In this document: piece by piece, positions 1 to 44,519 of the stretch | Numbering within the stretch: position 1 is the first letter of the stretch | Layout of the letters: each line of letters opens with the position of its first letter | NCBI GenBank assembly: GCA_022763385.1 | Contig: JALEGQ010000093.1 | Location: 1-44,519, forward strand | DNA: 44,519 bases | Source of the DNA: a bacterium | GTDB taxonomy: Bacteria > Bdellovibrionota_C > UBA2361 > RFPC01 | Direction of reading: 5' to 3' | Position numbers and translations under genes: made by a program | The notes under the pieces: generated by a model | What the model saw: only the letters and a program-made list of their open reading frames with translations | Told to the model about the DNA's origin: nothing | Databases searched by the model: none

Positions 1-3
1 ACG

Positions 4-246
4 GTGAATAGTAGCGATAGAAATGAGTTGTTAAGATTGGCGACCGAAAACGTTCGTTTACAACGTTTATTACGGCGACACGGGGATTTTAAGGAAAAGA
101 TCAGGGTTATTCGAAAGAAAAAGTTGCTCACCGCAGGAGAAGAGCAACAGCTGAGAGAGCTGAAGGCCAAGAAGCTTCAGAATAAGGATGCGATGATCGT
201 GATGATGCGTTCTTTGGAGGGTGGGCAAGGGGCTCAATTAGCCTGA
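4..246 (+). CDS. Small DUF465/YdcH-like protein
   Basis: An 80-residue protein, charged and probably helical. Its middle has the pattern of the DUF465 (YdcH) family: a basic HGDFKEKI segment, then an E-rich turn and LRELKAKKLQNKDAM, the usual position of the LKKxKLxLKDEI motif. No catalytic residues are expected in this family and its role is not known. The start taken is a GTG near the left edge, so an earlier start outside the window cannot be excluded. The last codons and the stop lie in the first degenerate copy of a 21-bp tandem repeat that continues downstream. The family call rests on a pattern remembered from the family and is moderate. Confidence 0.6.
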   Translation: MNSSDRNELLRLATENVRLQRLLRRHGDFKEKIRVIRKKKLLTAGEEQQLRELKAKKLQNKDAMIVMMRSLEGGQGAQLA

Positions 247-296
247 TCGCGCCAGCCTGATCTGCCGGCTTAATTGCCTGATCTGCCAGCTTGATT
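241..296. repeat. 21-bp tandem repeat overlapping the end of the DUF465-like gene
   Basis: Two adjacent 21-bp units at 255-275 and 276-296 both start GCCTGATCTGCC and end in an AATT or GATT tail. They follow a shorter degenerate copy (GCCTGATC at 241) that supplies the stop codon of the preceding gene. This looks like a local slippage duplication. Confidence 0.7.
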
Positions 297-330
297 GATA
301 GCGCGTTCACCAGAAGATACGCTCGGCCCC

Positions 331-384
331 TGGGAGTCGGGCTTTCTCAAATGGGAAGTGTTTGAGAGAGCTAGCCGACTCCCA
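331..384. repeat. Long imperfect hairpin between convergent genes
   Basis: The left arm begins TGGGAGTCGG and ends TTCTCAAA. The right arm begins TTTGAGAGAG and ends CCGACTCCCA. They pair over about 20 positions with a 3-nt bulge and a 9-nt loop. It lies between two converging genes, so it could end transcription from both sides, but no T tract follows on either strand. Confidence 0.6.
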
Positions 385-454
385 GATGGAAGCATAGCGG
401 GGAGAATGCTCCTCTCACCGGAGTTTCGCTCTCAGAACGGTGTGGAACTGAGGG

Positions 455-739
455 CTATGCAGCACGTCTTCTCGTGCTAATCCGGTGTGTGGCATTCATA
501 ATCGCATATCTCGTCTTATCCGGATCAAAGCCGAAGTGTCGGCAGATCGCCCGGAAAGAAAAGATGTACTCTTCTTCTTCTGAATCCATATATTCTATGG
601 CTTCATCTTTCAGTTCGCCCTTTGAGTTAAAATCTTCTACAGCACGAAGAATTATCGCTCTCATGAGCTCGTGAATTGGATCGTACCCGTTTCCCCACAT
701 AAACGAGAGATCCATTTGAGGTAGTTTTTCGCCACTCAT
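455..739 (-). CDS. Conserved hypothetical protein, 94 aa
   Basis: A 94-residue acidic and then basic protein. The centre reads DSEEEEYIFSFRAICRHFGF followed by DPDKTRYAIM and an RRR-containing tail. I remember similar short proteins with a FSFxxICxxxGxDPxxxR core from deltaproteobacteria and phage-like settings; their function is unknown and I assign none. The core could be a small helical DNA-binding fold, but that is a guess. The ATG at 739 is the only good start. The roughly 220 bases between it and the polyprenyl synthase gene to its right hold no convincing gene and presumably its promoter. Confidence 0.6.
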   Translation of the reverse strand: MSGEKLPQMDLSFMWGNGYDPIHELMRAIILRAVEDFNSKGELKDEAIEYMDSEEEEYIFSFRAICRHFGFDPDKTRYAIMNATHRISTRRRAA

Positions 740-961
740 CGTGTGTTACTCCAGTGCTTCTTCCGTGAATCACCTGCGCGAAAACCTCAAAAAAATGCCG
801 TGTAACGAAGTCCCTCTCTGCGAAGCATGCAGAAGAGACTGGTTCGGGAAAGATCCGACAAGTCTTCCCCATGACGGTGTTATGAATCGACGCTGCTCTG
901 GTGTTGCATGCTTTCGCAAAAAAGAGGCCAAAATTTCCGACAGAGCCTAGCGTGAGGAGGG

Positions 962-2155
962 CTACTGGAGTCTCTTCACCGTGTATTTCAGGAGAGCCTC
1001 AAGCGCTTGTCGGGCCTGTGCTCGGTGTGGGGACTCGGGCTCTCCAGAAAACGCCCTCTGTAGGTGATCGTGGCTCTCTTCAAGGAGGCCCTCAGCGCGA
1101 GCGATGTGGCTGCTGGCGAGTTCTTTTGCCTCTGCTACCACCGACTGTGCCGTTCCACACCGAAATTCTCGGATGGCTTGCTGAACAAGCTGCTCCCGTC
1201 TCGGGTCTTCGGAGCCCCCCCCGCTTGTTTCACGGCCTGTCTCGAAGGACTCTCCAGGACGAGAGGGGTACTGGGTGAGGAGGAGTTCTTCCGCGAGAGG
1301 ATCGCCGCTCTCCAACCAGAGGACATTGATGATTGAGGGTTTCTGCTCAATGAGGTCTCCTCCGCACCTCTTGCCGAGAAGGTTCTCATCCGCGGTCACA
1401 TCGAGAACATCATCGAGTATCTGAAAGGCGATTCCTATCTCCAATCCAAATGATTTGAGCGCTCTTTCGACCTCTGGAGAGGATCCTGCGACGTGAGCAC
1501 CGGCGAAGGCTGCAAGTCCAAAGAGCGCGGCGGTCTTTTTCTCGGCGATACAGAGGCTTTCTTCTCGAGAGCTTCTTTGCTGAGAAAGCGGAACTTCCAG
1601 GATCTCTCCCTCGGTGAGGAAGACACACGCCTCTTCGGTCTCATTTACGATGTGCTCATCGAGACGAGAACAGAGCGAAAAAGCACGAACGAGGAGAAAA
1701 TCACCTGTGAGCAGGGTGGCGGTTTCTCCGAACCGAATGTGAGGGGAGGGTTGTCCTCTCCGAATGGGTGAGCGGTCGATGATGTCGTCATGAAGAAGGG
1801 TTGCCATGTGGATCAGCTCAATACCAGCGGCCACATCGAGAAGGGGTTGTGGGACGGGTACAGGAGAGGCGGGTGCAGGAGAACTGTTCGGTGAAGCATG
1901 CGCCTTCCCAGCACACAGCGCATGGGTGATGAGGGCGAGGGCTGGGCGTATTCTCTTTCCCCCGAGGTGTAAGAGGTACTCAGGGATCTCGGTGAGGAGT
2001 TTCGAATCGGAGGTAAACTTTGAACGAATGAGCGACTCAACGTGGGCCATTCCCGGATAGTTTCGGATATACTCTCCGACCGAAATGGAGGTTGCCGCTT
2101 CACTATGGGCTTCAGATGTGGATAACGAGAATGAGGATGCCGAGTCTTCCATCAC
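962..2155 (-). CDS. ispB: Polyprenyl diphosphate synthase (IspB-like)
   Basis: Trans-isoprenyl diphosphate synthase, which extends farnesyl diphosphate with isopentenyl diphosphate to make the long prenyl chain of quinones. Visible motifs in order: GGKRIRP near residue 65 (substrate phosphate binding), the first aspartate-rich motif LLHDDIID with the following RRGQP, the GDFLL segment, and the second aspartate-rich motif LDDVLD. At 397 residues it is longer than the usual 320-340. The excess lies in an N-terminal leader of about 30 residues, a Pro/Ser-rich insert (SPNSSPAPASPVPVPQ) before the first motif and another insert rich in Gly, Ser and Glu after the second. Chain length and the exact product cannot be read from sequence. 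An ATG three bases downstream is an equally good start. An unknown membrane protein gene lies 73 bases upstream on the same strand. Confidence 0.88.
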   Translation of the reverse strand: MMEDSASSFSLSTSEAHSEAATSISVGEYIRNYPGMAHVESLIRSKFTSDSKLLTEIPEYLLHLGGKRIRPALALITHALCAGKAHASPNSSPAPASPVPVPQPLLDVAAGIELIHMATLLHDDIIDRSPIRRGQPSPHIRFGETATLLTGDFLLVRAFSLCSRLDEHIVNETEEACVFLTEGEILEVPLSQQRSSREESLCIAEKKTAALFGLAAFAGAHVAGSSPEVERALKSFGLEIGIAFQILDDVLDVTADENLLGKRCGGDLIEQKPSIINVLWLESGDPLAEELLLTQYPSRPGESFETGRETSGGGSEDPRREQLVQQAIREFRCGTAQSVVAEAKELASSHIARAEGLLEESHDHLQRAFSGEPESPHRAQARQALEALLKYTVKRLQ

Positions 2156-2228
2156 CTTGATTTTCCCTCGTTCATAGGAATGCTGTCTTACTGTATCGAC
2201 AGGAGTAAAACACGAATCTCTTCAGTAG

Positions 2229-3074
2229 TCACCGTCGTGGCGATGAGCTTACACCATAGCATTCTTCGAGGATCTTGGTGGTGTCAAGGCCTTCCACTTC
2301 CTCTTCTGAATTCTCGTCGGGACGCCTCCGAAGTAGTCCAGGAAGGTGAGAGAGGGAAAAGAGCGCCGAGAGCTTCTTTTCGATATTCTTCTTTCTTGGC
2401 CGTTGAGAGTACCGCGAGTAGGTATAGGTGAGGTGAATGGTTCCGCCAAGAACCACTATTTTCCACCATCTCCATCGCAGGAGGGAAGAGATCGCGTGTC
2501 GAAATTGCTCATTCTGAAGCAGTGTTCGAAGGCGTTCGACCTTCTCTCCGTGTTCCTTCGGTGAGGGGGAGCTACTTCGGTGTACAGAGCAATCAAACCG
2601 GATGTTGAACCACCACGACGGTGAGCTCACGCGGGTGGCCAACTTGGCGAAGGTGCCACCATCTGAAAAAGTTTCAAAGAACCATCCCAAGATCCGAGGC
2701 AAGAGTTGTTCGGGGGGATAAAAATTACGGGTAATCACAAAATCTTCTCGAAGCTGTCGGGGTAGAGAAAATTGGAGGTGATGGGGATGAGATGTCCGCA
2801 TCTTGGGTGACGTGGGGGCGTAGGTGATGCGAACGGGATGAGGTACTTCCTGGGAAGGAAGCTCATTGAGCATCACCACTACTGCGGGGCCGTACTCCGT
2901 TTTATGTTCTCGCCAGACTCCTCCAGGAAAGAGGTTCTTGATAAAGTCTCCGTTCTTCCGGTTGTAGGAACGGGAGAAAAACTTCTCGAGGAAGTGCCGC
3001 ACCGCGATATGAAGGCCCAGCGCCATAAAGAGCACCGTCCCGCAGACACAGAACAGAAATGCGAAGAGTTTCAT
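2229..3074 (-). CDS. Unrecognised single-pass membrane protein
   Basis: About 281 residues from the ATG at 3074. Starting there puts a hydrophobic segment (LFAFLFCVCGTVLFMALGLH) directly at the N-terminus, as a signal anchor. An ATG 36 bases upstream is possible but lies in an inverted repeat. The rest is soluble and rich in Arg, Ser, Trp and aromatic residues, with a second moderately hydrophobic stretch near the C-terminal third (KIVVLGGTIHLTY). I recognise no domain. It lies upstream of the polyprenyl synthase gene on the same strand and may be cotranscribed with it. Confidence 0.55.
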   Translation of the reverse strand: MKLFAFLFCVCGTVLFMALGLHIAVRHFLEKFFSRSYNRKNGDFIKNLFPGGVWREHKTEYGPAVVVMLNELPSQEVPHPVRITYAPTSPKMRTSHPHHLQFSLPRQLREDFVITRNFYPPEQLLPRILGWFFETFSDGGTFAKLATRVSSPSWWFNIRFDCSVHRSSSPSPKEHGEKVERLRTLLQNEQFRHAISSLLRWRWWKIVVLGGTIHLTYTYSRYSQRPRKKNIEKKLSALFSLSHLPGLLRRRPDENSEEEVEGLDTTKILEECYGVSSSPRR

Positions 3075-3097
3075 GGATACTGCCCTCAGACTCGCCG

Positions 3098-3139
3098 ACG
3101 AAGCTTCCACAAAAGAGCGCGTCTTCGTGGAAGCTTCGT
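3098..3139. repeat. Perfect 13-bp inverted repeat in a leader
   Basis: ACGAAGCTTCCAC at 3098-3110 pairs exactly with GTGGAAGCTTCGT at 3127-3139, loop 16 nt. On the minus strand it lies between the stop of the upstream gene and the ATG at 3074, with 23 bases between hairpin and start. It could act as a processing or attenuation hairpin. There is no T tract. Confidence 0.7.
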
Positions 3140-3163
3140 TGTCGAGCGCTCAAAAGTAAAAGT

Positions 3164-3916
3164 TTACTCGCCAAGCATCCAGTCAAACGCAAGTCCAACG
3201 CCGTATCCGGTTGCCGCCACAGCTGCAGCGCCTGCAAAGAGCGGAGCCCCGAGCAGCATACCACCTCCCATCGCTGCGAGCGAGGCCACGCCATACCCGG
3301 CGGCGGATGCGGCGACGCCCTGAAGGACGGACTTTGAGGCAGTGAGGATGGTCTTCTTTCCTGGTTTCCCTCCCTCATCGTGTACTGCCTCGGCGAGGTC
3401 GAGCACTCCGAGCACGGAGTTTCCAACGGCACCAACCTTTGAGACGGCCTGAGAGAACGGAGTTCGGTAGTCGAGCGCCTTAGGTACCCGCGATACATCG
3501 ATCTTCGCGGAGTCCGTCGCCGAGAAGAGCACGGACTTTCCATCGATCTTCTTCGCGACTGCAGGAAGGTACTCCGTAAAGATCTCATCTGGGGCGGTCG
3601 TAGCACCGGCGACGACATCAATACTGCTCAGATTGAGAGAGCTCTTCTGCTCCTTCCACCATCCTCCAAGATCCGAGAATCGGTCGAGAACATACGCCGA
3701 TCCACTCTCCAGCGCCTCCATCCCTGAACTTGCCGCTCCATAGATCCGAGAAGAGAGGCTTTCCGACGGCGCGGAGTGGTACCCCACCGAGTAGCTCTCC
3801 GGAGCTGCCCGAATTACTGGTCCTTCCGACCGATATCCCTCAAAGAGCGGGACCGCCGAAGGGGCCACCAATGACCCTCCCCCGTGGCTCCCCAATCGAT
3901 TTACTTCTGGTGTCAT
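3164..3916 (-). CDS. Unrecognised protein with Gly/Ala-rich hydrophobic C-terminus
   Basis: About 250 residues from ATG 3916, which is preceded on its strand by GGAG at good spacing. The open frame continues upstream into repeat-derived sequence that is unlikely to be coding. The N-terminal 70 residues are rich in Ser, Pro, Gly and Tyr and look disordered. The middle is mixed helical. The last 65 residues are a Gly/Ala-rich hydrophobic region (VAASAAGYGVASLAAMGGG and ALFAGAAAVAATGYGVG-like stretches) that could form a helical hairpin in a membrane. No signal peptide is visible. Such glycine-zipper tails occur in translocated effectors and in membrane anchors, but I do not recognise the family. 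It is separated from the upstream tRNA-Glu by the hairpin repeat array. Confidence 0.55.
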   Translation of the reverse strand: MTPEVNRLGSHGGGSLVAPSAVPLFEGYRSEGPVIRAAPESYSVGYHSAPSESLSSRIYGAASSGMEALESGSAYVLDRFSDLGGWWKEQKSSLNLSSIDVVAGATTAPDEIFTEYLPAVAKKIDGKSVLFSATDSAKIDVSRVPKALDYRTPFSQAVSKVGAVGNSVLGVLDLAEAVHDEGGKPGKKTILTASKSVLQGVAASAAGYGVASLAAMGGGMLLGAPLFAGAAAVAATGYGVGLAFDWMLGE

Positions 3917-4080
3917 AACACATTCTCCATATCTACAACGTTTCCAAGAAAAACCACCCCGACCAACCCGAGCAGCTTTTCCCTTCACATCCCTGATCGT
4001 CCCAACCCCCAGATTTTGTGCGTAAAAAAACAAAAAAATCCCCACCCCCCAAAAACAACAACCATTCCACCCCCTTAAAA
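3917..4080. other. Low-complexity A/C-rich intergenic stretch
   Basis: About 160 bases dominated on the + strand by runs of A and C (for example A7, CCCCACCCCCC and AAAACCCCCCC). The RBS of the leftward gene is at its left edge. It passes directly into the G6-containing hairpin array to the right. I see no gene. Confidence 0.5.
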
Positions 4081-4361
4081 CCCCCCCAGCCCCCAAGAGC
4101 CAAAAATCCTGGCTCCGCCAAGTTTCGGGGGGAAATATAGAAATGCCCCCTAGGGGCAGAAATCTTGGCTCCGCCAAGTTTCGGGGGGAGACATAGTTTC
4201 GGGGGGAAATATAGTTTCGGGGGGAAATATAGAAATGCCCCTTAGGGGCAGAAATCTTGGCTCCGCCAAGTTTCGGGGGGAGAAACAGTTTTTGGGGGGA
4301 GAAACAGCCAGCCCCTCAGGGGCAAAAATCTTGGCTCCGCCAAGTTTTTGGGGGGAGAAAC
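4081..4361. repeat. Array of hairpin repeats with G6 runs, 3' of tRNA-Glu
   Basis: About four irregular units. Each carries the perfect hairpin CTTGGC-TCC-GCCAAG or a near copy (around 4109, 4164, 4257 and 4330), followed by TTTCGGGGGG or TTTTTGGGGGG. Most also have a second hairpin of the form GCCCC-TNA-GGGGC. Seven separate G6 runs occur at 4127, 4183, 4201, 4219, 4275, 4294 and 4350. Read on the minus strand, in the direction of tRNA-Glu transcription, the unit nearest the tRNA is a stem-loop followed by ATTTTT, which looks like an intrinsic terminator. The rest are extra copies. The leftmost copy, near 4081-4110, is degenerate. Confidence 0.8.
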
Positions 4362-4436
4362 TGGCGTCCCCTAGGGGGCTCGAACCCCTGTTACCAGCGT
4401 GAAAGGCCGGTGTCCTAACCACTAGACGAAGGGGAC
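4362..4436 (-). tRNA. tRNA-Glu (UUC)
   Basis: A complete cloverleaf on the minus strand. Acceptor arms GTCCCCT and AGGGGAC pair perfectly. The D arm begins CGTCTAGTGGTTAGGAC. The anticodon stem is CCGGC/GCTGG with loop CTTTCAC, so anticodon TTC at 4401-4403, and the T arm contains GGTTCGAGCCC. Discriminator G and an encoded CCA end are at 4362-4365. It is a single tRNA with no neighbour tRNA in the window. Confidence 0.96.
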
Positions 4437-4454
4437 GCCTGATATAGACCATAT

Positions 4455-4483
4455 GGAATACCGATTCAGGCGATGAAGGTCAA
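4455..4483 (-). promoter_or_regulatory. Probable promoter of tRNA-Glu
   Basis: On the minus strand TTGACC (4478-4483) is followed after exactly 17 bases by TATTCC (4455-4460). This would start transcription about 10-12 bases before the tRNA 5' end at 4436. The -35 is close to consensus; the -10 is weaker. Confidence 0.5.
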
Positions 4484-4520
4484 GGGATCGGGGAGAACTT
4501 CTTAATATTGACCAAATTTT

Positions 4521-4564
4521 GGCAGCAAAGCAGTCTACGGGCCAATTTTTATGCAACGCTGGGG
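4521..4564. repeat. Relic end of a dispersed foldback element
   Basis: The stretch AGCAAAGCAGTCTACGGG plus AATTTTTATGCAACGCTGGGG matches the right end of the element at the end of the window (44482-44519), with two differences over the 38 shared bases. It also matches, inverted, the left end at 44338-44360. Only one end is present here. It lies immediately upstream of queG and supplies spurious N-terminal codons to the longest open frame. Confidence 0.75.
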
Positions 4565-4573
4565 TTCATATCC

Positions 4574-5683
4574 ATGGCAGCTTGTGAGATCTCTGAGACG
4601 GTACTGGAGCGTGCAGCTTTTGAGCACGGTCTTCTTTTTTTCGGCGCCACTCCGGCATCCGCACTCTCCGAGAACGAGTTCGATCGGCTACGGGAGTGGT
4701 GCCGTGCTGGCTATGCCGGATCGATGGAGTACATGTGTCGAACACCCCAGGTACGAAGCGACCCGAGGAAGATCGAACCGAGGACTGCCACGGTACTGAG
4801 CTTTGCGATTCCCTATGCGACTCCCAAAAAGGAAGCTCTCCGTGAGGGGCACGGCCGAGTCGCTCGATATGCCCTCGGAAGGGATTATCACCGGGTCATT
4901 CGAAAACGACTCGATCGGCTTGGACGAAGTCTTCTGCAATCCAAAAGGGAGCACTTGTGGCGTCCCGTAGCCGATTCTTTCCCTCTTCTGGAACGTGGAT
5001 TCGGCGCTTCTGCGGGCCTCGGCTTTGTCGGCAAGAATACCATGCTCATTCGACAGAGACTGGGAAGCTTCTTCTTTCTTGGAGAGGTTCTTACTGAGTG
5101 TACCGTTCAACGAGGAGCTCTCCCATACCTCACTCTTTTGAGTGACAAGGAGCGAGGCGATCCCCGTGCAGATCGAGGGAGGTGTGGAAGCTGTACGCGG
5201 TGCTTATCTGGGTGTCCCACCGGCGCCTTTGTGGCTCCGCACGTCATGGATGCCAGAAAATGCATCTCATACCTCACAATTGAAAAGAAGGAAGCTTTTA
5301 CCGAGTGGGAGAGTCGCGCTCTCGGTGAATGGGTCTTCGGGTGCGATATCTGTCAAGAGGTCTGCCCCTTCAATCATCGGCGACTGACGGAGGAGTCGTT
5401 TTCGGTCTGGGAAGAATTCAGTGGTCGAACTCCTCCGATGCTCCCGCTCCTTCCGCTCTTTCTCCTCCGGGATGATGAGGCCTTTCGTCACCGATTCCAG
5501 GGGACTCCTTTCATGCGTCCGGGAAGGGTTGGGCTGCTCAGGAATGCACTCTCTGTGCTCCTCAATACCGGGGCAGAGCTTCTGTTGCGAGAGGCGTTCG
5601 ATCTCCTCACAGATGAACGCGACCCGGTGCTGCGTGCGGCCGTCTCTGGGGCTCGGAAGAGGAGTGCTCTTAAGAATCAATGA
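4574..5683 (+). CDS. queG: Epoxyqueuosine reductase QueG
   Basis: Reduces epoxyqueuosine to queuosine, the last step of queuosine formation at the wobble base of tRNAs with GUN anticodons, using cobalamin and two 4Fe-4S clusters. Visible: the N-terminal domain with LSFAIPY, the GFGASAGLGFVGKNTMLI segment, the first ferredoxin-like cluster CGSCTRCLSGCPTGAF at about residues 204-218, and the second GCDICQEVCPFNH around residue 257. From the ATG at 4574 it is 369 residues, the normal length. The open frame runs further upstream, but those codons lie in a dispersed repeat, so 4574 is preferred although its RBS is weak. The 3' end overlaps the convergent lipoprotein gene by 14 bases. Confidence 0.92.
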   Translation: MAACEISETVLERAAFEHGLLFFGATPASALSENEFDRLREWCRAGYAGSMEYMCRTPQVRSDPRKIEPRTATVLSFAIPYATPKKEALREGHGRVARYALGRDYHRVIRKRLDRLGRSLLQSKREHLWRPVADSFPLLERGFGASAGLGFVGKNTMLIRQRLGSFFFLGEVLTECTVQRGALPYLTLLSDKERGDPRADRGRCGSCTRCLSGCPTGAFVAPHVMDARKCISYLTIEKKEAFTEWESRALGEWVFGCDICQEVCPFNHRRLTEESFSVWEEFSGRTPPMLPLLPLFLLRDDEAFRHRFQGTPFMRPGRVGLLRNALSVLLNTGAELLLREAFDLLTDERDPVLRAAVSGARKRSALKNQ

Positions 5684-6221
5684 CCTCAATCGTTGCCGTT
5701 GAGAGGGGAGTAAACTGAGGGTTTCTCGTCCGGAATGTATCTCGATCGTCAGAGTCTGTGACGTCTACATCAACCGAGATGGTGCTTTCTTCAAGGCGTC
5801 GTCGTCCCTCAAGAAGAAAAGTTATCTCTGCCTGTGGATTGTTGAGCTCAACCAGGGCGGTGTCGATGTAGAAGAGAAAATATTTTGCTTCATCTGCGAG
5901 GACGATTCGAGGAGCGAAGGTAAAATCGGTACTTTCTGGAAGTTCAAGTGTTGCGGAATCCTCAATGTAACCGAGTGTTGACGGGGTGAGGACCTTCACG
6001 ATAAGTCCGTTAAAGTCGGTCGCGCGAATCTCTCTGAGATGAATCGAGAGGGTGACTCGGTCTCCAGAGTCTATCTTCCTCGGAGAGACCTGGATGGTGA
6101 CCGAGGCTGGATTTCCATCATCGGCGGAACCACCCCCACCTCCACCGCATGAGGGGAGTACGGAGATGAAGCTGAGGAAGAGGAAAAGCGAAGAGATCAT
6201 TCTTTTGTGAAGCGAAAACAT
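5670..6221 (-). CDS. Small lipoprotein, cohesin/adhesin-like beta domain
   Basis: 183 residues from ATG 6221, chosen because GGAG stands at proper distance upstream and a signal peptide follows. The lipobox is VLPSC, then a GGGGGG linker. The remaining 140 residues are beta-rich with few charges in the core (ASVTIQVSPRKIDSGDRVTL, then alternating strands). This is reminiscent of secreted beta-sandwich domains that bind surface partners, but I cannot name the family. It is last in a leftward operon after the TPR lipoprotein (22-base gap). The operon's membrane context suggests an envelope role. Confidence 0.7.
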   Translation of the reverse strand: MFSLHKRMISSLFLFLSFISVLPSCGGGGGGSADDGNPASVTIQVSPRKIDSGDRVTLSIHLREIRATDFNGLIVKVLTPSTLGYIEDSATLELPESTDFTFAPRIVLADEAKYFLFYIDTALVELNNPQAEITFLLEGRRRLEESTISVDVDVTDSDDRDTFRTRNPQFTPLSTATIEVIDS

Positions 6222-6243
6222 GGCTGGTCTCCTTGAAGTTTCT

Positions 6244-6828
6244 CTATCGCTCTGTTTGGTCTTCACCCTCAGCGCTCCCATCGCTATCGTTAAGAATCGT
6301 CTCGTCTCGGTGCACGAGCATTCGAGCCAGCCGATCTCTCATCAGATCATAGAGGAGAGGATCGGAGGGGCGATAGCTGTTCAGTATCTCGATGGCTTCT
6401 TCATACCGATGTCGGTCAGCCAACCAGTTGGCAACAAGCCGAAAGCGATCGGAGAGTAGTCCTTCAGAAACTCCCTGTTCTTTTGCGATGGTGTACTCCT
6501 TGAGAGCGTTTCTAAAATTTCCATCTTTCAGGTAGATATCTCCGATCAGGAGGTGGTAGAAGTGCGGATTTTCCCACTCCTTGCGCTCCTCTTCCCGGAG
6601 CCGTGCGGCAATATGTTTTCGGTATGATGCTATTGCCGAGTGGTAGTCTCGTTGGCGTTCAAACCGTTCGGCCTCCTCGAGATAGCGGGAATAGCTTTCC
6701 CACTTCGTATGAGACGAGCAGGAAGAGAGTGCGAGGAGAGAAAGGGCGATAGGAGCAATAAGAGGAAAAAAACAGAGGCAAGGCGATGTACGGCTGAAAG
6801 GTCTACGGCTGAAGCTGTGCTCTGTCAT
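6244..6828 (-). CDS. TPR-containing lipoprotein
   Basis: 194 residues. A signal peptide ends in the lipobox ALSSC at about residue 37. Tetratricopeptide-like helix pairs follow: YLEEAERFERQRDYHSAIASY, then HFYHLLIGDIYLKDGNFRNALKEY, then VANWLADRHRYEEAIEILNSY. These have the usual pattern of small and aromatic positions. Such proteins are scaffolds at the inner face of the outer membrane. The start overlaps the end of the LpxL-type gene by 26 bases, which points to translational coupling. The C-terminus is acidic and probably disordered. Specific partner unknown. Confidence 0.75.
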   Translation of the reverse strand: MTEHSFSRRPFSRTSPCLCFFPLIAPIALSLLALSSCSSHTKWESYSRYLEEAERFERQRDYHSAIASYRKHIAARLREEERKEWENPHFYHLLIGDIYLKDGNFRNALKEYTIAKEQGVSEGLLSDRFRLVANWLADRHRYEEAIEILNSYRPSDPLLYDLMRDRLARMLVHRDETILNDSDGSAEGEDQTER

Positions 6829-7726
6829 GTTGCAGGAAATTCAAATACTGTTTTGAGCTGAGTCGACCCCCTTCAGGAAGGGTCCTCCACCGCTTGTGAA
6901 ACCAGACCCACTGCTCCGGAGCAGAACGTATAACGTCTTCGAGTCTTTTGTGGTAGAGAGAAAGTATCTCTTCAGTAGAGAGAGTCGGTGAGAGAGGCGT
7001 AACTCGGACGAGATAGCTCCCACTCGGTTCTCTGAGACAGAATGCCGTTACTATCTGAGCCCCCGTTCGCCGAGCGAGATCTATGAGCGCTGAGGGGGTG
7101 ATAACCTCACGTCCAAAGAACGGTGAGAAGGCACCGCTTACTCGGGTGTCTTGGTCTATCAGTGCTGCTACCGTCCTCGCCTCCCGGAAGGCGGTGATAA
7201 GCTCCTTCTGGGCCGTTTTTCCTCCGCGCCAGATAGTGGTTACCCCGAGTTCTTCTCTCTGTTCTCGGAGGAGGGTCTGGAGGCGAGCGTTTCGAGCCTC
7301 ACGAGCGACGGTAACAACTGGAATGCCAAGGGAGCAGATATGTCCCGCCATCAACTCCCAGTTTCCGAAGTGGGCGGTCAGCGCGAGTATCGGCTCTCCC
7401 GAGTCCCGTAACTGCTGCACCAGCTCAATATCTTCGCAGGCGATAATTCCCTTCGAATCGTGAGAGGGATCCGCGGAAGCGGAGATCGCCTTGCGGAGAT
7501 CCACGCACTCGAACGCGATCCGGGTAAAGTGCCGAAAGACGGAGAGGGCAGCGTGATCGGGGTCGTCTGCACGAAGAAAGATGCGGAGCTGTTCCTTGGC
7601 AACGAGGTAGTCTCGACTCCCACTCAGCTGAAGAATTCTCCCGATGAGCGAACCACAAAGAGCACCAAGATTAGATCGCAACCGGAATGGAACGAGGGCG
7701 AGCAGGCGAAAGGTGAGGCGAATCAT
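6803..7726 (-). CDS. LpxL/HtrB-family lauroyl acyltransferase
   Basis: 307 residues, the usual size for the lipid A late acyltransferase family. The catalytic HX4E motif is H119-F-G-N-W-E124 in LTAHFGNWELM. It is followed by the GIPVVTVARE segment and DQDTRVSGAFSPFFGREV, which matches the family's conserved stretch before ITPSALIDLARRTGA. It would transfer an acyl chain from acyl-ACP onto a lipid A precursor or a related lipid at the cytoplasmic face of the inner membrane. The exact substrate cannot be decided: the family also includes phosphatidylinositol mannoside and ornithine lipid acyltransferases. Its start overlaps the stop of the upstream gene (ATGA). Confidence 0.85.
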   Translation of the reverse strand: MIRLTFRLLALVPFRLRSNLGALCGSLIGRILQLSGSRDYLVAKEQLRIFLRADDPDHAALSVFRHFTRIAFECVDLRKAISASADPSHDSKGIIACEDIELVQQLRDSGEPILALTAHFGNWELMAGHICSLGIPVVTVAREARNARLQTLLREQREELGVTTIWRGGKTAQKELITAFREARTVAALIDQDTRVSGAFSPFFGREVITPSALIDLARRTGAQIVTAFCLREPSGSYLVRVTPLSPTLSTEEILSLYHKRLEDVIRSAPEQWVWFHKRWRTLPEGGRLSSKQYLNFLQHDRAQLQP

Positions 7727-9105
7727 GTCTCACTGTTCTCCTCATCACAATCTTTCGAGTTGATGTGGAATAATAGGGCATCTCGGAGTGATTCGGAGGT
7801 CACTGCCCCAACGATGCTGAGGGGGCCGTCCTCTTCGGTGGAGTCGCTCTTTTCGTATACGAACAGGGGAAGGGCGGTTCGTGGGTCAAGGCAGAACTCG
7901 AGGGCGTTTTCCTCGCTACAGAGCAGGAAGCGACTCTCCATGAGAGCGGTGACGAGTTCTGAAGAAATTTCATCCCGCAAGATTGCACCGCTTCGCATGA
8001 GCGTGATGCGATCGACGTATCCGAGGAGTGTCGAGTTGTTCAGCACTGGAAAAAAATCTTGGCAGCTCTGAATAGCCCTCACTTGAGCCTTCTCAATAGA
8101 ATCTCCACGACTTAGCGTCACCATATTTTCAAAGGGGATCACGGCCTCTCTGAGGGGGACCTCCTGAGCACAGCTCCCGACGAACGCCACCCGCCGCCAC
8201 CAGAGAGAGCGACACACGGTGAGGAGGAGATATCCTCCTATCGCAACCGGATGGAACACTTCGCCTCCAAGCGAAAGTTCTCCCGCTCCGGTGAGGAGGG
8301 AAAAGAGCAGTGTGGTCAGAAAAATCGGTACGGTTCCCTGTACCACATGATCGCGAAAGCTTGCTCCGAGATCATGTGGAGGGCAGAAGGGCGCAACGAA
8401 GAGCACGGCTGAGTACCAGAGCAGGGCATTGAAAAGAGAACGCAGAGAGTCGAGAGTGCTGAGGTCGTTCGGTGAAATGTATGCCTGGGCGAGAGGGGGG
8501 AAGACAGAGGCAAGGAGATATACCACGAACAGGGTGGCAAGGCTTGCTCCGACGGTTCGGAGAGGAGCTCGGTTTAGGCTTCGCCTCTCTCGGTGGGCCT
8601 GCATGCGTGAACTGATCTCGGTCACGAGCGCTTCTGTCGCCTCCTCCTCCTGCGAACGGTGTTTCGCAGCATCAGACTTCACGGTGTCAAACTTCACGGT
8701 GTTAAACTTTACCGTGTCGAGATCGTCATCTTCGCCGAAGGAGCGAAACACCAAGCTCGGGTCGACCACCCCCGTCAACGAAAGGACGAGTGAGGGGGGG
8801 CGAGAGCGAAACAGCGCTCCAGCGATCATATGGCCCGCAATCTGTGCGAGAAGAACCAAGAGGAGGCATCCGACCAGAGCGGCCGCCAGCCAGATGTCGG
8901 GCAGCAGGAGGGTCGCTGCGACAGCATAGCCCCCTATCCAGAGGAGGAGAGCCGGGCTGAAGGTGATGTATACTCCATTCAGCGAGAGAAAGTTCATGGT
9001 TCCCTGGTGCAGCGAGATTCCGAGGAAGCCCCCGGTGCGCCGTTTGCGACGAACTGTGTCGAGAAGGGCCGTAGGGTCTGATGGATTGTTCTCTCGCAAG
9101 GTCAT
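7723..9105 (-). CDS. Degenerate site-2-protease-like membrane protein with possible C-terminal CBS-type region
   Basis: 460 residues. The N-terminal half has the layout of M50 metalloproteases related to SpoIVFB: a start like LSLNGVYITFSPALLL, a hydrophobic block, then LLAQIAGHMIAGALF where HExGH is expected. The first His and the Glu are replaced (Q88, I89) and only the last His (H92) remains. A Leu-rich block follows with TGVVDPS at the usual LGGV position and APFCPPHDLGAS at the usual NLLPAFPLDGGR position. The C-terminal 180 residues (FENMVTLSRGDSIEKAQ onwards) resemble the CBS pair found on such proteases. It is probably proteolytically inactive. A linker at about residues 130-144 carries three pentapeptide repeats (TVKF/TVKS). 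It is first gene of the leftward operon with the LpxL-type acyltransferase and two lipoproteins. Confidence 0.65.
   Translation of the reverse strand: MTLRENNPSDPTALLDTVRRKRRTGGFLGISLHQGTMNFLSLNGVYITFSPALLLWIGGYAVAATLLLPDIWLAAALVGCLLLVLLAQIAGHMIAGALFRSRPPSLVLSLTGVVDPSLVFRSFGEDDDLDTVKFNTVKFDTVKSDAAKHRSQEEEATEALVTEISSRMQAHRERRSLNRAPLRTVGASLATLFVVYLLASVFPPLAQAYISPNDLSTLDSLRSLFNALLWYSAVLFVAPFCPPHDLGASFRDHVVQGTVPIFLTTLLFSLLTGAGELSLGGEVFHPVAIGGYLLLTVCRSLWWRRVAFVGSCAQEVPLREAVIPFENMVTLSRGDSIEKAQVRAIQSCQDFFPVLNNSTLLGYVDRITLMRSGAILRDEISSELVTALMESRFLLCSEENALEFCLDPRTALPLFVYEKSDSTEEDGPLSIVGAVTSESLRDALLFHINSKDCDEENSET
8673..8717. repeat. 15-bp tandem repeat, three copies, inside a gene
   Basis: Units CAGACTTCACGGTGT, CAAACTTCACGGTGT and TAAACTTTACCGTGT follow each other without gap. 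On the minus strand they encode three (D/N)TVK(F/S) pentapeptides in the linker of the protease-like protein. The period is a multiple of three, so the frame is kept. Confidence 0.85.
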
Positions 9106-9249
9106 ACGGTAATTTCTCCCTACTCCTATGGTATATGGATTCTGCTGCTATACAAGGGGTGCCCTGGTCTTGTAGTCTACTCCCCCAGGAGGCTACCGAA
9201 AGCGGACGGATTTCACCGTCTCACCGTGGGTGAGCCGGTGTGCAACGAG

Positions 9250-10470
9250 ATGGATCCACTGTTTTTTCTCATATTTTCAGTTTCTGGGACGATAGTCGTT
9301 TCGGCCCTCTGCTCCCTGATGGAAGCCTCTCTCTATGCGGTGCCCCTTTCGTATGTCCGCTCCCTTGAGGAGAAGGGGCTGCGGTCAGGAAAGATCTTGT
9401 CCAAGTTCAAGGCTGATATCGGACAGCCCATCGCGGCGATCTTGATCTTAAACACCCTGTCGAACACGGGTGGAGCTTCGCTTGCCGGTTGGGCTGGCGG
9501 AAAAGTACTCTCGGAGAGTGGTGCGGTTCTTTTCTCGATCGCTTTTGTCGTGGCGATTCTCTATCTCAGTGAGATTATTCCGAAGACGATCGGGGTGACC
9601 TACGCGAATCAGGTAAGTCGCGCCCTCGCGTTTCCACTTCAGATTCTCGTTCGAATTTTGGCGCCGTTTATCTTTCTCTCGCAGTTTATCAACCGTCGGT
9701 TAAAGACCGGTTCGGCCTCTCTCTCGGTTTCTGAAGAGGAGGTAAAGACGCTTGCAGCACTTGGTGCGGAGGAGGGCTCCCTGCAGCGCTTTGAAGGATC
9801 GGTGATCTCCAATGTCCTCGGTCTCGACGATCTGATGGTGAGAGATGTGCTGACACCGCGCGTGGTTGTTTTTCGATTGGATGAAGAGGTTCAACTCTGT
9901 GATATTCGCGACGAGATGGTCGACTGGAACTTTTCTCGAGTGCCACTCTTTCAGGGGGAGAGGCCAGATGACCTGACCGCTTATGTGACTCAACGAGACA
10001 TCTACCGGGAGATACTGAGGGGGAATGACGAGATCTCATTGAAGAGCATCAGTCGAAAACTCGAGACGGTTCCGGAGCTGCTACGGGTTGACCATCTACT
10101 CCTTCGGATGTTCGAGAAGAAGGAGCACATCTGCGCGGTGGTTGATGAACACGGGGGACTTGCGGGGATCGTTACTTTAGAGGACGTGATCGAGGAGATC
10201 GTGGGTCGTGAAATCGTCGATGAATATGATACGGTAAGCGATCTTCGGACCTTTGCTCGAGTCTTGAGTTTTATGAAGTCACGCTCCCGTCGTAGGGGAT
10301 TTTCGAATGGAAGTGCAGAGAGCTCCTCGAAGAGGGCGGCTTCCGGGAATACGAACCCTGAGGAGACCGCAGGAGGGGAGGCAGCGAAGGGAGGCGCCGT
10401 GAAAGGAGAAGGGGCACAGAAGGTTCACCGGGAACATTCTGCTCTTTCTGGCGAGTCGAAGGGAGATTAG
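9250..10470 (+). CDS. CNNM/CorC-type transmembrane protein with CBS pair
   Basis: 406 residues. The N-terminal DUF21/CNNM domain has the pattern SALCSLMEASLYAVPLSYVR and several membrane segments, including LYLSEIIPKTIG, which is highly characteristic. It is followed by VRDVLTPRVVVFRLDEEV and two CBS motifs, the second with CAVVDEHGGLAGIVTLEDV and EEIVGREIVDEYD. The family is linked to magnesium or cobalt transport. The last 65 residues (from about SRRRGFSNGS) are Gly/Ala/Glu-rich and low in complexity, standing where many relatives have a CorC/HlyC domain, which is absent. The ATG at 9250 fits the family start; a GTG 24 bases upstream keeps the same frame. Neither has a clear RBS. Confidence 0.85.
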   Translation: MDPLFFLIFSVSGTIVVSALCSLMEASLYAVPLSYVRSLEEKGLRSGKILSKFKADIGQPIAAILILNTLSNTGGASLAGWAGGKVLSESGAVLFSIAFVVAILYLSEIIPKTIGVTYANQVSRALAFPLQILVRILAPFIFLSQFINRRLKTGSASLSVSEEEVKTLAALGAEEGSLQRFEGSVISNVLGLDDLMVRDVLTPRVVVFRLDEEVQLCDIRDEMVDWNFSRVPLFQGERPDDLTAYVTQRDIYREILRGNDEISLKSISRKLETVPELLRVDHLLLRMFEKKEHICAVVDEHGGLAGIVTLEDVIEEIVGREIVDEYDTVSDLRTFARVLSFMKSRSRRRGFSNGSAESSSKRAASGNTNPEETAGGEAAKGGAVKGEGAQKVHREHSALSGESKGD

Positions 10471-10578
10471 GGCGAATCCTATACAGAGGGCTCCCAGAAG
10501 TAGAGCGGTCGTTCGGGGATGCCGGCAGCAGGGTGGTCGGAAAAACCTCACCTCATCACTTTTTCACGCGAGAGTTTT

Positions 10579-11631
10579 ATGTCTCAGAGTTTTTCAATCC
10601 CAGACTTTCCAGTCCTGACCGATGAACGGCTCTGGCTGGTCACCGGAGGGGGTGGTTTTATCGGTTCCCACCTCGTTGAGCATCTGCTCCGGAATGGGCA
10701 GCGGGTTCGCGTGGTGGATAACTTTTCCACGGGAAAGGAAGAGAATCTCAGCGGGCTCGTGGATAAGATGTCAGGGGCAAGATCGGTGCGGGATCTCCAG
10801 GGCCGGCTCGAGGTTCTCAAGGGGGATATCCGGGAGTTCGCTCTCTGTTGCAAAGCGGTTGAGGGAGTCGACTACATCCTTCATCAGGCGGCGCTCGGCT
10901 CTGTTCCGCGCTCGTTTGCAACTCCTGTTGAGACCCACGAAGTGAATGTATCCGGCTTTGTGCACCTCCTCGAGGCCGCGAGGAGAGAGTATGAACGTTC
11001 TCCGCAACTCCGTTCTCTCGTCTACGCTTCATCGAGCTCGGTATACGGCGATCATCCTGCCCTCCCGAAGCAGGAGATGAACATCGGAAGAATGCTCTCC
11101 CCCTATGCGGCTTCGAAGCGGGCAGACGAACTGTATGCCCAGTCCTTTGAATCCGTCTCTCCGTTCCCCATTGTGGGGCTGAGGTATTTCAATGTTTTTG
11201 GCCCCCGCCAAAACCCAACCGGAGCCTATGCCGCGGTGATCCCGAGGTGGGTTGCGGCGCTGCGCGCTGGGGAGAAATGTGCGATTTATGGTGATGGAGA
11301 GACCTCTCGAGACTTTTGTTACGTAGAGAATGTGGTCCTCGCGAATCTGCTCGCCGCTTTAGCAGGGCAGGATACTCTCGCGGCCTTCGGATCGGAGAGA
11401 GTCTTTAATATCGCTGGAGGGGAACAGACCTCACTGCTGGAACTCTACGGACTCCTCTTTTCTGAACTTGGAATTTCTGGCTCCCGTGAGGAGAGGTGTG
11501 AATTCCGTGATTTTCGAGAAGGCGATGTGCGGCACTCGTTGGCAGATATCTCTCAAGCAAAAGAGGTGCTCGGGTACGCCCCACGGGTCTCCGTGCGCGA
11601 GGGGATTACGAAGGTCGTTCACGCCCAATAA
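10579..11631 (+). CDS. NAD-dependent UDP-sugar 4-epimerase
   Basis: 350 residues, short-chain dehydrogenase/reductase, extended class. Rossmann motif VTGGGGFIGSHLVEHLL near residue 22, then VRVVDNFSTGKEENL. Active-site Ser/Tyr/Lys: YASSSSVYG and SPYAASKRADE give the YxxxK pair. Later GLRYFNVFGPRQNPTGAYAAV and the GDGETSRDFCYVENVV segment are typical for UDP-N-acetylglucosamine or UDP-N-acetylglucosaminuronate 4-epimerases such as WbpP, so this is favoured over plain GalE, but the substrate is uncertain. ATG 10579 is chosen because the fold begins directly after it. It would provide a sugar for surface polysaccharide. No glycosyltransferases are near. Confidence 0.85.
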   Translation: MSQSFSIPDFPVLTDERLWLVTGGGGFIGSHLVEHLLRNGQRVRVVDNFSTGKEENLSGLVDKMSGARSVRDLQGRLEVLKGDIREFALCCKAVEGVDYILHQAALGSVPRSFATPVETHEVNVSGFVHLLEAARREYERSPQLRSLVYASSSSVYGDHPALPKQEMNIGRMLSPYAASKRADELYAQSFESVSPFPIVGLRYFNVFGPRQNPTGAYAAVIPRWVAALRAGEKCAIYGDGETSRDFCYVENVVLANLLAALAGQDTLAAFGSERVFNIAGGEQTSLLELYGLLFSELGISGSREERCEFRDFREGDVRHSLADISQAKEVLGYAPRVSVREGITKVVHAQ

Positions 11632-11946
11632 CCCGCTGGGGCCAAGAACCGTTTGATCTCAGTGCAGCAATTCGGTATCCTCTTCCAAGCCTTTAATGCG
11701 TTCCAGAGAGTTCGCCAAGGATACCGTGATGAGACGATTTTCCCCGTTATTAATACGTCGGGTTGGCCCGGCTGCGAATGTGTCAGCTGCCAACTGGGCA
11801 TTTACCTACTGGGCATTTACCTACTGGCCAGTTGGTAAATGGCTATCAGGTCGAGCAGATAGCTGCGTTTCTCGTAGCATGAATGACCTTGTTTCTTTTC
11901 TTTTTCTCTCTGTATTTCCTGTTTTTATTGTCAGATGGAGTAGTGT
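11632..11946. other. 315-base intergenic region before the pyr operon
   Basis: No convincing gene on either strand. It contains the tandem repeat and palindrome described separately, a polypyrimidine stretch at about 11888-11932, and GGAG eight bases ahead of the pyrR start. I found no clear -35/-10 pair and no sequence clearly matching the Bacillus PyrR RNA-binding site. Confidence 0.5.
11793..11841. promoter_or_regulatory. Tandem repeat merging into a near-perfect palindrome upstream of pyrR
   Basis: ACTGGGCATTTACCT occurs twice in tandem (11793-11807, 11808-11822). The second copy runs into the palindrome CATTTACC-T-ACTGGCCAGT-T-GGTAAATG (11814-11841). It is symmetrical at 26 of 28 positions and its core ACTGGCCAGT is a perfect 10-bp palindrome. 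It lies about 105 bases before the pyrR ATG. It could be a DNA operator or an RNA hairpin. Confidence 0.6.
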
Positions 11947-12519
11947 ATGAGCAGTTCCCCTGAGCTGAAAACGGTGATCGATGCGACGCAGATGAAGCGA
12001 GCGATCACGCGGATTAGTTATGAAATTCTTGAGCGGGATGCGAATTCGAAGGGGATCGCCGTTGTTGGTATCCGGACCGGTGGAGAGTTTATCGGAAAGC
12101 GTATCCAGGCCGCCCTTCAGGAGTTGAGCCAGGAAGAGATCCCATTTGGAGTGATTGATATCACCCTGTACCGAGATGACCTGTCCCATTCTGCAGAGCA
12201 ACCGACCTTGAAGGGAACGGAACTTCCGTTTTCGGTGTCCGGCAAGAGGATTGTGCTCGTTGATGATGTCCTCTTCACCGGGCGAACCGTAAGGGCTGCC
12301 CTCGATGCCATTATCGATTTTGGTAGGCCCTCTCGAGTGGAGCTCGCGGTGCTCACCGATCGAGGGCATCGAGAGCTTCCTATTCGGCCAGATTATGTGG
12401 GGAAAAATATTCCGACACATCCCGATCAGTTTGTTGAGGTGACCCTTTCCGAACTCGGAGGGGCAGATGGGGTTCATGTCGGGGAGAACTTTGCTTCCGG
12501 AGATGAGGATTCGGAATGA
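11947..12519 (+). CDS. pyrR: PyrR, pyrimidine operon regulator / uracil phosphoribosyltransferase
   Basis: 190 residues of the type I phosphoribosyltransferase fold. Visible are the GIRTGGEFIGKRI segment, GVIDITLYRDDLS which is a PyrR hallmark, the PRPP-binding loop VLVDDVLFTGRTVRAALDA, and DRGHRELPIRPDYVGKNIPT, also PyrR-specific. In bacilli PyrR binds pyr mRNA leaders when UMP is high and has weak uracil phosphoribosyltransferase activity. Its place as first gene of the pyr cluster supports a regulatory role here. The mechanism in this organism is open. A proper RBS (GGAG) precedes the ATG. The stop overlaps the pyrB start (ATGA). Confidence 0.95.
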   Translation: MSSSPELKTVIDATQMKRAITRISYEILERDANSKGIAVVGIRTGGEFIGKRIQAALQELSQEEIPFGVIDITLYRDDLSHSAEQPTLKGTELPFSVSGKRIVLVDDVLFTGRTVRAALDAIIDFGRPSRVELAVLTDRGHRELPIRPDYVGKNIPTHPDQFVEVTLSELGGADGVHVGENFASGDEDSE

Positions 12520-13547
12520 ACGAGAGGTCGAGCTCGCTACGACATCTGATCGGAATCAAGTCGCTCACGCGCGAGGAGCTACTCTCCTTTGTGAACGAGG
12601 CAGAGACCTTTGTGGAGGTTTCTGAGCGCTCCATAAAGAAGGTGCCGGCTCTTCGCGGAAAGACGATTCTCAACGTGTTTCTTGAGCCGAGCACCCGCAC
12701 CAGGGTGAGTTTTGAGATCGCCGGAAAGCGACTCTCCGCCGATACGATTAACATCAGTGGCTCTGGTTCTTCGCTGTCGAAGGGAGAGACTTTGCTTGAT
12801 ACGGCACGAACGCTACAGGCGATGCGTCCCGACATTCTTGTTATCCGGCACGGTTCAAGCGCCGCACCGCAGTTTCTTGCAGAGCGGCTTCGGCAGACCT
12901 CGATCGTGAACGCGGGAGACGGGATGAACGAGCATCCAACGCAGTGCCTACTTGACCTGCTTGCGCTTCAGTGTGAGAGCGGAGCACCGCTCGAAAAGCT
13001 TTCTGGGATGACCGTGGCGATTGTCGGTGATATTCGGCATTCGCGGGTTGCGCGGAGCCACATATGGGCGCATCGACTCCTTGGGAATACCGTTCGCCTC
13101 ATTGGGCCTCCCGGGCTTGTCCCGAGAGAGCTCGCAGATGAACAGTGCTTCGGCAAACACGTTGAGATCCACCACCACCTGGAATCAGGCCTGAAGGGCG
13201 CGGACTTCGTCATCGTTCTCCGGGTACAGAAGGAGCGACAGAAAGAATCCTTTATCAGCTCGTTCGATGAGTACAGCCGTTTTTATGGAATTTCCTCCGA
13301 GAAGCTTCAGCAGTGGTGTCCGGATGCGTTTCTCCTTCATCCGGGTCCTGCAAACCGCGGGATAGAGATCACGGGAGAGCTGCTCTACGCCACCCGTTCT
13401 CTGGTAGAGAAGCAGGTTCGGTATGGGGTAGCAGTTCGGATGGCCGTGCTTTTTCGTTTTGGGAGTGTCCGCCATCACTTCGAGGATGATGAGAGCGAGG
13501 AGGCGAGTTCGGCAGACGGGATAATTGGTGGAGAGATTGAAGCATGA
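12516..13547 (+). CDS. pyrB: Aspartate carbamoyltransferase catalytic chain PyrB
   Basis: Joins carbamoyl phosphate and aspartate to N-carbamoyl aspartate, the second step of UMP synthesis. The carbamoyl phosphate loop EPSTRTRVSFEIAG is at about residues 54-67. Then come RHGSSAAPQFLAE, the HPTQCLLDLLAL segment, VGDIRHSRVARS and the HPGPANRGIEI segment near the end, all in family order. At 343 residues it is slightly long, with an acidic C-terminal tail of about 25 residues. No pyrI regulatory chain gene is near, and the overlap with pyrC fits class A or B ATCases that associate with dihydroorotase. It overlaps pyrR by ATGA. Confidence 0.96.
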   Translation: MNERSSSLRHLIGIKSLTREELLSFVNEAETFVEVSERSIKKVPALRGKTILNVFLEPSTRTRVSFEIAGKRLSADTINISGSGSSLSKGETLLDTARTLQAMRPDILVIRHGSSAAPQFLAERLRQTSIVNAGDGMNEHPTQCLLDLLALQCESGAPLEKLSGMTVAIVGDIRHSRVARSHIWAHRLLGNTVRLIGPPGLVPRELADEQCFGKHVEIHHHLESGLKGADFVIVLRVQKERQKESFISSFDEYSRFYGISSEKLQQWCPDAFLLHPGPANRGIEITGELLYATRSLVEKQVRYGVAVRMAVLFRFGSVRHHFEDDESEEASSADGIIGGEIEA

Positions 13548-14863
13548 GTGGGAAGTATCTTCTGAGTGCTGGTGAGATTGTCGGTGGAGGAAGTGCTTCC
13601 TCCCAGGAAGGCAGTATTCTGATCTCTGATGGCAAGATAGAGGCGGTAGAGTACGGCTCGACCCCTGAGGTCAGTGATGACTACGAGGAGATCGATTGTC
13701 GGGGAAAGTGGCTCATCCCAGGTCTGATTGACGTGCATGTTCATCTGCGGGAGCCGGGCTACGAGTGGAAAGAAACGGTAAAGAGCGGTGCCGAGGCAGC
13801 GGTCGCCGGGGGATACACCGCTGTCTGTTGTATGCCCAATACCGAACCGACGCTGGATCATGCGGAGGTCGTTCGATTTGTCCGGGAGCAGGGCCAGCAG
13901 GCTGGCCTCGCAAAGGTACTGCCGATCGGTGCCGTAACTCAGTCGAGAAAGGGAGAGGTTCTCGCCCCTCTCTATGAACTTCGTGAAGCGGGGTGTGTCG
14001 CATTCTCGGATGATGGGGATCCCGTGTGGGATGCTGGAGTGATGCGTCGTTCGCTTGAGGTGGCGAAGGATCTCGGAGTTCCGATCTGTTGCCATGAAGA
14101 GGACAAGTCTCTCTCCTGCAATGGGGCGATGGATGAGTGTGCTCACAGCTATGCCCTCGGTATTCGTGGGTGGCCGGCCGTCGCTGAGGAGGTCATGATC
14201 GCTCGTGATATCGAGCTTGCCCGTACCACCGGAGGTGCCGTACACCTCTGTCACGTTTCGACTGCTCGAGGGGCTCTCCTCGTGGAGCGGGCGAAGAATG
14301 ACGGCATTGCGGTCACTGCTGAAGTGACTCCACACCACCTGATGTTGAGTCACCGGGATGTCGATGGAGTCGATACTGCCTACAAAATGAGCCCTCCGCT
14401 GCGCTCTGAAGAGGACGTAGAGGGTCTTCGAGTTGCAGTTGCTAATGGAGTGATCGACTGTATCGCCAGTGATCACGCTCCCCACGAGCCCGACTCGAAG
14501 GAGGTTGAGTTCGAAGCGGCAACCATGGGAATTCTCGGTTTGCAGACAAACTTGCCAATAGTACTCCAACTCGTAGCGGACGGGGTGCTTTCGAAGGAGC
14601 GAGCCATCGCGGCACTCTCTTCTCGACCTGCTAAGATCTTTGGGCTGGATGGGGGAGTGCTTCAGCGAGGAAAGATCGCGGATCTGGTGGTTGTGGATCC
14701 CGGTAGTCGGTGGAGTTTCGACGTCTCTTCGAACCGTTCGTTGAGCAGAAACTCCCCCTTTCTCGGTACCGAGTTCCCGGGCACGGCGCTCTATACGTTT
14801 GTAGATGGGAGGAAGTTTCTTGCGGATGGATATTCTTCCTCTGCGAGAAAAGGGGATTCTTGA
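13544..14863 (+). CDS. pyrC: Dihydroorotase PyrC (class I type)
   Basis: Cyclises N-carbamoyl aspartate to dihydroorotate. It has the amidohydrolase layout of the Bacillus/Aquifex-type enzyme: a short N-terminal beta region, the metal motif DVHVHLREPG (HxH), VAFSDDGDPV carrying the Asp ligand, CCHEED and LCHVSTARG with the further His ligands, and CIASDHAPHEPDSK with the catalytic Asp. All ligands I can place are present, so it should be active and not one of the inactive pyrB-associated homologues. 439 residues is the normal length. Its start overlaps pyrB by ATGA. Confidence 0.95.
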   Translation: MSGKYLLSAGEIVGGGSASSQEGSILISDGKIEAVEYGSTPEVSDDYEEIDCRGKWLIPGLIDVHVHLREPGYEWKETVKSGAEAAVAGGYTAVCCMPNTEPTLDHAEVVRFVREQGQQAGLAKVLPIGAVTQSRKGEVLAPLYELREAGCVAFSDDGDPVWDAGVMRRSLEVAKDLGVPICCHEEDKSLSCNGAMDECAHSYALGIRGWPAVAEEVMIARDIELARTTGGAVHLCHVSTARGALLVERAKNDGIAVTAEVTPHHLMLSHRDVDGVDTAYKMSPPLRSEEDVEGLRVAVANGVIDCIASDHAPHEPDSKEVEFEAATMGILGLQTNLPIVLQLVADGVLSKERAIAALSSRPAKIFGLDGGVLQRGKIADLVVVDPGSRWSFDVSSNRSLSRNSPFLGTEFPGTALYTFVDGRKFLADGYSSSARKGDS

Positions 14864-14892
14864 GCACCGATGGAAGAAGGAAGAGGGCGATT

Positions 14893-16077
14893 ATGACAGA
14901 GAAGAAGCAAGCAAGGGGCATCCTTCGCAAAAGAGATGGAGTGCCGGGAAAGCTGGTGCTCGCTGATGGAACGGTCTTTCGTGGAGAGGCCTTCGGAGCG
15001 TTAACCGAGGAGAGCGCTCCGCGAGTTTCTGAGATCGTTTTTAATACGAGTATGAGTGGGTATCAAGAGATCTTGACCGATCCGAGCTACATGGGACAGG
15101 GGATGTGTTTTACCGCCCCTCAGATTGGGAATGTGGGGTGTAACTCCCTCGATGTAGAGGGAGAGCAGGTGTATGTTTCGGCGGTGTTTACGAGAGATCT
15201 TTCACCGCTCGTCTCAAATTTTCGCGCGGAAGAGTCCCTTGATGCGTACCTCAAGAGACACGATGTGCCAGCACTTACCGGTGTTCAAACCCGTGCCCTG
15301 ACTCTCCATCTGAGAGATCACGGAGCTCAGATGGGAGCGATCGGCTCAGAGCGATATCTCGACAGTGAATTGCAGGAGCTCGCCCGCTCGCAGGGGTCGA
15401 TGCTAGGAAAAGACTATGTTCAGGAGGTCACCTCGAAAGAGCCGTACGAATGGTATGAGCTTCCGTGGGACCCGGAGAGCAACACCTTCCCCCGTCTTTC
15501 GCCAGAGGAGGTATGGCAGCGACCGCACGTTGCCGTATTGGACTGTGGAGTGAAGCGCAACATCCTCCGCCTCCTCTTAGCAGAAGGGTTCCGAGTGAGT
15601 GTTTTGCCGGCGACAAGCACGGTTGAAGAGATACACGCTGTCAGGCCAGATGGGGTATTTCTCTCGAACGGGCCAGGAGATCCCGCTGCTCTTGGGGGGA
15701 TTATCGAAGTCGTCAAGGGGCTCGTTGGGACGGTTCCACTTTTCGGAATCTGTCTCGGGTGTCAACTCCTGGCGCACGCCGTGGGAGGGAAAACCTATAA
15801 GCTGAAGTTCGGTCATCGGGGTGCCAACCATCCGATTCTTGAAGTCCAGTCGAGTAAGATAGAGATTACCTCTCACAATCACGGCTTTGCGGTGGAACGG
15901 GAATCTCTGCCGAGTGAGGTGTTCGTCTCTCACGTCAACTTGAACGACGATACCGTAGCTGGGATAGCTTTGCCCGAGAAGAGGGCTTTCGCGGTCCAGT
16001 ATCATCCGGAGTCTTCGCCGGGGCCTCATGACTCGCGGTACCTGTTTACCCGGTTTTTCTCGCAGGTCATTCAGTAG
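14893..16077 (+). CDS. carA: Carbamoyl phosphate synthetase small subunit CarA
   Basis: Glutamine amidotransferase subunit that passes ammonia to CarB. The N-terminal domain has LVLADGTVFRGEAFG and VFNTSMSGYQEILTDPSY. The class I glutaminase domain has FLSNGPGDP, the nucleophile in GICLGCQLL (Cys287), KTYKLKFGHRGANHP and the His/Glu pair in VQYHPESSPGPHD. The start at 14893 is chosen because a purine-rich RBS (AAGAAGGAAGAGG) lies just upstream and family homology begins about 20 residues later. The open frame continues upstream inside pyrC. 394 residues, typical. It lies 29 bases after pyrC. Confidence 0.95.
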   Translation: MTEKKQARGILRKRDGVPGKLVLADGTVFRGEAFGALTEESAPRVSEIVFNTSMSGYQEILTDPSYMGQGMCFTAPQIGNVGCNSLDVEGEQVYVSAVFTRDLSPLVSNFRAEESLDAYLKRHDVPALTGVQTRALTLHLRDHGAQMGAIGSERYLDSELQELARSQGSMLGKDYVQEVTSKEPYEWYELPWDPESNTFPRLSPEEVWQRPHVAVLDCGVKRNILRLLLAEGFRVSVLPATSTVEEIHAVRPDGVFLSNGPGDPAALGGIIEVVKGLVGTVPLFGICLGCQLLAHAVGGKTYKLKFGHRGANHPILEVQSSKIEITSHNHGFAVERESLPSEVFVSHVNLNDDTVAGIALPEKRAFAVQYHPESSPGPHDSRYLFTRFFSQVIQ

Positions 16078-16124
16078 GAAAGGGAACGTCCGAACACACG
16101 TAATTCATTGAAGAGAAGAAAAAG

Positions 16125-19100
16125 ATGCCAAAGAGAGAAGATATTCAAAAGATACTTATCATCGGTTCTGGTCCGATCGTGATCGGGCAGGCGTGTGAGT
16201 TCGACTACTCTGGAACTCAAGCTGCCAAGGCTCTTCGGGAAGATGGTTTCGAAGTTGTCCTCGTGAACTCGAATCCGGCCACGATCATGACTGATCCAGA
16301 CGTTTCTGATCAGACGTATATCGAGCCAATCACGCCGGAGACCGTGAGAGCCGTCATTGAGAAGGAACGTCCCGATGCTGTGCTGGCTACCATGGGAGGG
16401 CAGACCGGACTGAATGCGGCCCTTGAGCTGCATGAACTTGGAGTATTTGAAGAATTTGGTTGCGAACTGATCGGAGCTCGGGTCGAGTCCATCACGATGG
16501 CCGAGGATCGGGAGCTTTTTCGAGAGGCCATGGACGAGATCGGCCTCTCATCAGCAAAGAGTCGGATTGCTCACTCGCTCAAGGATCTCGATGCGATCGC
16601 GGACGAGCTCGGATTTCCGCTGATTCTTCGTCCCTCGCGTACCTTAGGTGGAAGTGGCGGAGGAATAGCTCAGAATGCGCAGGAGCTCAAGCAGCTCACG
16701 GCGTCAGCGCTCCAAGCCAGTCCCAACGGCGAGGTTCTTATTGAAGAATCCCTGCTCGGATGGAAGGAGATAGAGCTGGAGGTGATGCGTGACCGCAAGG
16801 ACAACGTGGTGATCGTCTGTGGGATTGAAAATCTCGATCCGATGGGGATCCATACGGGTGATTCCATCACGGTTGCTCCAGTTCAAACGCTCACGGATAA
16901 AGAATACCAAGAGCTACGAGATGCAGCGATCGCCGTGATGCGGAAGATCGGAGTGGAGTCTGGGGGCTCTAACGTACAGTTTGCCCTCAATCCAAAGGAT
17001 GGCAGGATTATCGTCATTGAGATGAACCCGCGGGTTTCCCGATCGTCGGCCCTTGCCTCAAAGGCGACCGGGTTTCCGATTGCCAAGTTCTCGGCAAAGC
17101 TCGCTGTCGGGTACACCCTTGACGAGATTCAGAATGATATTACCCGCGAGACTCCTGCCTGCTTTGAGCCGGCGCTCGATTACGTGGTCGTAAAGACTCC
17201 TCGTTTTACCTTTGAGAAGTTCCCCCTCGCAGAGCCGGTGCTCGGAACCCAGATGAAGTCTGTTGGGGAGGCGATGTCATTCGGAAGGAGTATTCGCGAA
17301 GCGCTACAGAAGGTTCTCTCCTCGCTGGAGGTGGGAGCAGATGGGTTTAGCCTCGGCGAGAAGTACTCGAGCCTTGGAAAACAGGAGATTGTTCAGGCGT
17401 GCGCTGCTCCTTCTCCGGAGAGGATTTTTATCGTGGCGGAGGCCTTTCGAAAGGGGGCCTCACGAGACGAGGTCCACGAAAGCTCTCGAATTGATCCGTG
17501 GTTTCTCGCTCAGATTGAGTTGATTGTCTCGGATGAGGTGCAGCTTGCAGACTTCGCAAAGAATTCATCCTCGGCTGAAGAGGTTCTGGAGGCCCTCTCG
17601 AAGGAAGATCTCGTCGCGCTGAAGAGTGATGGCATGAGTGATGCTCGGATTGCTCAACTGCTCTCGGTTCCGTCACTGTCTGGGACGGACGCTCATTCTT
17701 CGTGGCAGATCACGGAGAGTGATATCCGTGAGAAGCGCAAGGGCTGTGGGATTGAGCCGAGTTACTCCCTGGTTGATACCTGTGCTGGTGAATTTGAGGC
17801 GTACACCCCGTATTACTATGCGAGCTATGAGCCCTCTCATCACGCCGCGGGTGAGAGCGCCGCGCTACGACGCAATCCGAAGAGCAAGGGAACGGTCATT
17901 ATTCTCGGCTCTGGTCCGAATCGGATCGGACAGGGCATTGAATTTGACTATTGCTGTGTGCACGCCGTCCTTGCCCTTCGTGAGCACGGGTATGAGGCAG
18001 TGATGGTGAACTGCAATCCAGAGACGGTCAGTACTGACTACGATACGAGCTCCCGGCTCTACTTTGAGCCACTTCACCTCGAGTCAGTGCTGAACATCTG
18101 CGAGCGCGAGCAACCTCTCGGGGTGATCGTTCAGTTTGGGGGGCAGACCCCTCTCAAGTTGGCCCAGGACCTCGAAAAAAGTGGTGTTCGGGTACTCGGA
18201 ACCTCCCCCGATTCTATTGACCTCGCAGAGGATCGACACCTTTTTGCTGATGTCATGAAGAGGTTAAAGTTGCGCCAGACTGAATTTGCCTTTGCGACTT
18301 CGGTCGATGAAGCCGTTCAGAGTGCGGATAAGATCGGATATCCGCTCGTGATTCGACCCTCGTTTGTTCTTGGAGGGCGAGCGATGAGAATCGTATTCCA
18401 GGAAAGTGAACTTCGGAACTACATGCAGGAAAGTGTGGATGTGTCACACGAACGACCGGTTCTGCTCGATAGGTTTCTTCATAACGCGATCGAGGTAGAT
18501 CTTGATGCGGTCAGTGACGGCAATGAGGTCGTGATTGCTGGAGTGATGGAGCACATTGAACGGGCTGGAATTCATTCCGGTGATAGTTCCTGTTGTCTCC
18601 CCCCTCAGAGCCTCTCCTCGGAGGTGGTTGATCAGATGAAGGCCCAAGCAACCGAGCTTGCGCTTGCTCTTGAGGTGAAGGGCTTGATGAATATCCAGTT
18701 TGCGGTTTCCCCGGAGCAGGAGATCTACGTCCTTGAGGTGAATCCGAGAGCTTCTCGAACGGTGCCCTTTGTGAGCAAGGCAACCGGTCGGCCGTGGGCG
18801 AAGGTGGCGGCCCTCGTGATGGGGGGAAGCTCTCTCTCCGAGGCGCTTCAGGCCTATCCTTCGAAAGAAAGTATGAGCCAATTTTGGTCAATTAAGGCGT
18901 GTGTCTTCCCATTCAAGAAGTTCCCGGGGGTCGATACGATCCTTGGGCCGGAGATGAAATCTACCGGAGAGGTGATGGGAATTGGAAAGACCTTTCCGGA
19001 AGCCTTTGGAAAGTCGCAGCTCGGTGCCGGGGTGAAGTTGCCGATGAAAGGGACAGCTTTTCTGAGCGTTCGGGATATGGATAAGGAATCACTTCTTGAG

Positions 19101-19526
19101 ATTGCGAGGAAGCTAGCAGCGGTAGATTTTCAGCTTCTGGCAACGGAGGGTACGGCTCGTTTTCTTGAGGAGAATTCGGTCGAGGTACAACGGGTAAATA
19201 AGGTTCGAGAGGGGTCCCCTCATATCGTTGATATGATCGGAGCTGGCGAGGTTCATCTCGTCATTAATACCCCAGAGGGGCATGGCACGTTTCTGGATTC
19301 ACGGTCCATCCGTTTGATGAGTACCGAGATGGGAGTGCCGCTCTATACCACAACAGCGGCGGGGCTCGCCGCCGTGGAGTCCCTCTGCCTGCGGGCGGAA
19401 GAGGGCCCGAGTGCTCCAGTGGAAGTCTCATCGCTCCAGCAACTCTTGAAAGCAAGTGAAGGCTCCTCGGTGGCATTGTCGGCGTATGAGGGCTCTGCAA
19501 GGGTCGTGGGGGGTGAAAACCTTTGA
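16125..19526 (+). CDS. carB: Carbamoyl phosphate synthetase large subunit CarB
   Basis: Makes carbamoyl phosphate from bicarbonate, ammonia and two ATP. The internal duplication is clear: [19 protein letters not shown] at the start of the first half and [19 protein letters not shown] at the start of the second. Each half has an ATP-grasp domain ([13 protein letters not shown] in the first, [12 protein letters not shown] in the second). The C-terminal MGS-like allosteric domain carries [13 protein letters not shown] and LVINTPEGH. At 1133 residues it is about 60 longer than the E. coli protein. The extra length is in small Ser/Glu-rich inserts of the oligomerisation region before the second half and in a Ser-rich C-terminal tail. 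Forty-seven bases separate it from carA. Confidence 0.96.
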
Positions 19527-19614
19527 TCTCTCGTAGCTTGAGGAGATATGCTGAGCGTTTTTGCCCGAGAATGGTCGGAACAGTGCTGCTGGTGGGTGAA
19601 CAAGAGGGAATATT

Positions 19615-20130
19615 ATGAAGAGACCGATGACTCCACGGGGGTATGCGAAGCTTCGAAAGGAATGCCAACGTTTGAAGGCGATGAGACCGCAGTTGGCGGA
19701 GGCCATCGAGGTTGCTCGGGCTCACGGGGATCTCTCTGAAAACGCCGACTATGATGCGGCAAAGGAACGATCAGGGCTTGTTGAGGCCAAAATTCGAGAT
19801 CTCGATGCGAAGTTGGCGAATGCCGAGGTTATTGATCCTTCCCGTCTTCAGGATCCCGAGAGCGTTGTTTTTGGTGTGACCGTTGATACGGAAGATCTCG
19901 ATAGTGGTGAATCAAAAACGTTTACTATCGTCGGTGAAGATGAGTCTGACGTTCAGCAGGGGCTGATCTCATTGGAGTCTCCTATTGGAAGATCACTTAT
20001 TGGAAAGCAAGAGGGGGATGTCGCAAAGGTTCAGCTGCCAGGTGGCTCGAGAGAGTTCGAGATTATGGAGATCCGGGTCGAATATAGTGCCGTCTCGGAG
20101 GAAGTTGAAGAGGAAGCTTCTCAATCGTAG
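19615..20130 (+). CDS. greA: Transcript cleavage factor GreA
   Basis: Rescues backtracked RNA polymerase by stimulating cleavage of the transcript 3' end through the secondary channel. The N-terminal coiled coil is MTPRGYAKLRKECQRLKAM onwards. The tip has the functional acidic residues in GDLSENADYDAAKE. The C-terminal FKBP-like domain includes FTIVGEDESD and ISLESPIGRSLIGKQEGD. At 171 residues it is slightly longer than usual (about 158) because of an acidic Glu/Ser tail. GAGGG stands upstream of the ATG. It lies 88 bases after carB and 24 bases before dnaG, so it could belong to either operon. Confidence 0.95.
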   Translation: MKRPMTPRGYAKLRKECQRLKAMRPQLAEAIEVARAHGDLSENADYDAAKERSGLVEAKIRDLDAKLANAEVIDPSRLQDPESVVFGVTVDTEDLDSGESKTFTIVGEDESDVQQGLISLESPIGRSLIGKQEGDVAKVQLPGGSREFEIMEIRVEYSAVSEEVEEEASQS

Positions 20131-20154
20131 CACACTGCTCGGAGTAGTAGTCCC

Positions 20155-21993
20155 GTGATCAGCGAAGAAACTCTCGATGAGATACGAGAGAGAGCCTCTC
20201 TGCTCGACTTTGCGAGCGAACTTGCTGGCGTGAAGCAGCACGGAGGAGGAATCTTCGCGATCTGCCCTTTTCACCACGAGAAGACTGGCTCCTTCCATAT
20301 CAAGGAGGGAGGAGAGTTTTATCACTGCTTTGGCTGTGGGGCTTCTGGAAATCTTTTTGGGTTTGTGATGAGGACGATGGGTCTCTCATTTCCAGAAGCG
20401 GTGGAGGTGATCGCCGCCAAGTATGGCATTTCGGTGAAACGCACCGAGGTGAAGAAGGGAGCTCCAGGGAAGGATAAACGGCACTTGCTGAAGAAGCTGA
20501 ACCTCCTGGCCCATCGGTTTTTTTTGCAACAATTACAAGAAGCCCCGGCCTCTGTCCACGAGTACCTTCAGGAGAGGGGGCTGGAACAAGAGACGAGAGA
20601 GAAATTTGGCCTCGGCTACGCTCCTCATGACTGGCGGGTGCTTGCCCAGTTCTTGTTAGGAAAGAAGGTCCCAGAGGAGCTGATGCTCCACTCTGGTCTC
20701 GTGAAGCGAAACTCACGGGGAGAGCTCTATGACGCGTTGCGGGGAAGGGTGGTATTTCCGATCCTCAACGGTGAGCGAGTGCTCGTGGGGTTTGGAGGGA
20801 GAATACTCCCTCCGTTTGAGTCTGAAGAAACACCAAAGTATCTCAACTCCCCGGAAACGGCGCTCTACCAGAAGAGCAGGGTGCTCTACGGACTTCCGAA
20901 CGCGGTTCAGGCAGCGCGCTACCAGAAGGAGATCTTCGTGGTGGAGGGATATTTTGATGTTATCTCGTTGGCGCAGTCAGGGGTTGAGCAGGTCGTAGCG
21001 ACCTGCGGTACCGCGCTGACCGAAAAACATGTCCAGGCACTGCAACGGATTGTTCGAAAGATCTGTGTTCTTTTCGATGGGGACACCGCCGGAGAAGATG
21101 CGGCGGCAAAGGCCTTTCCCGGCTTTTTGAACAGTGGGGTTGAGGCCGAGGCGATCTTTCTCCCGGATGGAGAGGACCCGGACTCGTTGGCGAAGAAGAG
21201 CGGAAAAGAGCTTTCGGCGCGGTTGAGTGAGATGCCCCGTGAGAGCCTCTTCGATTGCTATCTCCGGTGGCATGCCCGAAAGAGCGGTGGCGGAGAGCTG
21301 GCCACCTTGAGCCCTCGCCAAAAGGCAGAGGTGGCAGAGAGCGTGGCCGAGGTGCTGCGGGCGACGAAGAACCCCATTGAGCTGGATGAGTACGTGAAGC
21401 GAGCAGCCTTTCTGCTGAAAACGGAGGCAACCCTGCTCAAACGGGTTCTGGAGAGTGCGAGAAGGGGCAGGGGTAAGGGGCAGATCGAGGCAAGTGCTTC
21501 GGAAGGGGGGCCTCTCGGGCGGGAGGAAAGTCGGAGAACCGCCGCTCCCTCGGAGTTTCGCCACGTTCACCAACTCCTGCTCCGTTCGATTATGCTCCTC
21601 AAAGAGCCAGCCCTTCAGGAATTGAAGGAGTCCCCTGAGGTTTATGCTAACCTCCCGAGAACACTTATTTTATTTTGCGAATCATTCGGTGAATTTCTCT
21701 CCCAGGACGTCTCTTCTGATGAGGCCCGCAAGGACCGGATTCGGGAGCTCCTCCTCGCCTTTGGGGCGGAGTGGTTGCACTTCTGGAGGTCGAGCTATCT
21801 CATGGCGCGTGAGCCCGACTTTGACCGAGAGAGACTTTTTCGAGACTCTCTCTTGCGGCTAGAAGAGGAGCGAATACTGGAGAAGGTGAAGAATATTGAC
21901 CTCGTTCTGGAACAGGAGGGGGATGAGGAGCGGAGGGCGCAGCTCCATCAGCAGAAGGTGAAGCTCGCTCAGGAGTTAAAGTCTGTACGGTAG
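20155..21993 (+). CDS. dnaG: DNA primase DnaG
   Basis: Synthesises RNA primers at the replication fork. The zinc-binding domain (CPFHHEKTGSFHI and FYHCFGCGASGNLF, a CHC2 type) is at about residues 40-70. The catalytic core has the LGYAPHDW and GRVVFPI...VLVGFGGRIL segments. The Toprim domain has VVEGYFDVISLAQSG and CVLFDGDTAGEDAA with the metal-binding acidic residues. The C-terminal helicase-binding region is Arg/Glu-rich and poorly conserved. 612 residues is normal. The start is a GTG with a distant GGAG, chosen because the primase N-terminus (ISEETLDEIRERASLLDF) begins there. Linkage to rpoD echoes the macromolecular synthesis operon. Confidence 0.95.
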   Translation: MISEETLDEIRERASLLDFASELAGVKQHGGGIFAICPFHHEKTGSFHIKEGGEFYHCFGCGASGNLFGFVMRTMGLSFPEAVEVIAAKYGISVKRTEVKKGAPGKDKRHLLKKLNLLAHRFFLQQLQEAPASVHEYLQERGLEQETREKFGLGYAPHDWRVLAQFLLGKKVPEELMLHSGLVKRNSRGELYDALRGRVVFPILNGERVLVGFGGRILPPFESEETPKYLNSPETALYQKSRVLYGLPNAVQAARYQKEIFVVEGYFDVISLAQSGVEQVVATCGTALTEKHVQALQRIVRKICVLFDGDTAGEDAAAKAFPGFLNSGVEAEAIFLPDGEDPDSLAKKSGKELSARLSEMPRESLFDCYLRWHARKSGGGELATLSPRQKAEVAESVAEVLRATKNPIELDEYVKRAAFLLKTEATLLKRVLESARRGRGKGQIEASASEGGPLGREESRRTAAPSEFRHVHQLLLRSIMLLKEPALQELKESPEVYANLPRTLILFCESFGEFLSQDVSSDEARKDRIRELLLAFGAEWLHFWRSSYLMAREPDFDRERLFRDSLLRLEEERILEKVKNIDLVLEQEGDEERRAQLHQQKVKLAQELKSVR

Positions 21994-22158
21994 CTTCTCG
22001 GAGGAGCGCCAGGGGGGACCAGAGCTCTTTTTGGAAAATTCGACCCTCTTCATGGAATAATTTTGAGGGTTCGCTATACTTGGCCGGCTGTTACTCCGAA
22101 TGTGTTCGAGGGACGAATTCGTTCAGGGGGGTGCGGCGGAAAAATAGGGGGAACGCGG

Positions 22159-24525
22159 GTGGCGTCAGCGAAGAAATCAACAGGAAGAAAGAGGTCTACA
22201 ACGGCGAAAACGCAGAAGAAGCCGACTTCCAAGAAGACTTCCTCCAAGAAGGTGGCGAAGAAGAGACCTGTGAAAAAAACGGCCCAGAAGAAAGCATCAC
22301 CGAGTGCAACTTCACGCAAGAAGAAAGCGGTGTCGAAAAAGGCGGTGTCAAAGAAAACGGCACAGAAGAAGACGGTATCACGGAAGACGACTGCCAGGTC
22401 GAAGAAGGCGGCTAGCGCTTCGAAGCAAAGTCGTAGTATCACTTCCTCTGCTACAAATAAGACTACGAAACGGGGAACGGCAACAGATACAGTGACAAGA
22501 AAGACAGCAGCACAAAAAAAGAGCGGTCAGCCAGCTCTCTCAACAGTAAAGAAAGCTCGGTCAAAAAAGGGATCTCGCGCGGAGGAGCCACTGCGTGAAG
22601 AAGTGGTGGTTGATGAGGTGGATGTTGACGAAGAGTTTTCTGAGGAAGATGAAGACTTTGGTGATGACGAGGCGATAGACCTCGAGGAAGTCCTCTCGGA
22701 TGATGACGATGAGGATAGTGACGATGACCTGCCGAAAAAGTCAGCGAGCAAGGCAAAGAAGAAATCTGACGACGATTTTGATGAGGATGACGAGGAAGAA
22801 GAAGAGGTCGTTGATGACGACGATGAGGATGATCCAGACTTCGCTCGTCGACGGAAGAAGGGGGTAGATAACACTGAGGAGCCTCTGCTCCGAAGACCCG
22901 AGGAAGGGGTGCCGTCGAGATATTCTACGGACGGGGATGAGTACAACCTCGGAAAAGGGGCGGACCCGGTTCGCATGTATCTCCGCGAAATGGGGAATGT
23001 GAGCCTCCTTACCCGTGAGGGTGAGGTGGAGATTGCGAAACGAATCGAAGAGGGGCAGCTTGCGGCCCTCTCCGAGACCCTTCGCCAGCCGTGTGCACTC
23101 GCCTATACGGTGGAGCTCTTTGGCCGAGTAAAAGAGGGCGAAGTTCGGCTGCGAGACCTCTTTGTTGAGGAAGAGGCAGAAGAAGGAGCTGACGAGGATG
23201 ATTCTGATGATGATGACAGCTCTGGTGCCGATGGAGAAGGAGGTGATGGTGTTGATCAGAAGACCGCTGCTGATGAGGAAGATGAGCGGCTTCGGAAGGA
23301 ATTTGCGCGAAAGTCACCGGCCTATAAGAAGGCTCTGAAGGATACCGAACTCGCCTTTCAAGAATTGCTGAGCAAGAGAAAAAAGGGTGGGAAGGCGTAT
23401 GCTGAGGCTGAGAAAAAGTATCTCAAGCAGCTTGACCGAAATGCGACAAAAATTGAGAAACTCAATCTAAATGGAAAGCAGTATAGCGCCATGGCCGTTG
23501 AGGTGCGGGACCTGCACGACTCGTATCTCAAAACCCGTTCGAGTCTTCGAAAGTATGCACGGAGAATCGAGCGTGATGCGGATGAGCTGCTCGAAGCGGT
23601 AGACGAGCTCGTTTCTGATGATCAGCTCGCATTTAAGCGGGTTTGCCGTCGTTTCAAGATGAAGGCTCAAGATGCTCGCGAGATGGGTGAGGCACTCGTT
23701 CAGGTGAAGCAGGAGAATGATACGATTCAGGATCGTATCTATATGTTTACTGAAGAGTTTGATAGGCGGGTTACTGTCCTGAAGGATGCCGAAGAGCGAG
23801 CCTATATCGCCAAGCAGGAGCTTGTTGAGGCGAATCTGCGGCTCGTGGTTTCCATCGCGAAGAAGTATACGAACAGAGGGCTACAGTTTCTCGACCTGAT
23901 TCAGGAGGGCAATATAGGGCTGATGAAGGCGGTCGATAAGTTCGAGTACCAACGAGGATATAAATTCTCAACCTATGCCACATGGTGGATTCGCCAGGCG
24001 ATTACCCGAGCGATAGCAGACCAGGCCCGGATCATCCGAATTCCGGTGCATATGATCGAGACCATCAACAAGTTGGTCCGAACCTCTCGCTCTCTTGTTC
24101 AGGAGCTTGGCCGTGAGCCGATTCCTGAAGAGATCGCTGCGCGGATGGAGATTCCGATTGATAAGGTTCGTAAGGTCCTGAAGATCGCCAAAGAGCCGAT
24201 CTCTCTCGAGACGCCGATAGGTGAAGAAGAAGATTCTCACCTCGGAGACTTTATCGAAGACAAGCGGGCCGTATCGCCTTCCAACGCTGTCGTGAACATG
24301 AACCTGCATGAGCAGACTCGACGGGTTCTGGCCACCCTTACACCTCGGGAGGAGAAGGTGTTGCGGATGCGTTTTGGTATCGGAGAGAAGAGTGATCATA
24401 CCCTTGAAGAGGTCGGGCAGAACTTCGATGTGACTCGAGAGCGTATCCGTCAGATTGAAGCAAAGGCCCTCCGAAAGCTCCGCCACCCGAGTCGAAGCAA
24501 AAGGCTCCGTGGCTTTATAGAGTAG
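22159..24525 (+). CDS. rpoD: Primary sigma factor RpoD with lysine-rich and acidic N-terminal extension
   Basis: 788 residues from GTG 22159, which has AGGGGG upstream. A TTG at 22063 keeps the frame but adds a non-basic, unlikely leader. Residues 1-141 are lysine-rich repeats of the histone-H1 kind ([20 protein letters not shown]). Residues 142-229 are strongly acidic with [10 protein letters not shown] runs. Region 1.2 starts near 269 ([11 protein letters not shown]). The non-conserved region also carries an Asp-rich insert. Region 2 reads [20 protein letters not shown] with [14 protein letters not shown]. Regions 3 and 4 end in [20 protein letters not shown]. It directs RNA polymerase to housekeeping promoters. 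Such a basic-acidic extension in place of a normal region 1.1 is known to me from mycobacterial SigA and is unusual for a Gram-negative. Confidence 0.95.
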
Positions 24526-24558
24526 GGGCTTTATAGAGTAGGGGCTTTATCGAGTAAG
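24511..24558. repeat. 16-bp tandem repeat, three copies, at the rpoD 3' end
   Basis: GGCTTTATAGAGTAGG occurs at 24511-24526 and again at 24527-24542, followed by GGCTTTATCGAGTAAG at 24543-24558. The first copy contains the last codons and the stop of rpoD, so the second and third are duplications of the gene end. Confidence 0.9.
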
Positions 24559-24576
24559 TTTTGGGGAGGAGGCACC

Positions 24577-25170
24577 GTGAATTCGCCGACACGTTTCAGG
24601 AGAGGACTTTATCTGCTTGTGGCTCTGGTCGTGATGGGGGTTTCGGGGTGTGGACGTTACGGTCCACCGCTTCCCCCCGAGGCGTATGCTCCGGCCGCCG
24701 TTCAGCAGTTGGTGGTGAGTGCCTCTGTGGAGGGGGTTCAGTTTCAGTGGCAAAGTCCGAACGATGACCGGAGGGGGCTCGAGCTGAGAGATCTCGCGTA
24801 CTACGATATTCGACGGGTTGAAACGGATGACCTCGCTGCTTTTCTCGAAGAGCCCATAGAGGAATCGGAGTTAGTGGGGCGGGTGTATGATCGCTCCACC
24901 CTGATCTTAGAAGAGAAGCGTCGCCAAGCCCGACAGAAGAAGCTCCCAGCCCGGAAAGTTCGCCTCGAATCAGCCCTCCGAACCCACCATTTTCTCGACT
25001 CTTCTGCCCGTCCTGGCAGTACGTACCTCTATCTCGTAGTGCCCGTCACGGAGAGGGGAACTGCCGGCGAGGTTCTCCAGTACGTACGGGTGGTCTTCTC
25101 TGGAACATCGAGTCAGGTGTCCTTTTTGGAGAGCTCTGCGTTTGAGAAGCCCTACCTTCTCAGATTTTAG
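24577..25170 (+). CDS. LptM-like lipoprotein with an added C-terminal domain
   Basis: 197 residues from a GTG with GGAGGAGG upstream. The signal peptide ends at VSGCGRYGPPLPPEAY. The motif CG(x)xGP-PLPP directly after the lipidated Cys resembles LptM (YifL), whose mature N-terminus is CGxKGPLYxP. LptM is known to assist maturation of the LPS translocon LptD. It also usually precedes dapF, exactly as here. This protein is much longer than LptM and continues with a beta-rich region (VVSASVEGVQFQWQSPNDDR ... STYLYLVVPVTERG) that looks like a fibronectin type III-like domain. The LptM function is therefore a suggestion, not a firm call. Confidence 0.65.
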   Translation: MNSPTRFRRGLYLLVALVVMGVSGCGRYGPPLPPEAYAPAAVQQLVVSASVEGVQFQWQSPNDDRRGLELRDLAYYDIRRVETDDLAAFLEEPIEESELVGRVYDRSTLILEEKRRQARQKKLPARKVRLESALRTHHFLDSSARPGSTYLYLVVPVTERGTAGEVLQYVRVVFSGTSSQVSFLESSAFEKPYLLRF

Positions 25171-25188
25171 CAGGAAGGGGACGGGAAG

Positions 25189-26094
25189 ATGTCGAATCCT
25201 TTCTCGCTTCACCATTTCTGGAAGCTGGAGGCGTGCGGAAACACCGCCGTCGTCATGAGGGCCGTATCTTCCCAGTTTTCCAAGGACGATGTTCGCACTA
25301 TCCTTTCTGAAGAATACGGGCTTGGGGCGGATAACCTCTTGCTCTACACGACGAAAGGTCTGCCTCAGGGGCTTGATATCGTTGTTGATGGATACAACGC
25401 CGATGGAAGTCGGGTGGGATTGTGTGGGAACGGTGCTCGGTGCTTAAGTTGGCTGGTCGAGTGGCAAGAGGAGCTTCCCAGCGGTCCTGCGAGCACGGCA
25501 GGTGTTGGTTCGAGAGGAGCTGCCTTTCCGAGAAGAGAGATGATGATGGATGATTGTCGTCTCTCTACTGAGGTGAAGTCCCTTCGGGAGGGGAGGGTTT
25601 CACTTGAGCTCTCTCCACCCTCGTTTGATCCGGAGTCTGTTCCCTACACCGGCGATGCCTCACGTTTTGATTTTCGGTTTGGAGGGGTGACCTACGATGC
25701 GGTGGTCGTGTCCACGGGAAACCCTCATGTGGTCCTCTTTTCTGACGAGGAGCCCACCGAAGAGAAGATGATTGAGCTTGGGTTGTCACTCGGCGGAAAC
25801 GTCTCACTCTTTCCTGAGCGGGTCAATGTATCGCTCGCTTCTGTCGGGGAAGGCTCTCGCGTCGTGGCTCGGATCTATGAAAGAGGGGTCGGACTCTCTC
25901 CATCGAGTGGCACGGGATCGGTTGCCATCGCGACCGCTGCCCGAAGTTTTCTCGGGGTGAAGTCTCCTCTCGAGGTGGTGATGCCGGGGGGGAGTCAGGT
26001 GATTGAGTGGGAGGGGGGAGCTTCCCCGGTGATTTCCACCACGTTGGTACGTCTCATCGCGGAGGGGCGATACCGTCCTTTCGAAAGCAGGTGA
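25189..26094 (+). CDS. DapF-family epimerase with substituted second active-site cysteine
   Basis: 301 residues with the two-lobed fold of diaminopimelate epimerase. The first half keeps the catalytic Cys79 in GLCGNGARCLSW. The second half keeps TGNPHVV (His180) and YERG (Glu231, Arg232). After it, the usual GETxACGTGAC is GLSPSSGTGSV, so the second catalytic Cys is Ser240 and the conserved Glu-Thr is Leu-Ser. The N-terminal GxGNDF is ACGNTAV. In normal DapF two cysteines act as the acid/base pair converting LL- to meso-diaminopimelate. Loss of one should stop classical epimerisation unless the Ser substitutes. It may be a divergent DapF or a related isomerase. Position after the LptM-like gene is typical of dapF. 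Confidence 0.75.
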   Translation: MSNPFSLHHFWKLEACGNTAVVMRAVSSQFSKDDVRTILSEEYGLGADNLLLYTTKGLPQGLDIVVDGYNADGSRVGLCGNGARCLSWLVEWQEELPSGPASTAGVGSRGAAFPRREMMMDDCRLSTEVKSLREGRVSLELSPPSFDPESVPYTGDASRFDFRFGGVTYDAVVVSTGNPHVVLFSDEEPTEEKMIELGLSLGGNVSLFPERVNVSLASVGEGSRVVARIYERGVGLSPSSGTGSVAIATAARSFLGVKSPLEVVMPGGSQVIEWEGGASPVISTTLVRLIAEGRYRPFESR

Positions 26095-26459
26095 ATGCTC
26101 AGCCATCACTCGGCAGGACTGGTAAGATCTTGATATCATAGAACATTCCTTGGAGGCGTTTGGGCGGCTTCTCTCCGTTCAGAGAAAACCTCTCGTCTTA
26201 TCAACCCTTTAGCTTTCAATCTTTTTGAAACTGTGACAACTTTCCTCTTGCGTCACTGATGGGAGTCTGGAAACGTGACAGTGGGGAGTTGAGAGGTGTG
26301 GTAGCCAGGTTGCATTTTGGCAGTTTGGCGATGTGAACCCTGGCTGTTCCCATAAAGCATCTTCTGCCATCTCGGTAAGGTGGTCATCTATGTGTAAAGG
26401 GAATGGTGTCACGTCGTGGTTGCCGCCCTCCTTCTCGTACTAAAGAGGTTAGAGAACGT
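26095..26459. other. 365-base intergenic region before the IclR gene
   Basis: No gene is supported. It holds small inverted repeats: TTCTCT-ccgttc-AGAGAA, TTTCAA-tcttt-TTGAAA, and AGCCAGG facing CCTGGCT about 30 bases apart. GTGAC, GTCAC and GTGAC occur in alternating orientation between about 26234 and 26279. These could be terminator and operator elements, but none is strong enough to name. Confidence 0.4.
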
Positions 26460-27257
26460 ATGAAGCGCGAAAAAGCAAACTACATGATCCAATCAGTCTC
26501 TCACGCTATCGACGTTCTTGAAGAGCTCGCTCACGTACGGGGAGAGGTAGGAGTGACGGAGTTATCAAAACGATTAAAGCTCCACAAAAATAATGTATTT
26601 CGACTTCTTGCAACTCTCGAGCTCCGTGGATACGTCGAGCAGAATCCACAGAGTGAGGACTACCGACTCGGAGTAAAGGTTCTTGAGCTTGGCCAGGCCT
26701 ATCTTATTCAGAGCAACGTGGTCCAGCGTTCTACTCCGATTTTGAGACGGCTTGCGGATGAGACTGGTGAAACCGCTAGTCTCGCTATCCTTCAGAATGG
26801 GCAGGTTCAGTACCCGATCTCATTTGAGCCGAAGAAGCCGGTTCGGGTTGCTGGTCGGATTGCGACCTCTGTCGCCGCGAAGCAGAGTGCGGTGGGACGA
26901 TTGTTGACGGCCCAGCTCTCTGATGCGGCCCTCGATGAGATTCTCGCTCCGAATACCGCACAAGACGCAGCGATTCGGAATCAACTTTCTGAGTTAAGGG
27001 GATCTGGCAAGGTGCTGGATAAGGGTGCTACGGAGGCGGAGGTGGTCGCGCTTTCGCAGGTAGTACGAGGAACTGGGAACACCATAGTCGGTGCTATTGA
27101 GGTGCTTGCTCCGCAGTTTCGGGTGAACGTTTCGGCGCTCGAAGAAGCCCTTGAGCGTTCAGCAACTGAGCTCTCCAGTGCCCTTGGTGGGACGAAAGCG
27201 ACGCTCTCTGGCGCAATCGAAAAGAGTGACGGTCGAGAGCTCACTTCTGCGGTATAG
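26460..27257 (+). CDS. IclR-family transcriptional regulator
   Basis: 265 residues from ATG 26460, preceded by AGAGG and a second GAGA. A start 57 bases upstream is possible but adds an Arg-rich leader. The winged helix-turn-helix reads IQSVSHAIDVLEELAH then GVTELSKRLKLHKNNVFRLL and LELRGYVEQNPQSEDYRLG. The C-terminal effector domain has LGQAYLIQSNVVQRSTPILRRLADETGETASLA and a later AKQSAVGRLLTA segment, all as in IclR. Family members sense small metabolites, often organic acids or aromatic breakdown products. The acyl-CoA dehydrogenase gene follows 173 bases downstream, so it is a plausible target. Confidence 0.92.
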   Translation: MKREKANYMIQSVSHAIDVLEELAHVRGEVGVTELSKRLKLHKNNVFRLLATLELRGYVEQNPQSEDYRLGVKVLELGQAYLIQSNVVQRSTPILRRLADETGETASLAILQNGQVQYPISFEPKKPVRVAGRIATSVAAKQSAVGRLLTAQLSDAALDEILAPNTAQDAAIRNQLSELRGSGKVLDKGATEAEVVALSQVVRGTGNTIVGAIEVLAPQFRVNVSALEEALERSATELSSALGGTKATLSGAIEKSDGRELTSAV

Positions 27258-27295
27258 AGGAGCGGCGGTGTACGCGTCGGTGGTTTCGGGCGTGA

Positions 27296-27385
27296 CCTCA
27301 CCTTTTGTGGGGTGAGGAATTGACGCTCGGTCTGCGTGGTCTTCTTTTTTCGGGAAGAGTGGTGAAGCAAGTGCTTTCGCACTTG
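27296..27385. promoter_or_regulatory. Two hairpins between iclR-type gene and acyl-CoA dehydrogenase
   Basis: CCTCACC (27296-27302) pairs with GGTGAGG (27311-27317). CAAGTGC-TTTC-GCACTTG (27368-27385) is a perfect 7-bp stem with a tetraloop. The second is followed by a further GC-rich inverted stretch before the next ATG. They may be a terminator remnant or leader structure of the dehydrogenase mRNA. Confidence 0.45.
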
Positions 27386-27430
27386 GCGGTGTGCTCCGTG
27401 CCGGCGAAGGGTCGGCGGGCAGTGTAAAAC

Positions 27431-28588
27431 ATGAGGCCGGTGAGTATGGATAGCTATACCGAAGATCAGTGTGCCCTTCAGGAACAGGCTCGAAAGTTTG
27501 CTCGGGGGGAGATCCTCCCAGTTGCGGCCCAGCTTGATGAAGAGTCGCGCTTTCCGCGGGAGGTGCTTGCCCAGGCTCAGCGTTTAGGGTTGATGAACCT
27601 GACTCTTCCGGAATCGTGTGGAGGGACCGCCCTCTCTCTCGTTGATTGCTGTATCGTGCTGGAGGAGATCGCGGCCGGTTGCGCTGGAGTGGCGACATCC
27701 CTCGTGGCAAACGACCTCGCTCTCACCCCGATCTCCCTTTACGGCGACGCTGACCAGCAGGCTCGTTTTATCGGTGAACTCATCTCCAACGGAGGGTTCG
27801 CCTCGTTCTGTCTAAGCGAGCCGGGAGCAGGATCAGATGCTGCCGGATTGAAGACTTCCATAGAAAAGACCGCGAACGGGTATCGAATTACTGGTGAAAA
27901 GCAGTGGATTACTAATGGGGGAGAGGCCTCGCAGTACACTGTGTTTGCTACCCATGATCGTTCGCAGGGACATAAGGGGATCTCTTGTGTGGTCGTTCCA
28001 GCAGAGAGTGTTGGTGTCTCGACCGGTCAGCATGAGAACAAGATGGGACAGCGGTGTTCTAACACCGTGAGTGTCACCTTTGATGGGGTTGAGGTGCCCG
28101 CCGAGAATCTGATCGGCAAAGAGGGAGAGGGCTTTCGTGTCGCGATGCATACCCTCGATGTCAGTCGTCCCATGACCGCCATTATGGCGGTCGGTATCGG
28201 TCGGGCGGCCTTTGAGCATGCGAGGGGCTACGCTCTGGAGCGGAAGCAGTTTGGACAGGCGATCGCTGAGTTTCAGGGGATACAGTTTATGCTCGCTGAT
28301 ATGGCAACTGAGATCGATGCGGCTCGCTTACTGACTCTTCGTTCTGCACGACTCGTAGATGAAACGAAGCGTTCCTCACTTGAGTCGAGCATGGCGAAGC
28401 GTTTTGCTGCCGATATGTGCATGAAGGTGGCGACCGATGCCGTGCAGATCTATGGTGGCTATGGATATACGAAAGATTACCCGGTCGAGAAGTTGATGCG
28501 AGACGCGAAGCTTCTGCAGATATATGAGGGGACGAGTCAGATACAGCGGCTAGTAATCGCTCGCGAGCTGCTGAGAGAGTCGCGGTGA
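27431..28588 (+). CDS. Acyl-CoA dehydrogenase, short/medium-chain type
   Basis: 385 residues (or 380 from the in-frame ATG at 27446). An FAD-dependent flavoenzyme that makes the alpha-beta double bond in acyl-CoA. Visible: the helical N-terminal domain, [17 protein letters not shown], the flavin-binding [38 protein letters not shown], and near the C-terminus [34 protein letters not shown] with the catalytic Glu position. This matches butyryl-CoA or isovaleryl-type dehydrogenases, but the substrate cannot be fixed. It lies behind the IclR regulator. An electron-transfer flavoprotein is not encoded in the window. Confidence 0.93.
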
Positions 28589-28630
28589 TGCGGTGGCAGA
28601 CACGAGTTTTCTGAAGAGAGGAGAGATTTC

Positions 28631-28987
28631 ATGAGTGCGGAGGGAGAGAACGCTGCGGTATTCGATGCAGAAGAGGCTTTTGAGCGAGTCGACAACGACA
28701 AGGAGCTCTTCTTTGAGCTTGTTGAGATGTTTTTTGGTGATTACGACACCGTCCTCGTCGGGATTCGAGAGGCCATTGAAGAGGGCGAACCTCGTCACCT
28801 TGAAGAGCGCGCTCATTCAGTGAAGAGTGCACTCGGAAATATCGGCGCAATGAAGGCTTTCTATGATGCCCTCGCTCTGGAGAAGCTCGGTAGGAGTGGA
28901 AGCGTGGAGGGCGGAGCAGAGCTGCTTGCCGCGCTGGAAGAACACGTCGCTGCGTACCGGGTTGAGATCGAAAAGCACCGTTCGTAG
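28631..28987 (+). CDS. Stand-alone HPt phosphotransfer protein
   Basis: 118 residues, a single histidine phosphotransfer domain. The signature is AHSVKSALGNIGA with the phospho-accepting His at residue 62. It sits in a four-helix bundle pattern with an acidic first helix (FDAEEAFERVDNDKELFFEL) and a Leu/Glu-rich last helix. Such proteins relay phosphoryl groups between receiver domains. No kinase or receiver gene is adjacent, but the next gene, convergent, is a CheX-like protein, so both may belong to a phosphorelay linked to chemotaxis. It starts 42 bases after the dehydrogenase. Confidence 0.85.
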   Translation: MSAEGENAAVFDAEEAFERVDNDKELFFELVEMFFGDYDTVLVGIREAIEEGEPRHLEERAHSVKSALGNIGAMKAFYDALALEKLGRSGSVEGGAELLAALEEHVAAYRVEIEKHRS

Positions 28988-29033
28988 GCGAATGAAGCGA
29001 ATCTCGTCTTTCAGATAAGAGCTTTTGTCGCGC

Positions 29034-29504
29034 TTACTTTGTGGGAGCAAGGTTTGCTTCAATCCAAAACTTTCCGGAATCACATTCGAATTCAATGGAA
29101 AGGACAGGGCTCTCAGAGAATTGCTTAATCGAAACTCCCTTTCCCTTGATGATCATAGGGGTCGCCATTTCGAAGGAGTGACCGTTCTCATTCAGGAGTT
29201 TTTTTACCCCACCGGTGATCATGTTCGTCAGTTCACCAACGGCATCTTCAACATCCTCGTTGAGTTCGGTAAACTCCTCCATCAGCATCTTGCTGACGAT
29301 GGAGAGGATCGTCTGCTGTTCAAAACTCAGGGTCATATTCCCACTCACCTGGGTGCCGGCCATACCGATCAGGCCATTCAGTTCTCCACGGGTAAGATCC
29401 CCTTCCTTCCGGCTTGGTTTTCCGCCACGAACCTCCGTTGAGGCCATGGTTTGGAGGACGTTCACCGTTGAGGAGATAAACGGATTAATGTATTCGGCTT
29501 TCAT
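29034..29504 (-). CDS. CheX-like chemotaxis phosphatase
   Basis: 156 residues. The CheC/CheX/FliY-type core shows NPFISSTVNVLQTMA near the N-terminus and NEDVEDAVGELTNMITGGVK in the middle, which is the ExxN-type motif that inserts into the CheY active site. The typical VSGNMTLSF strand is also present. It probably dephosphorylates CheY-P or another receiver. The only other chemotaxis-type gene in the window is the HPt, so the target is unknown. It starts 3 bases after the stop of the peptidase gene, which suggests one transcript. Confidence 0.85.
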   Translation of the reverse strand: MKAEYINPFISSTVNVLQTMASTEVRGGKPSRKEGDLTRGELNGLIGMAGTQVSGNMTLSFEQQTILSIVSKMLMEEFTELNEDVEDAVGELTNMITGGVKKLLNENGHSFEMATPMIIKGKGVSIKQFSESPVLSIEFECDSGKFWIEANLAPTK

Positions 29505-29507
29505 GAG

Positions 29508-30509
29508 TTACTCTTCCTTACATTTCTTGCAGGCGTTCCTGGTCTCGTGACTTGGTTTCATCTGAGCCTTGTGAGGAGCAAATTCGGTGTACTGAAGAGG
29601 CGTGTCGTAGTTCCATCTCCAGACGACATCAGTTTGCCCTCCATCTTTCGAGTTCGCCAGATCCTTTAGATGTGCTTGGAGGCTTGCTTCAAACTCCGAA
29701 AAAGAGAGGGAGAAGGTGGTGCGAAAGGCCTTCCGAAACTCTTGTCCCCGTCGGAGTCGGTAAAAAAGCTCTTTTACTGTTGAGGGAGATTGTTCATTCA
29801 GCAGGAGCTTCACCGCATAGAGGCTTTGGGCATAGGCTGCCGGAACCATCTTTTGGGGAAGCTTGGTAAACCCCGTCTGGAGCAGGTGTAGTGGAATCAT
29901 CCTTTCTTTTTGAACCCAGCGTTGGAGCGCTTGCCGGAGGATGGGGTGCTCCGGACCTTCGAGGAGTTGAGCAATTCCTTCGTCAAGCCAACCGGGGCAG
30001 GCTCCCTTGGTTTGATGATCGATAACGGCGTGTACGAGCTCGTGTCGTACCGCTCTCTGAAGTTCCCCCTGTTCGAGGTCTCTTCCCCGGTGATGGGAGA
30101 GTTCACTTGCCTGTTTCATTGGGATGATGATCCGGGAGCGGAGGTAGATCGCGTTCGTCCACGTGGGAAGTTTGAGGGTGCGATAGAACTTTTTCGGGTT
30201 CATCAGCTCTACCTGGGTTCGAAATCCGGTTCGAATTCCGAGGGTCGTGCCGATGGTGTCGAGCTCATGGTGGAGCTGTTTCTTCAGCCCGTCGGCTGCC
30301 GTTTGGTACTGAGGAGGAAAAACGAGATGAAATGAGTGATGAGATTGGTCTCCGATGGGCGCATAGATGAGTTGTGCGGATGCCGCATTCTCTTCAAGGG
30401 GAGTTGCCCCGGCTGGAATCGAAAGCAAGATGCAGGAGAGCAGGAGGGCGAGGGCCTGACCCGATCGCCAAGAAAGAGCTCCCCCTTCACGTCCCCTTGT
30501 CTCGTTCAT
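29508..30509 (-). CDS. Exported HExxH metallopeptidase-like protein (MA clan)
   Basis: 333 residues from the ATG at 30509, chosen for the following signal peptide (QALALLLSCILLSIPAGA, cleavage after AGA or AGATP). The gluzincin motif is AVRHELVHAVIDHQ, then PGWLDEGIAQLLEG, where the Glu in DEG fits the third zinc ligand. The C-terminal region is helical (YRLRRGQEFRKAFRTTFSL). I expect a periplasmic or outer-membrane peptidase-like protein of the MA-clan 'peptidase MA-like' type; the substrate is unknown. The RBS for this start is poor, and an ATG at 30575 with GGGAG upstream would add 22 residues. It is likely cotranscribed with cheX downstream. Confidence 0.8.
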   Translation of the reverse strand: MNETRGREGGALSWRSGQALALLLSCILLSIPAGATPLEENAASAQLIYAPIGDQSHHSFHLVFPPQYQTAADGLKKQLHHELDTIGTTLGIRTGFRTQVELMNPKKFYRTLKLPTWTNAIYLRSRIIIPMKQASELSHHRGRDLEQGELQRAVRHELVHAVIDHQTKGACPGWLDEGIAQLLEGPEHPILRQALQRWVQKERMIPLHLLQTGFTKLPQKMVPAAYAQSLYAVKLLLNEQSPSTVKELFYRLRRGQEFRKAFRTTFSLSFSEFEASLQAHLKDLANSKDGGQTDVVWRWNYDTPLQYTEFAPHKAQMKPSHETRNACKKCKEE

Positions 30510-30686
30510 ACCCCTTTGCAGCCGATAATGGATTTCGATCATAGTCGGAAAATCGGCAGAAATCGAAAGGAACATGAGAGATATTCTCCCTACACCTGGG
30601 GGCTGTTGAGGGGCATACTTGATTTTCATCTCTGAGAGAGGTACCTACGAGGGGCACGATTTCGGAATGGAGAAGAGGGAGAAGCG

Positions 30687-31622
30687 ATGAGTGGTCAGAT
30701 AAATGGTCGAGTTCGGGAGATTTTGCAGTGGTACCGGGGAGAAAATCTCGGGGTCCAGAGGAATCTCGCTCTCATGTTGAATAGCGGTCGGCTCGCTGGC
30801 ACGGGCAAGATGGTGGTGCTCCCCGTGGATCAGGGCTTTGAGCACGGCCCGGCTCGGACCTTCGGCCCGAATCCGGCGGGGTATGATCCGAACTATCATT
30901 TTGAGCTGGCGATAGAGTCCGGCTGCAGTGCCTATGCGGCACCGTACGGACAACTTGCTGTTGGTCACGCCGACTATCTCGGGAAGATCCCAGTTATTGT
31001 CAAGATTAACAATAATGAGTGTCTCCATTCGAGCAAGAATCCTATTCCGGCGGTGACCTGTTCCATTGCGGATGCGCTTCGTCTCGGAGCCTCAGCAGTA
31101 GGATTTACCATCTATCCCGGTTCTGGGATGAAGAAGGAGATGTATGAGGAGATCCGTGAACTGGGAGAGGAAGCCCGGTCTTGTGGTCTCCCAGTGGTAA
31201 TCTGGTCCTACCCACGTGGAGAGCAGATCACTCCTGACGGAGAAACTGCGGTAGATATCGTGGCCTACGCGGCACACATTGCCGCCCAGCTCGGGGCTCA
31301 CATCGTAAAGGTGAAGCCTCCGGTCTCTTCCATCGAGCTTCCCGCGGCCAAGAAGGCGTATGAGGAGGCGGGGATTCCGGTGAGCACCCTGGAGGAGCGT
31401 ACTCGTCATGTGATTCAAAGTACCTTTGCTGGAAAGCGAATTGTTATCTTCTCTGGAGGAGCGAGTAAGGATGACGAGGCGGTCCTGGAAGATGTGAAGG
31501 GATTGAATGCCGGAGGGGCATTCGGGAGTATCATGGGTCGAAATGCCTTTCAACGGCCGAAGGAAGAGGCCCTCGCCCTGCTCGAGAGCGTCTTTTCGAT
31601 CTACGGAGAAGGGCTTTCCTGA
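30687..31622 (+). CDS. fbaB: Class I fructose-bisphosphate aldolase (FbaB/DhnA type)
   Basis: 311 residues. This is the archaeal/DhnA-type aldolase that splits fructose 1,6-bisphosphate via a Schiff base, working in glycolysis or gluconeogenesis. Seen: VLPVDQGFEHGPARTFGPNP, IVKINNNECLHSS, the phosphate-binding TIYPGSGMKK segment, IWSYPRGE, and HIVKVKPPV carrying the likely Schiff-base Lys. Near the C-terminus IFSGGASKDDEAVLEDV and GAFGSIMGRNAFQR follow as in E. coli FbaB. A strong purine-rich RBS (GAGGGAGAAG) precedes the ATG. It starts 177 bases after the divergent peptidase start. Confidence 0.93.
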   Translation: MSGQINGRVREILQWYRGENLGVQRNLALMLNSGRLAGTGKMVVLPVDQGFEHGPARTFGPNPAGYDPNYHFELAIESGCSAYAAPYGQLAVGHADYLGKIPVIVKINNNECLHSSKNPIPAVTCSIADALRLGASAVGFTIYPGSGMKKEMYEEIRELGEEARSCGLPVVIWSYPRGEQITPDGETAVDIVAYAAHIAAQLGAHIVKVKPPVSSIELPAAKKAYEEAGIPVSTLEERTRHVIQSTFAGKRIVIFSGGASKDDEAVLEDVKGLNAGGAFGSIMGRNAFQRPKEEALALLESVFSIYGEGLS

Positions 31623-31638
31623 CCTCTTTTCTCTTCAT

Positions 31639-31673
31639 CTCCCGTTGTATAACGGGAGAATCGTCCTTATTAT
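31639..31673 (+). promoter_or_regulatory. Promoter with overlapping palindrome before the Fe-S scaffold gene
   Basis: TTGTAT (31645-31650), 17-base spacer, TATTAT (31668-31673), about 30 bases ahead of the ATG at 31705. The -35 lies within a perfect palindrome CTCCCGTT-GTAT-AACGGGAG (31639-31658), which could be an operator or the end hairpin of the aldolase gene. The palindrome matches the known type 2 IscR pattern only in part, so I do not assign it. Confidence 0.55.
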
Positions 31674-31704
31674 AGAAGGATAGCCGAGCAATTGGAGAAA
31701 AAGT

Positions 31705-32106
31705 ATGGAATCGACGAGCGAAACAGCAGTTCCTGAATCTGGAGCCCCTGAGTCTGGAGAGGGGTTTATCCCGACGGATGAGCGGCCTATTCATTTTACC
31801 GAGGCTGCGGTCAGTGCGGTGCGGGAGGCCATCAAGGCTGAGGGAGAGGAAGGCGATGCTCTGCGGGTCTCCGTTATGGGCGGAGGGTGCTCCGGTTATC
31901 AGTATAACCTCGATTTTGAGAAAGAGACTCGGATGGGCGATGTCTCGATTCCGTTTGGCGATGTTACGATCATCATCGATTCGGTAAGTGCGGGGTTACT
32001 GAAGGGCACCGTGGTTGATTTCGTCTCTGGACTGAATGGAACCGGTTTTAAGTTCGAAAATCCGAATGCCAACCGCACCTGTGGTTGTGGGAGCTCTTTC
32101 GGGTAG
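31705..32106 (+). CDS. erpA: Iron-sulfur cluster insertion protein, IscA/ErpA family
   Basis: 133 residues. A-type carrier that delivers Fe-S clusters to apo-enzymes. The three conserved cysteines are in GGGCSGYQYNLDF and in the C-terminal RTCGCGSSF. The intervening DVTIIIDSVSAGLLKGTVVDFV is typical. The first 25 residues are an acidic, Ser/Pro-rich leader not found in E. coli ErpA. ErpA is preferred over IscA because no isc cluster genes are nearby, but the subfamily is uncertain. A good RBS (GGAG) and a likely promoter precede it. Its stop overlaps by one base with the start of the next lipoprotein gene. Confidence 0.85.
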   Translation: MESTSETAVPESGAPESGEGFIPTDERPIHFTEAAVSAVREAIKAEGEEGDALRVSVMGGGCSGYQYNLDFEKETRMGDVSIPFGDVTIIIDSVSAGLLKGTVVDFVSGLNGTGFKFENPNANRTCGCGSSFG

Positions 32107-32693
32107 TGAAGCGCTCTTTTGGCCTTGCTGCAGTAATCGTCGCGATCCTGTCCGGATGTACTCCTGTATCGGGGGGAACCGGAGCCGGGGGGGGAAATAT
32201 CGGGCGGGCGTCTCTTCGGTCGCCGGTTCAGTATCTTGATCGGCAGCAGGTGGTCCGAGAAGAAGTCGCCAATCATCCGACTGCCTTCTCGGCAGCGGGG
32301 GACCAGTGGCCCTCTCTCTGGAAGCGCTCTCAATTGCTCTCCTCCGAGTATCTCAATGTGGATACGAACCCGAAGGTCATTCGTGGCCCATCGGAGGGGG
32401 GCTTCCACATTCGCCACTTTCCGAAGCAGAACAGTCTGAAGCAGGGCAGTCCAAAACAGAACAGTTCGCAGCAGGGGGAACTTAGGCACGCCCCTCCGTA
32501 CGCCTACGAGATTCTCGCAGTTCGTCGTGATGCACAGAACGACGGCCTGCTCTCGGTACAGGTCAATGTGGTCAATCTTCAAAGCGGGAAGCAAGATCGT
32601 GATGCCCGTCTTCTCGCAAGAAATATCGCCCGTTTTCTAAAGACCGGCGTCTTTGAGCGCGACATTCCTTTCTCGCACTCCAAACCTCTTTAG
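32106..32693 (+). CDS. Lipoprotein with pentapeptide repeats, unknown function
   Basis: 195 residues from GTG 32106, which overlaps the preceding stop (TAGTG) and gives the signal peptide MKRSFGLAAVIVAILSGC. The lipobox is AILSGC, followed by a Gly-rich linker. The body has no motif I recognise. Near residues 106-125 there are four imperfect pentapeptides of the PKQNS/LKQGS type, encoded by a 15-bp tandem repeat. The C-terminal third is alpha/beta (YAYEILAVRRDAQNDGLL and QVNVVNLQSGKQDRDARLLA). Translational coupling to the Fe-S gene is likely, but a functional link is not obvious. Confidence 0.65.
   Translation: MKRSFGLAAVIVAILSGCTPVSGGTGAGGGNIGRASLRSPVQYLDRQQVVREEVANHPTAFSAAGDQWPSLWKRSQLLSSEYLNVDTNPKVIRGPSEGGFHIRHFPKQNSLKQGSPKQNSSQQGELRHAPPYAYEILAVRRDAQNDGLLSVQVNVVNLQSGKQDRDARLLARNIARFLKTGVFERDIPFSHSKPL
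32421..32480. repeat. 15-bp tandem repeat, four imperfect copies, in a lipoprotein gene
   Basis: Codon units CCG-AAG-CAG-AAC-AGT, CTG-AAG-CAG-GGC-AGT, CCA-AAA-CAG-AAC-AGT and TCG-CAG-CAG-GGG-GAA in frame, encoding PKQNS, LKQGS, PKQNS and SQQGE. Confidence 0.8.
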
Positions 32694-32909
32694 CTCTTGG
32701 GGCTCCTTTTTTATTGGAGCGCCTCAATTTCCTGATTTTTCGTGATCTTTTCCTGAGCGTTTCCTTTTCCGCTTCAGATCGTCATGTCTGGTCCGTATCA
32801 CAACGACCTCTGCTTCTGACCAGAAGGTACTGGTCGCCTTGAGAACCAAATGCTGTTCAGACAGCAGCGGCACTCAGGGCTTCGAAGGATTCGAAGAAGA
32901 AGGTTGTAT

Positions 32910-34556
32910 ATGTCGTATCGTTGTTTTCTTTTCCTCGGGGTAGTCCTCTCCATCTTTTCCCAGAGCGGGTTCTGTTCTCCCTCGGTCTATCAAGGTGAGT
33001 ATCTGGTACAGCTCTCTCACGCTACCCGTGCCTCTGGCGCGGAAGCCGGGTATCACCTCGTACAGGTGGATCGGGGATTATCACTGCGTAGCGCACAGGC
33101 TCAGGTCGTAGAGTACGATCAGGCTCGCGTTCGTGCCGACTGCGCCACCCTTGCTGCTGACCTCGGCAGTGACCTCTCACACTGTGAACCAAACGCCTAC
33201 TGGGAACTGCTGGCGACACCGAATGATCCGAAGTATGGCTCCCTCTACGGACTTGAAAAGCTGAACTTGCCGGCGGCATGGAACAAAACCAAGGGATCTC
33301 GAGGCGTGATCATCGCCGTACTCGATACTGGTGTGGACTACACTCACCCAGACCTCGCCGCCAATATGTGGCGCAATAGCGGCGAGATCGCTGACAACGG
33401 TATCGATGATGACGGGAACGGCTACATCGATGATGTGTACGGTATTGATGAGTTTAATGAAGACGGGGACCCGTACGATGACCACGGTCACGGAACGCAC
33501 TGTGCGGGTACCGTGGGAGCTGTTGGCGACAATGAAGTTGGAGTTGTCGGGGTCAACTGGAACGTTGAGATTATGGCGCTAAAGTTTCTCAGTGCGGGAG
33601 GGGGCGGAAGTACGGTCGATGCTCTTGGAGCGATTGATTATGCTATCGACAACGGAGCTCGGGTGATCAATGCCTCTTTCGGTGGTTCATTCTATTCCCA
33701 GGCGCTCTACAACGCGATCGAACGGGCAAATGAAGCAGGAGTTCTCTTTGTTGCTGCTGCTGGGAACAAGACTCGGGATAATGACGAGGAGCCGAACTAC
33801 CCCTCAAACTTTGACCTCCCGAATGTGATCTCGGTGGCCGCCTCCGACCAGAACGACAAGCTGGCGTCCTTTTCAAATTACGGGGATGAGAAGGTGCACC
33901 TCGCAGCCCCTGGCGTTCGGATTCTCAGCACCTTTCCGGGAAATCGATATGCCGCGTTGAATGGAACCTCTATGGCGGCTCCTCATGTCGCTGGACTCGC
34001 TGGACTCATTCTCTCGGAATACACTGACTATAGCGCCCTCCAGGTAAAGAATCTCATGATGAATACCGCCGACGTGATGGAGTCCTTCGTTGGAAGAGTG
34101 CAGTCCGGTGGCCGGATTAACGCGGCTGCAGCGCTCCAGGCAAATGGTTCTGCGAAGGGAGAGAGCCCAGAGGCCGGCTCAGGGGGAGAAGAGTCTCCTG
34201 TCTCCGAACACCGGGTGCGTCTGAAGCGGAAAAAGAGAGGCCGGAGATTTCAGGCTACGGTGCTCGGTGGTACGGAGGGGGCCCTGCAGGCGGTAACTCT
34301 TCAATTGAGGAATCGGTCGGGAAGTACTTCGTGTGAGCTCGGAGAGCTCGAGCTCGGAGGGAGGACTCGGGTTCACTTTTCGGTACCGAAGAGTGTGGCC
34401 TTCACCGCCGTTCAGGTAGGAGAGGTGCAGTCACGAGAGCTCCGGGTGAGTTCACGATCGCGGTCTCGGAAGAGACGACGCGCACGTCGGACGCGTTCAC
34501 TCGAGAGCGTGTGTGGTCGAATTGCGGTTCGGATGCGCTCGCTCCGGCCTCGGTGA
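32910..34556 (+). CDS. Secreted subtilisin-like serine protease
   Basis: 548 residues from ATG 32910 (AAGAAGG upstream). Signal peptide MSYRCFLFLGVVLSIFSQSG, then a propeptide-like region of about 90 residues (YLVQLSHATR...). The S8 catalytic triad is Asp139 in VLDTGVDYTHPDL, His193 in HGHGTHCAGT and Ser353 in GTSMAAPHVAG, with oxyanion Asn285 in AAAGNK. An Asp-rich loop (DDDGNGYIDD) before the His looks calcium-binding. After the protease domain come about 130 residues with a beta-like segment (RFQATVLGGTEGALQAVTLQ) and a very Arg-rich C-terminus (RSRSRKRRRARRTR). Function would be extracellular or periplasmic protein breakdown. Confidence 0.92.
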   Translation: MSYRCFLFLGVVLSIFSQSGFCSPSVYQGEYLVQLSHATRASGAEAGYHLVQVDRGLSLRSAQAQVVEYDQARVRADCATLAADLGSDLSHCEPNAYWELLATPNDPKYGSLYGLEKLNLPAAWNKTKGSRGVIIAVLDTGVDYTHPDLAANMWRNSGEIADNGIDDDGNGYIDDVYGIDEFNEDGDPYDDHGHGTHCAGTVGAVGDNEVGVVGVNWNVEIMALKFLSAGGGGSTVDALGAIDYAIDNGARVINASFGGSFYSQALYNAIERANEAGVLFVAAAGNKTRDNDEEPNYPSNFDLPNVISVAASDQNDKLASFSNYGDEKVHLAAPGVRILSTFPGNRYAALNGTSMAAPHVAGLAGLILSEYTDYSALQVKNLMMNTADVMESFVGRVQSGGRINAAAALQANGSAKGESPEAGSGGEESPVSEHRVRLKRKKRGRRFQATVLGGTEGALQAVTLQLRNRSGSTSCELGELELGGRTRVHFSVPKSVAFTAVQVGEVQSRELRVSSRSRSRKRRRARRTRSLESVCGRIAVRMRSLRPR

Positions 34557-34628
34557 TACAGAGAAAGAGTTCTTTTCTTCTCGGCGTACGGTGTCTATCC
34601 TCGCCATCAGATAACGATGGGAGGAGAG

Positions 34629-35867
34629 ATGCCTGATACTCAAAAGCTTCGAGATTACGCTGAATTGATCGTTGCTCACGGGGTGAATGTCCAAGAAGGA
34701 CAGTGTGTGCTCGTTTCAGGGGAGGTCCCCCACCGAGAGCTCCTCTTGCTGATCTCACAGTTCTGCTATGAGCGGGGTGCCTCATTTGTTCAGGTAGAGC
34801 TGACCGATGAGCGGTTTGCTCGGCAGCGAGTCGATGCCTCTCGAGAGGAGGATCTCTCTTCGCTCCCACGCTATATCTCTCAGAAGTACGATTTTTTGGT
34901 GGAGGAACAGGCTGCCACCGTGAAGATCGTTGGTCCTGAGTTTCCCGAGATCATGCAGGGGGCCGAACCACGAAAGACGAACCTCGCAAGAAAGACGGCA
35001 TACGAGGCAAAGAAACGGTTTTACGATGAGGGAATTGACACCTCTCGGGTTCACTGGACCGTAGCCGCTGGTGCGACTGAGCGGTGGGGAGAGCGAGTTT
35101 TTCCGGAGCTTCGCGGCGAGGCGGCGTGTGAAGCGCTGTGGGAGGATATCTTTGCTCTCAACCGTATCGGTGCTGGAGACCACTTGGAGCAGTGGGCGGT
35201 TCACGATGAAGCGTTACGGCATCGAGCGGCTTGGCTTACTTCACTGAAGATCGCTTCGCTGCACTTCGTCGGAGAGGGCACAGATCTTCTCGTTGGACTG
35301 AGTGACTCAGCGATTTTTCAGGGAGGACGGAGCAAGAGTGGGCGGGGAGTACTCTTTGAGCCCAATCTTCCAACAGAGGAGTGTTTCTCCACCCCAGACT
35401 GGAGGCATTGCGAGGGGACAGTTCGGGCTACTCGTCCGTTCTACGTCAATGGAGAGCTTATTCAGGGGCTTCAGATGACCATTCAAGGTGGTGAAATTAC
35501 AAGTTTTTCAGCGGAGAAGGGATATTCTGTCTTTGAAGAGTATCTTGCTAGTGATCCGGGGGCGAAGAGGTTGGGGGAGGTGGCACTCGTACCGATCTCT
35601 TCTCCAATCTTTCAGGCTGGTCGGGTGTATGAAGAGATTCTTTTTGATGAAAACGCCGCCTGTCACATCGCGATCGGATCGGCGTATCGATTCTGCGTTG
35701 ATCTTCCGAGCGACAGCTCAGATTCGGAGTATGAAAAGGTGGGATGTAACACGAGTTCAGTGCATACCGACATCATGATCAGTGATGAGAATACGTCTGT
35801 TTCAGCGGTGCTTCGCGATGGTTCACGCCGAGAACTCCTCCGTCACGGAGAATGGATCGGGGAGTGA
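34629..35867 (+). CDS. M29 aminopeptidase (AmpS/PepS family)
   Basis: 412 residues. The ATG at 34629 is chosen because GGAGGAG lies directly before it; an in-frame ATG 12 bases upstream begins inside that RBS. N-terminal AELIVAHGVNVQEGQCVLVSG and the family segments RKTAYEAKKRFYDEG (usually near the substrate), GEGTDLLVGL, the metal-binding region EECFSTPDWRHCEGTVRATRP, CHIAIGSAY and VHTDIMIS are in order. The His-x-Asp and Glu ligands of the two metals all appear present. It removes N-terminal residues from peptides in the cytoplasm. Confidence 0.93.
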   Translation: MPDTQKLRDYAELIVAHGVNVQEGQCVLVSGEVPHRELLLLISQFCYERGASFVQVELTDERFARQRVDASREEDLSSLPRYISQKYDFLVEEQAATVKIVGPEFPEIMQGAEPRKTNLARKTAYEAKKRFYDEGIDTSRVHWTVAAGATERWGERVFPELRGEAACEALWEDIFALNRIGAGDHLEQWAVHDEALRHRAAWLTSLKIASLHFVGEGTDLLVGLSDSAIFQGGRSKSGRGVLFEPNLPTEECFSTPDWRHCEGTVRATRPFYVNGELIQGLQMTIQGGEITSFSAEKGYSVFEEYLASDPGAKRLGEVALVPISSPIFQAGRVYEEILFDENAACHIAIGSAYRFCVDLPSDSSDSEYEKVGCNTSSVHTDIMISDENTSVSAVLRDGSRRELLRHGEWIGE

Positions 35868-35881
35868 TCCGCGATGCATGA

Positions 35882-35912
35882 AGTGAAAGGATCAGTTCAC
35901 TGAAAACTTTTT
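35882..35912 (+). terminator. Probable terminator of the aminopeptidase gene
   Basis: AGTGAA (35882-35887) pairs with TTCACT (35896-35901), loop 8 nt, then GAAAAC and TTTTT. It lies 15 bases after the stop. The stem is short, so it is only a probable site. Confidence 0.45.
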
Positions 35913-36044
35913 CGAATTCATGACATCAAATTATACACTTGCCAAACCGTAGTTGGGGTGGCAACGTTAAAATCGCGTATGGATGTACCTGCGCTCGCTG
36001 GGTTTATCCCATGCGGTTTTTTAATGATCAGTTTCTTGCGCTCG

Positions 36045-36077
36045 CTTTCTGAAGGTTGTTCAGAAAGAAGGTTTTTT
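36045..36077 (+). terminator. Terminator-like hairpin in the leader of the histone-H1-like gene
   Basis: CTTTCTGAA-GGTTG-TTCAGAAAG is a perfect 9-bp stem (36045-36067) followed by AAGG and TTTTTT. It lies about 70 bases upstream of the H1-like ATG, so it could be an attenuator of that gene. The aminopeptidase gene ended 178 bases earlier and has its own hairpin. Confidence 0.6.
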
Positions 36078-36148
36078 GAGTTCTCCTTTCGGAAGAAGGC
36101 GTAAGTAAAGGATAGCGAACAAACTTCGCACATTGAGGAGAAACCAAC

Positions 36149-36628
36149 ATGGCGACGAGAAAACGTACTGCTTCGAAAAAACGAAGCACTTCAAAGAGCG
36201 CTCCAAAGAAGCGTTCTGCCGCTCGTAAGAAGACGACCAAGAGGAAGTCTACTGCGAAGAAGGCAACCAAGAGAAAAGCAGCAAAGAAGACCTCTGCAAA
36301 GAAGTCTTCGGCAAAGAAAGCCACTCGTAGAAAGGCAACCAAGCGGTCGACGGCAAGAAAGTCAACTGCGAAGAAGGCCACGAAGAGAAAGGCGACCAAG
36401 AGAAAAGCAGCAAAGCGGAGCACTGCAAAAAAGAGCACTGCAAAGCGTAAGACGACGAAGCGTAAGACCGCTAAGAAGTCAACTGCGAAGAGAAAGACCA
36501 CAAAACGGTCTTCTACAAAGAAGAGAACCGCCCGCAAGGCGACAAAGAAGCGCTCTACGGCGCGGAAGGCATCTTCTGCCAAGCGAGCTCCAGCTCGTAA
36601 AAAGAAGGCTACTCGACGTAAGCGATAA
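36149..36628 (+). CDS. Histone H1-like lysine/arginine-rich protein
   Basis: 159 residues. All except the initial Met and two Pro are Lys, Arg, Ala, Ser or Thr. The sequence is built of short repeats such as KKSTAK, KATKRKA and TKRKTAKKS with no conserved globular part. This is the composition of bacterial histone H1-like (Hc1/AlgP-type) DNA-binding tails. It probably binds and compacts DNA or RNA unspecifically. The frame is supported by a good RBS (GAGGAG) and by a hairpin including the stop codon. It stands alone between terminators. The lysine-rich N-terminus of RpoD in this window has the same style of repeat. Confidence 0.85.
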   Translation: MATRKRTASKKRSTSKSAPKKRSAARKKTTKRKSTAKKATKRKAAKKTSAKKSSAKKATRRKATKRSTARKSTAKKATKRKATKRKAAKRSTAKKSTAKRKTTKRKTAKKSTAKRKTTKRSSTKKRTARKATKKRSTARKASSAKRAPARKKKATRRKR

Positions 36629-36667
36629 CTCTCTCCAGAGAGTTACGCACGAGTAACTTGCTTAATT

Positions 36668-36731
36668 CCCCCTTCTTTCGGCACTATAGGCTCTCTTGAG
36701 GGCTCTCGTCGGGAGATGGGGGGTTTTTTTT
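36668..36731 (+). terminator. Terminator between the H1-like gene and efp
   Basis: CCCCCTTCT (36668-36676) pairs at 8 of 9 positions with AGATGGGGG (36714-36722). The loop holds a smaller hairpin (CTCTC/GGGAG). A G and then eight T follow. A short perfect hairpin AACTCTC-TCCA-GAGAGTT (36627-36644) including the H1 stop codon lies upstream. The site is 39 bases before efp, so part may be efp leader. Confidence 0.5.
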
Positions 36732-36769
36732 GCCCGAAGTAGGAGAAAACAATACGGTGAGGATCTGAC

Positions 36770-37330
36770 ATGAAAGCAAACGATATTCGAAAAGGGACTG
36801 TCCTACTCCACAACAAGGCTCCTCATCGGGTGATGGAGTTTCACCACGTAACCCCAGGAAAGGGTCAGGCGGTGGTACAGACCAAACTTCGGAATCTTAT
36901 CTCCGGTTCTCAGACTGAGGTTCGTTTCGGCTCGACCGAGGGGGTTGAGCTCGCCGATGTTTTCTCGTTTAAGGCGACCTATCTCTATTCTGATGGCGGC
37001 ACCTACTATTTTATGAATAGCCAAGACTATGAGCAGCTTCCGCTGACCGATGAGCTTCTTGGGAGCGACGTGCACTTTCTTCAAGAGCAGATGGAGGTCG
37101 AGATCACGACCTTCGAAGAGAATCCGATCGGGATAAAGCTCCCTCAAACCGTGGTTCTGACGATCGTAGAGACCGAACCGGAGCTGAAGGGGGCTACCGC
37201 GAGTAATTCCCCCAAGCCGGCAACAACTGACACTGGGCATACGCTTTCCGTACCAGCCTTCGTGAAAGAGGGGGAGAAGGTCGTGGTGAGCACGGATACG
37301 GGAGATTATCTGAGCCGAGCTGAAAAATAG
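36770..37330 (+). CDS. efp: Elongation factor P
   Basis: 186 residues. Binds the ribosome between P and E sites and relieves stalling at polyproline stretches. The KOW-like N-terminal domain has MKANDIRKGTVLLHNKAPHR and the loop HHVTPGKGQAV, whose Lys31 is the position modified by beta-lysylation in E. coli-type EF-P. The modification enzymes are not in the window. The OB-fold domains follow: YYFMNSQDYEQLPL and VEITTFEENPIGIKLPQTVVLTIVETEP, and near the end GHTLSVPAFVKEGEKVVVSTDTGDYLSR. Length and motif order are standard. A candidate structured RNA follows directly. Confidence 0.96.
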   Translation: MKANDIRKGTVLLHNKAPHRVMEFHHVTPGKGQAVVQTKLRNLISGSQTEVRFGSTEGVELADVFSFKATYLYSDGGTYYFMNSQDYEQLPLTDELLGSDVHFLQEQMEVEITTFEENPIGIKLPQTVVLTIVETEPELKGATASNSPKPATTDTGHTLSVPAFVKEGEKVVVSTDTGDYLSRAEK

Positions 37331-37354
37331 CGCCCCCAAAAAAAAGGTAAAGTT

Positions 37355-37514
37355 CTGAGAGAGGGAGACCGACCCTCTTTCTTAGCGAGGGATCTTCCCA
37401 GGTACTTGCACCTGACCGCCAGTCGGGACATCCATGAGTACCGAACCATGGCTTAGCCTTGAAGAAGGCTAACCTCCAAGTGGGCGCTGCAGAGGCACGC
37501 AGCGCCCCGTTTTC
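37355..37514 (+). ncRNA. Candidate structured RNA between efp and the convergent Omp85-like gene
   Basis: Stems seen on the + strand in order: hairpin AGAGGG/CCCTCT (37360-37378); a possible closing pair GAGG (37387-37390) with CCTC (37473-37476); inside it GGTACT (37401-37406) with AGTACC (37437-37442); then the perfect 8-bp hairpin TTAGCCTT-GAAG-AAGGCTAA (37453-37472); then a strong GC hairpin and T-rich end. This could form a multibranched RNA. I could not match it to 6S, SRP, RNase P, tmRNA or a riboswitch by eye. It may be a 3' UTR of efp or an independent RNA; I see no clear promoter of its own. Confidence 0.45.
37482..37514 (+). terminator. Strong intrinsic terminator after efp and the candidate RNA
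   Basis: GGGCGCTGC (37482-37490) and GCAGCGCCC (37499-37507) pair perfectly over 9 GC-rich bases with an 8-nt loop, followed by CGTTTTC. It stops rightward transcription just before the convergent gene end at 37529. Confidence 0.8.
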
Positions 37515-37528
37515 TCTCCCAATATTCC

Positions 37529-39424
37529 TTAAAATCCGAGATCGACGCCCACCTGCTGTGAGCTTGCTCGTTCGGTCCCGAGCCGAGAGCCGAACAGTTG
37601 TCCGCCAGAGAAGATGACCCGGAGTTCGAACGAATCACTGCCGTCAGGTCCGGCGCGGAGCGGGAGGGCGAGATCAATCCGTACGACCCGCTCTCCGTTT
37701 GACTTCGGAAAGGCGAGTCGAAGTCCTACCCCGACATTCGCGAAAGTATTATCTGTGTAGAGCTCTCCGAGGCTCTCTCTCGTCGCACCACCCACATCAG
37801 CAAAAAACGCCATCCCGACACTGATCAGGTCGTAGACATTCTCAGCGAGGTGAATACGGTCCTCGAAGTTCAGTGCATACCGCTTATCACCGGTAAAGGT
37901 TCTCGCATCGTATCCGCGGAGGATGTTATCGCCCCCGACAAGGAGCTCTTTATCAAAATCGAGATTGTCGGCGTAGTCGAGGAGTGCTCGAAAGACGAGG
38001 GTGTGGTAGCCGAGAGAGCGTCCCCCGATCTCTACCTCTCCAAGGGGATTAAAGTACTGTCCTTCAAGCGAGAAGATGGTGTTCTCAAACCCTTCTGATA
38101 TGAGCCGAGATTCTATTCGGCTCTCCCATCTCGCAAAGCTTAACCCCTCTAGCTCGTAGCCATCTCCGTACGAAGTGCTCCAGAGCAAGGTATCTTCACG
38201 AGACTCAAGGAGGGATGGGGCCCACTGTACGGCGCTACTGAAGCGCTCACCGAGGTTAAAGTCCTCAACCCGCACAAAACGGTCGATGTAGTTCCTCCGA
38301 ATAAAGTCCTGCTCGATAAATTGATACCCCGCCGTTGGACCTACAAACTTTCGGTTCTCGGCAAGTTCTCCTCCTTCGGGACGAAGTGTTTCGGGATCAA
38401 CACCGATATCTTCAAAATCTGAGGCACTCGCCTCTCGAAAACTCTCCGAGAGGTACTGGAACCCGAGTTGGAAGCGCTTTAGGGCATCCTCTGGAGAACC
38501 GAGGGTGAAGGCGTATGAGCCGCCAACTCGTTCGGTCTGTTTCCGATAGATGAATCGTTCCTCGGCAGCTGCGAAGAGTCGTTCGATCGTGTCTCCGAAG
38601 AGAGCGCTGTGAGACCACGCGGTCTTCTGCGCCAGGGAACGGAACGGGTCTCCGATGTCGTACAGGTATTCCTCTCCTTCCGCCCCGTTCGCGAGACCAA
38701 CGACCCCCTGGTACTTTGTTCCGAGCAATCGACGGCTATCAAAGACCGCCTGCAGGGTATCTGCCCCCTCATCCTCCCGGTAGAGGAGCTCTGCTCGATT
38801 TCCGGTCCCCAAAAAGTTTCCTTCGGAGATTCCCACCGACTTACGAGTTCTTCCGTCTCCGGAAGCAAAAGACATCTGCGGGATAATGGTCCACGTATCC
38901 TGCACTTCGATGACGACATCCACGACATCGCCCCTATCGATAGGAATAACCCGAATATCTCGAAGGTAGCGGAGTGTACGCAGCACTCGAGCCGTCTCAG
39001 AGAGAAGAAAGTTACTGTACGGCTCTCCCTCTTGAAACTGAACTTCTTGGAGAATCATCTTCTCGCGCGTAGAGATCTTCAACCGGTTCGCCATGCGATA
39101 GATGGCGTTTCGGGGTGGATCAAAGATCCTTCGAATCTTCACCTCAACCGCGCCAAACACCTTCTCGGGGCTCTCTTCGATGTGGTACTGCTGAATAGCC
39201 TGTGGCACCCCCTCCTGAGGTGGAGACGGCGTTTGTGCGTGGAGTGAAGAGGGGGAGTGGGTGCAGAGAGTGAGTATCAGGGAAAAAGCGCTGGCAGCGA
39301 GTAGTGGGGAGAATTTTGCTCTCTCACTCCAGAGAAGGGGCGTCCGGATATGGGGCAGCGGACTTCTCTTCCTGACCGGCAGAAAGAGGGCAAAGAAACA
39401 GATTGTTGCTTCGAGAGACTCCAC
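37529..39424 (-). CDS. Omp85/BamA-like outer membrane barrel protein
   Basis: About 631 residues from GTG 39424, or 679 from ATG 39568. Neither has a good RBS; the GTG is preferred because it leaves room for divergent promoters. An export signal with SPLLAASAFSLILTLCT and a SLHAQ-type cleavage site follows, then a POTRA-like domain (MILQEVQFQEGEPYSNFLLS ... VDVVIEVQDTWTIIP). The rest is beta strands. Near the C-terminus GGDNILRGYDARTFTGDKR carries the LRGY signature of the lid loop 6 in Omp85 proteins, and the last residue is Phe (DLGF), as expected for BAM substrates. With only one visible POTRA it is not BamA itself. It is more like a short TamA/surface-antigen-type member. Function unknown. 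Confidence 0.75.
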   Translation of the reverse strand: MESLEATICFFALFLPVRKRSPLPHIRTPLLWSERAKFSPLLAASAFSLILTLCTHSPSSLHAQTPSPPQEGVPQAIQQYHIEESPEKVFGAVEVKIRRIFDPPRNAIYRMANRLKISTREKMILQEVQFQEGEPYSNFLLSETARVLRTLRYLRDIRVIPIDRGDVVDVVIEVQDTWTIIPQMSFASGDGRTRKSVGISEGNFLGTGNRAELLYREDEGADTLQAVFDSRRLLGTKYQGVVGLANGAEGEEYLYDIGDPFRSLAQKTAWSHSALFGDTIERLFAAAEERFIYRKQTERVGGSYAFTLGSPEDALKRFQLGFQYLSESFREASASDFEDIGVDPETLRPEGGELAENRKFVGPTAGYQFIEQDFIRRNYIDRFVRVEDFNLGERFSSAVQWAPSLLESREDTLLWSTSYGDGYELEGLSFARWESRIESRLISEGFENTIFSLEGQYFNPLGEVEIGGRSLGYHTLVFRALLDYADNLDFDKELLVGGDNILRGYDARTFTGDKRYALNFEDRIHLAENVYDLISVGMAFFADVGGATRESLGELYTDNTFANVGVGLRLAFPKSNGERVVRIDLALPLRAGPDGSDSFELRVIFSGGQLFGSRLGTERASSQQVGVDLGF

Positions 39425-39606
39425 GATACAATAGAGATGTGGTGAATCGGGAAATAGCTGCAGCTTGTCGTAATTTTTAGCGTCCAACTTCTTTCCGTTG
39501 CATCGCAGATACTGTTGCCATCTTCTCAGGAGTGGCCGTGGCAAGCGCGACAACCCTACCGCTGTCACCGTAGCAGGAAACCTTACTCGAGCTAAAGGGA
39601 GTAATC

Positions 39607-41391
39607 ATGAATGACACCCGTGAAGATGCGAAAGAGCAGAAAGGCGCCATGGAGCTTGACCTCGAGGCCAGCGTCGCGAAAAGCCTCTTTCTCGGCAATA
39701 TTATAGAGGAGAACCTCTTCCCCTTTCCGAAAATAGAGGCAGAGGAGACTGAGACCCTAAAAATGGTCCTCGACTCCATAGACAAGTTCCTTGAGGACCA
39801 TAGAGAGGACTTTATCGCTTTTGACGAGCAGGGGGCACAGCCAGAGGCCTATATCGAGAAGCTAAAAGAGTTGGGTCTCTTTGGTTTAATCGTCCCTGAG
39901 GAGTTCGATGGCCTTGGATTTTCGAATAAATCGTATGCTCGGGTGCTCCAGCAGACCGGCCGGTATGATGGGTCGACCTCGCTCACCATCGGAGCTCACA
40001 GCTCGATAGGAATGAGGGGCCTTCTCCTCTTCGGGAATGAAGAGCAAAAAGCCCGATATCTTCCGAAGCTTGCTACCGGAGAGCTCGTAGCGGCGTTCTG
40101 TCTTACGGAGGCTGGTTCCGGTTCAGATGCGGGATCGATTAAGACGACCGCTGAGCGTCAAGAGGATGGAACGTGGCGACTCTCTGGGGAGAAGATCTGG
40201 ATTACAAATGGTCCCTTCGCTGATTTCTTCACCGTATTTGCTCGTACCGCTGGGGAGGAGGGGAAGCTCTCAGCCTTTATCGTAGAAAGGGAGTGGGAGG
40301 GGATTTCTACTGGGCCGAAAGAGGACAAGATGGGAATTCGGGCCAGTGGAACCTGTACCGTCTCATTTGAAAATGTTGCTGTACCCGCGGAAAACCTCCT
40401 TGGAGAAGAAGGGAAGGGGTTTAAGGTGGCGATGTCGATCCTCAATAGTGGCCGCTCGGGTCTCGGTGGCGGCTGCGTCGGCGGAATGAAGGAGTGTATC
40501 CGGCTTGCGACGGCTCAGGCCTCACAGCGCAAGCAATTCGGAAGGCCGATCTCCGAGTTCCAGCTCATCAAGGAAAAGATCACCCGCATGACGGTGCAGT
40601 GTTATGCAGCCGAGAGCTTGATGCTGCTCGTTGCGCACTACAGTGATTCAGGATGTCGTGATTACTCCGTTGAAGCGGCGATCAGTAAGATCTTCGGCAC
40701 CGAGGCGCTCTGGTCGGTTGCTCACGATGCCCTACAGATCGCCGGTGGTAATGGGTTTATGAAGGAGTATCCGTATGAGCGGATCGTTCGTGATAGCCGA
40801 ATAAATATGATCTTTGAGGGAACAAACGAAATCCTTCGCCTGTACATCGCGTTGACGGGATTTAAGGGGGCAGGGGAGTATCTGAAGGAGATCGGAAAGA
40901 GTGGCGCGAATATCTTTAACGATCCGATTAAGGGTTTTGGGGTGCTTTCGGGATATGCATCGAAGAAGTTTACTCAGCTCACCTCGCTTGGCAGAGATCG
41001 TCTGGAAGGTGTCCACCCGCTTCTCGAAGAAGACGCCGCACTCGTTGAACAATATGTGATTGAGTTTTCTCGGGCGGTGGAATCTGTCCTTCGGAGATAT
41101 GGCAAGGAGATTATAGGAAAGCAGTATATCTCTCAGCGGATCGCCGATACCACCATAGATCTCTTTGCCTCACTCGCGGTGCTTTCGAGAACGACCGATC
41201 TCATTGAGAAGAAGGGAGAGGAGGGCACAGAGACCGAACGAAATATCGCCCATCTCTTCATTCAGGGAGCAAAGCGACGGATGAATCAAAATCTTCGGCG
41301 CATTGAGATTAATGAGGATACCCTTCAGACCTCTGTTGCGGATGCGATCTTTGCCCACGGAAAGTATCCCTGGGATATCATTGAACGGTAG
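39607..41391 (+). CDS. Acyl-CoA dehydrogenase, VLCAD/ACAD9-like
   Basis: 594 residues, about 200 more than standard acyl-CoA dehydrogenases. The extra length is an additional C-terminal domain as in very-long-chain enzymes. The dehydrogenase core shows GLFGLIVPEEFDGLGFSN, CLTEAGSGSDAGSIKTTAE, GEKIWITNGPFADFFTVFA, SGTCTVSFENVAVPAENLLG and GGNGFMKEYPYERIVRDSRI followed by IFEGTNEILRLYIALTG, with the catalytic Glu in FEGT. The first 40 residues are less conserved. AAAGGGAG is an excellent RBS before the ATG. It likely oxidises long-chain acyl-CoA. Confidence 0.92.
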   Translation: MNDTREDAKEQKGAMELDLEASVAKSLFLGNIIEENLFPFPKIEAEETETLKMVLDSIDKFLEDHREDFIAFDEQGAQPEAYIEKLKELGLFGLIVPEEFDGLGFSNKSYARVLQQTGRYDGSTSLTIGAHSSIGMRGLLLFGNEEQKARYLPKLATGELVAAFCLTEAGSGSDAGSIKTTAERQEDGTWRLSGEKIWITNGPFADFFTVFARTAGEEGKLSAFIVEREWEGISTGPKEDKMGIRASGTCTVSFENVAVPAENLLGEEGKGFKVAMSILNSGRSGLGGGCVGGMKECIRLATAQASQRKQFGRPISEFQLIKEKITRMTVQCYAAESLMLLVAHYSDSGCRDYSVEAAISKIFGTEALWSVAHDALQIAGGNGFMKEYPYERIVRDSRINMIFEGTNEILRLYIALTGFKGAGEYLKEIGKSGANIFNDPIKGFGVLSGYASKKFTQLTSLGRDRLEGVHPLLEEDAALVEQYVIEFSRAVESVLRRYGKEIIGKQYISQRIADTTIDLFASLAVLSRTTDLIEKKGEEGTETERNIAHLFIQGAKRRMNQNLRRIEINEDTLQTSVADAIFAHGKYPWDIIER

Positions 41392-41408
41392 CACAGGGTG
41401 TTCGCACA

Positions 41409-41515
41409 CCAGGCGGAGGGCTTTTCTTCGACATCCTCGACGAGTAGTTGAGCAATAGTGATAGCGGAAAATCTCGGCTCGTCTGCGGAGTGTCTCTGAA
41501 AAGCCCTCCGCCTGG
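41409..41515. repeat. Foldback repeat, 18-bp perfect arms
   Basis: CCAGGCGGAGGGCTTTTC at 41409-41426 is the exact inverse of 41498-41515. Pairing continues imperfectly inside (GACATCCTCGACGAG against GACACTCCGCAGACGAG on the other arm), leaving a central loop of about 30 bases. The whole 107-bp stretch can fold back on itself. It lies just after the acyl-CoA dehydrogenase and marks the start of the accessory stretch. A small GGTGT-TCGC-ACACC hairpin overlaps its left edge. Confidence 0.85.
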
Positions 41516-41587
41516 GGGGCTCGGTAATCTCCTACGCTTTTTTCTACGCTGCTTGTCGAGCGCGGGAGTTCACTAACTTATTGTCTA

Positions 41588-41983
41588 TCATCTAGTTTGC
41601 CATAGCTCCCTGTCTTTCCAGACATCATGCATGGCTTCGATATTATGCCCGTCAAGGTCATAAACGAAACACGCGTAGTAGTTCTCAGTGTACTTTGGAC
41701 GCGGTCCAGGAGCTCCATTATCACGGCCTCCAGCTCCGATAGCAGCTTCGTAGAAGTCATTAACTTTCGTATGGCTACCCACACGAAACGCAACGTGAAC
41801 ACCGGTTAGCTGCTTTGGTTCTCCGGGTTGGTAAATCTCAAACAAGCCCTTTCCAATATCAAAAGCCCAAAAACTCCCGTCGTTTCCGAAAGCAATCTCG
41901 TAGCCGAGGGGCTTAAAGGCTCTTTGGTAAAAATCCTTGCTCTTTTCGACATCGCTCACTGCGATGGTGACATGGTCAATCAT
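41588..41983 (-). CDS. VOC/glyoxalase-family protein
   Basis: 131 residues, two beta-alpha-beta-beta-beta modules as in glyoxalase I-like proteins. It starts with MIDHVTIAVSDVEKSKDFYQ and ends with YACFVYDLDGHNIEAMHD, where His5 and the Glu near 116 fit metal-ligand positions. The family covers lyases, dioxygenases and antibiotic-binding resistance proteins, so no substrate is given. It is a single gene with no operon partner, on the same strand as the next two genes to the right. The roughly 90-base gap to the deformylase gene holds a small hairpin (GAGCTG/CAGCTC). Confidence 0.85.
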   Translation of the reverse strand: MIDHVTIAVSDVEKSKDFYQRAFKPLGYEIAFGNDGSFWAFDIGKGLFEIYQPGEPKQLTGVHVAFRVGSHTKVNDFYEAAIGAGGRDNGAPGPRPKYTENYYACFVYDLDGHNIEAMHDVWKDRELWQTR

Positions 41984-42076
41984 TGGTTTCTCAATCAGAA
42001 CTCATACAGATGACAATGAGCATGAGCTGTTCGAGCCCAAAGAGCAAGAATCAGCTCGGTGAATTGATACGTCCTC

Positions 42077-42649
42077 TTAGCTCCCATACTTTTTAATCAG
42101 AGCTTCAACTTCTTGGCGAAAATCATGTTCGTATCGGTTCTTGAATTCGCCGATAGTACAGAACGTCTTAGAGTCTTTTACTTTATCCGGAAACAGAATC
42201 CCGTTTAGGTGATCATCTTCATGCTGAAACGGTCCCGTGGAAATCCCTTTGACTATAAAGTCAAGTGGAGAGCCATGCCGATCCAACCCTTCAACTCGAA
42301 TCTCGGCATATCGGTCTACGACACCCCTTAGGTGCGGTATCGACAGGCAGCCATCGTAAATGTTGTAACGCTCCTCTGATAAAAAAGTGATTCGAGGATT
42401 AATCACCACAGTGAGTGGAATGTTGGGCATGTAGGGGTAGCGTGGGTTGTCGATGTTCTCGACTACAAAAACGCGCTTTAAGACAGAAACCTGTGGTGCG
42501 GCTAAGCCAGCTCCATTCGCAATTCGCTTCGTCTCGATCAGATTGTCTACGAAAGATTGAAAACTGTCCGTTTTAATCTCTGACGCAGAAACTTCCTCAG
42601 AAACTTCGCGCAATATCGGATTTCCAATTTCAACGATAGCGAGTTCCAT
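42077..42649 (-). CDS. def: Peptide deformylase (accessory copy?)
   Basis: 190 residues. Removes the formyl group from nascent N-terminal Met. All three motifs: GAGLAAPQ (residues 46-53), DGCLSIP with metal-binding Cys101 (Asp instead of the usual Glu), and QHEDDHLNG with His143, catalytic Glu144 and His147. RBS GGAG stands five bases before the ATG. The housekeeping def is normally next to fmt; here it is alone between a VOC gene and a nucleotidyltransferase gene, so this may be a second, horizontally acquired copy. Active-site completeness suggests that it works. Confidence 0.92.
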   Translation of the reverse strand: MELAIVEIGNPILREVSEEVSASEIKTDSFQSFVDNLIETKRIANGAGLAAPQVSVLKRVFVVENIDNPRYPYMPNIPLTVVINPRITFLSEERYNIYDGCLSIPHLRGVVDRYAEIRVEGLDRHGSPLDFIVKGISTGPFQHEDDHLNGILFPDKVKDSKTFCTIGEFKNRYEHDFRQEVEALIKKYGS

Positions 42650-42901
42650 ACTACTCCGAATTCAGGACGTATCGGGCAAGTCAAAGGTAGCTACGCCCTT
42701 GAGCTTTGTGGTGTACTCCCGGTATGAGTGCGGGCTCATGGGATGGACGTCGCCTATAGGAGCGTCGTCGCCACGGTGAAGAATATCATGGTATTAACTA
42801 TGAGTCGAAAGGTAATTGCGTGGGTATGAGGCGGGTGGAGAAGACGCTGGAAGATTCTGGGGGGGGCTCCCGGACCTATCCTCATTATGCCCGAGAACTT
42901 T
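42650..42901. other. Intergenic stretch between deformylase and nucleotidyltransferase genes
   Basis: About 250 bases without a supported gene. A 68-codon minus-strand open frame overlaps the end of the nucleotidyltransferase gene and continues into this stretch, but its sequence has no recognisable pattern. GGGGGGG occurs at about 42858. The leftward promoter of def probably lies here (TTGACT is seen on the minus strand, without a good -10). Confidence 0.4.
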
Positions 42902-43426
42902 TTAACCGTTTCTTTCTGGTAACAGTGCTCGCACCGCACAATCTGGCACTGTTCTTTCAATTTTTGCGAGAATTTGGGCTCGAATACTGTCGGAAGGAGC
43001 TATGACGACTGCGCTGTCCCAAGGTATCGCATCCCCCTCGAGAAAGGACTCAAGAGACTCAGTGGCAACGAATTCGTCTTCAAACCGAATCGTAGAAGCT
43101 CGGAGCTTTCCAATAAATACGTAGTCGATTTGAACTCCGTGCTCTGATGCGGTAAGCGACATGTCGTCAATATCACTGAGAATATGGTTATCTCCTCGCG
43201 CCATACTACCGTAAACGATAGCAGCAACAAGGTCGCATGAGTGGCCAAATCGTCCACTCGCACCGCAGGAATCGTACACCATCAGACCGAACTCGTTTAA
43301 CTGTCTCGTTCGCATCTCCGCCAGTTGACGAAGCAGTTCTCGATCAATCTTAGGGAGAGCACTGTCCAGGAAGCCATCTATATCAGCTGACGAAAACTCG
43401 CTGGCTCTCTCAATAATGGAAATCAT
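42902..43426 (-). CDS. Minimal nucleotidyltransferase (MNT-type) protein
   Basis: 174 residues. The polymerase-beta-like motif GSMARGDNHILSDID is at residues 73-87, with the third acidic residue probably Asp101 in QIDYVFIG, so the catalytic triad looks complete. The N-terminal 65 residues are helical and of unknown role. Stand-alone proteins of this kind occur as antitoxins paired with HEPN toxins and as drug-modifying enzymes. No HEPN gene is adjacent, unless it lost its partner in the poorly conserved 250 bases to the left. The start ATG follows GAGAG closely. Confidence 0.8.
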   Translation of the reverse strand: MISIIERASEFSSADIDGFLDSALPKIDRELLRQLAEMRTRQLNEFGLMVYDSCGASGRFGHSCDLVAAIVYGSMARGDNHILSDIDDMSLTASEHGVQIDYVFIGKLRASTIRFEDEFVATESLESFLEGDAIPWDSAVVIAPSDSIRAQILAKIERTVPDCAVRALLPERNG

Positions 43427-43569
43427 CTCTCGAGCAAGGGACCTAGTCCTAAAATAAGCGAATAAGTTCGTATTTTCTTGACGAGAATTCCAGATATTCT
43501 GTTCTGAAAAAGAGAGCGAGAGGACCTGTATGCTGAGACTTCAGCGAGGAAGATGAATGAAATTGAGGG

Positions 43570-44337
43570 GTGTTTGAGGAGCGTTTTTCTTTTTTACTAA
43601 TCGGTGATGGTCATATCAGGACTAATGCTGTCCCCTTTTCGTTCTGGCCTCAAATCGTTATCGCCGTGATGCTCGTTGTTCTGGGACTTCGAGTTTTCGT
43701 TGGCTCCCTATATCCCCCCCGGCGTCTGGTTAGCAATTCTCCCCTATACCCATTTCCGAATAGACTCACTCCTTTTGGGAACCCTTCTCGCCTACTATTA
43801 TGTTTTTTCGTATCAGAAGCTAAAATCTTTTTCCGACAGGTACAGAAGCCTGCTCCTCTTCTTCTCGACCCTAAGCGTCCTACCAGCGTTCCTTTTTTCC
43901 CTAGAGCGTTCACCAAAAATAATGGCACGAAGTGCCGTTGTTTTTGGTGAGGAGCTCTACCCCCGGAGGGAAGGCAAATAGCGAGCCTCTGAAAGGATGC
44001 TGTCAGGCCCGAAGGGGCTGTCTCTATTGAGAAAAAGGGAAAGCCTACGGCTTCCTCTATCCCCTCAGGTGAACGCTCTGTGTTGTCCCGCCGGGGGCTA
44101 TATCGCTCCTCTAAAACAACGGCACTTCGTGCCATTATTTTTGAGGATCGCTATAGATGACGGTCGATATCTGTATACCTTTGGGTTTGCCGGTATCGCC
44201 TTGGGCATGGGCGGTTTTTTGATATTCTTCGTGCTCTCGGAAGGTAAGTGGAAATCCATCCTCCTAAAGCACACCCAGCCACTCGTCTTGCTCGGGAGAT
44301 ACTCGTACTCGATCTATCTCTGGCATATGTCTTTTTA
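43570..44337 (+). pseudogene. Broken acyltransferase-3 (OafA/YrhL-type) membrane protein gene
   Basis: Remnant of a multi-spanning O-acyltransferase. The first part reads QIVIAVMLVVLGLRVFVGSLYPP in one frame. At a run of seven C (about 43714-43720) the frame shifts, and the continuation GVWLAILPYTHFRIDSLLLG with a following hydrophobic region lies in the next frame, as expected for the family (RIDSLLLGTLLA). The gene is then interrupted at 43915-44142 by a palindromic element with a stop at 43979. After it the frame resumes as DGRYLYTFGFAGIALGMGGF and RYSYSIYLWHMSF, which is the family's C-terminal pattern. It ends at a second repeat at 44338. The N-terminal half with the catalytic His is absent. 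One extra C could be a sequencing error; the insertion could not. Confidence 0.85.
43915..44142. mobile_element. 228-bp palindromic MITE-like insertion
   Basis: Terminal inverted repeats of 30 bases match perfectly (43915-43944 and 44113-44142). Each arm has its own inner hairpin GGCAC-GAA-GTGCC. Inside, GAGGAGC...CCCCCGG and its partner continue the symmetry imperfectly, so nearly the whole element folds. It has no transposase gene. No clear target duplication is visible. It is inserted in the acyltransferase gene. Confidence 0.85.
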
Positions 44338-44519
44338 CCCCAGCGTTGCATAAAAATTTGTTCGTAGAGCCACAAGAGTAGTGCAGATTGGGGCTTTGGG
44401 CGAGTTTTTAGGACGAAAGTGTGCTGCACGTACAGTGAGGTCTAAAAACTCGCTCAAAGTTTCAAGATGTGCTGCTATTGTGGTAGCAAAGCAGTCTACG
44501 GGCAAATTTTTATGCAACG
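44338..44519. mobile_element. Second foldback element, reaching the window end
   Basis: The left end CCCCAGCGTTGCATAAAAAT is the inverse of the right end ATTTTTATGCAACG at 44506-44519, so the element is cut by the window edge a few bases before completion. Arms continue to pair inward: CTTTGGGCGAGTTTTTAGG (44394-44412) against CTAAAAACTCGCTCAAAG (44442-44459). Loop about 25 bases. A one-ended relic lies at 4521-4564 in front of queG. It truncates the acyltransferase gene. It carries no transposase. Confidence 0.85.

What the first reader, a model, noticed from the sequence alone, without database searches (positions are those of the whole stretch)
43915..44142. 228-bp palindromic element with perfect 30-bp ends disrupting an acyltransferase
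The arms match exactly and the interior is also largely self-complementary, so it would form a long hairpin. It has no transposase, so it must be moved by another gene, or it acts as a REP-like element. It splits a recognisable gene, so insertion direction and limits can be defined exactly: the gene resumes after it.
Basis: seen in the sequence. Interest (0 to 1): 0.65.

Follow-up and report, generated by a model that had tools for sequence, protein, structure and literature searches.

The report
Composite palindromic MITE in acyltransferase remnant
A 250-bp palindromic mobile DNA element with no gene of its own has jumped into an already broken acyltransferase gene of an uncultured Bdellovibrionota-like bacterium; it belongs to a repeat family of about 20-35 copies in this genome, and its short central sequence recurs between hairpins of different sequence in related genomes.

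Summary
The palindrome is real: two exact 30-bp arms, and the 228-bp stretch folds far better than shuffles (z = -11). Its true bounds are wider. The element is 43904-44153, flanked by TA on both sides. Removing 252 bp (element plus one TA) gives a reading frame that aligns without gaps over 123 residues to an intact homologue in a same-genus genome. The host gene is a remnant: it lacks the region matching residues 1-192, has a frameshift, and is cut again by a second repeat.

The genome holds about 20-35 related copies, mostly 57-75-bp single hairpins, plus one complete 250-bp composite and four half-copies at contig ends. The composite reads hairpin - 22-bp core - inner element - inverted core - hairpin. 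The core (CCCCCGGAGGGAnnnCAAATA) recurs in 7 of 46 genomes of the phylum, in nearly all copies inspected between TA-bounded hairpins of differing sequence. In one relative those hairpin ends resemble the terminal repeats of an intact IS630 transposon.

Best reading: a new family of miniature inverted-repeat elements that insert at TA, probably mobilised by an IS630/Tc1-mariner-type transposase. No such transposase was found in this genome or its family. REP/BIME, Rickettsia-type coding palindrome and structured-RNA readings fit less well.

The parts
43904..44153 (.). The composite miniature element without its flanking TA copies (250 bp)
   Evidence: Terminal motifs GAGCGTTCACC (left) and TAGCGATCCTC (right, reversed); net 252-bp insertion defined by the gap-free alignment of joined flanks to an intact homologue
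43902..43903 (.). TA, left copy of the presumed target duplication (site C-TA-G)
44154..44155 (.). TA, right copy of the presumed target duplication
43901..43959 (+). Left hairpin module M1: CTAGAGCGTTCACC-AAAAATAATGGCACGAAGTGCCGTTGTTTTT-GGTGAGGAGCTCTA; similar units occur alone elsewhere in the genome
43960..43981 (+). 22-bp core CCCCCGGAGGGAAGGCAAATAG, conserved between TA-bounded hairpins in 7 of 46 genomes of the phylum
43979..44080 (+). Inner element M3, with its own diverged A-type (TAGCGAGCCTC) and B-type (GGTGAACGCTC) ends
   Evidence: sequence
44076..44097 (-). Inverted, diverged copy of the core
   Evidence: sequence; counterparts in G001 and G004
44098..44156 (-). Right hairpin module M1' (inverted relative to M1): CTATATCGCTCCTC ... 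GAGGATCGCTATAG
43630..43903 (+). Acyltransferase-3 remnant, 5' part (43630-43695 in another frame; frame of the main match from 43697)
44156..44336 (+). Acyltransferase-3 remnant, resumed after the element, then cut by the second repeat

Best explanation
[quoted passage not shown] Shown: a repeated, dispersed, non-coding palindromic element bounded by TA, which interrupts an acyltransferase remnant at a definable point. Inferred: a transposase acting in trans recognises the short terminal repeats (TAGCGATCCTC / GAGCGTTCACC next to TA), cuts the element out and joins it at a TA, preferably CTAG, duplicating the TA; this is IS630/Tc1-mariner chemistry. Also inferred: because each inserted end carries TA again, further elements can land next to or inside it, so single hairpins, double-hairpin units and the 5-module composite coexist. 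The 22-bp core travels between hairpin ends of different families, probably as part of the minimal mobile unit; its own role is unknown.
For: Copies: 36 matching stretches in the own genome, several at contig ends, and 23 in the same-genus genome G001; 57-75-bp hairpin solos with A and/or B ends. The 250-bp form is complete once (window) with half-copies at four contig ends with different flanks: C182 97%, C131 99%, C129 and C81 96%. TA: joined flanks with one TA retained read F-S-L-D-D-G-R-Y-L in one frame and align with no gap over 123 residues to the intact 400-aa homologue in G001. In 23 composites extracted from several genomes, 22 have TA just outside the right end, which the extraction did not require; the left TA was built into the search pattern. 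CTAG is the commonest site context among own-genome units. Mobiliser: in relative G014, which carries the same hairpin-core-hairpin architecture, the hairpin ends match the 32-bp TIR of an intact IS630 (DDE_3) at 18/26 positions after TATAG, ungapped, shuffle p about 5e-5. The host-gene frame meets a TAG inside the element at 43979.
Against: No DDE_3 transposase was found in the own genome or in G001-G005, and the G014 IS630 protein has no homologue there either. The own ends (A, B) do not resemble the G014 IS630 TIR beyond TATAG. No true empty allele at the same locus was seen, only an intact homologue at 38% identity. Conservation of the core and of per-end hairpins across differing ends is not explained by simple deletion of an IS. 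These are draft metagenome assemblies (82-95% complete) that break at repeats, so absence of the transposase is weak evidence.
Confidence: 0.75

Rival explanations
1. REP/BIME-type repeat: two inverted hairpins with a conserved linker, spread by a RAYT (Y1 HUH) transposase acting on single strands.
For: Hairpin-linker-hairpin layout is BIME-like. Y1_Tnp genes are present in G000 (3), G002-G005 and G014.
Against: None of the 13 Y1_Tnp loci scanned carries the core or a convincing pair of ends next to the gene; only stray TATACTG and weak partial end matches were seen. The one in C111 is bordered by a different inverted repeat, CCCCGGGATGACTATCCC. G001, one of the genomes richest in copies, has no Y1_Tnp match. 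TA on both sides and the gap-free empty-site reading point to a duplication that REPs are not known to make.
Confidence: 0.1
2. Coding palindrome like the Rickettsia palindromic elements, inserted in frame so that the gene stays open.
For: Net insertion is 252 bp = 84 codons and the frame after it is the right one; only one stop lies inside.
Against: That stop (TAG at 43979-43981) lies at the conserved end of the core, the host gene is truncated and frameshifted, and most other composites lie outside long joined frames.
Confidence: 0.03
3. Structured RNA or cis-acting regulatory element (terminator, sRNA) conserved for its RNA fold rather than for mobility.
For: Hairpin stems change on both sides while keeping pairing, and the core is conserved across families (by eye, not counted).
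Against: No Rfam match at E <= 1. RNA folding shows no preferred strand: the core strand is the more stable in only 6 of 22 composites. Stem changes are also expected from inverted-repeat DNA.
Confidence: 0.08
4. Decayed, no longer mobile remnant of an old element family whose transposase has been lost. (This concerns present activity and can be true together with the best explanation.)
For: No matching transposase in six genomes of the family; many diverged partial copies.
Against: 97-99% identity between the window copy and the C182 and C131 half-copies with different flanks suggests recent movement.
Confidence: 0.25

Closest known systems
RUP (repeat unit of pneumococcus)
   Same: About 107-bp non-coding MITE, TA target, TIRs similar to an IS630 (IS630-Spn1) thought to mobilise it (PMC2229807)
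   Different: Different length and ends; no hairpin-core-hairpin composite is described in the passages read; here no IS630 was found in the same genome
Correia/NEMIS elements of Neisseria
   Same: About 107- and 155-bp forms, TA termini, 24-bp TIR, size variants differing by an internal segment (PMC2229807)
   Different: Described there as four related elements with similar sequence; here the core is shared by elements with differing ends
Chunjie MITE of Geobacter uraniireducens
   Same: 235-bp element that disrupts an operon and varies in size and sequence (PMC10969869)
   Different: Sequence and target were not compared here
REP/BIME with RAYT
   Same: Inverted hairpins with linker, multi-copy
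   Different: Here the unit appears to insert as a TIR element at TA and is not linked to the RAYT genes
Rickettsia palindromic elements
   Same: Palindromic insertion into a gene, length a multiple of three
   Different: Contains an in-frame stop; host gene is a remnant

Membership tests
MITE (bacterial, non-autonomous) | Short (<300 bp), no transposase gene | tested here: met
   250 bp, too short for a transposase; the host-gene frame has one TAG inside. One antisense stop-to-stop frame (43650-44150, -) does run through most of it; it was not searched for domains
MITE (bacterial, non-autonomous) | Terminal inverted repeats | tested here: met
   Imperfect 11-bp ends GAGCGTTCACC / TAGCGATCCTC, extended 51-nt arms at 86%; same end types on solos
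MITE (bacterial, non-autonomous) | Many dispersed copies with different flanks | tested here: met
MITE (bacterial, non-autonomous) | Target-site duplication | tested here: met
   TA, inferred from frame continuity and gap-free alignment to an intact homologue; no empty allele at the same locus was available
IS630/Tc1-mariner derivative | TA target, often CTAG (CTAG preference of IS630 is from own knowledge) | tested here: met
IS630/Tc1-mariner derivative | Parental IS with the same ends in the genome | tested here: not met
   No DDE_3 in G000-G005, no homologue of the G014 IS630; drafts are incomplete. For the related G014 composites the ends resemble an intact IS630
REP/BIME | Same repeats flank a RAYT gene | tested here: not met
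REP/BIME | Cleavage by TnpA-REP without target duplication | not testable with these tools
   Needs biochemistry
Rickettsia palindromic element | Open reading frame through the element, fused to a functional gene | tested here: not met
   Stop inside, gene truncated
Known RNA family | Rfam covariance model match | tested here: not met
   0 matches at E <= 1 in seven loci

The most novel reading that the evidence does not exclude
A clade-wide group of TA-inserting elements keeps one 22-bp core (CCCCCGGAGGGAnnnCAAATA) between two end-hairpins while the ends themselves are swapped for those of different transposases. The core would then be a functional module, such as a host-factor or transposition-enhancer site, rather than IS debris.
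Probability: 0.25. Interest if true: 0.55.

Novelty: new variant of a known kind. Interest (0 to 1): 0.35.

Why it matters
MITEs are known in many bacteria, so one more family is ordinary. The unusual part is the modular build: single hairpins, and composites that share a conserved core although their ends differ. If it holds, it gives a natural series for asking which parts of a MITE are needed for mobility and how MITEs change transposase. It also helps explain why these genomes assemble into so many pieces.

Tried and rejected
In-frame coding palindrome: rejected because of the internal stop and the truncated host gene. RAYT/REP: no RAYT gene flanked by the element. RNA: no Rfam match and no strand preference. 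Spread by plasmids or phages: no match in plasmid and phage records; an exact 22-bp sub-pattern gave none in viral contigs. Autonomous copy: a scan of the genome for A/B ends with one mismatch gave 54 sites against 33 for the reversed control; many of the rest are hairpin units, decayed halves or probable chance hits in genes. No transposase-bearing element was seen among the loci read, but only about 130 bp was read at each site. A transposase class other than DDE_3 and Y1 was not searched for.

Full report
Observation. The arms at 43915-43944 and 44113-44142 are exact reverse complements of 30 bp. The 228 bp folds with z = -11.3 against shuffles, and the inverted repeat extends to 51 nt at 86%.

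Bounds and target. Outside the arms lie CTAGAGCGTTCACC on the left (43901) and GAGGATCGCTATAG on the right (to 44156). Other copies in the genome share these flanks up to C-TA / TA-G and then diverge. If 43904-44155 (252 bp: element plus one TA) is left out, the two flanks read in one frame. The result aligns without a gap over 123 residues to an intact 400-aa acyltransferase in the same-genus genome G001, at 38% identity. This is an inferred empty site with a TA duplication at CTAG. No empty allele at the same locus was available.

The host gene. The joined part matches Acyl_transf_3 positions 178-290 (E 1.6e-6, just under the curated cut-off). Nothing in the window from 42001 on convincingly matches residues 1-192 of the G001 protein. 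A piece matching 193-214 lies in another frame (weak, E 0.15, but in the expected place), and the gene is cut again after YSYSIYLWHM by a second repeat. The element therefore sits in a gene remnant; the order of these events is unknown.

Copies. The 228-bp query gives 36 matching stretches in the own genome, some of them the same place on both strands. A search for the two end types finds more, and reading these loci gives roughly 20-35 places (an estimate by eye). Most are single hairpins of 57-75 bp: ends of type A (TATAGCGATCCTC) and/or B (TAGAGCGTTCACC) around a short stem with loop GAA, or around TCAAACACGTGCGAGTGTTTGA, or both. The 250-bp composite is complete in the window, and four contigs end inside copies of it (C182, C131, C129, C81). 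These halves could join into fewer copies, so at least two more probably exist.

Anatomy. The composite is M1 (43901-43959) - core (43960-43981) - M3 (43979-44080) - inverted core (44076-44097) - M1' (44098-44156). M3 has diverged A and B ends of its own. Composites of the same plan, 71-73% identical, occur in G001 and G004.

The core. A search for the 22-bp core found it in 6, then with a wider pattern 7, of 46 genomes of the phylum, with no match for the reversed control pattern. In nearly all copies inspected it lies between two TA-bounded hairpins whose sequences differ between genomes, and also within one genome: G000 has both the window type and a TATACTG type. In 23 composites extracted automatically, 22 are followed by TA. 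The left motif was part of the extraction rule and an inner TA was required on the right, so only the outer right-hand TA is an independent observation. Only a few of the 23 composites have joined flanks that form a stop-free frame with more than 40 codons on both sides, so most appear to lie between genes.

Mobiliser. The relative G014 has composites of the form TATAGTAAGTCCAAAAAAGAATTTCCC ... core ... and an intact IS630-type transposase (346 aa, DDE_3 E 3e-32) with 32-bp TIRs TATAGTAAAGACAGAAAGAAATTTCCG. After TATAG the two agree at 18 of 26 positions without gaps (shuffle p about 5e-5). This ties the architecture to IS630 in one genome. The window family's own ends do not resemble that TIR beyond TATAG, and no DDE_3 gene or homologue was found in G000-G005. 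The IS630 assignment of the window element is therefore an inference, not a membership.

Rivals. Y1/RAYT genes are present but are not flanked by the element. The insertion is a multiple of three but contains a stop. No RNA family matches and folding prefers neither strand. No match was found in plasmid or phage records.

Literature. Bacterial MITEs with TA termini include Correia/NEMIS and RUP, the latter linked to IS630-Spn1 (PMC2229807); a recent review describes Chunjie and others (PMC10969869). One search for repeats of this kind in Bdellovibrio-like bacteria listed no paper on them. This was a limited search and does not prove novelty.

Verdict. A real composite MITE family, ordinary in kind. 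The conserved core shared between elements with different ends is the part worth following.

Noticed in passing
window 44337-44519: A second palindromic repeat, ends ACCCCAGCGTTGCATAAAAATTTG, in about 40 places of the genome and mostly at contig ends. It probably explains much of the fragmentation. The flanks of a copy in C2 suggest a 4-bp target duplication (TTTA).
   Followed up: partly
window 4516-4565: A partial match (93% over 43 nt) to one end of the same second repeat.
   Followed up: no
window 4089-4372: Tandem units with GGGGGG and GGCTCCGCC motifs (TTTCGGGGGGAAATATAG etc.), three to four copies.
   Followed up: no
window 36230-36535: Repetitive lysine/alanine-rich coding stretch (AAGAAG/GCAAAG repeats), histone-like by appearance.
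   Followed up: no
L111 (G000:C111) 640-1752: RAYT-size Y1 transposase gene bordered by inverted CCCCGGGATGACTATCCC repeats, with a short tandem array GGGGACGAATTTTCC beside it.
   Followed up: partly
L118 / G014:C110: Intact IS630-type element with 32-bp TIRs ending at a contig end; several short matches to its protein ends at other contig starts suggest collapsed copies.
   Followed up: partly
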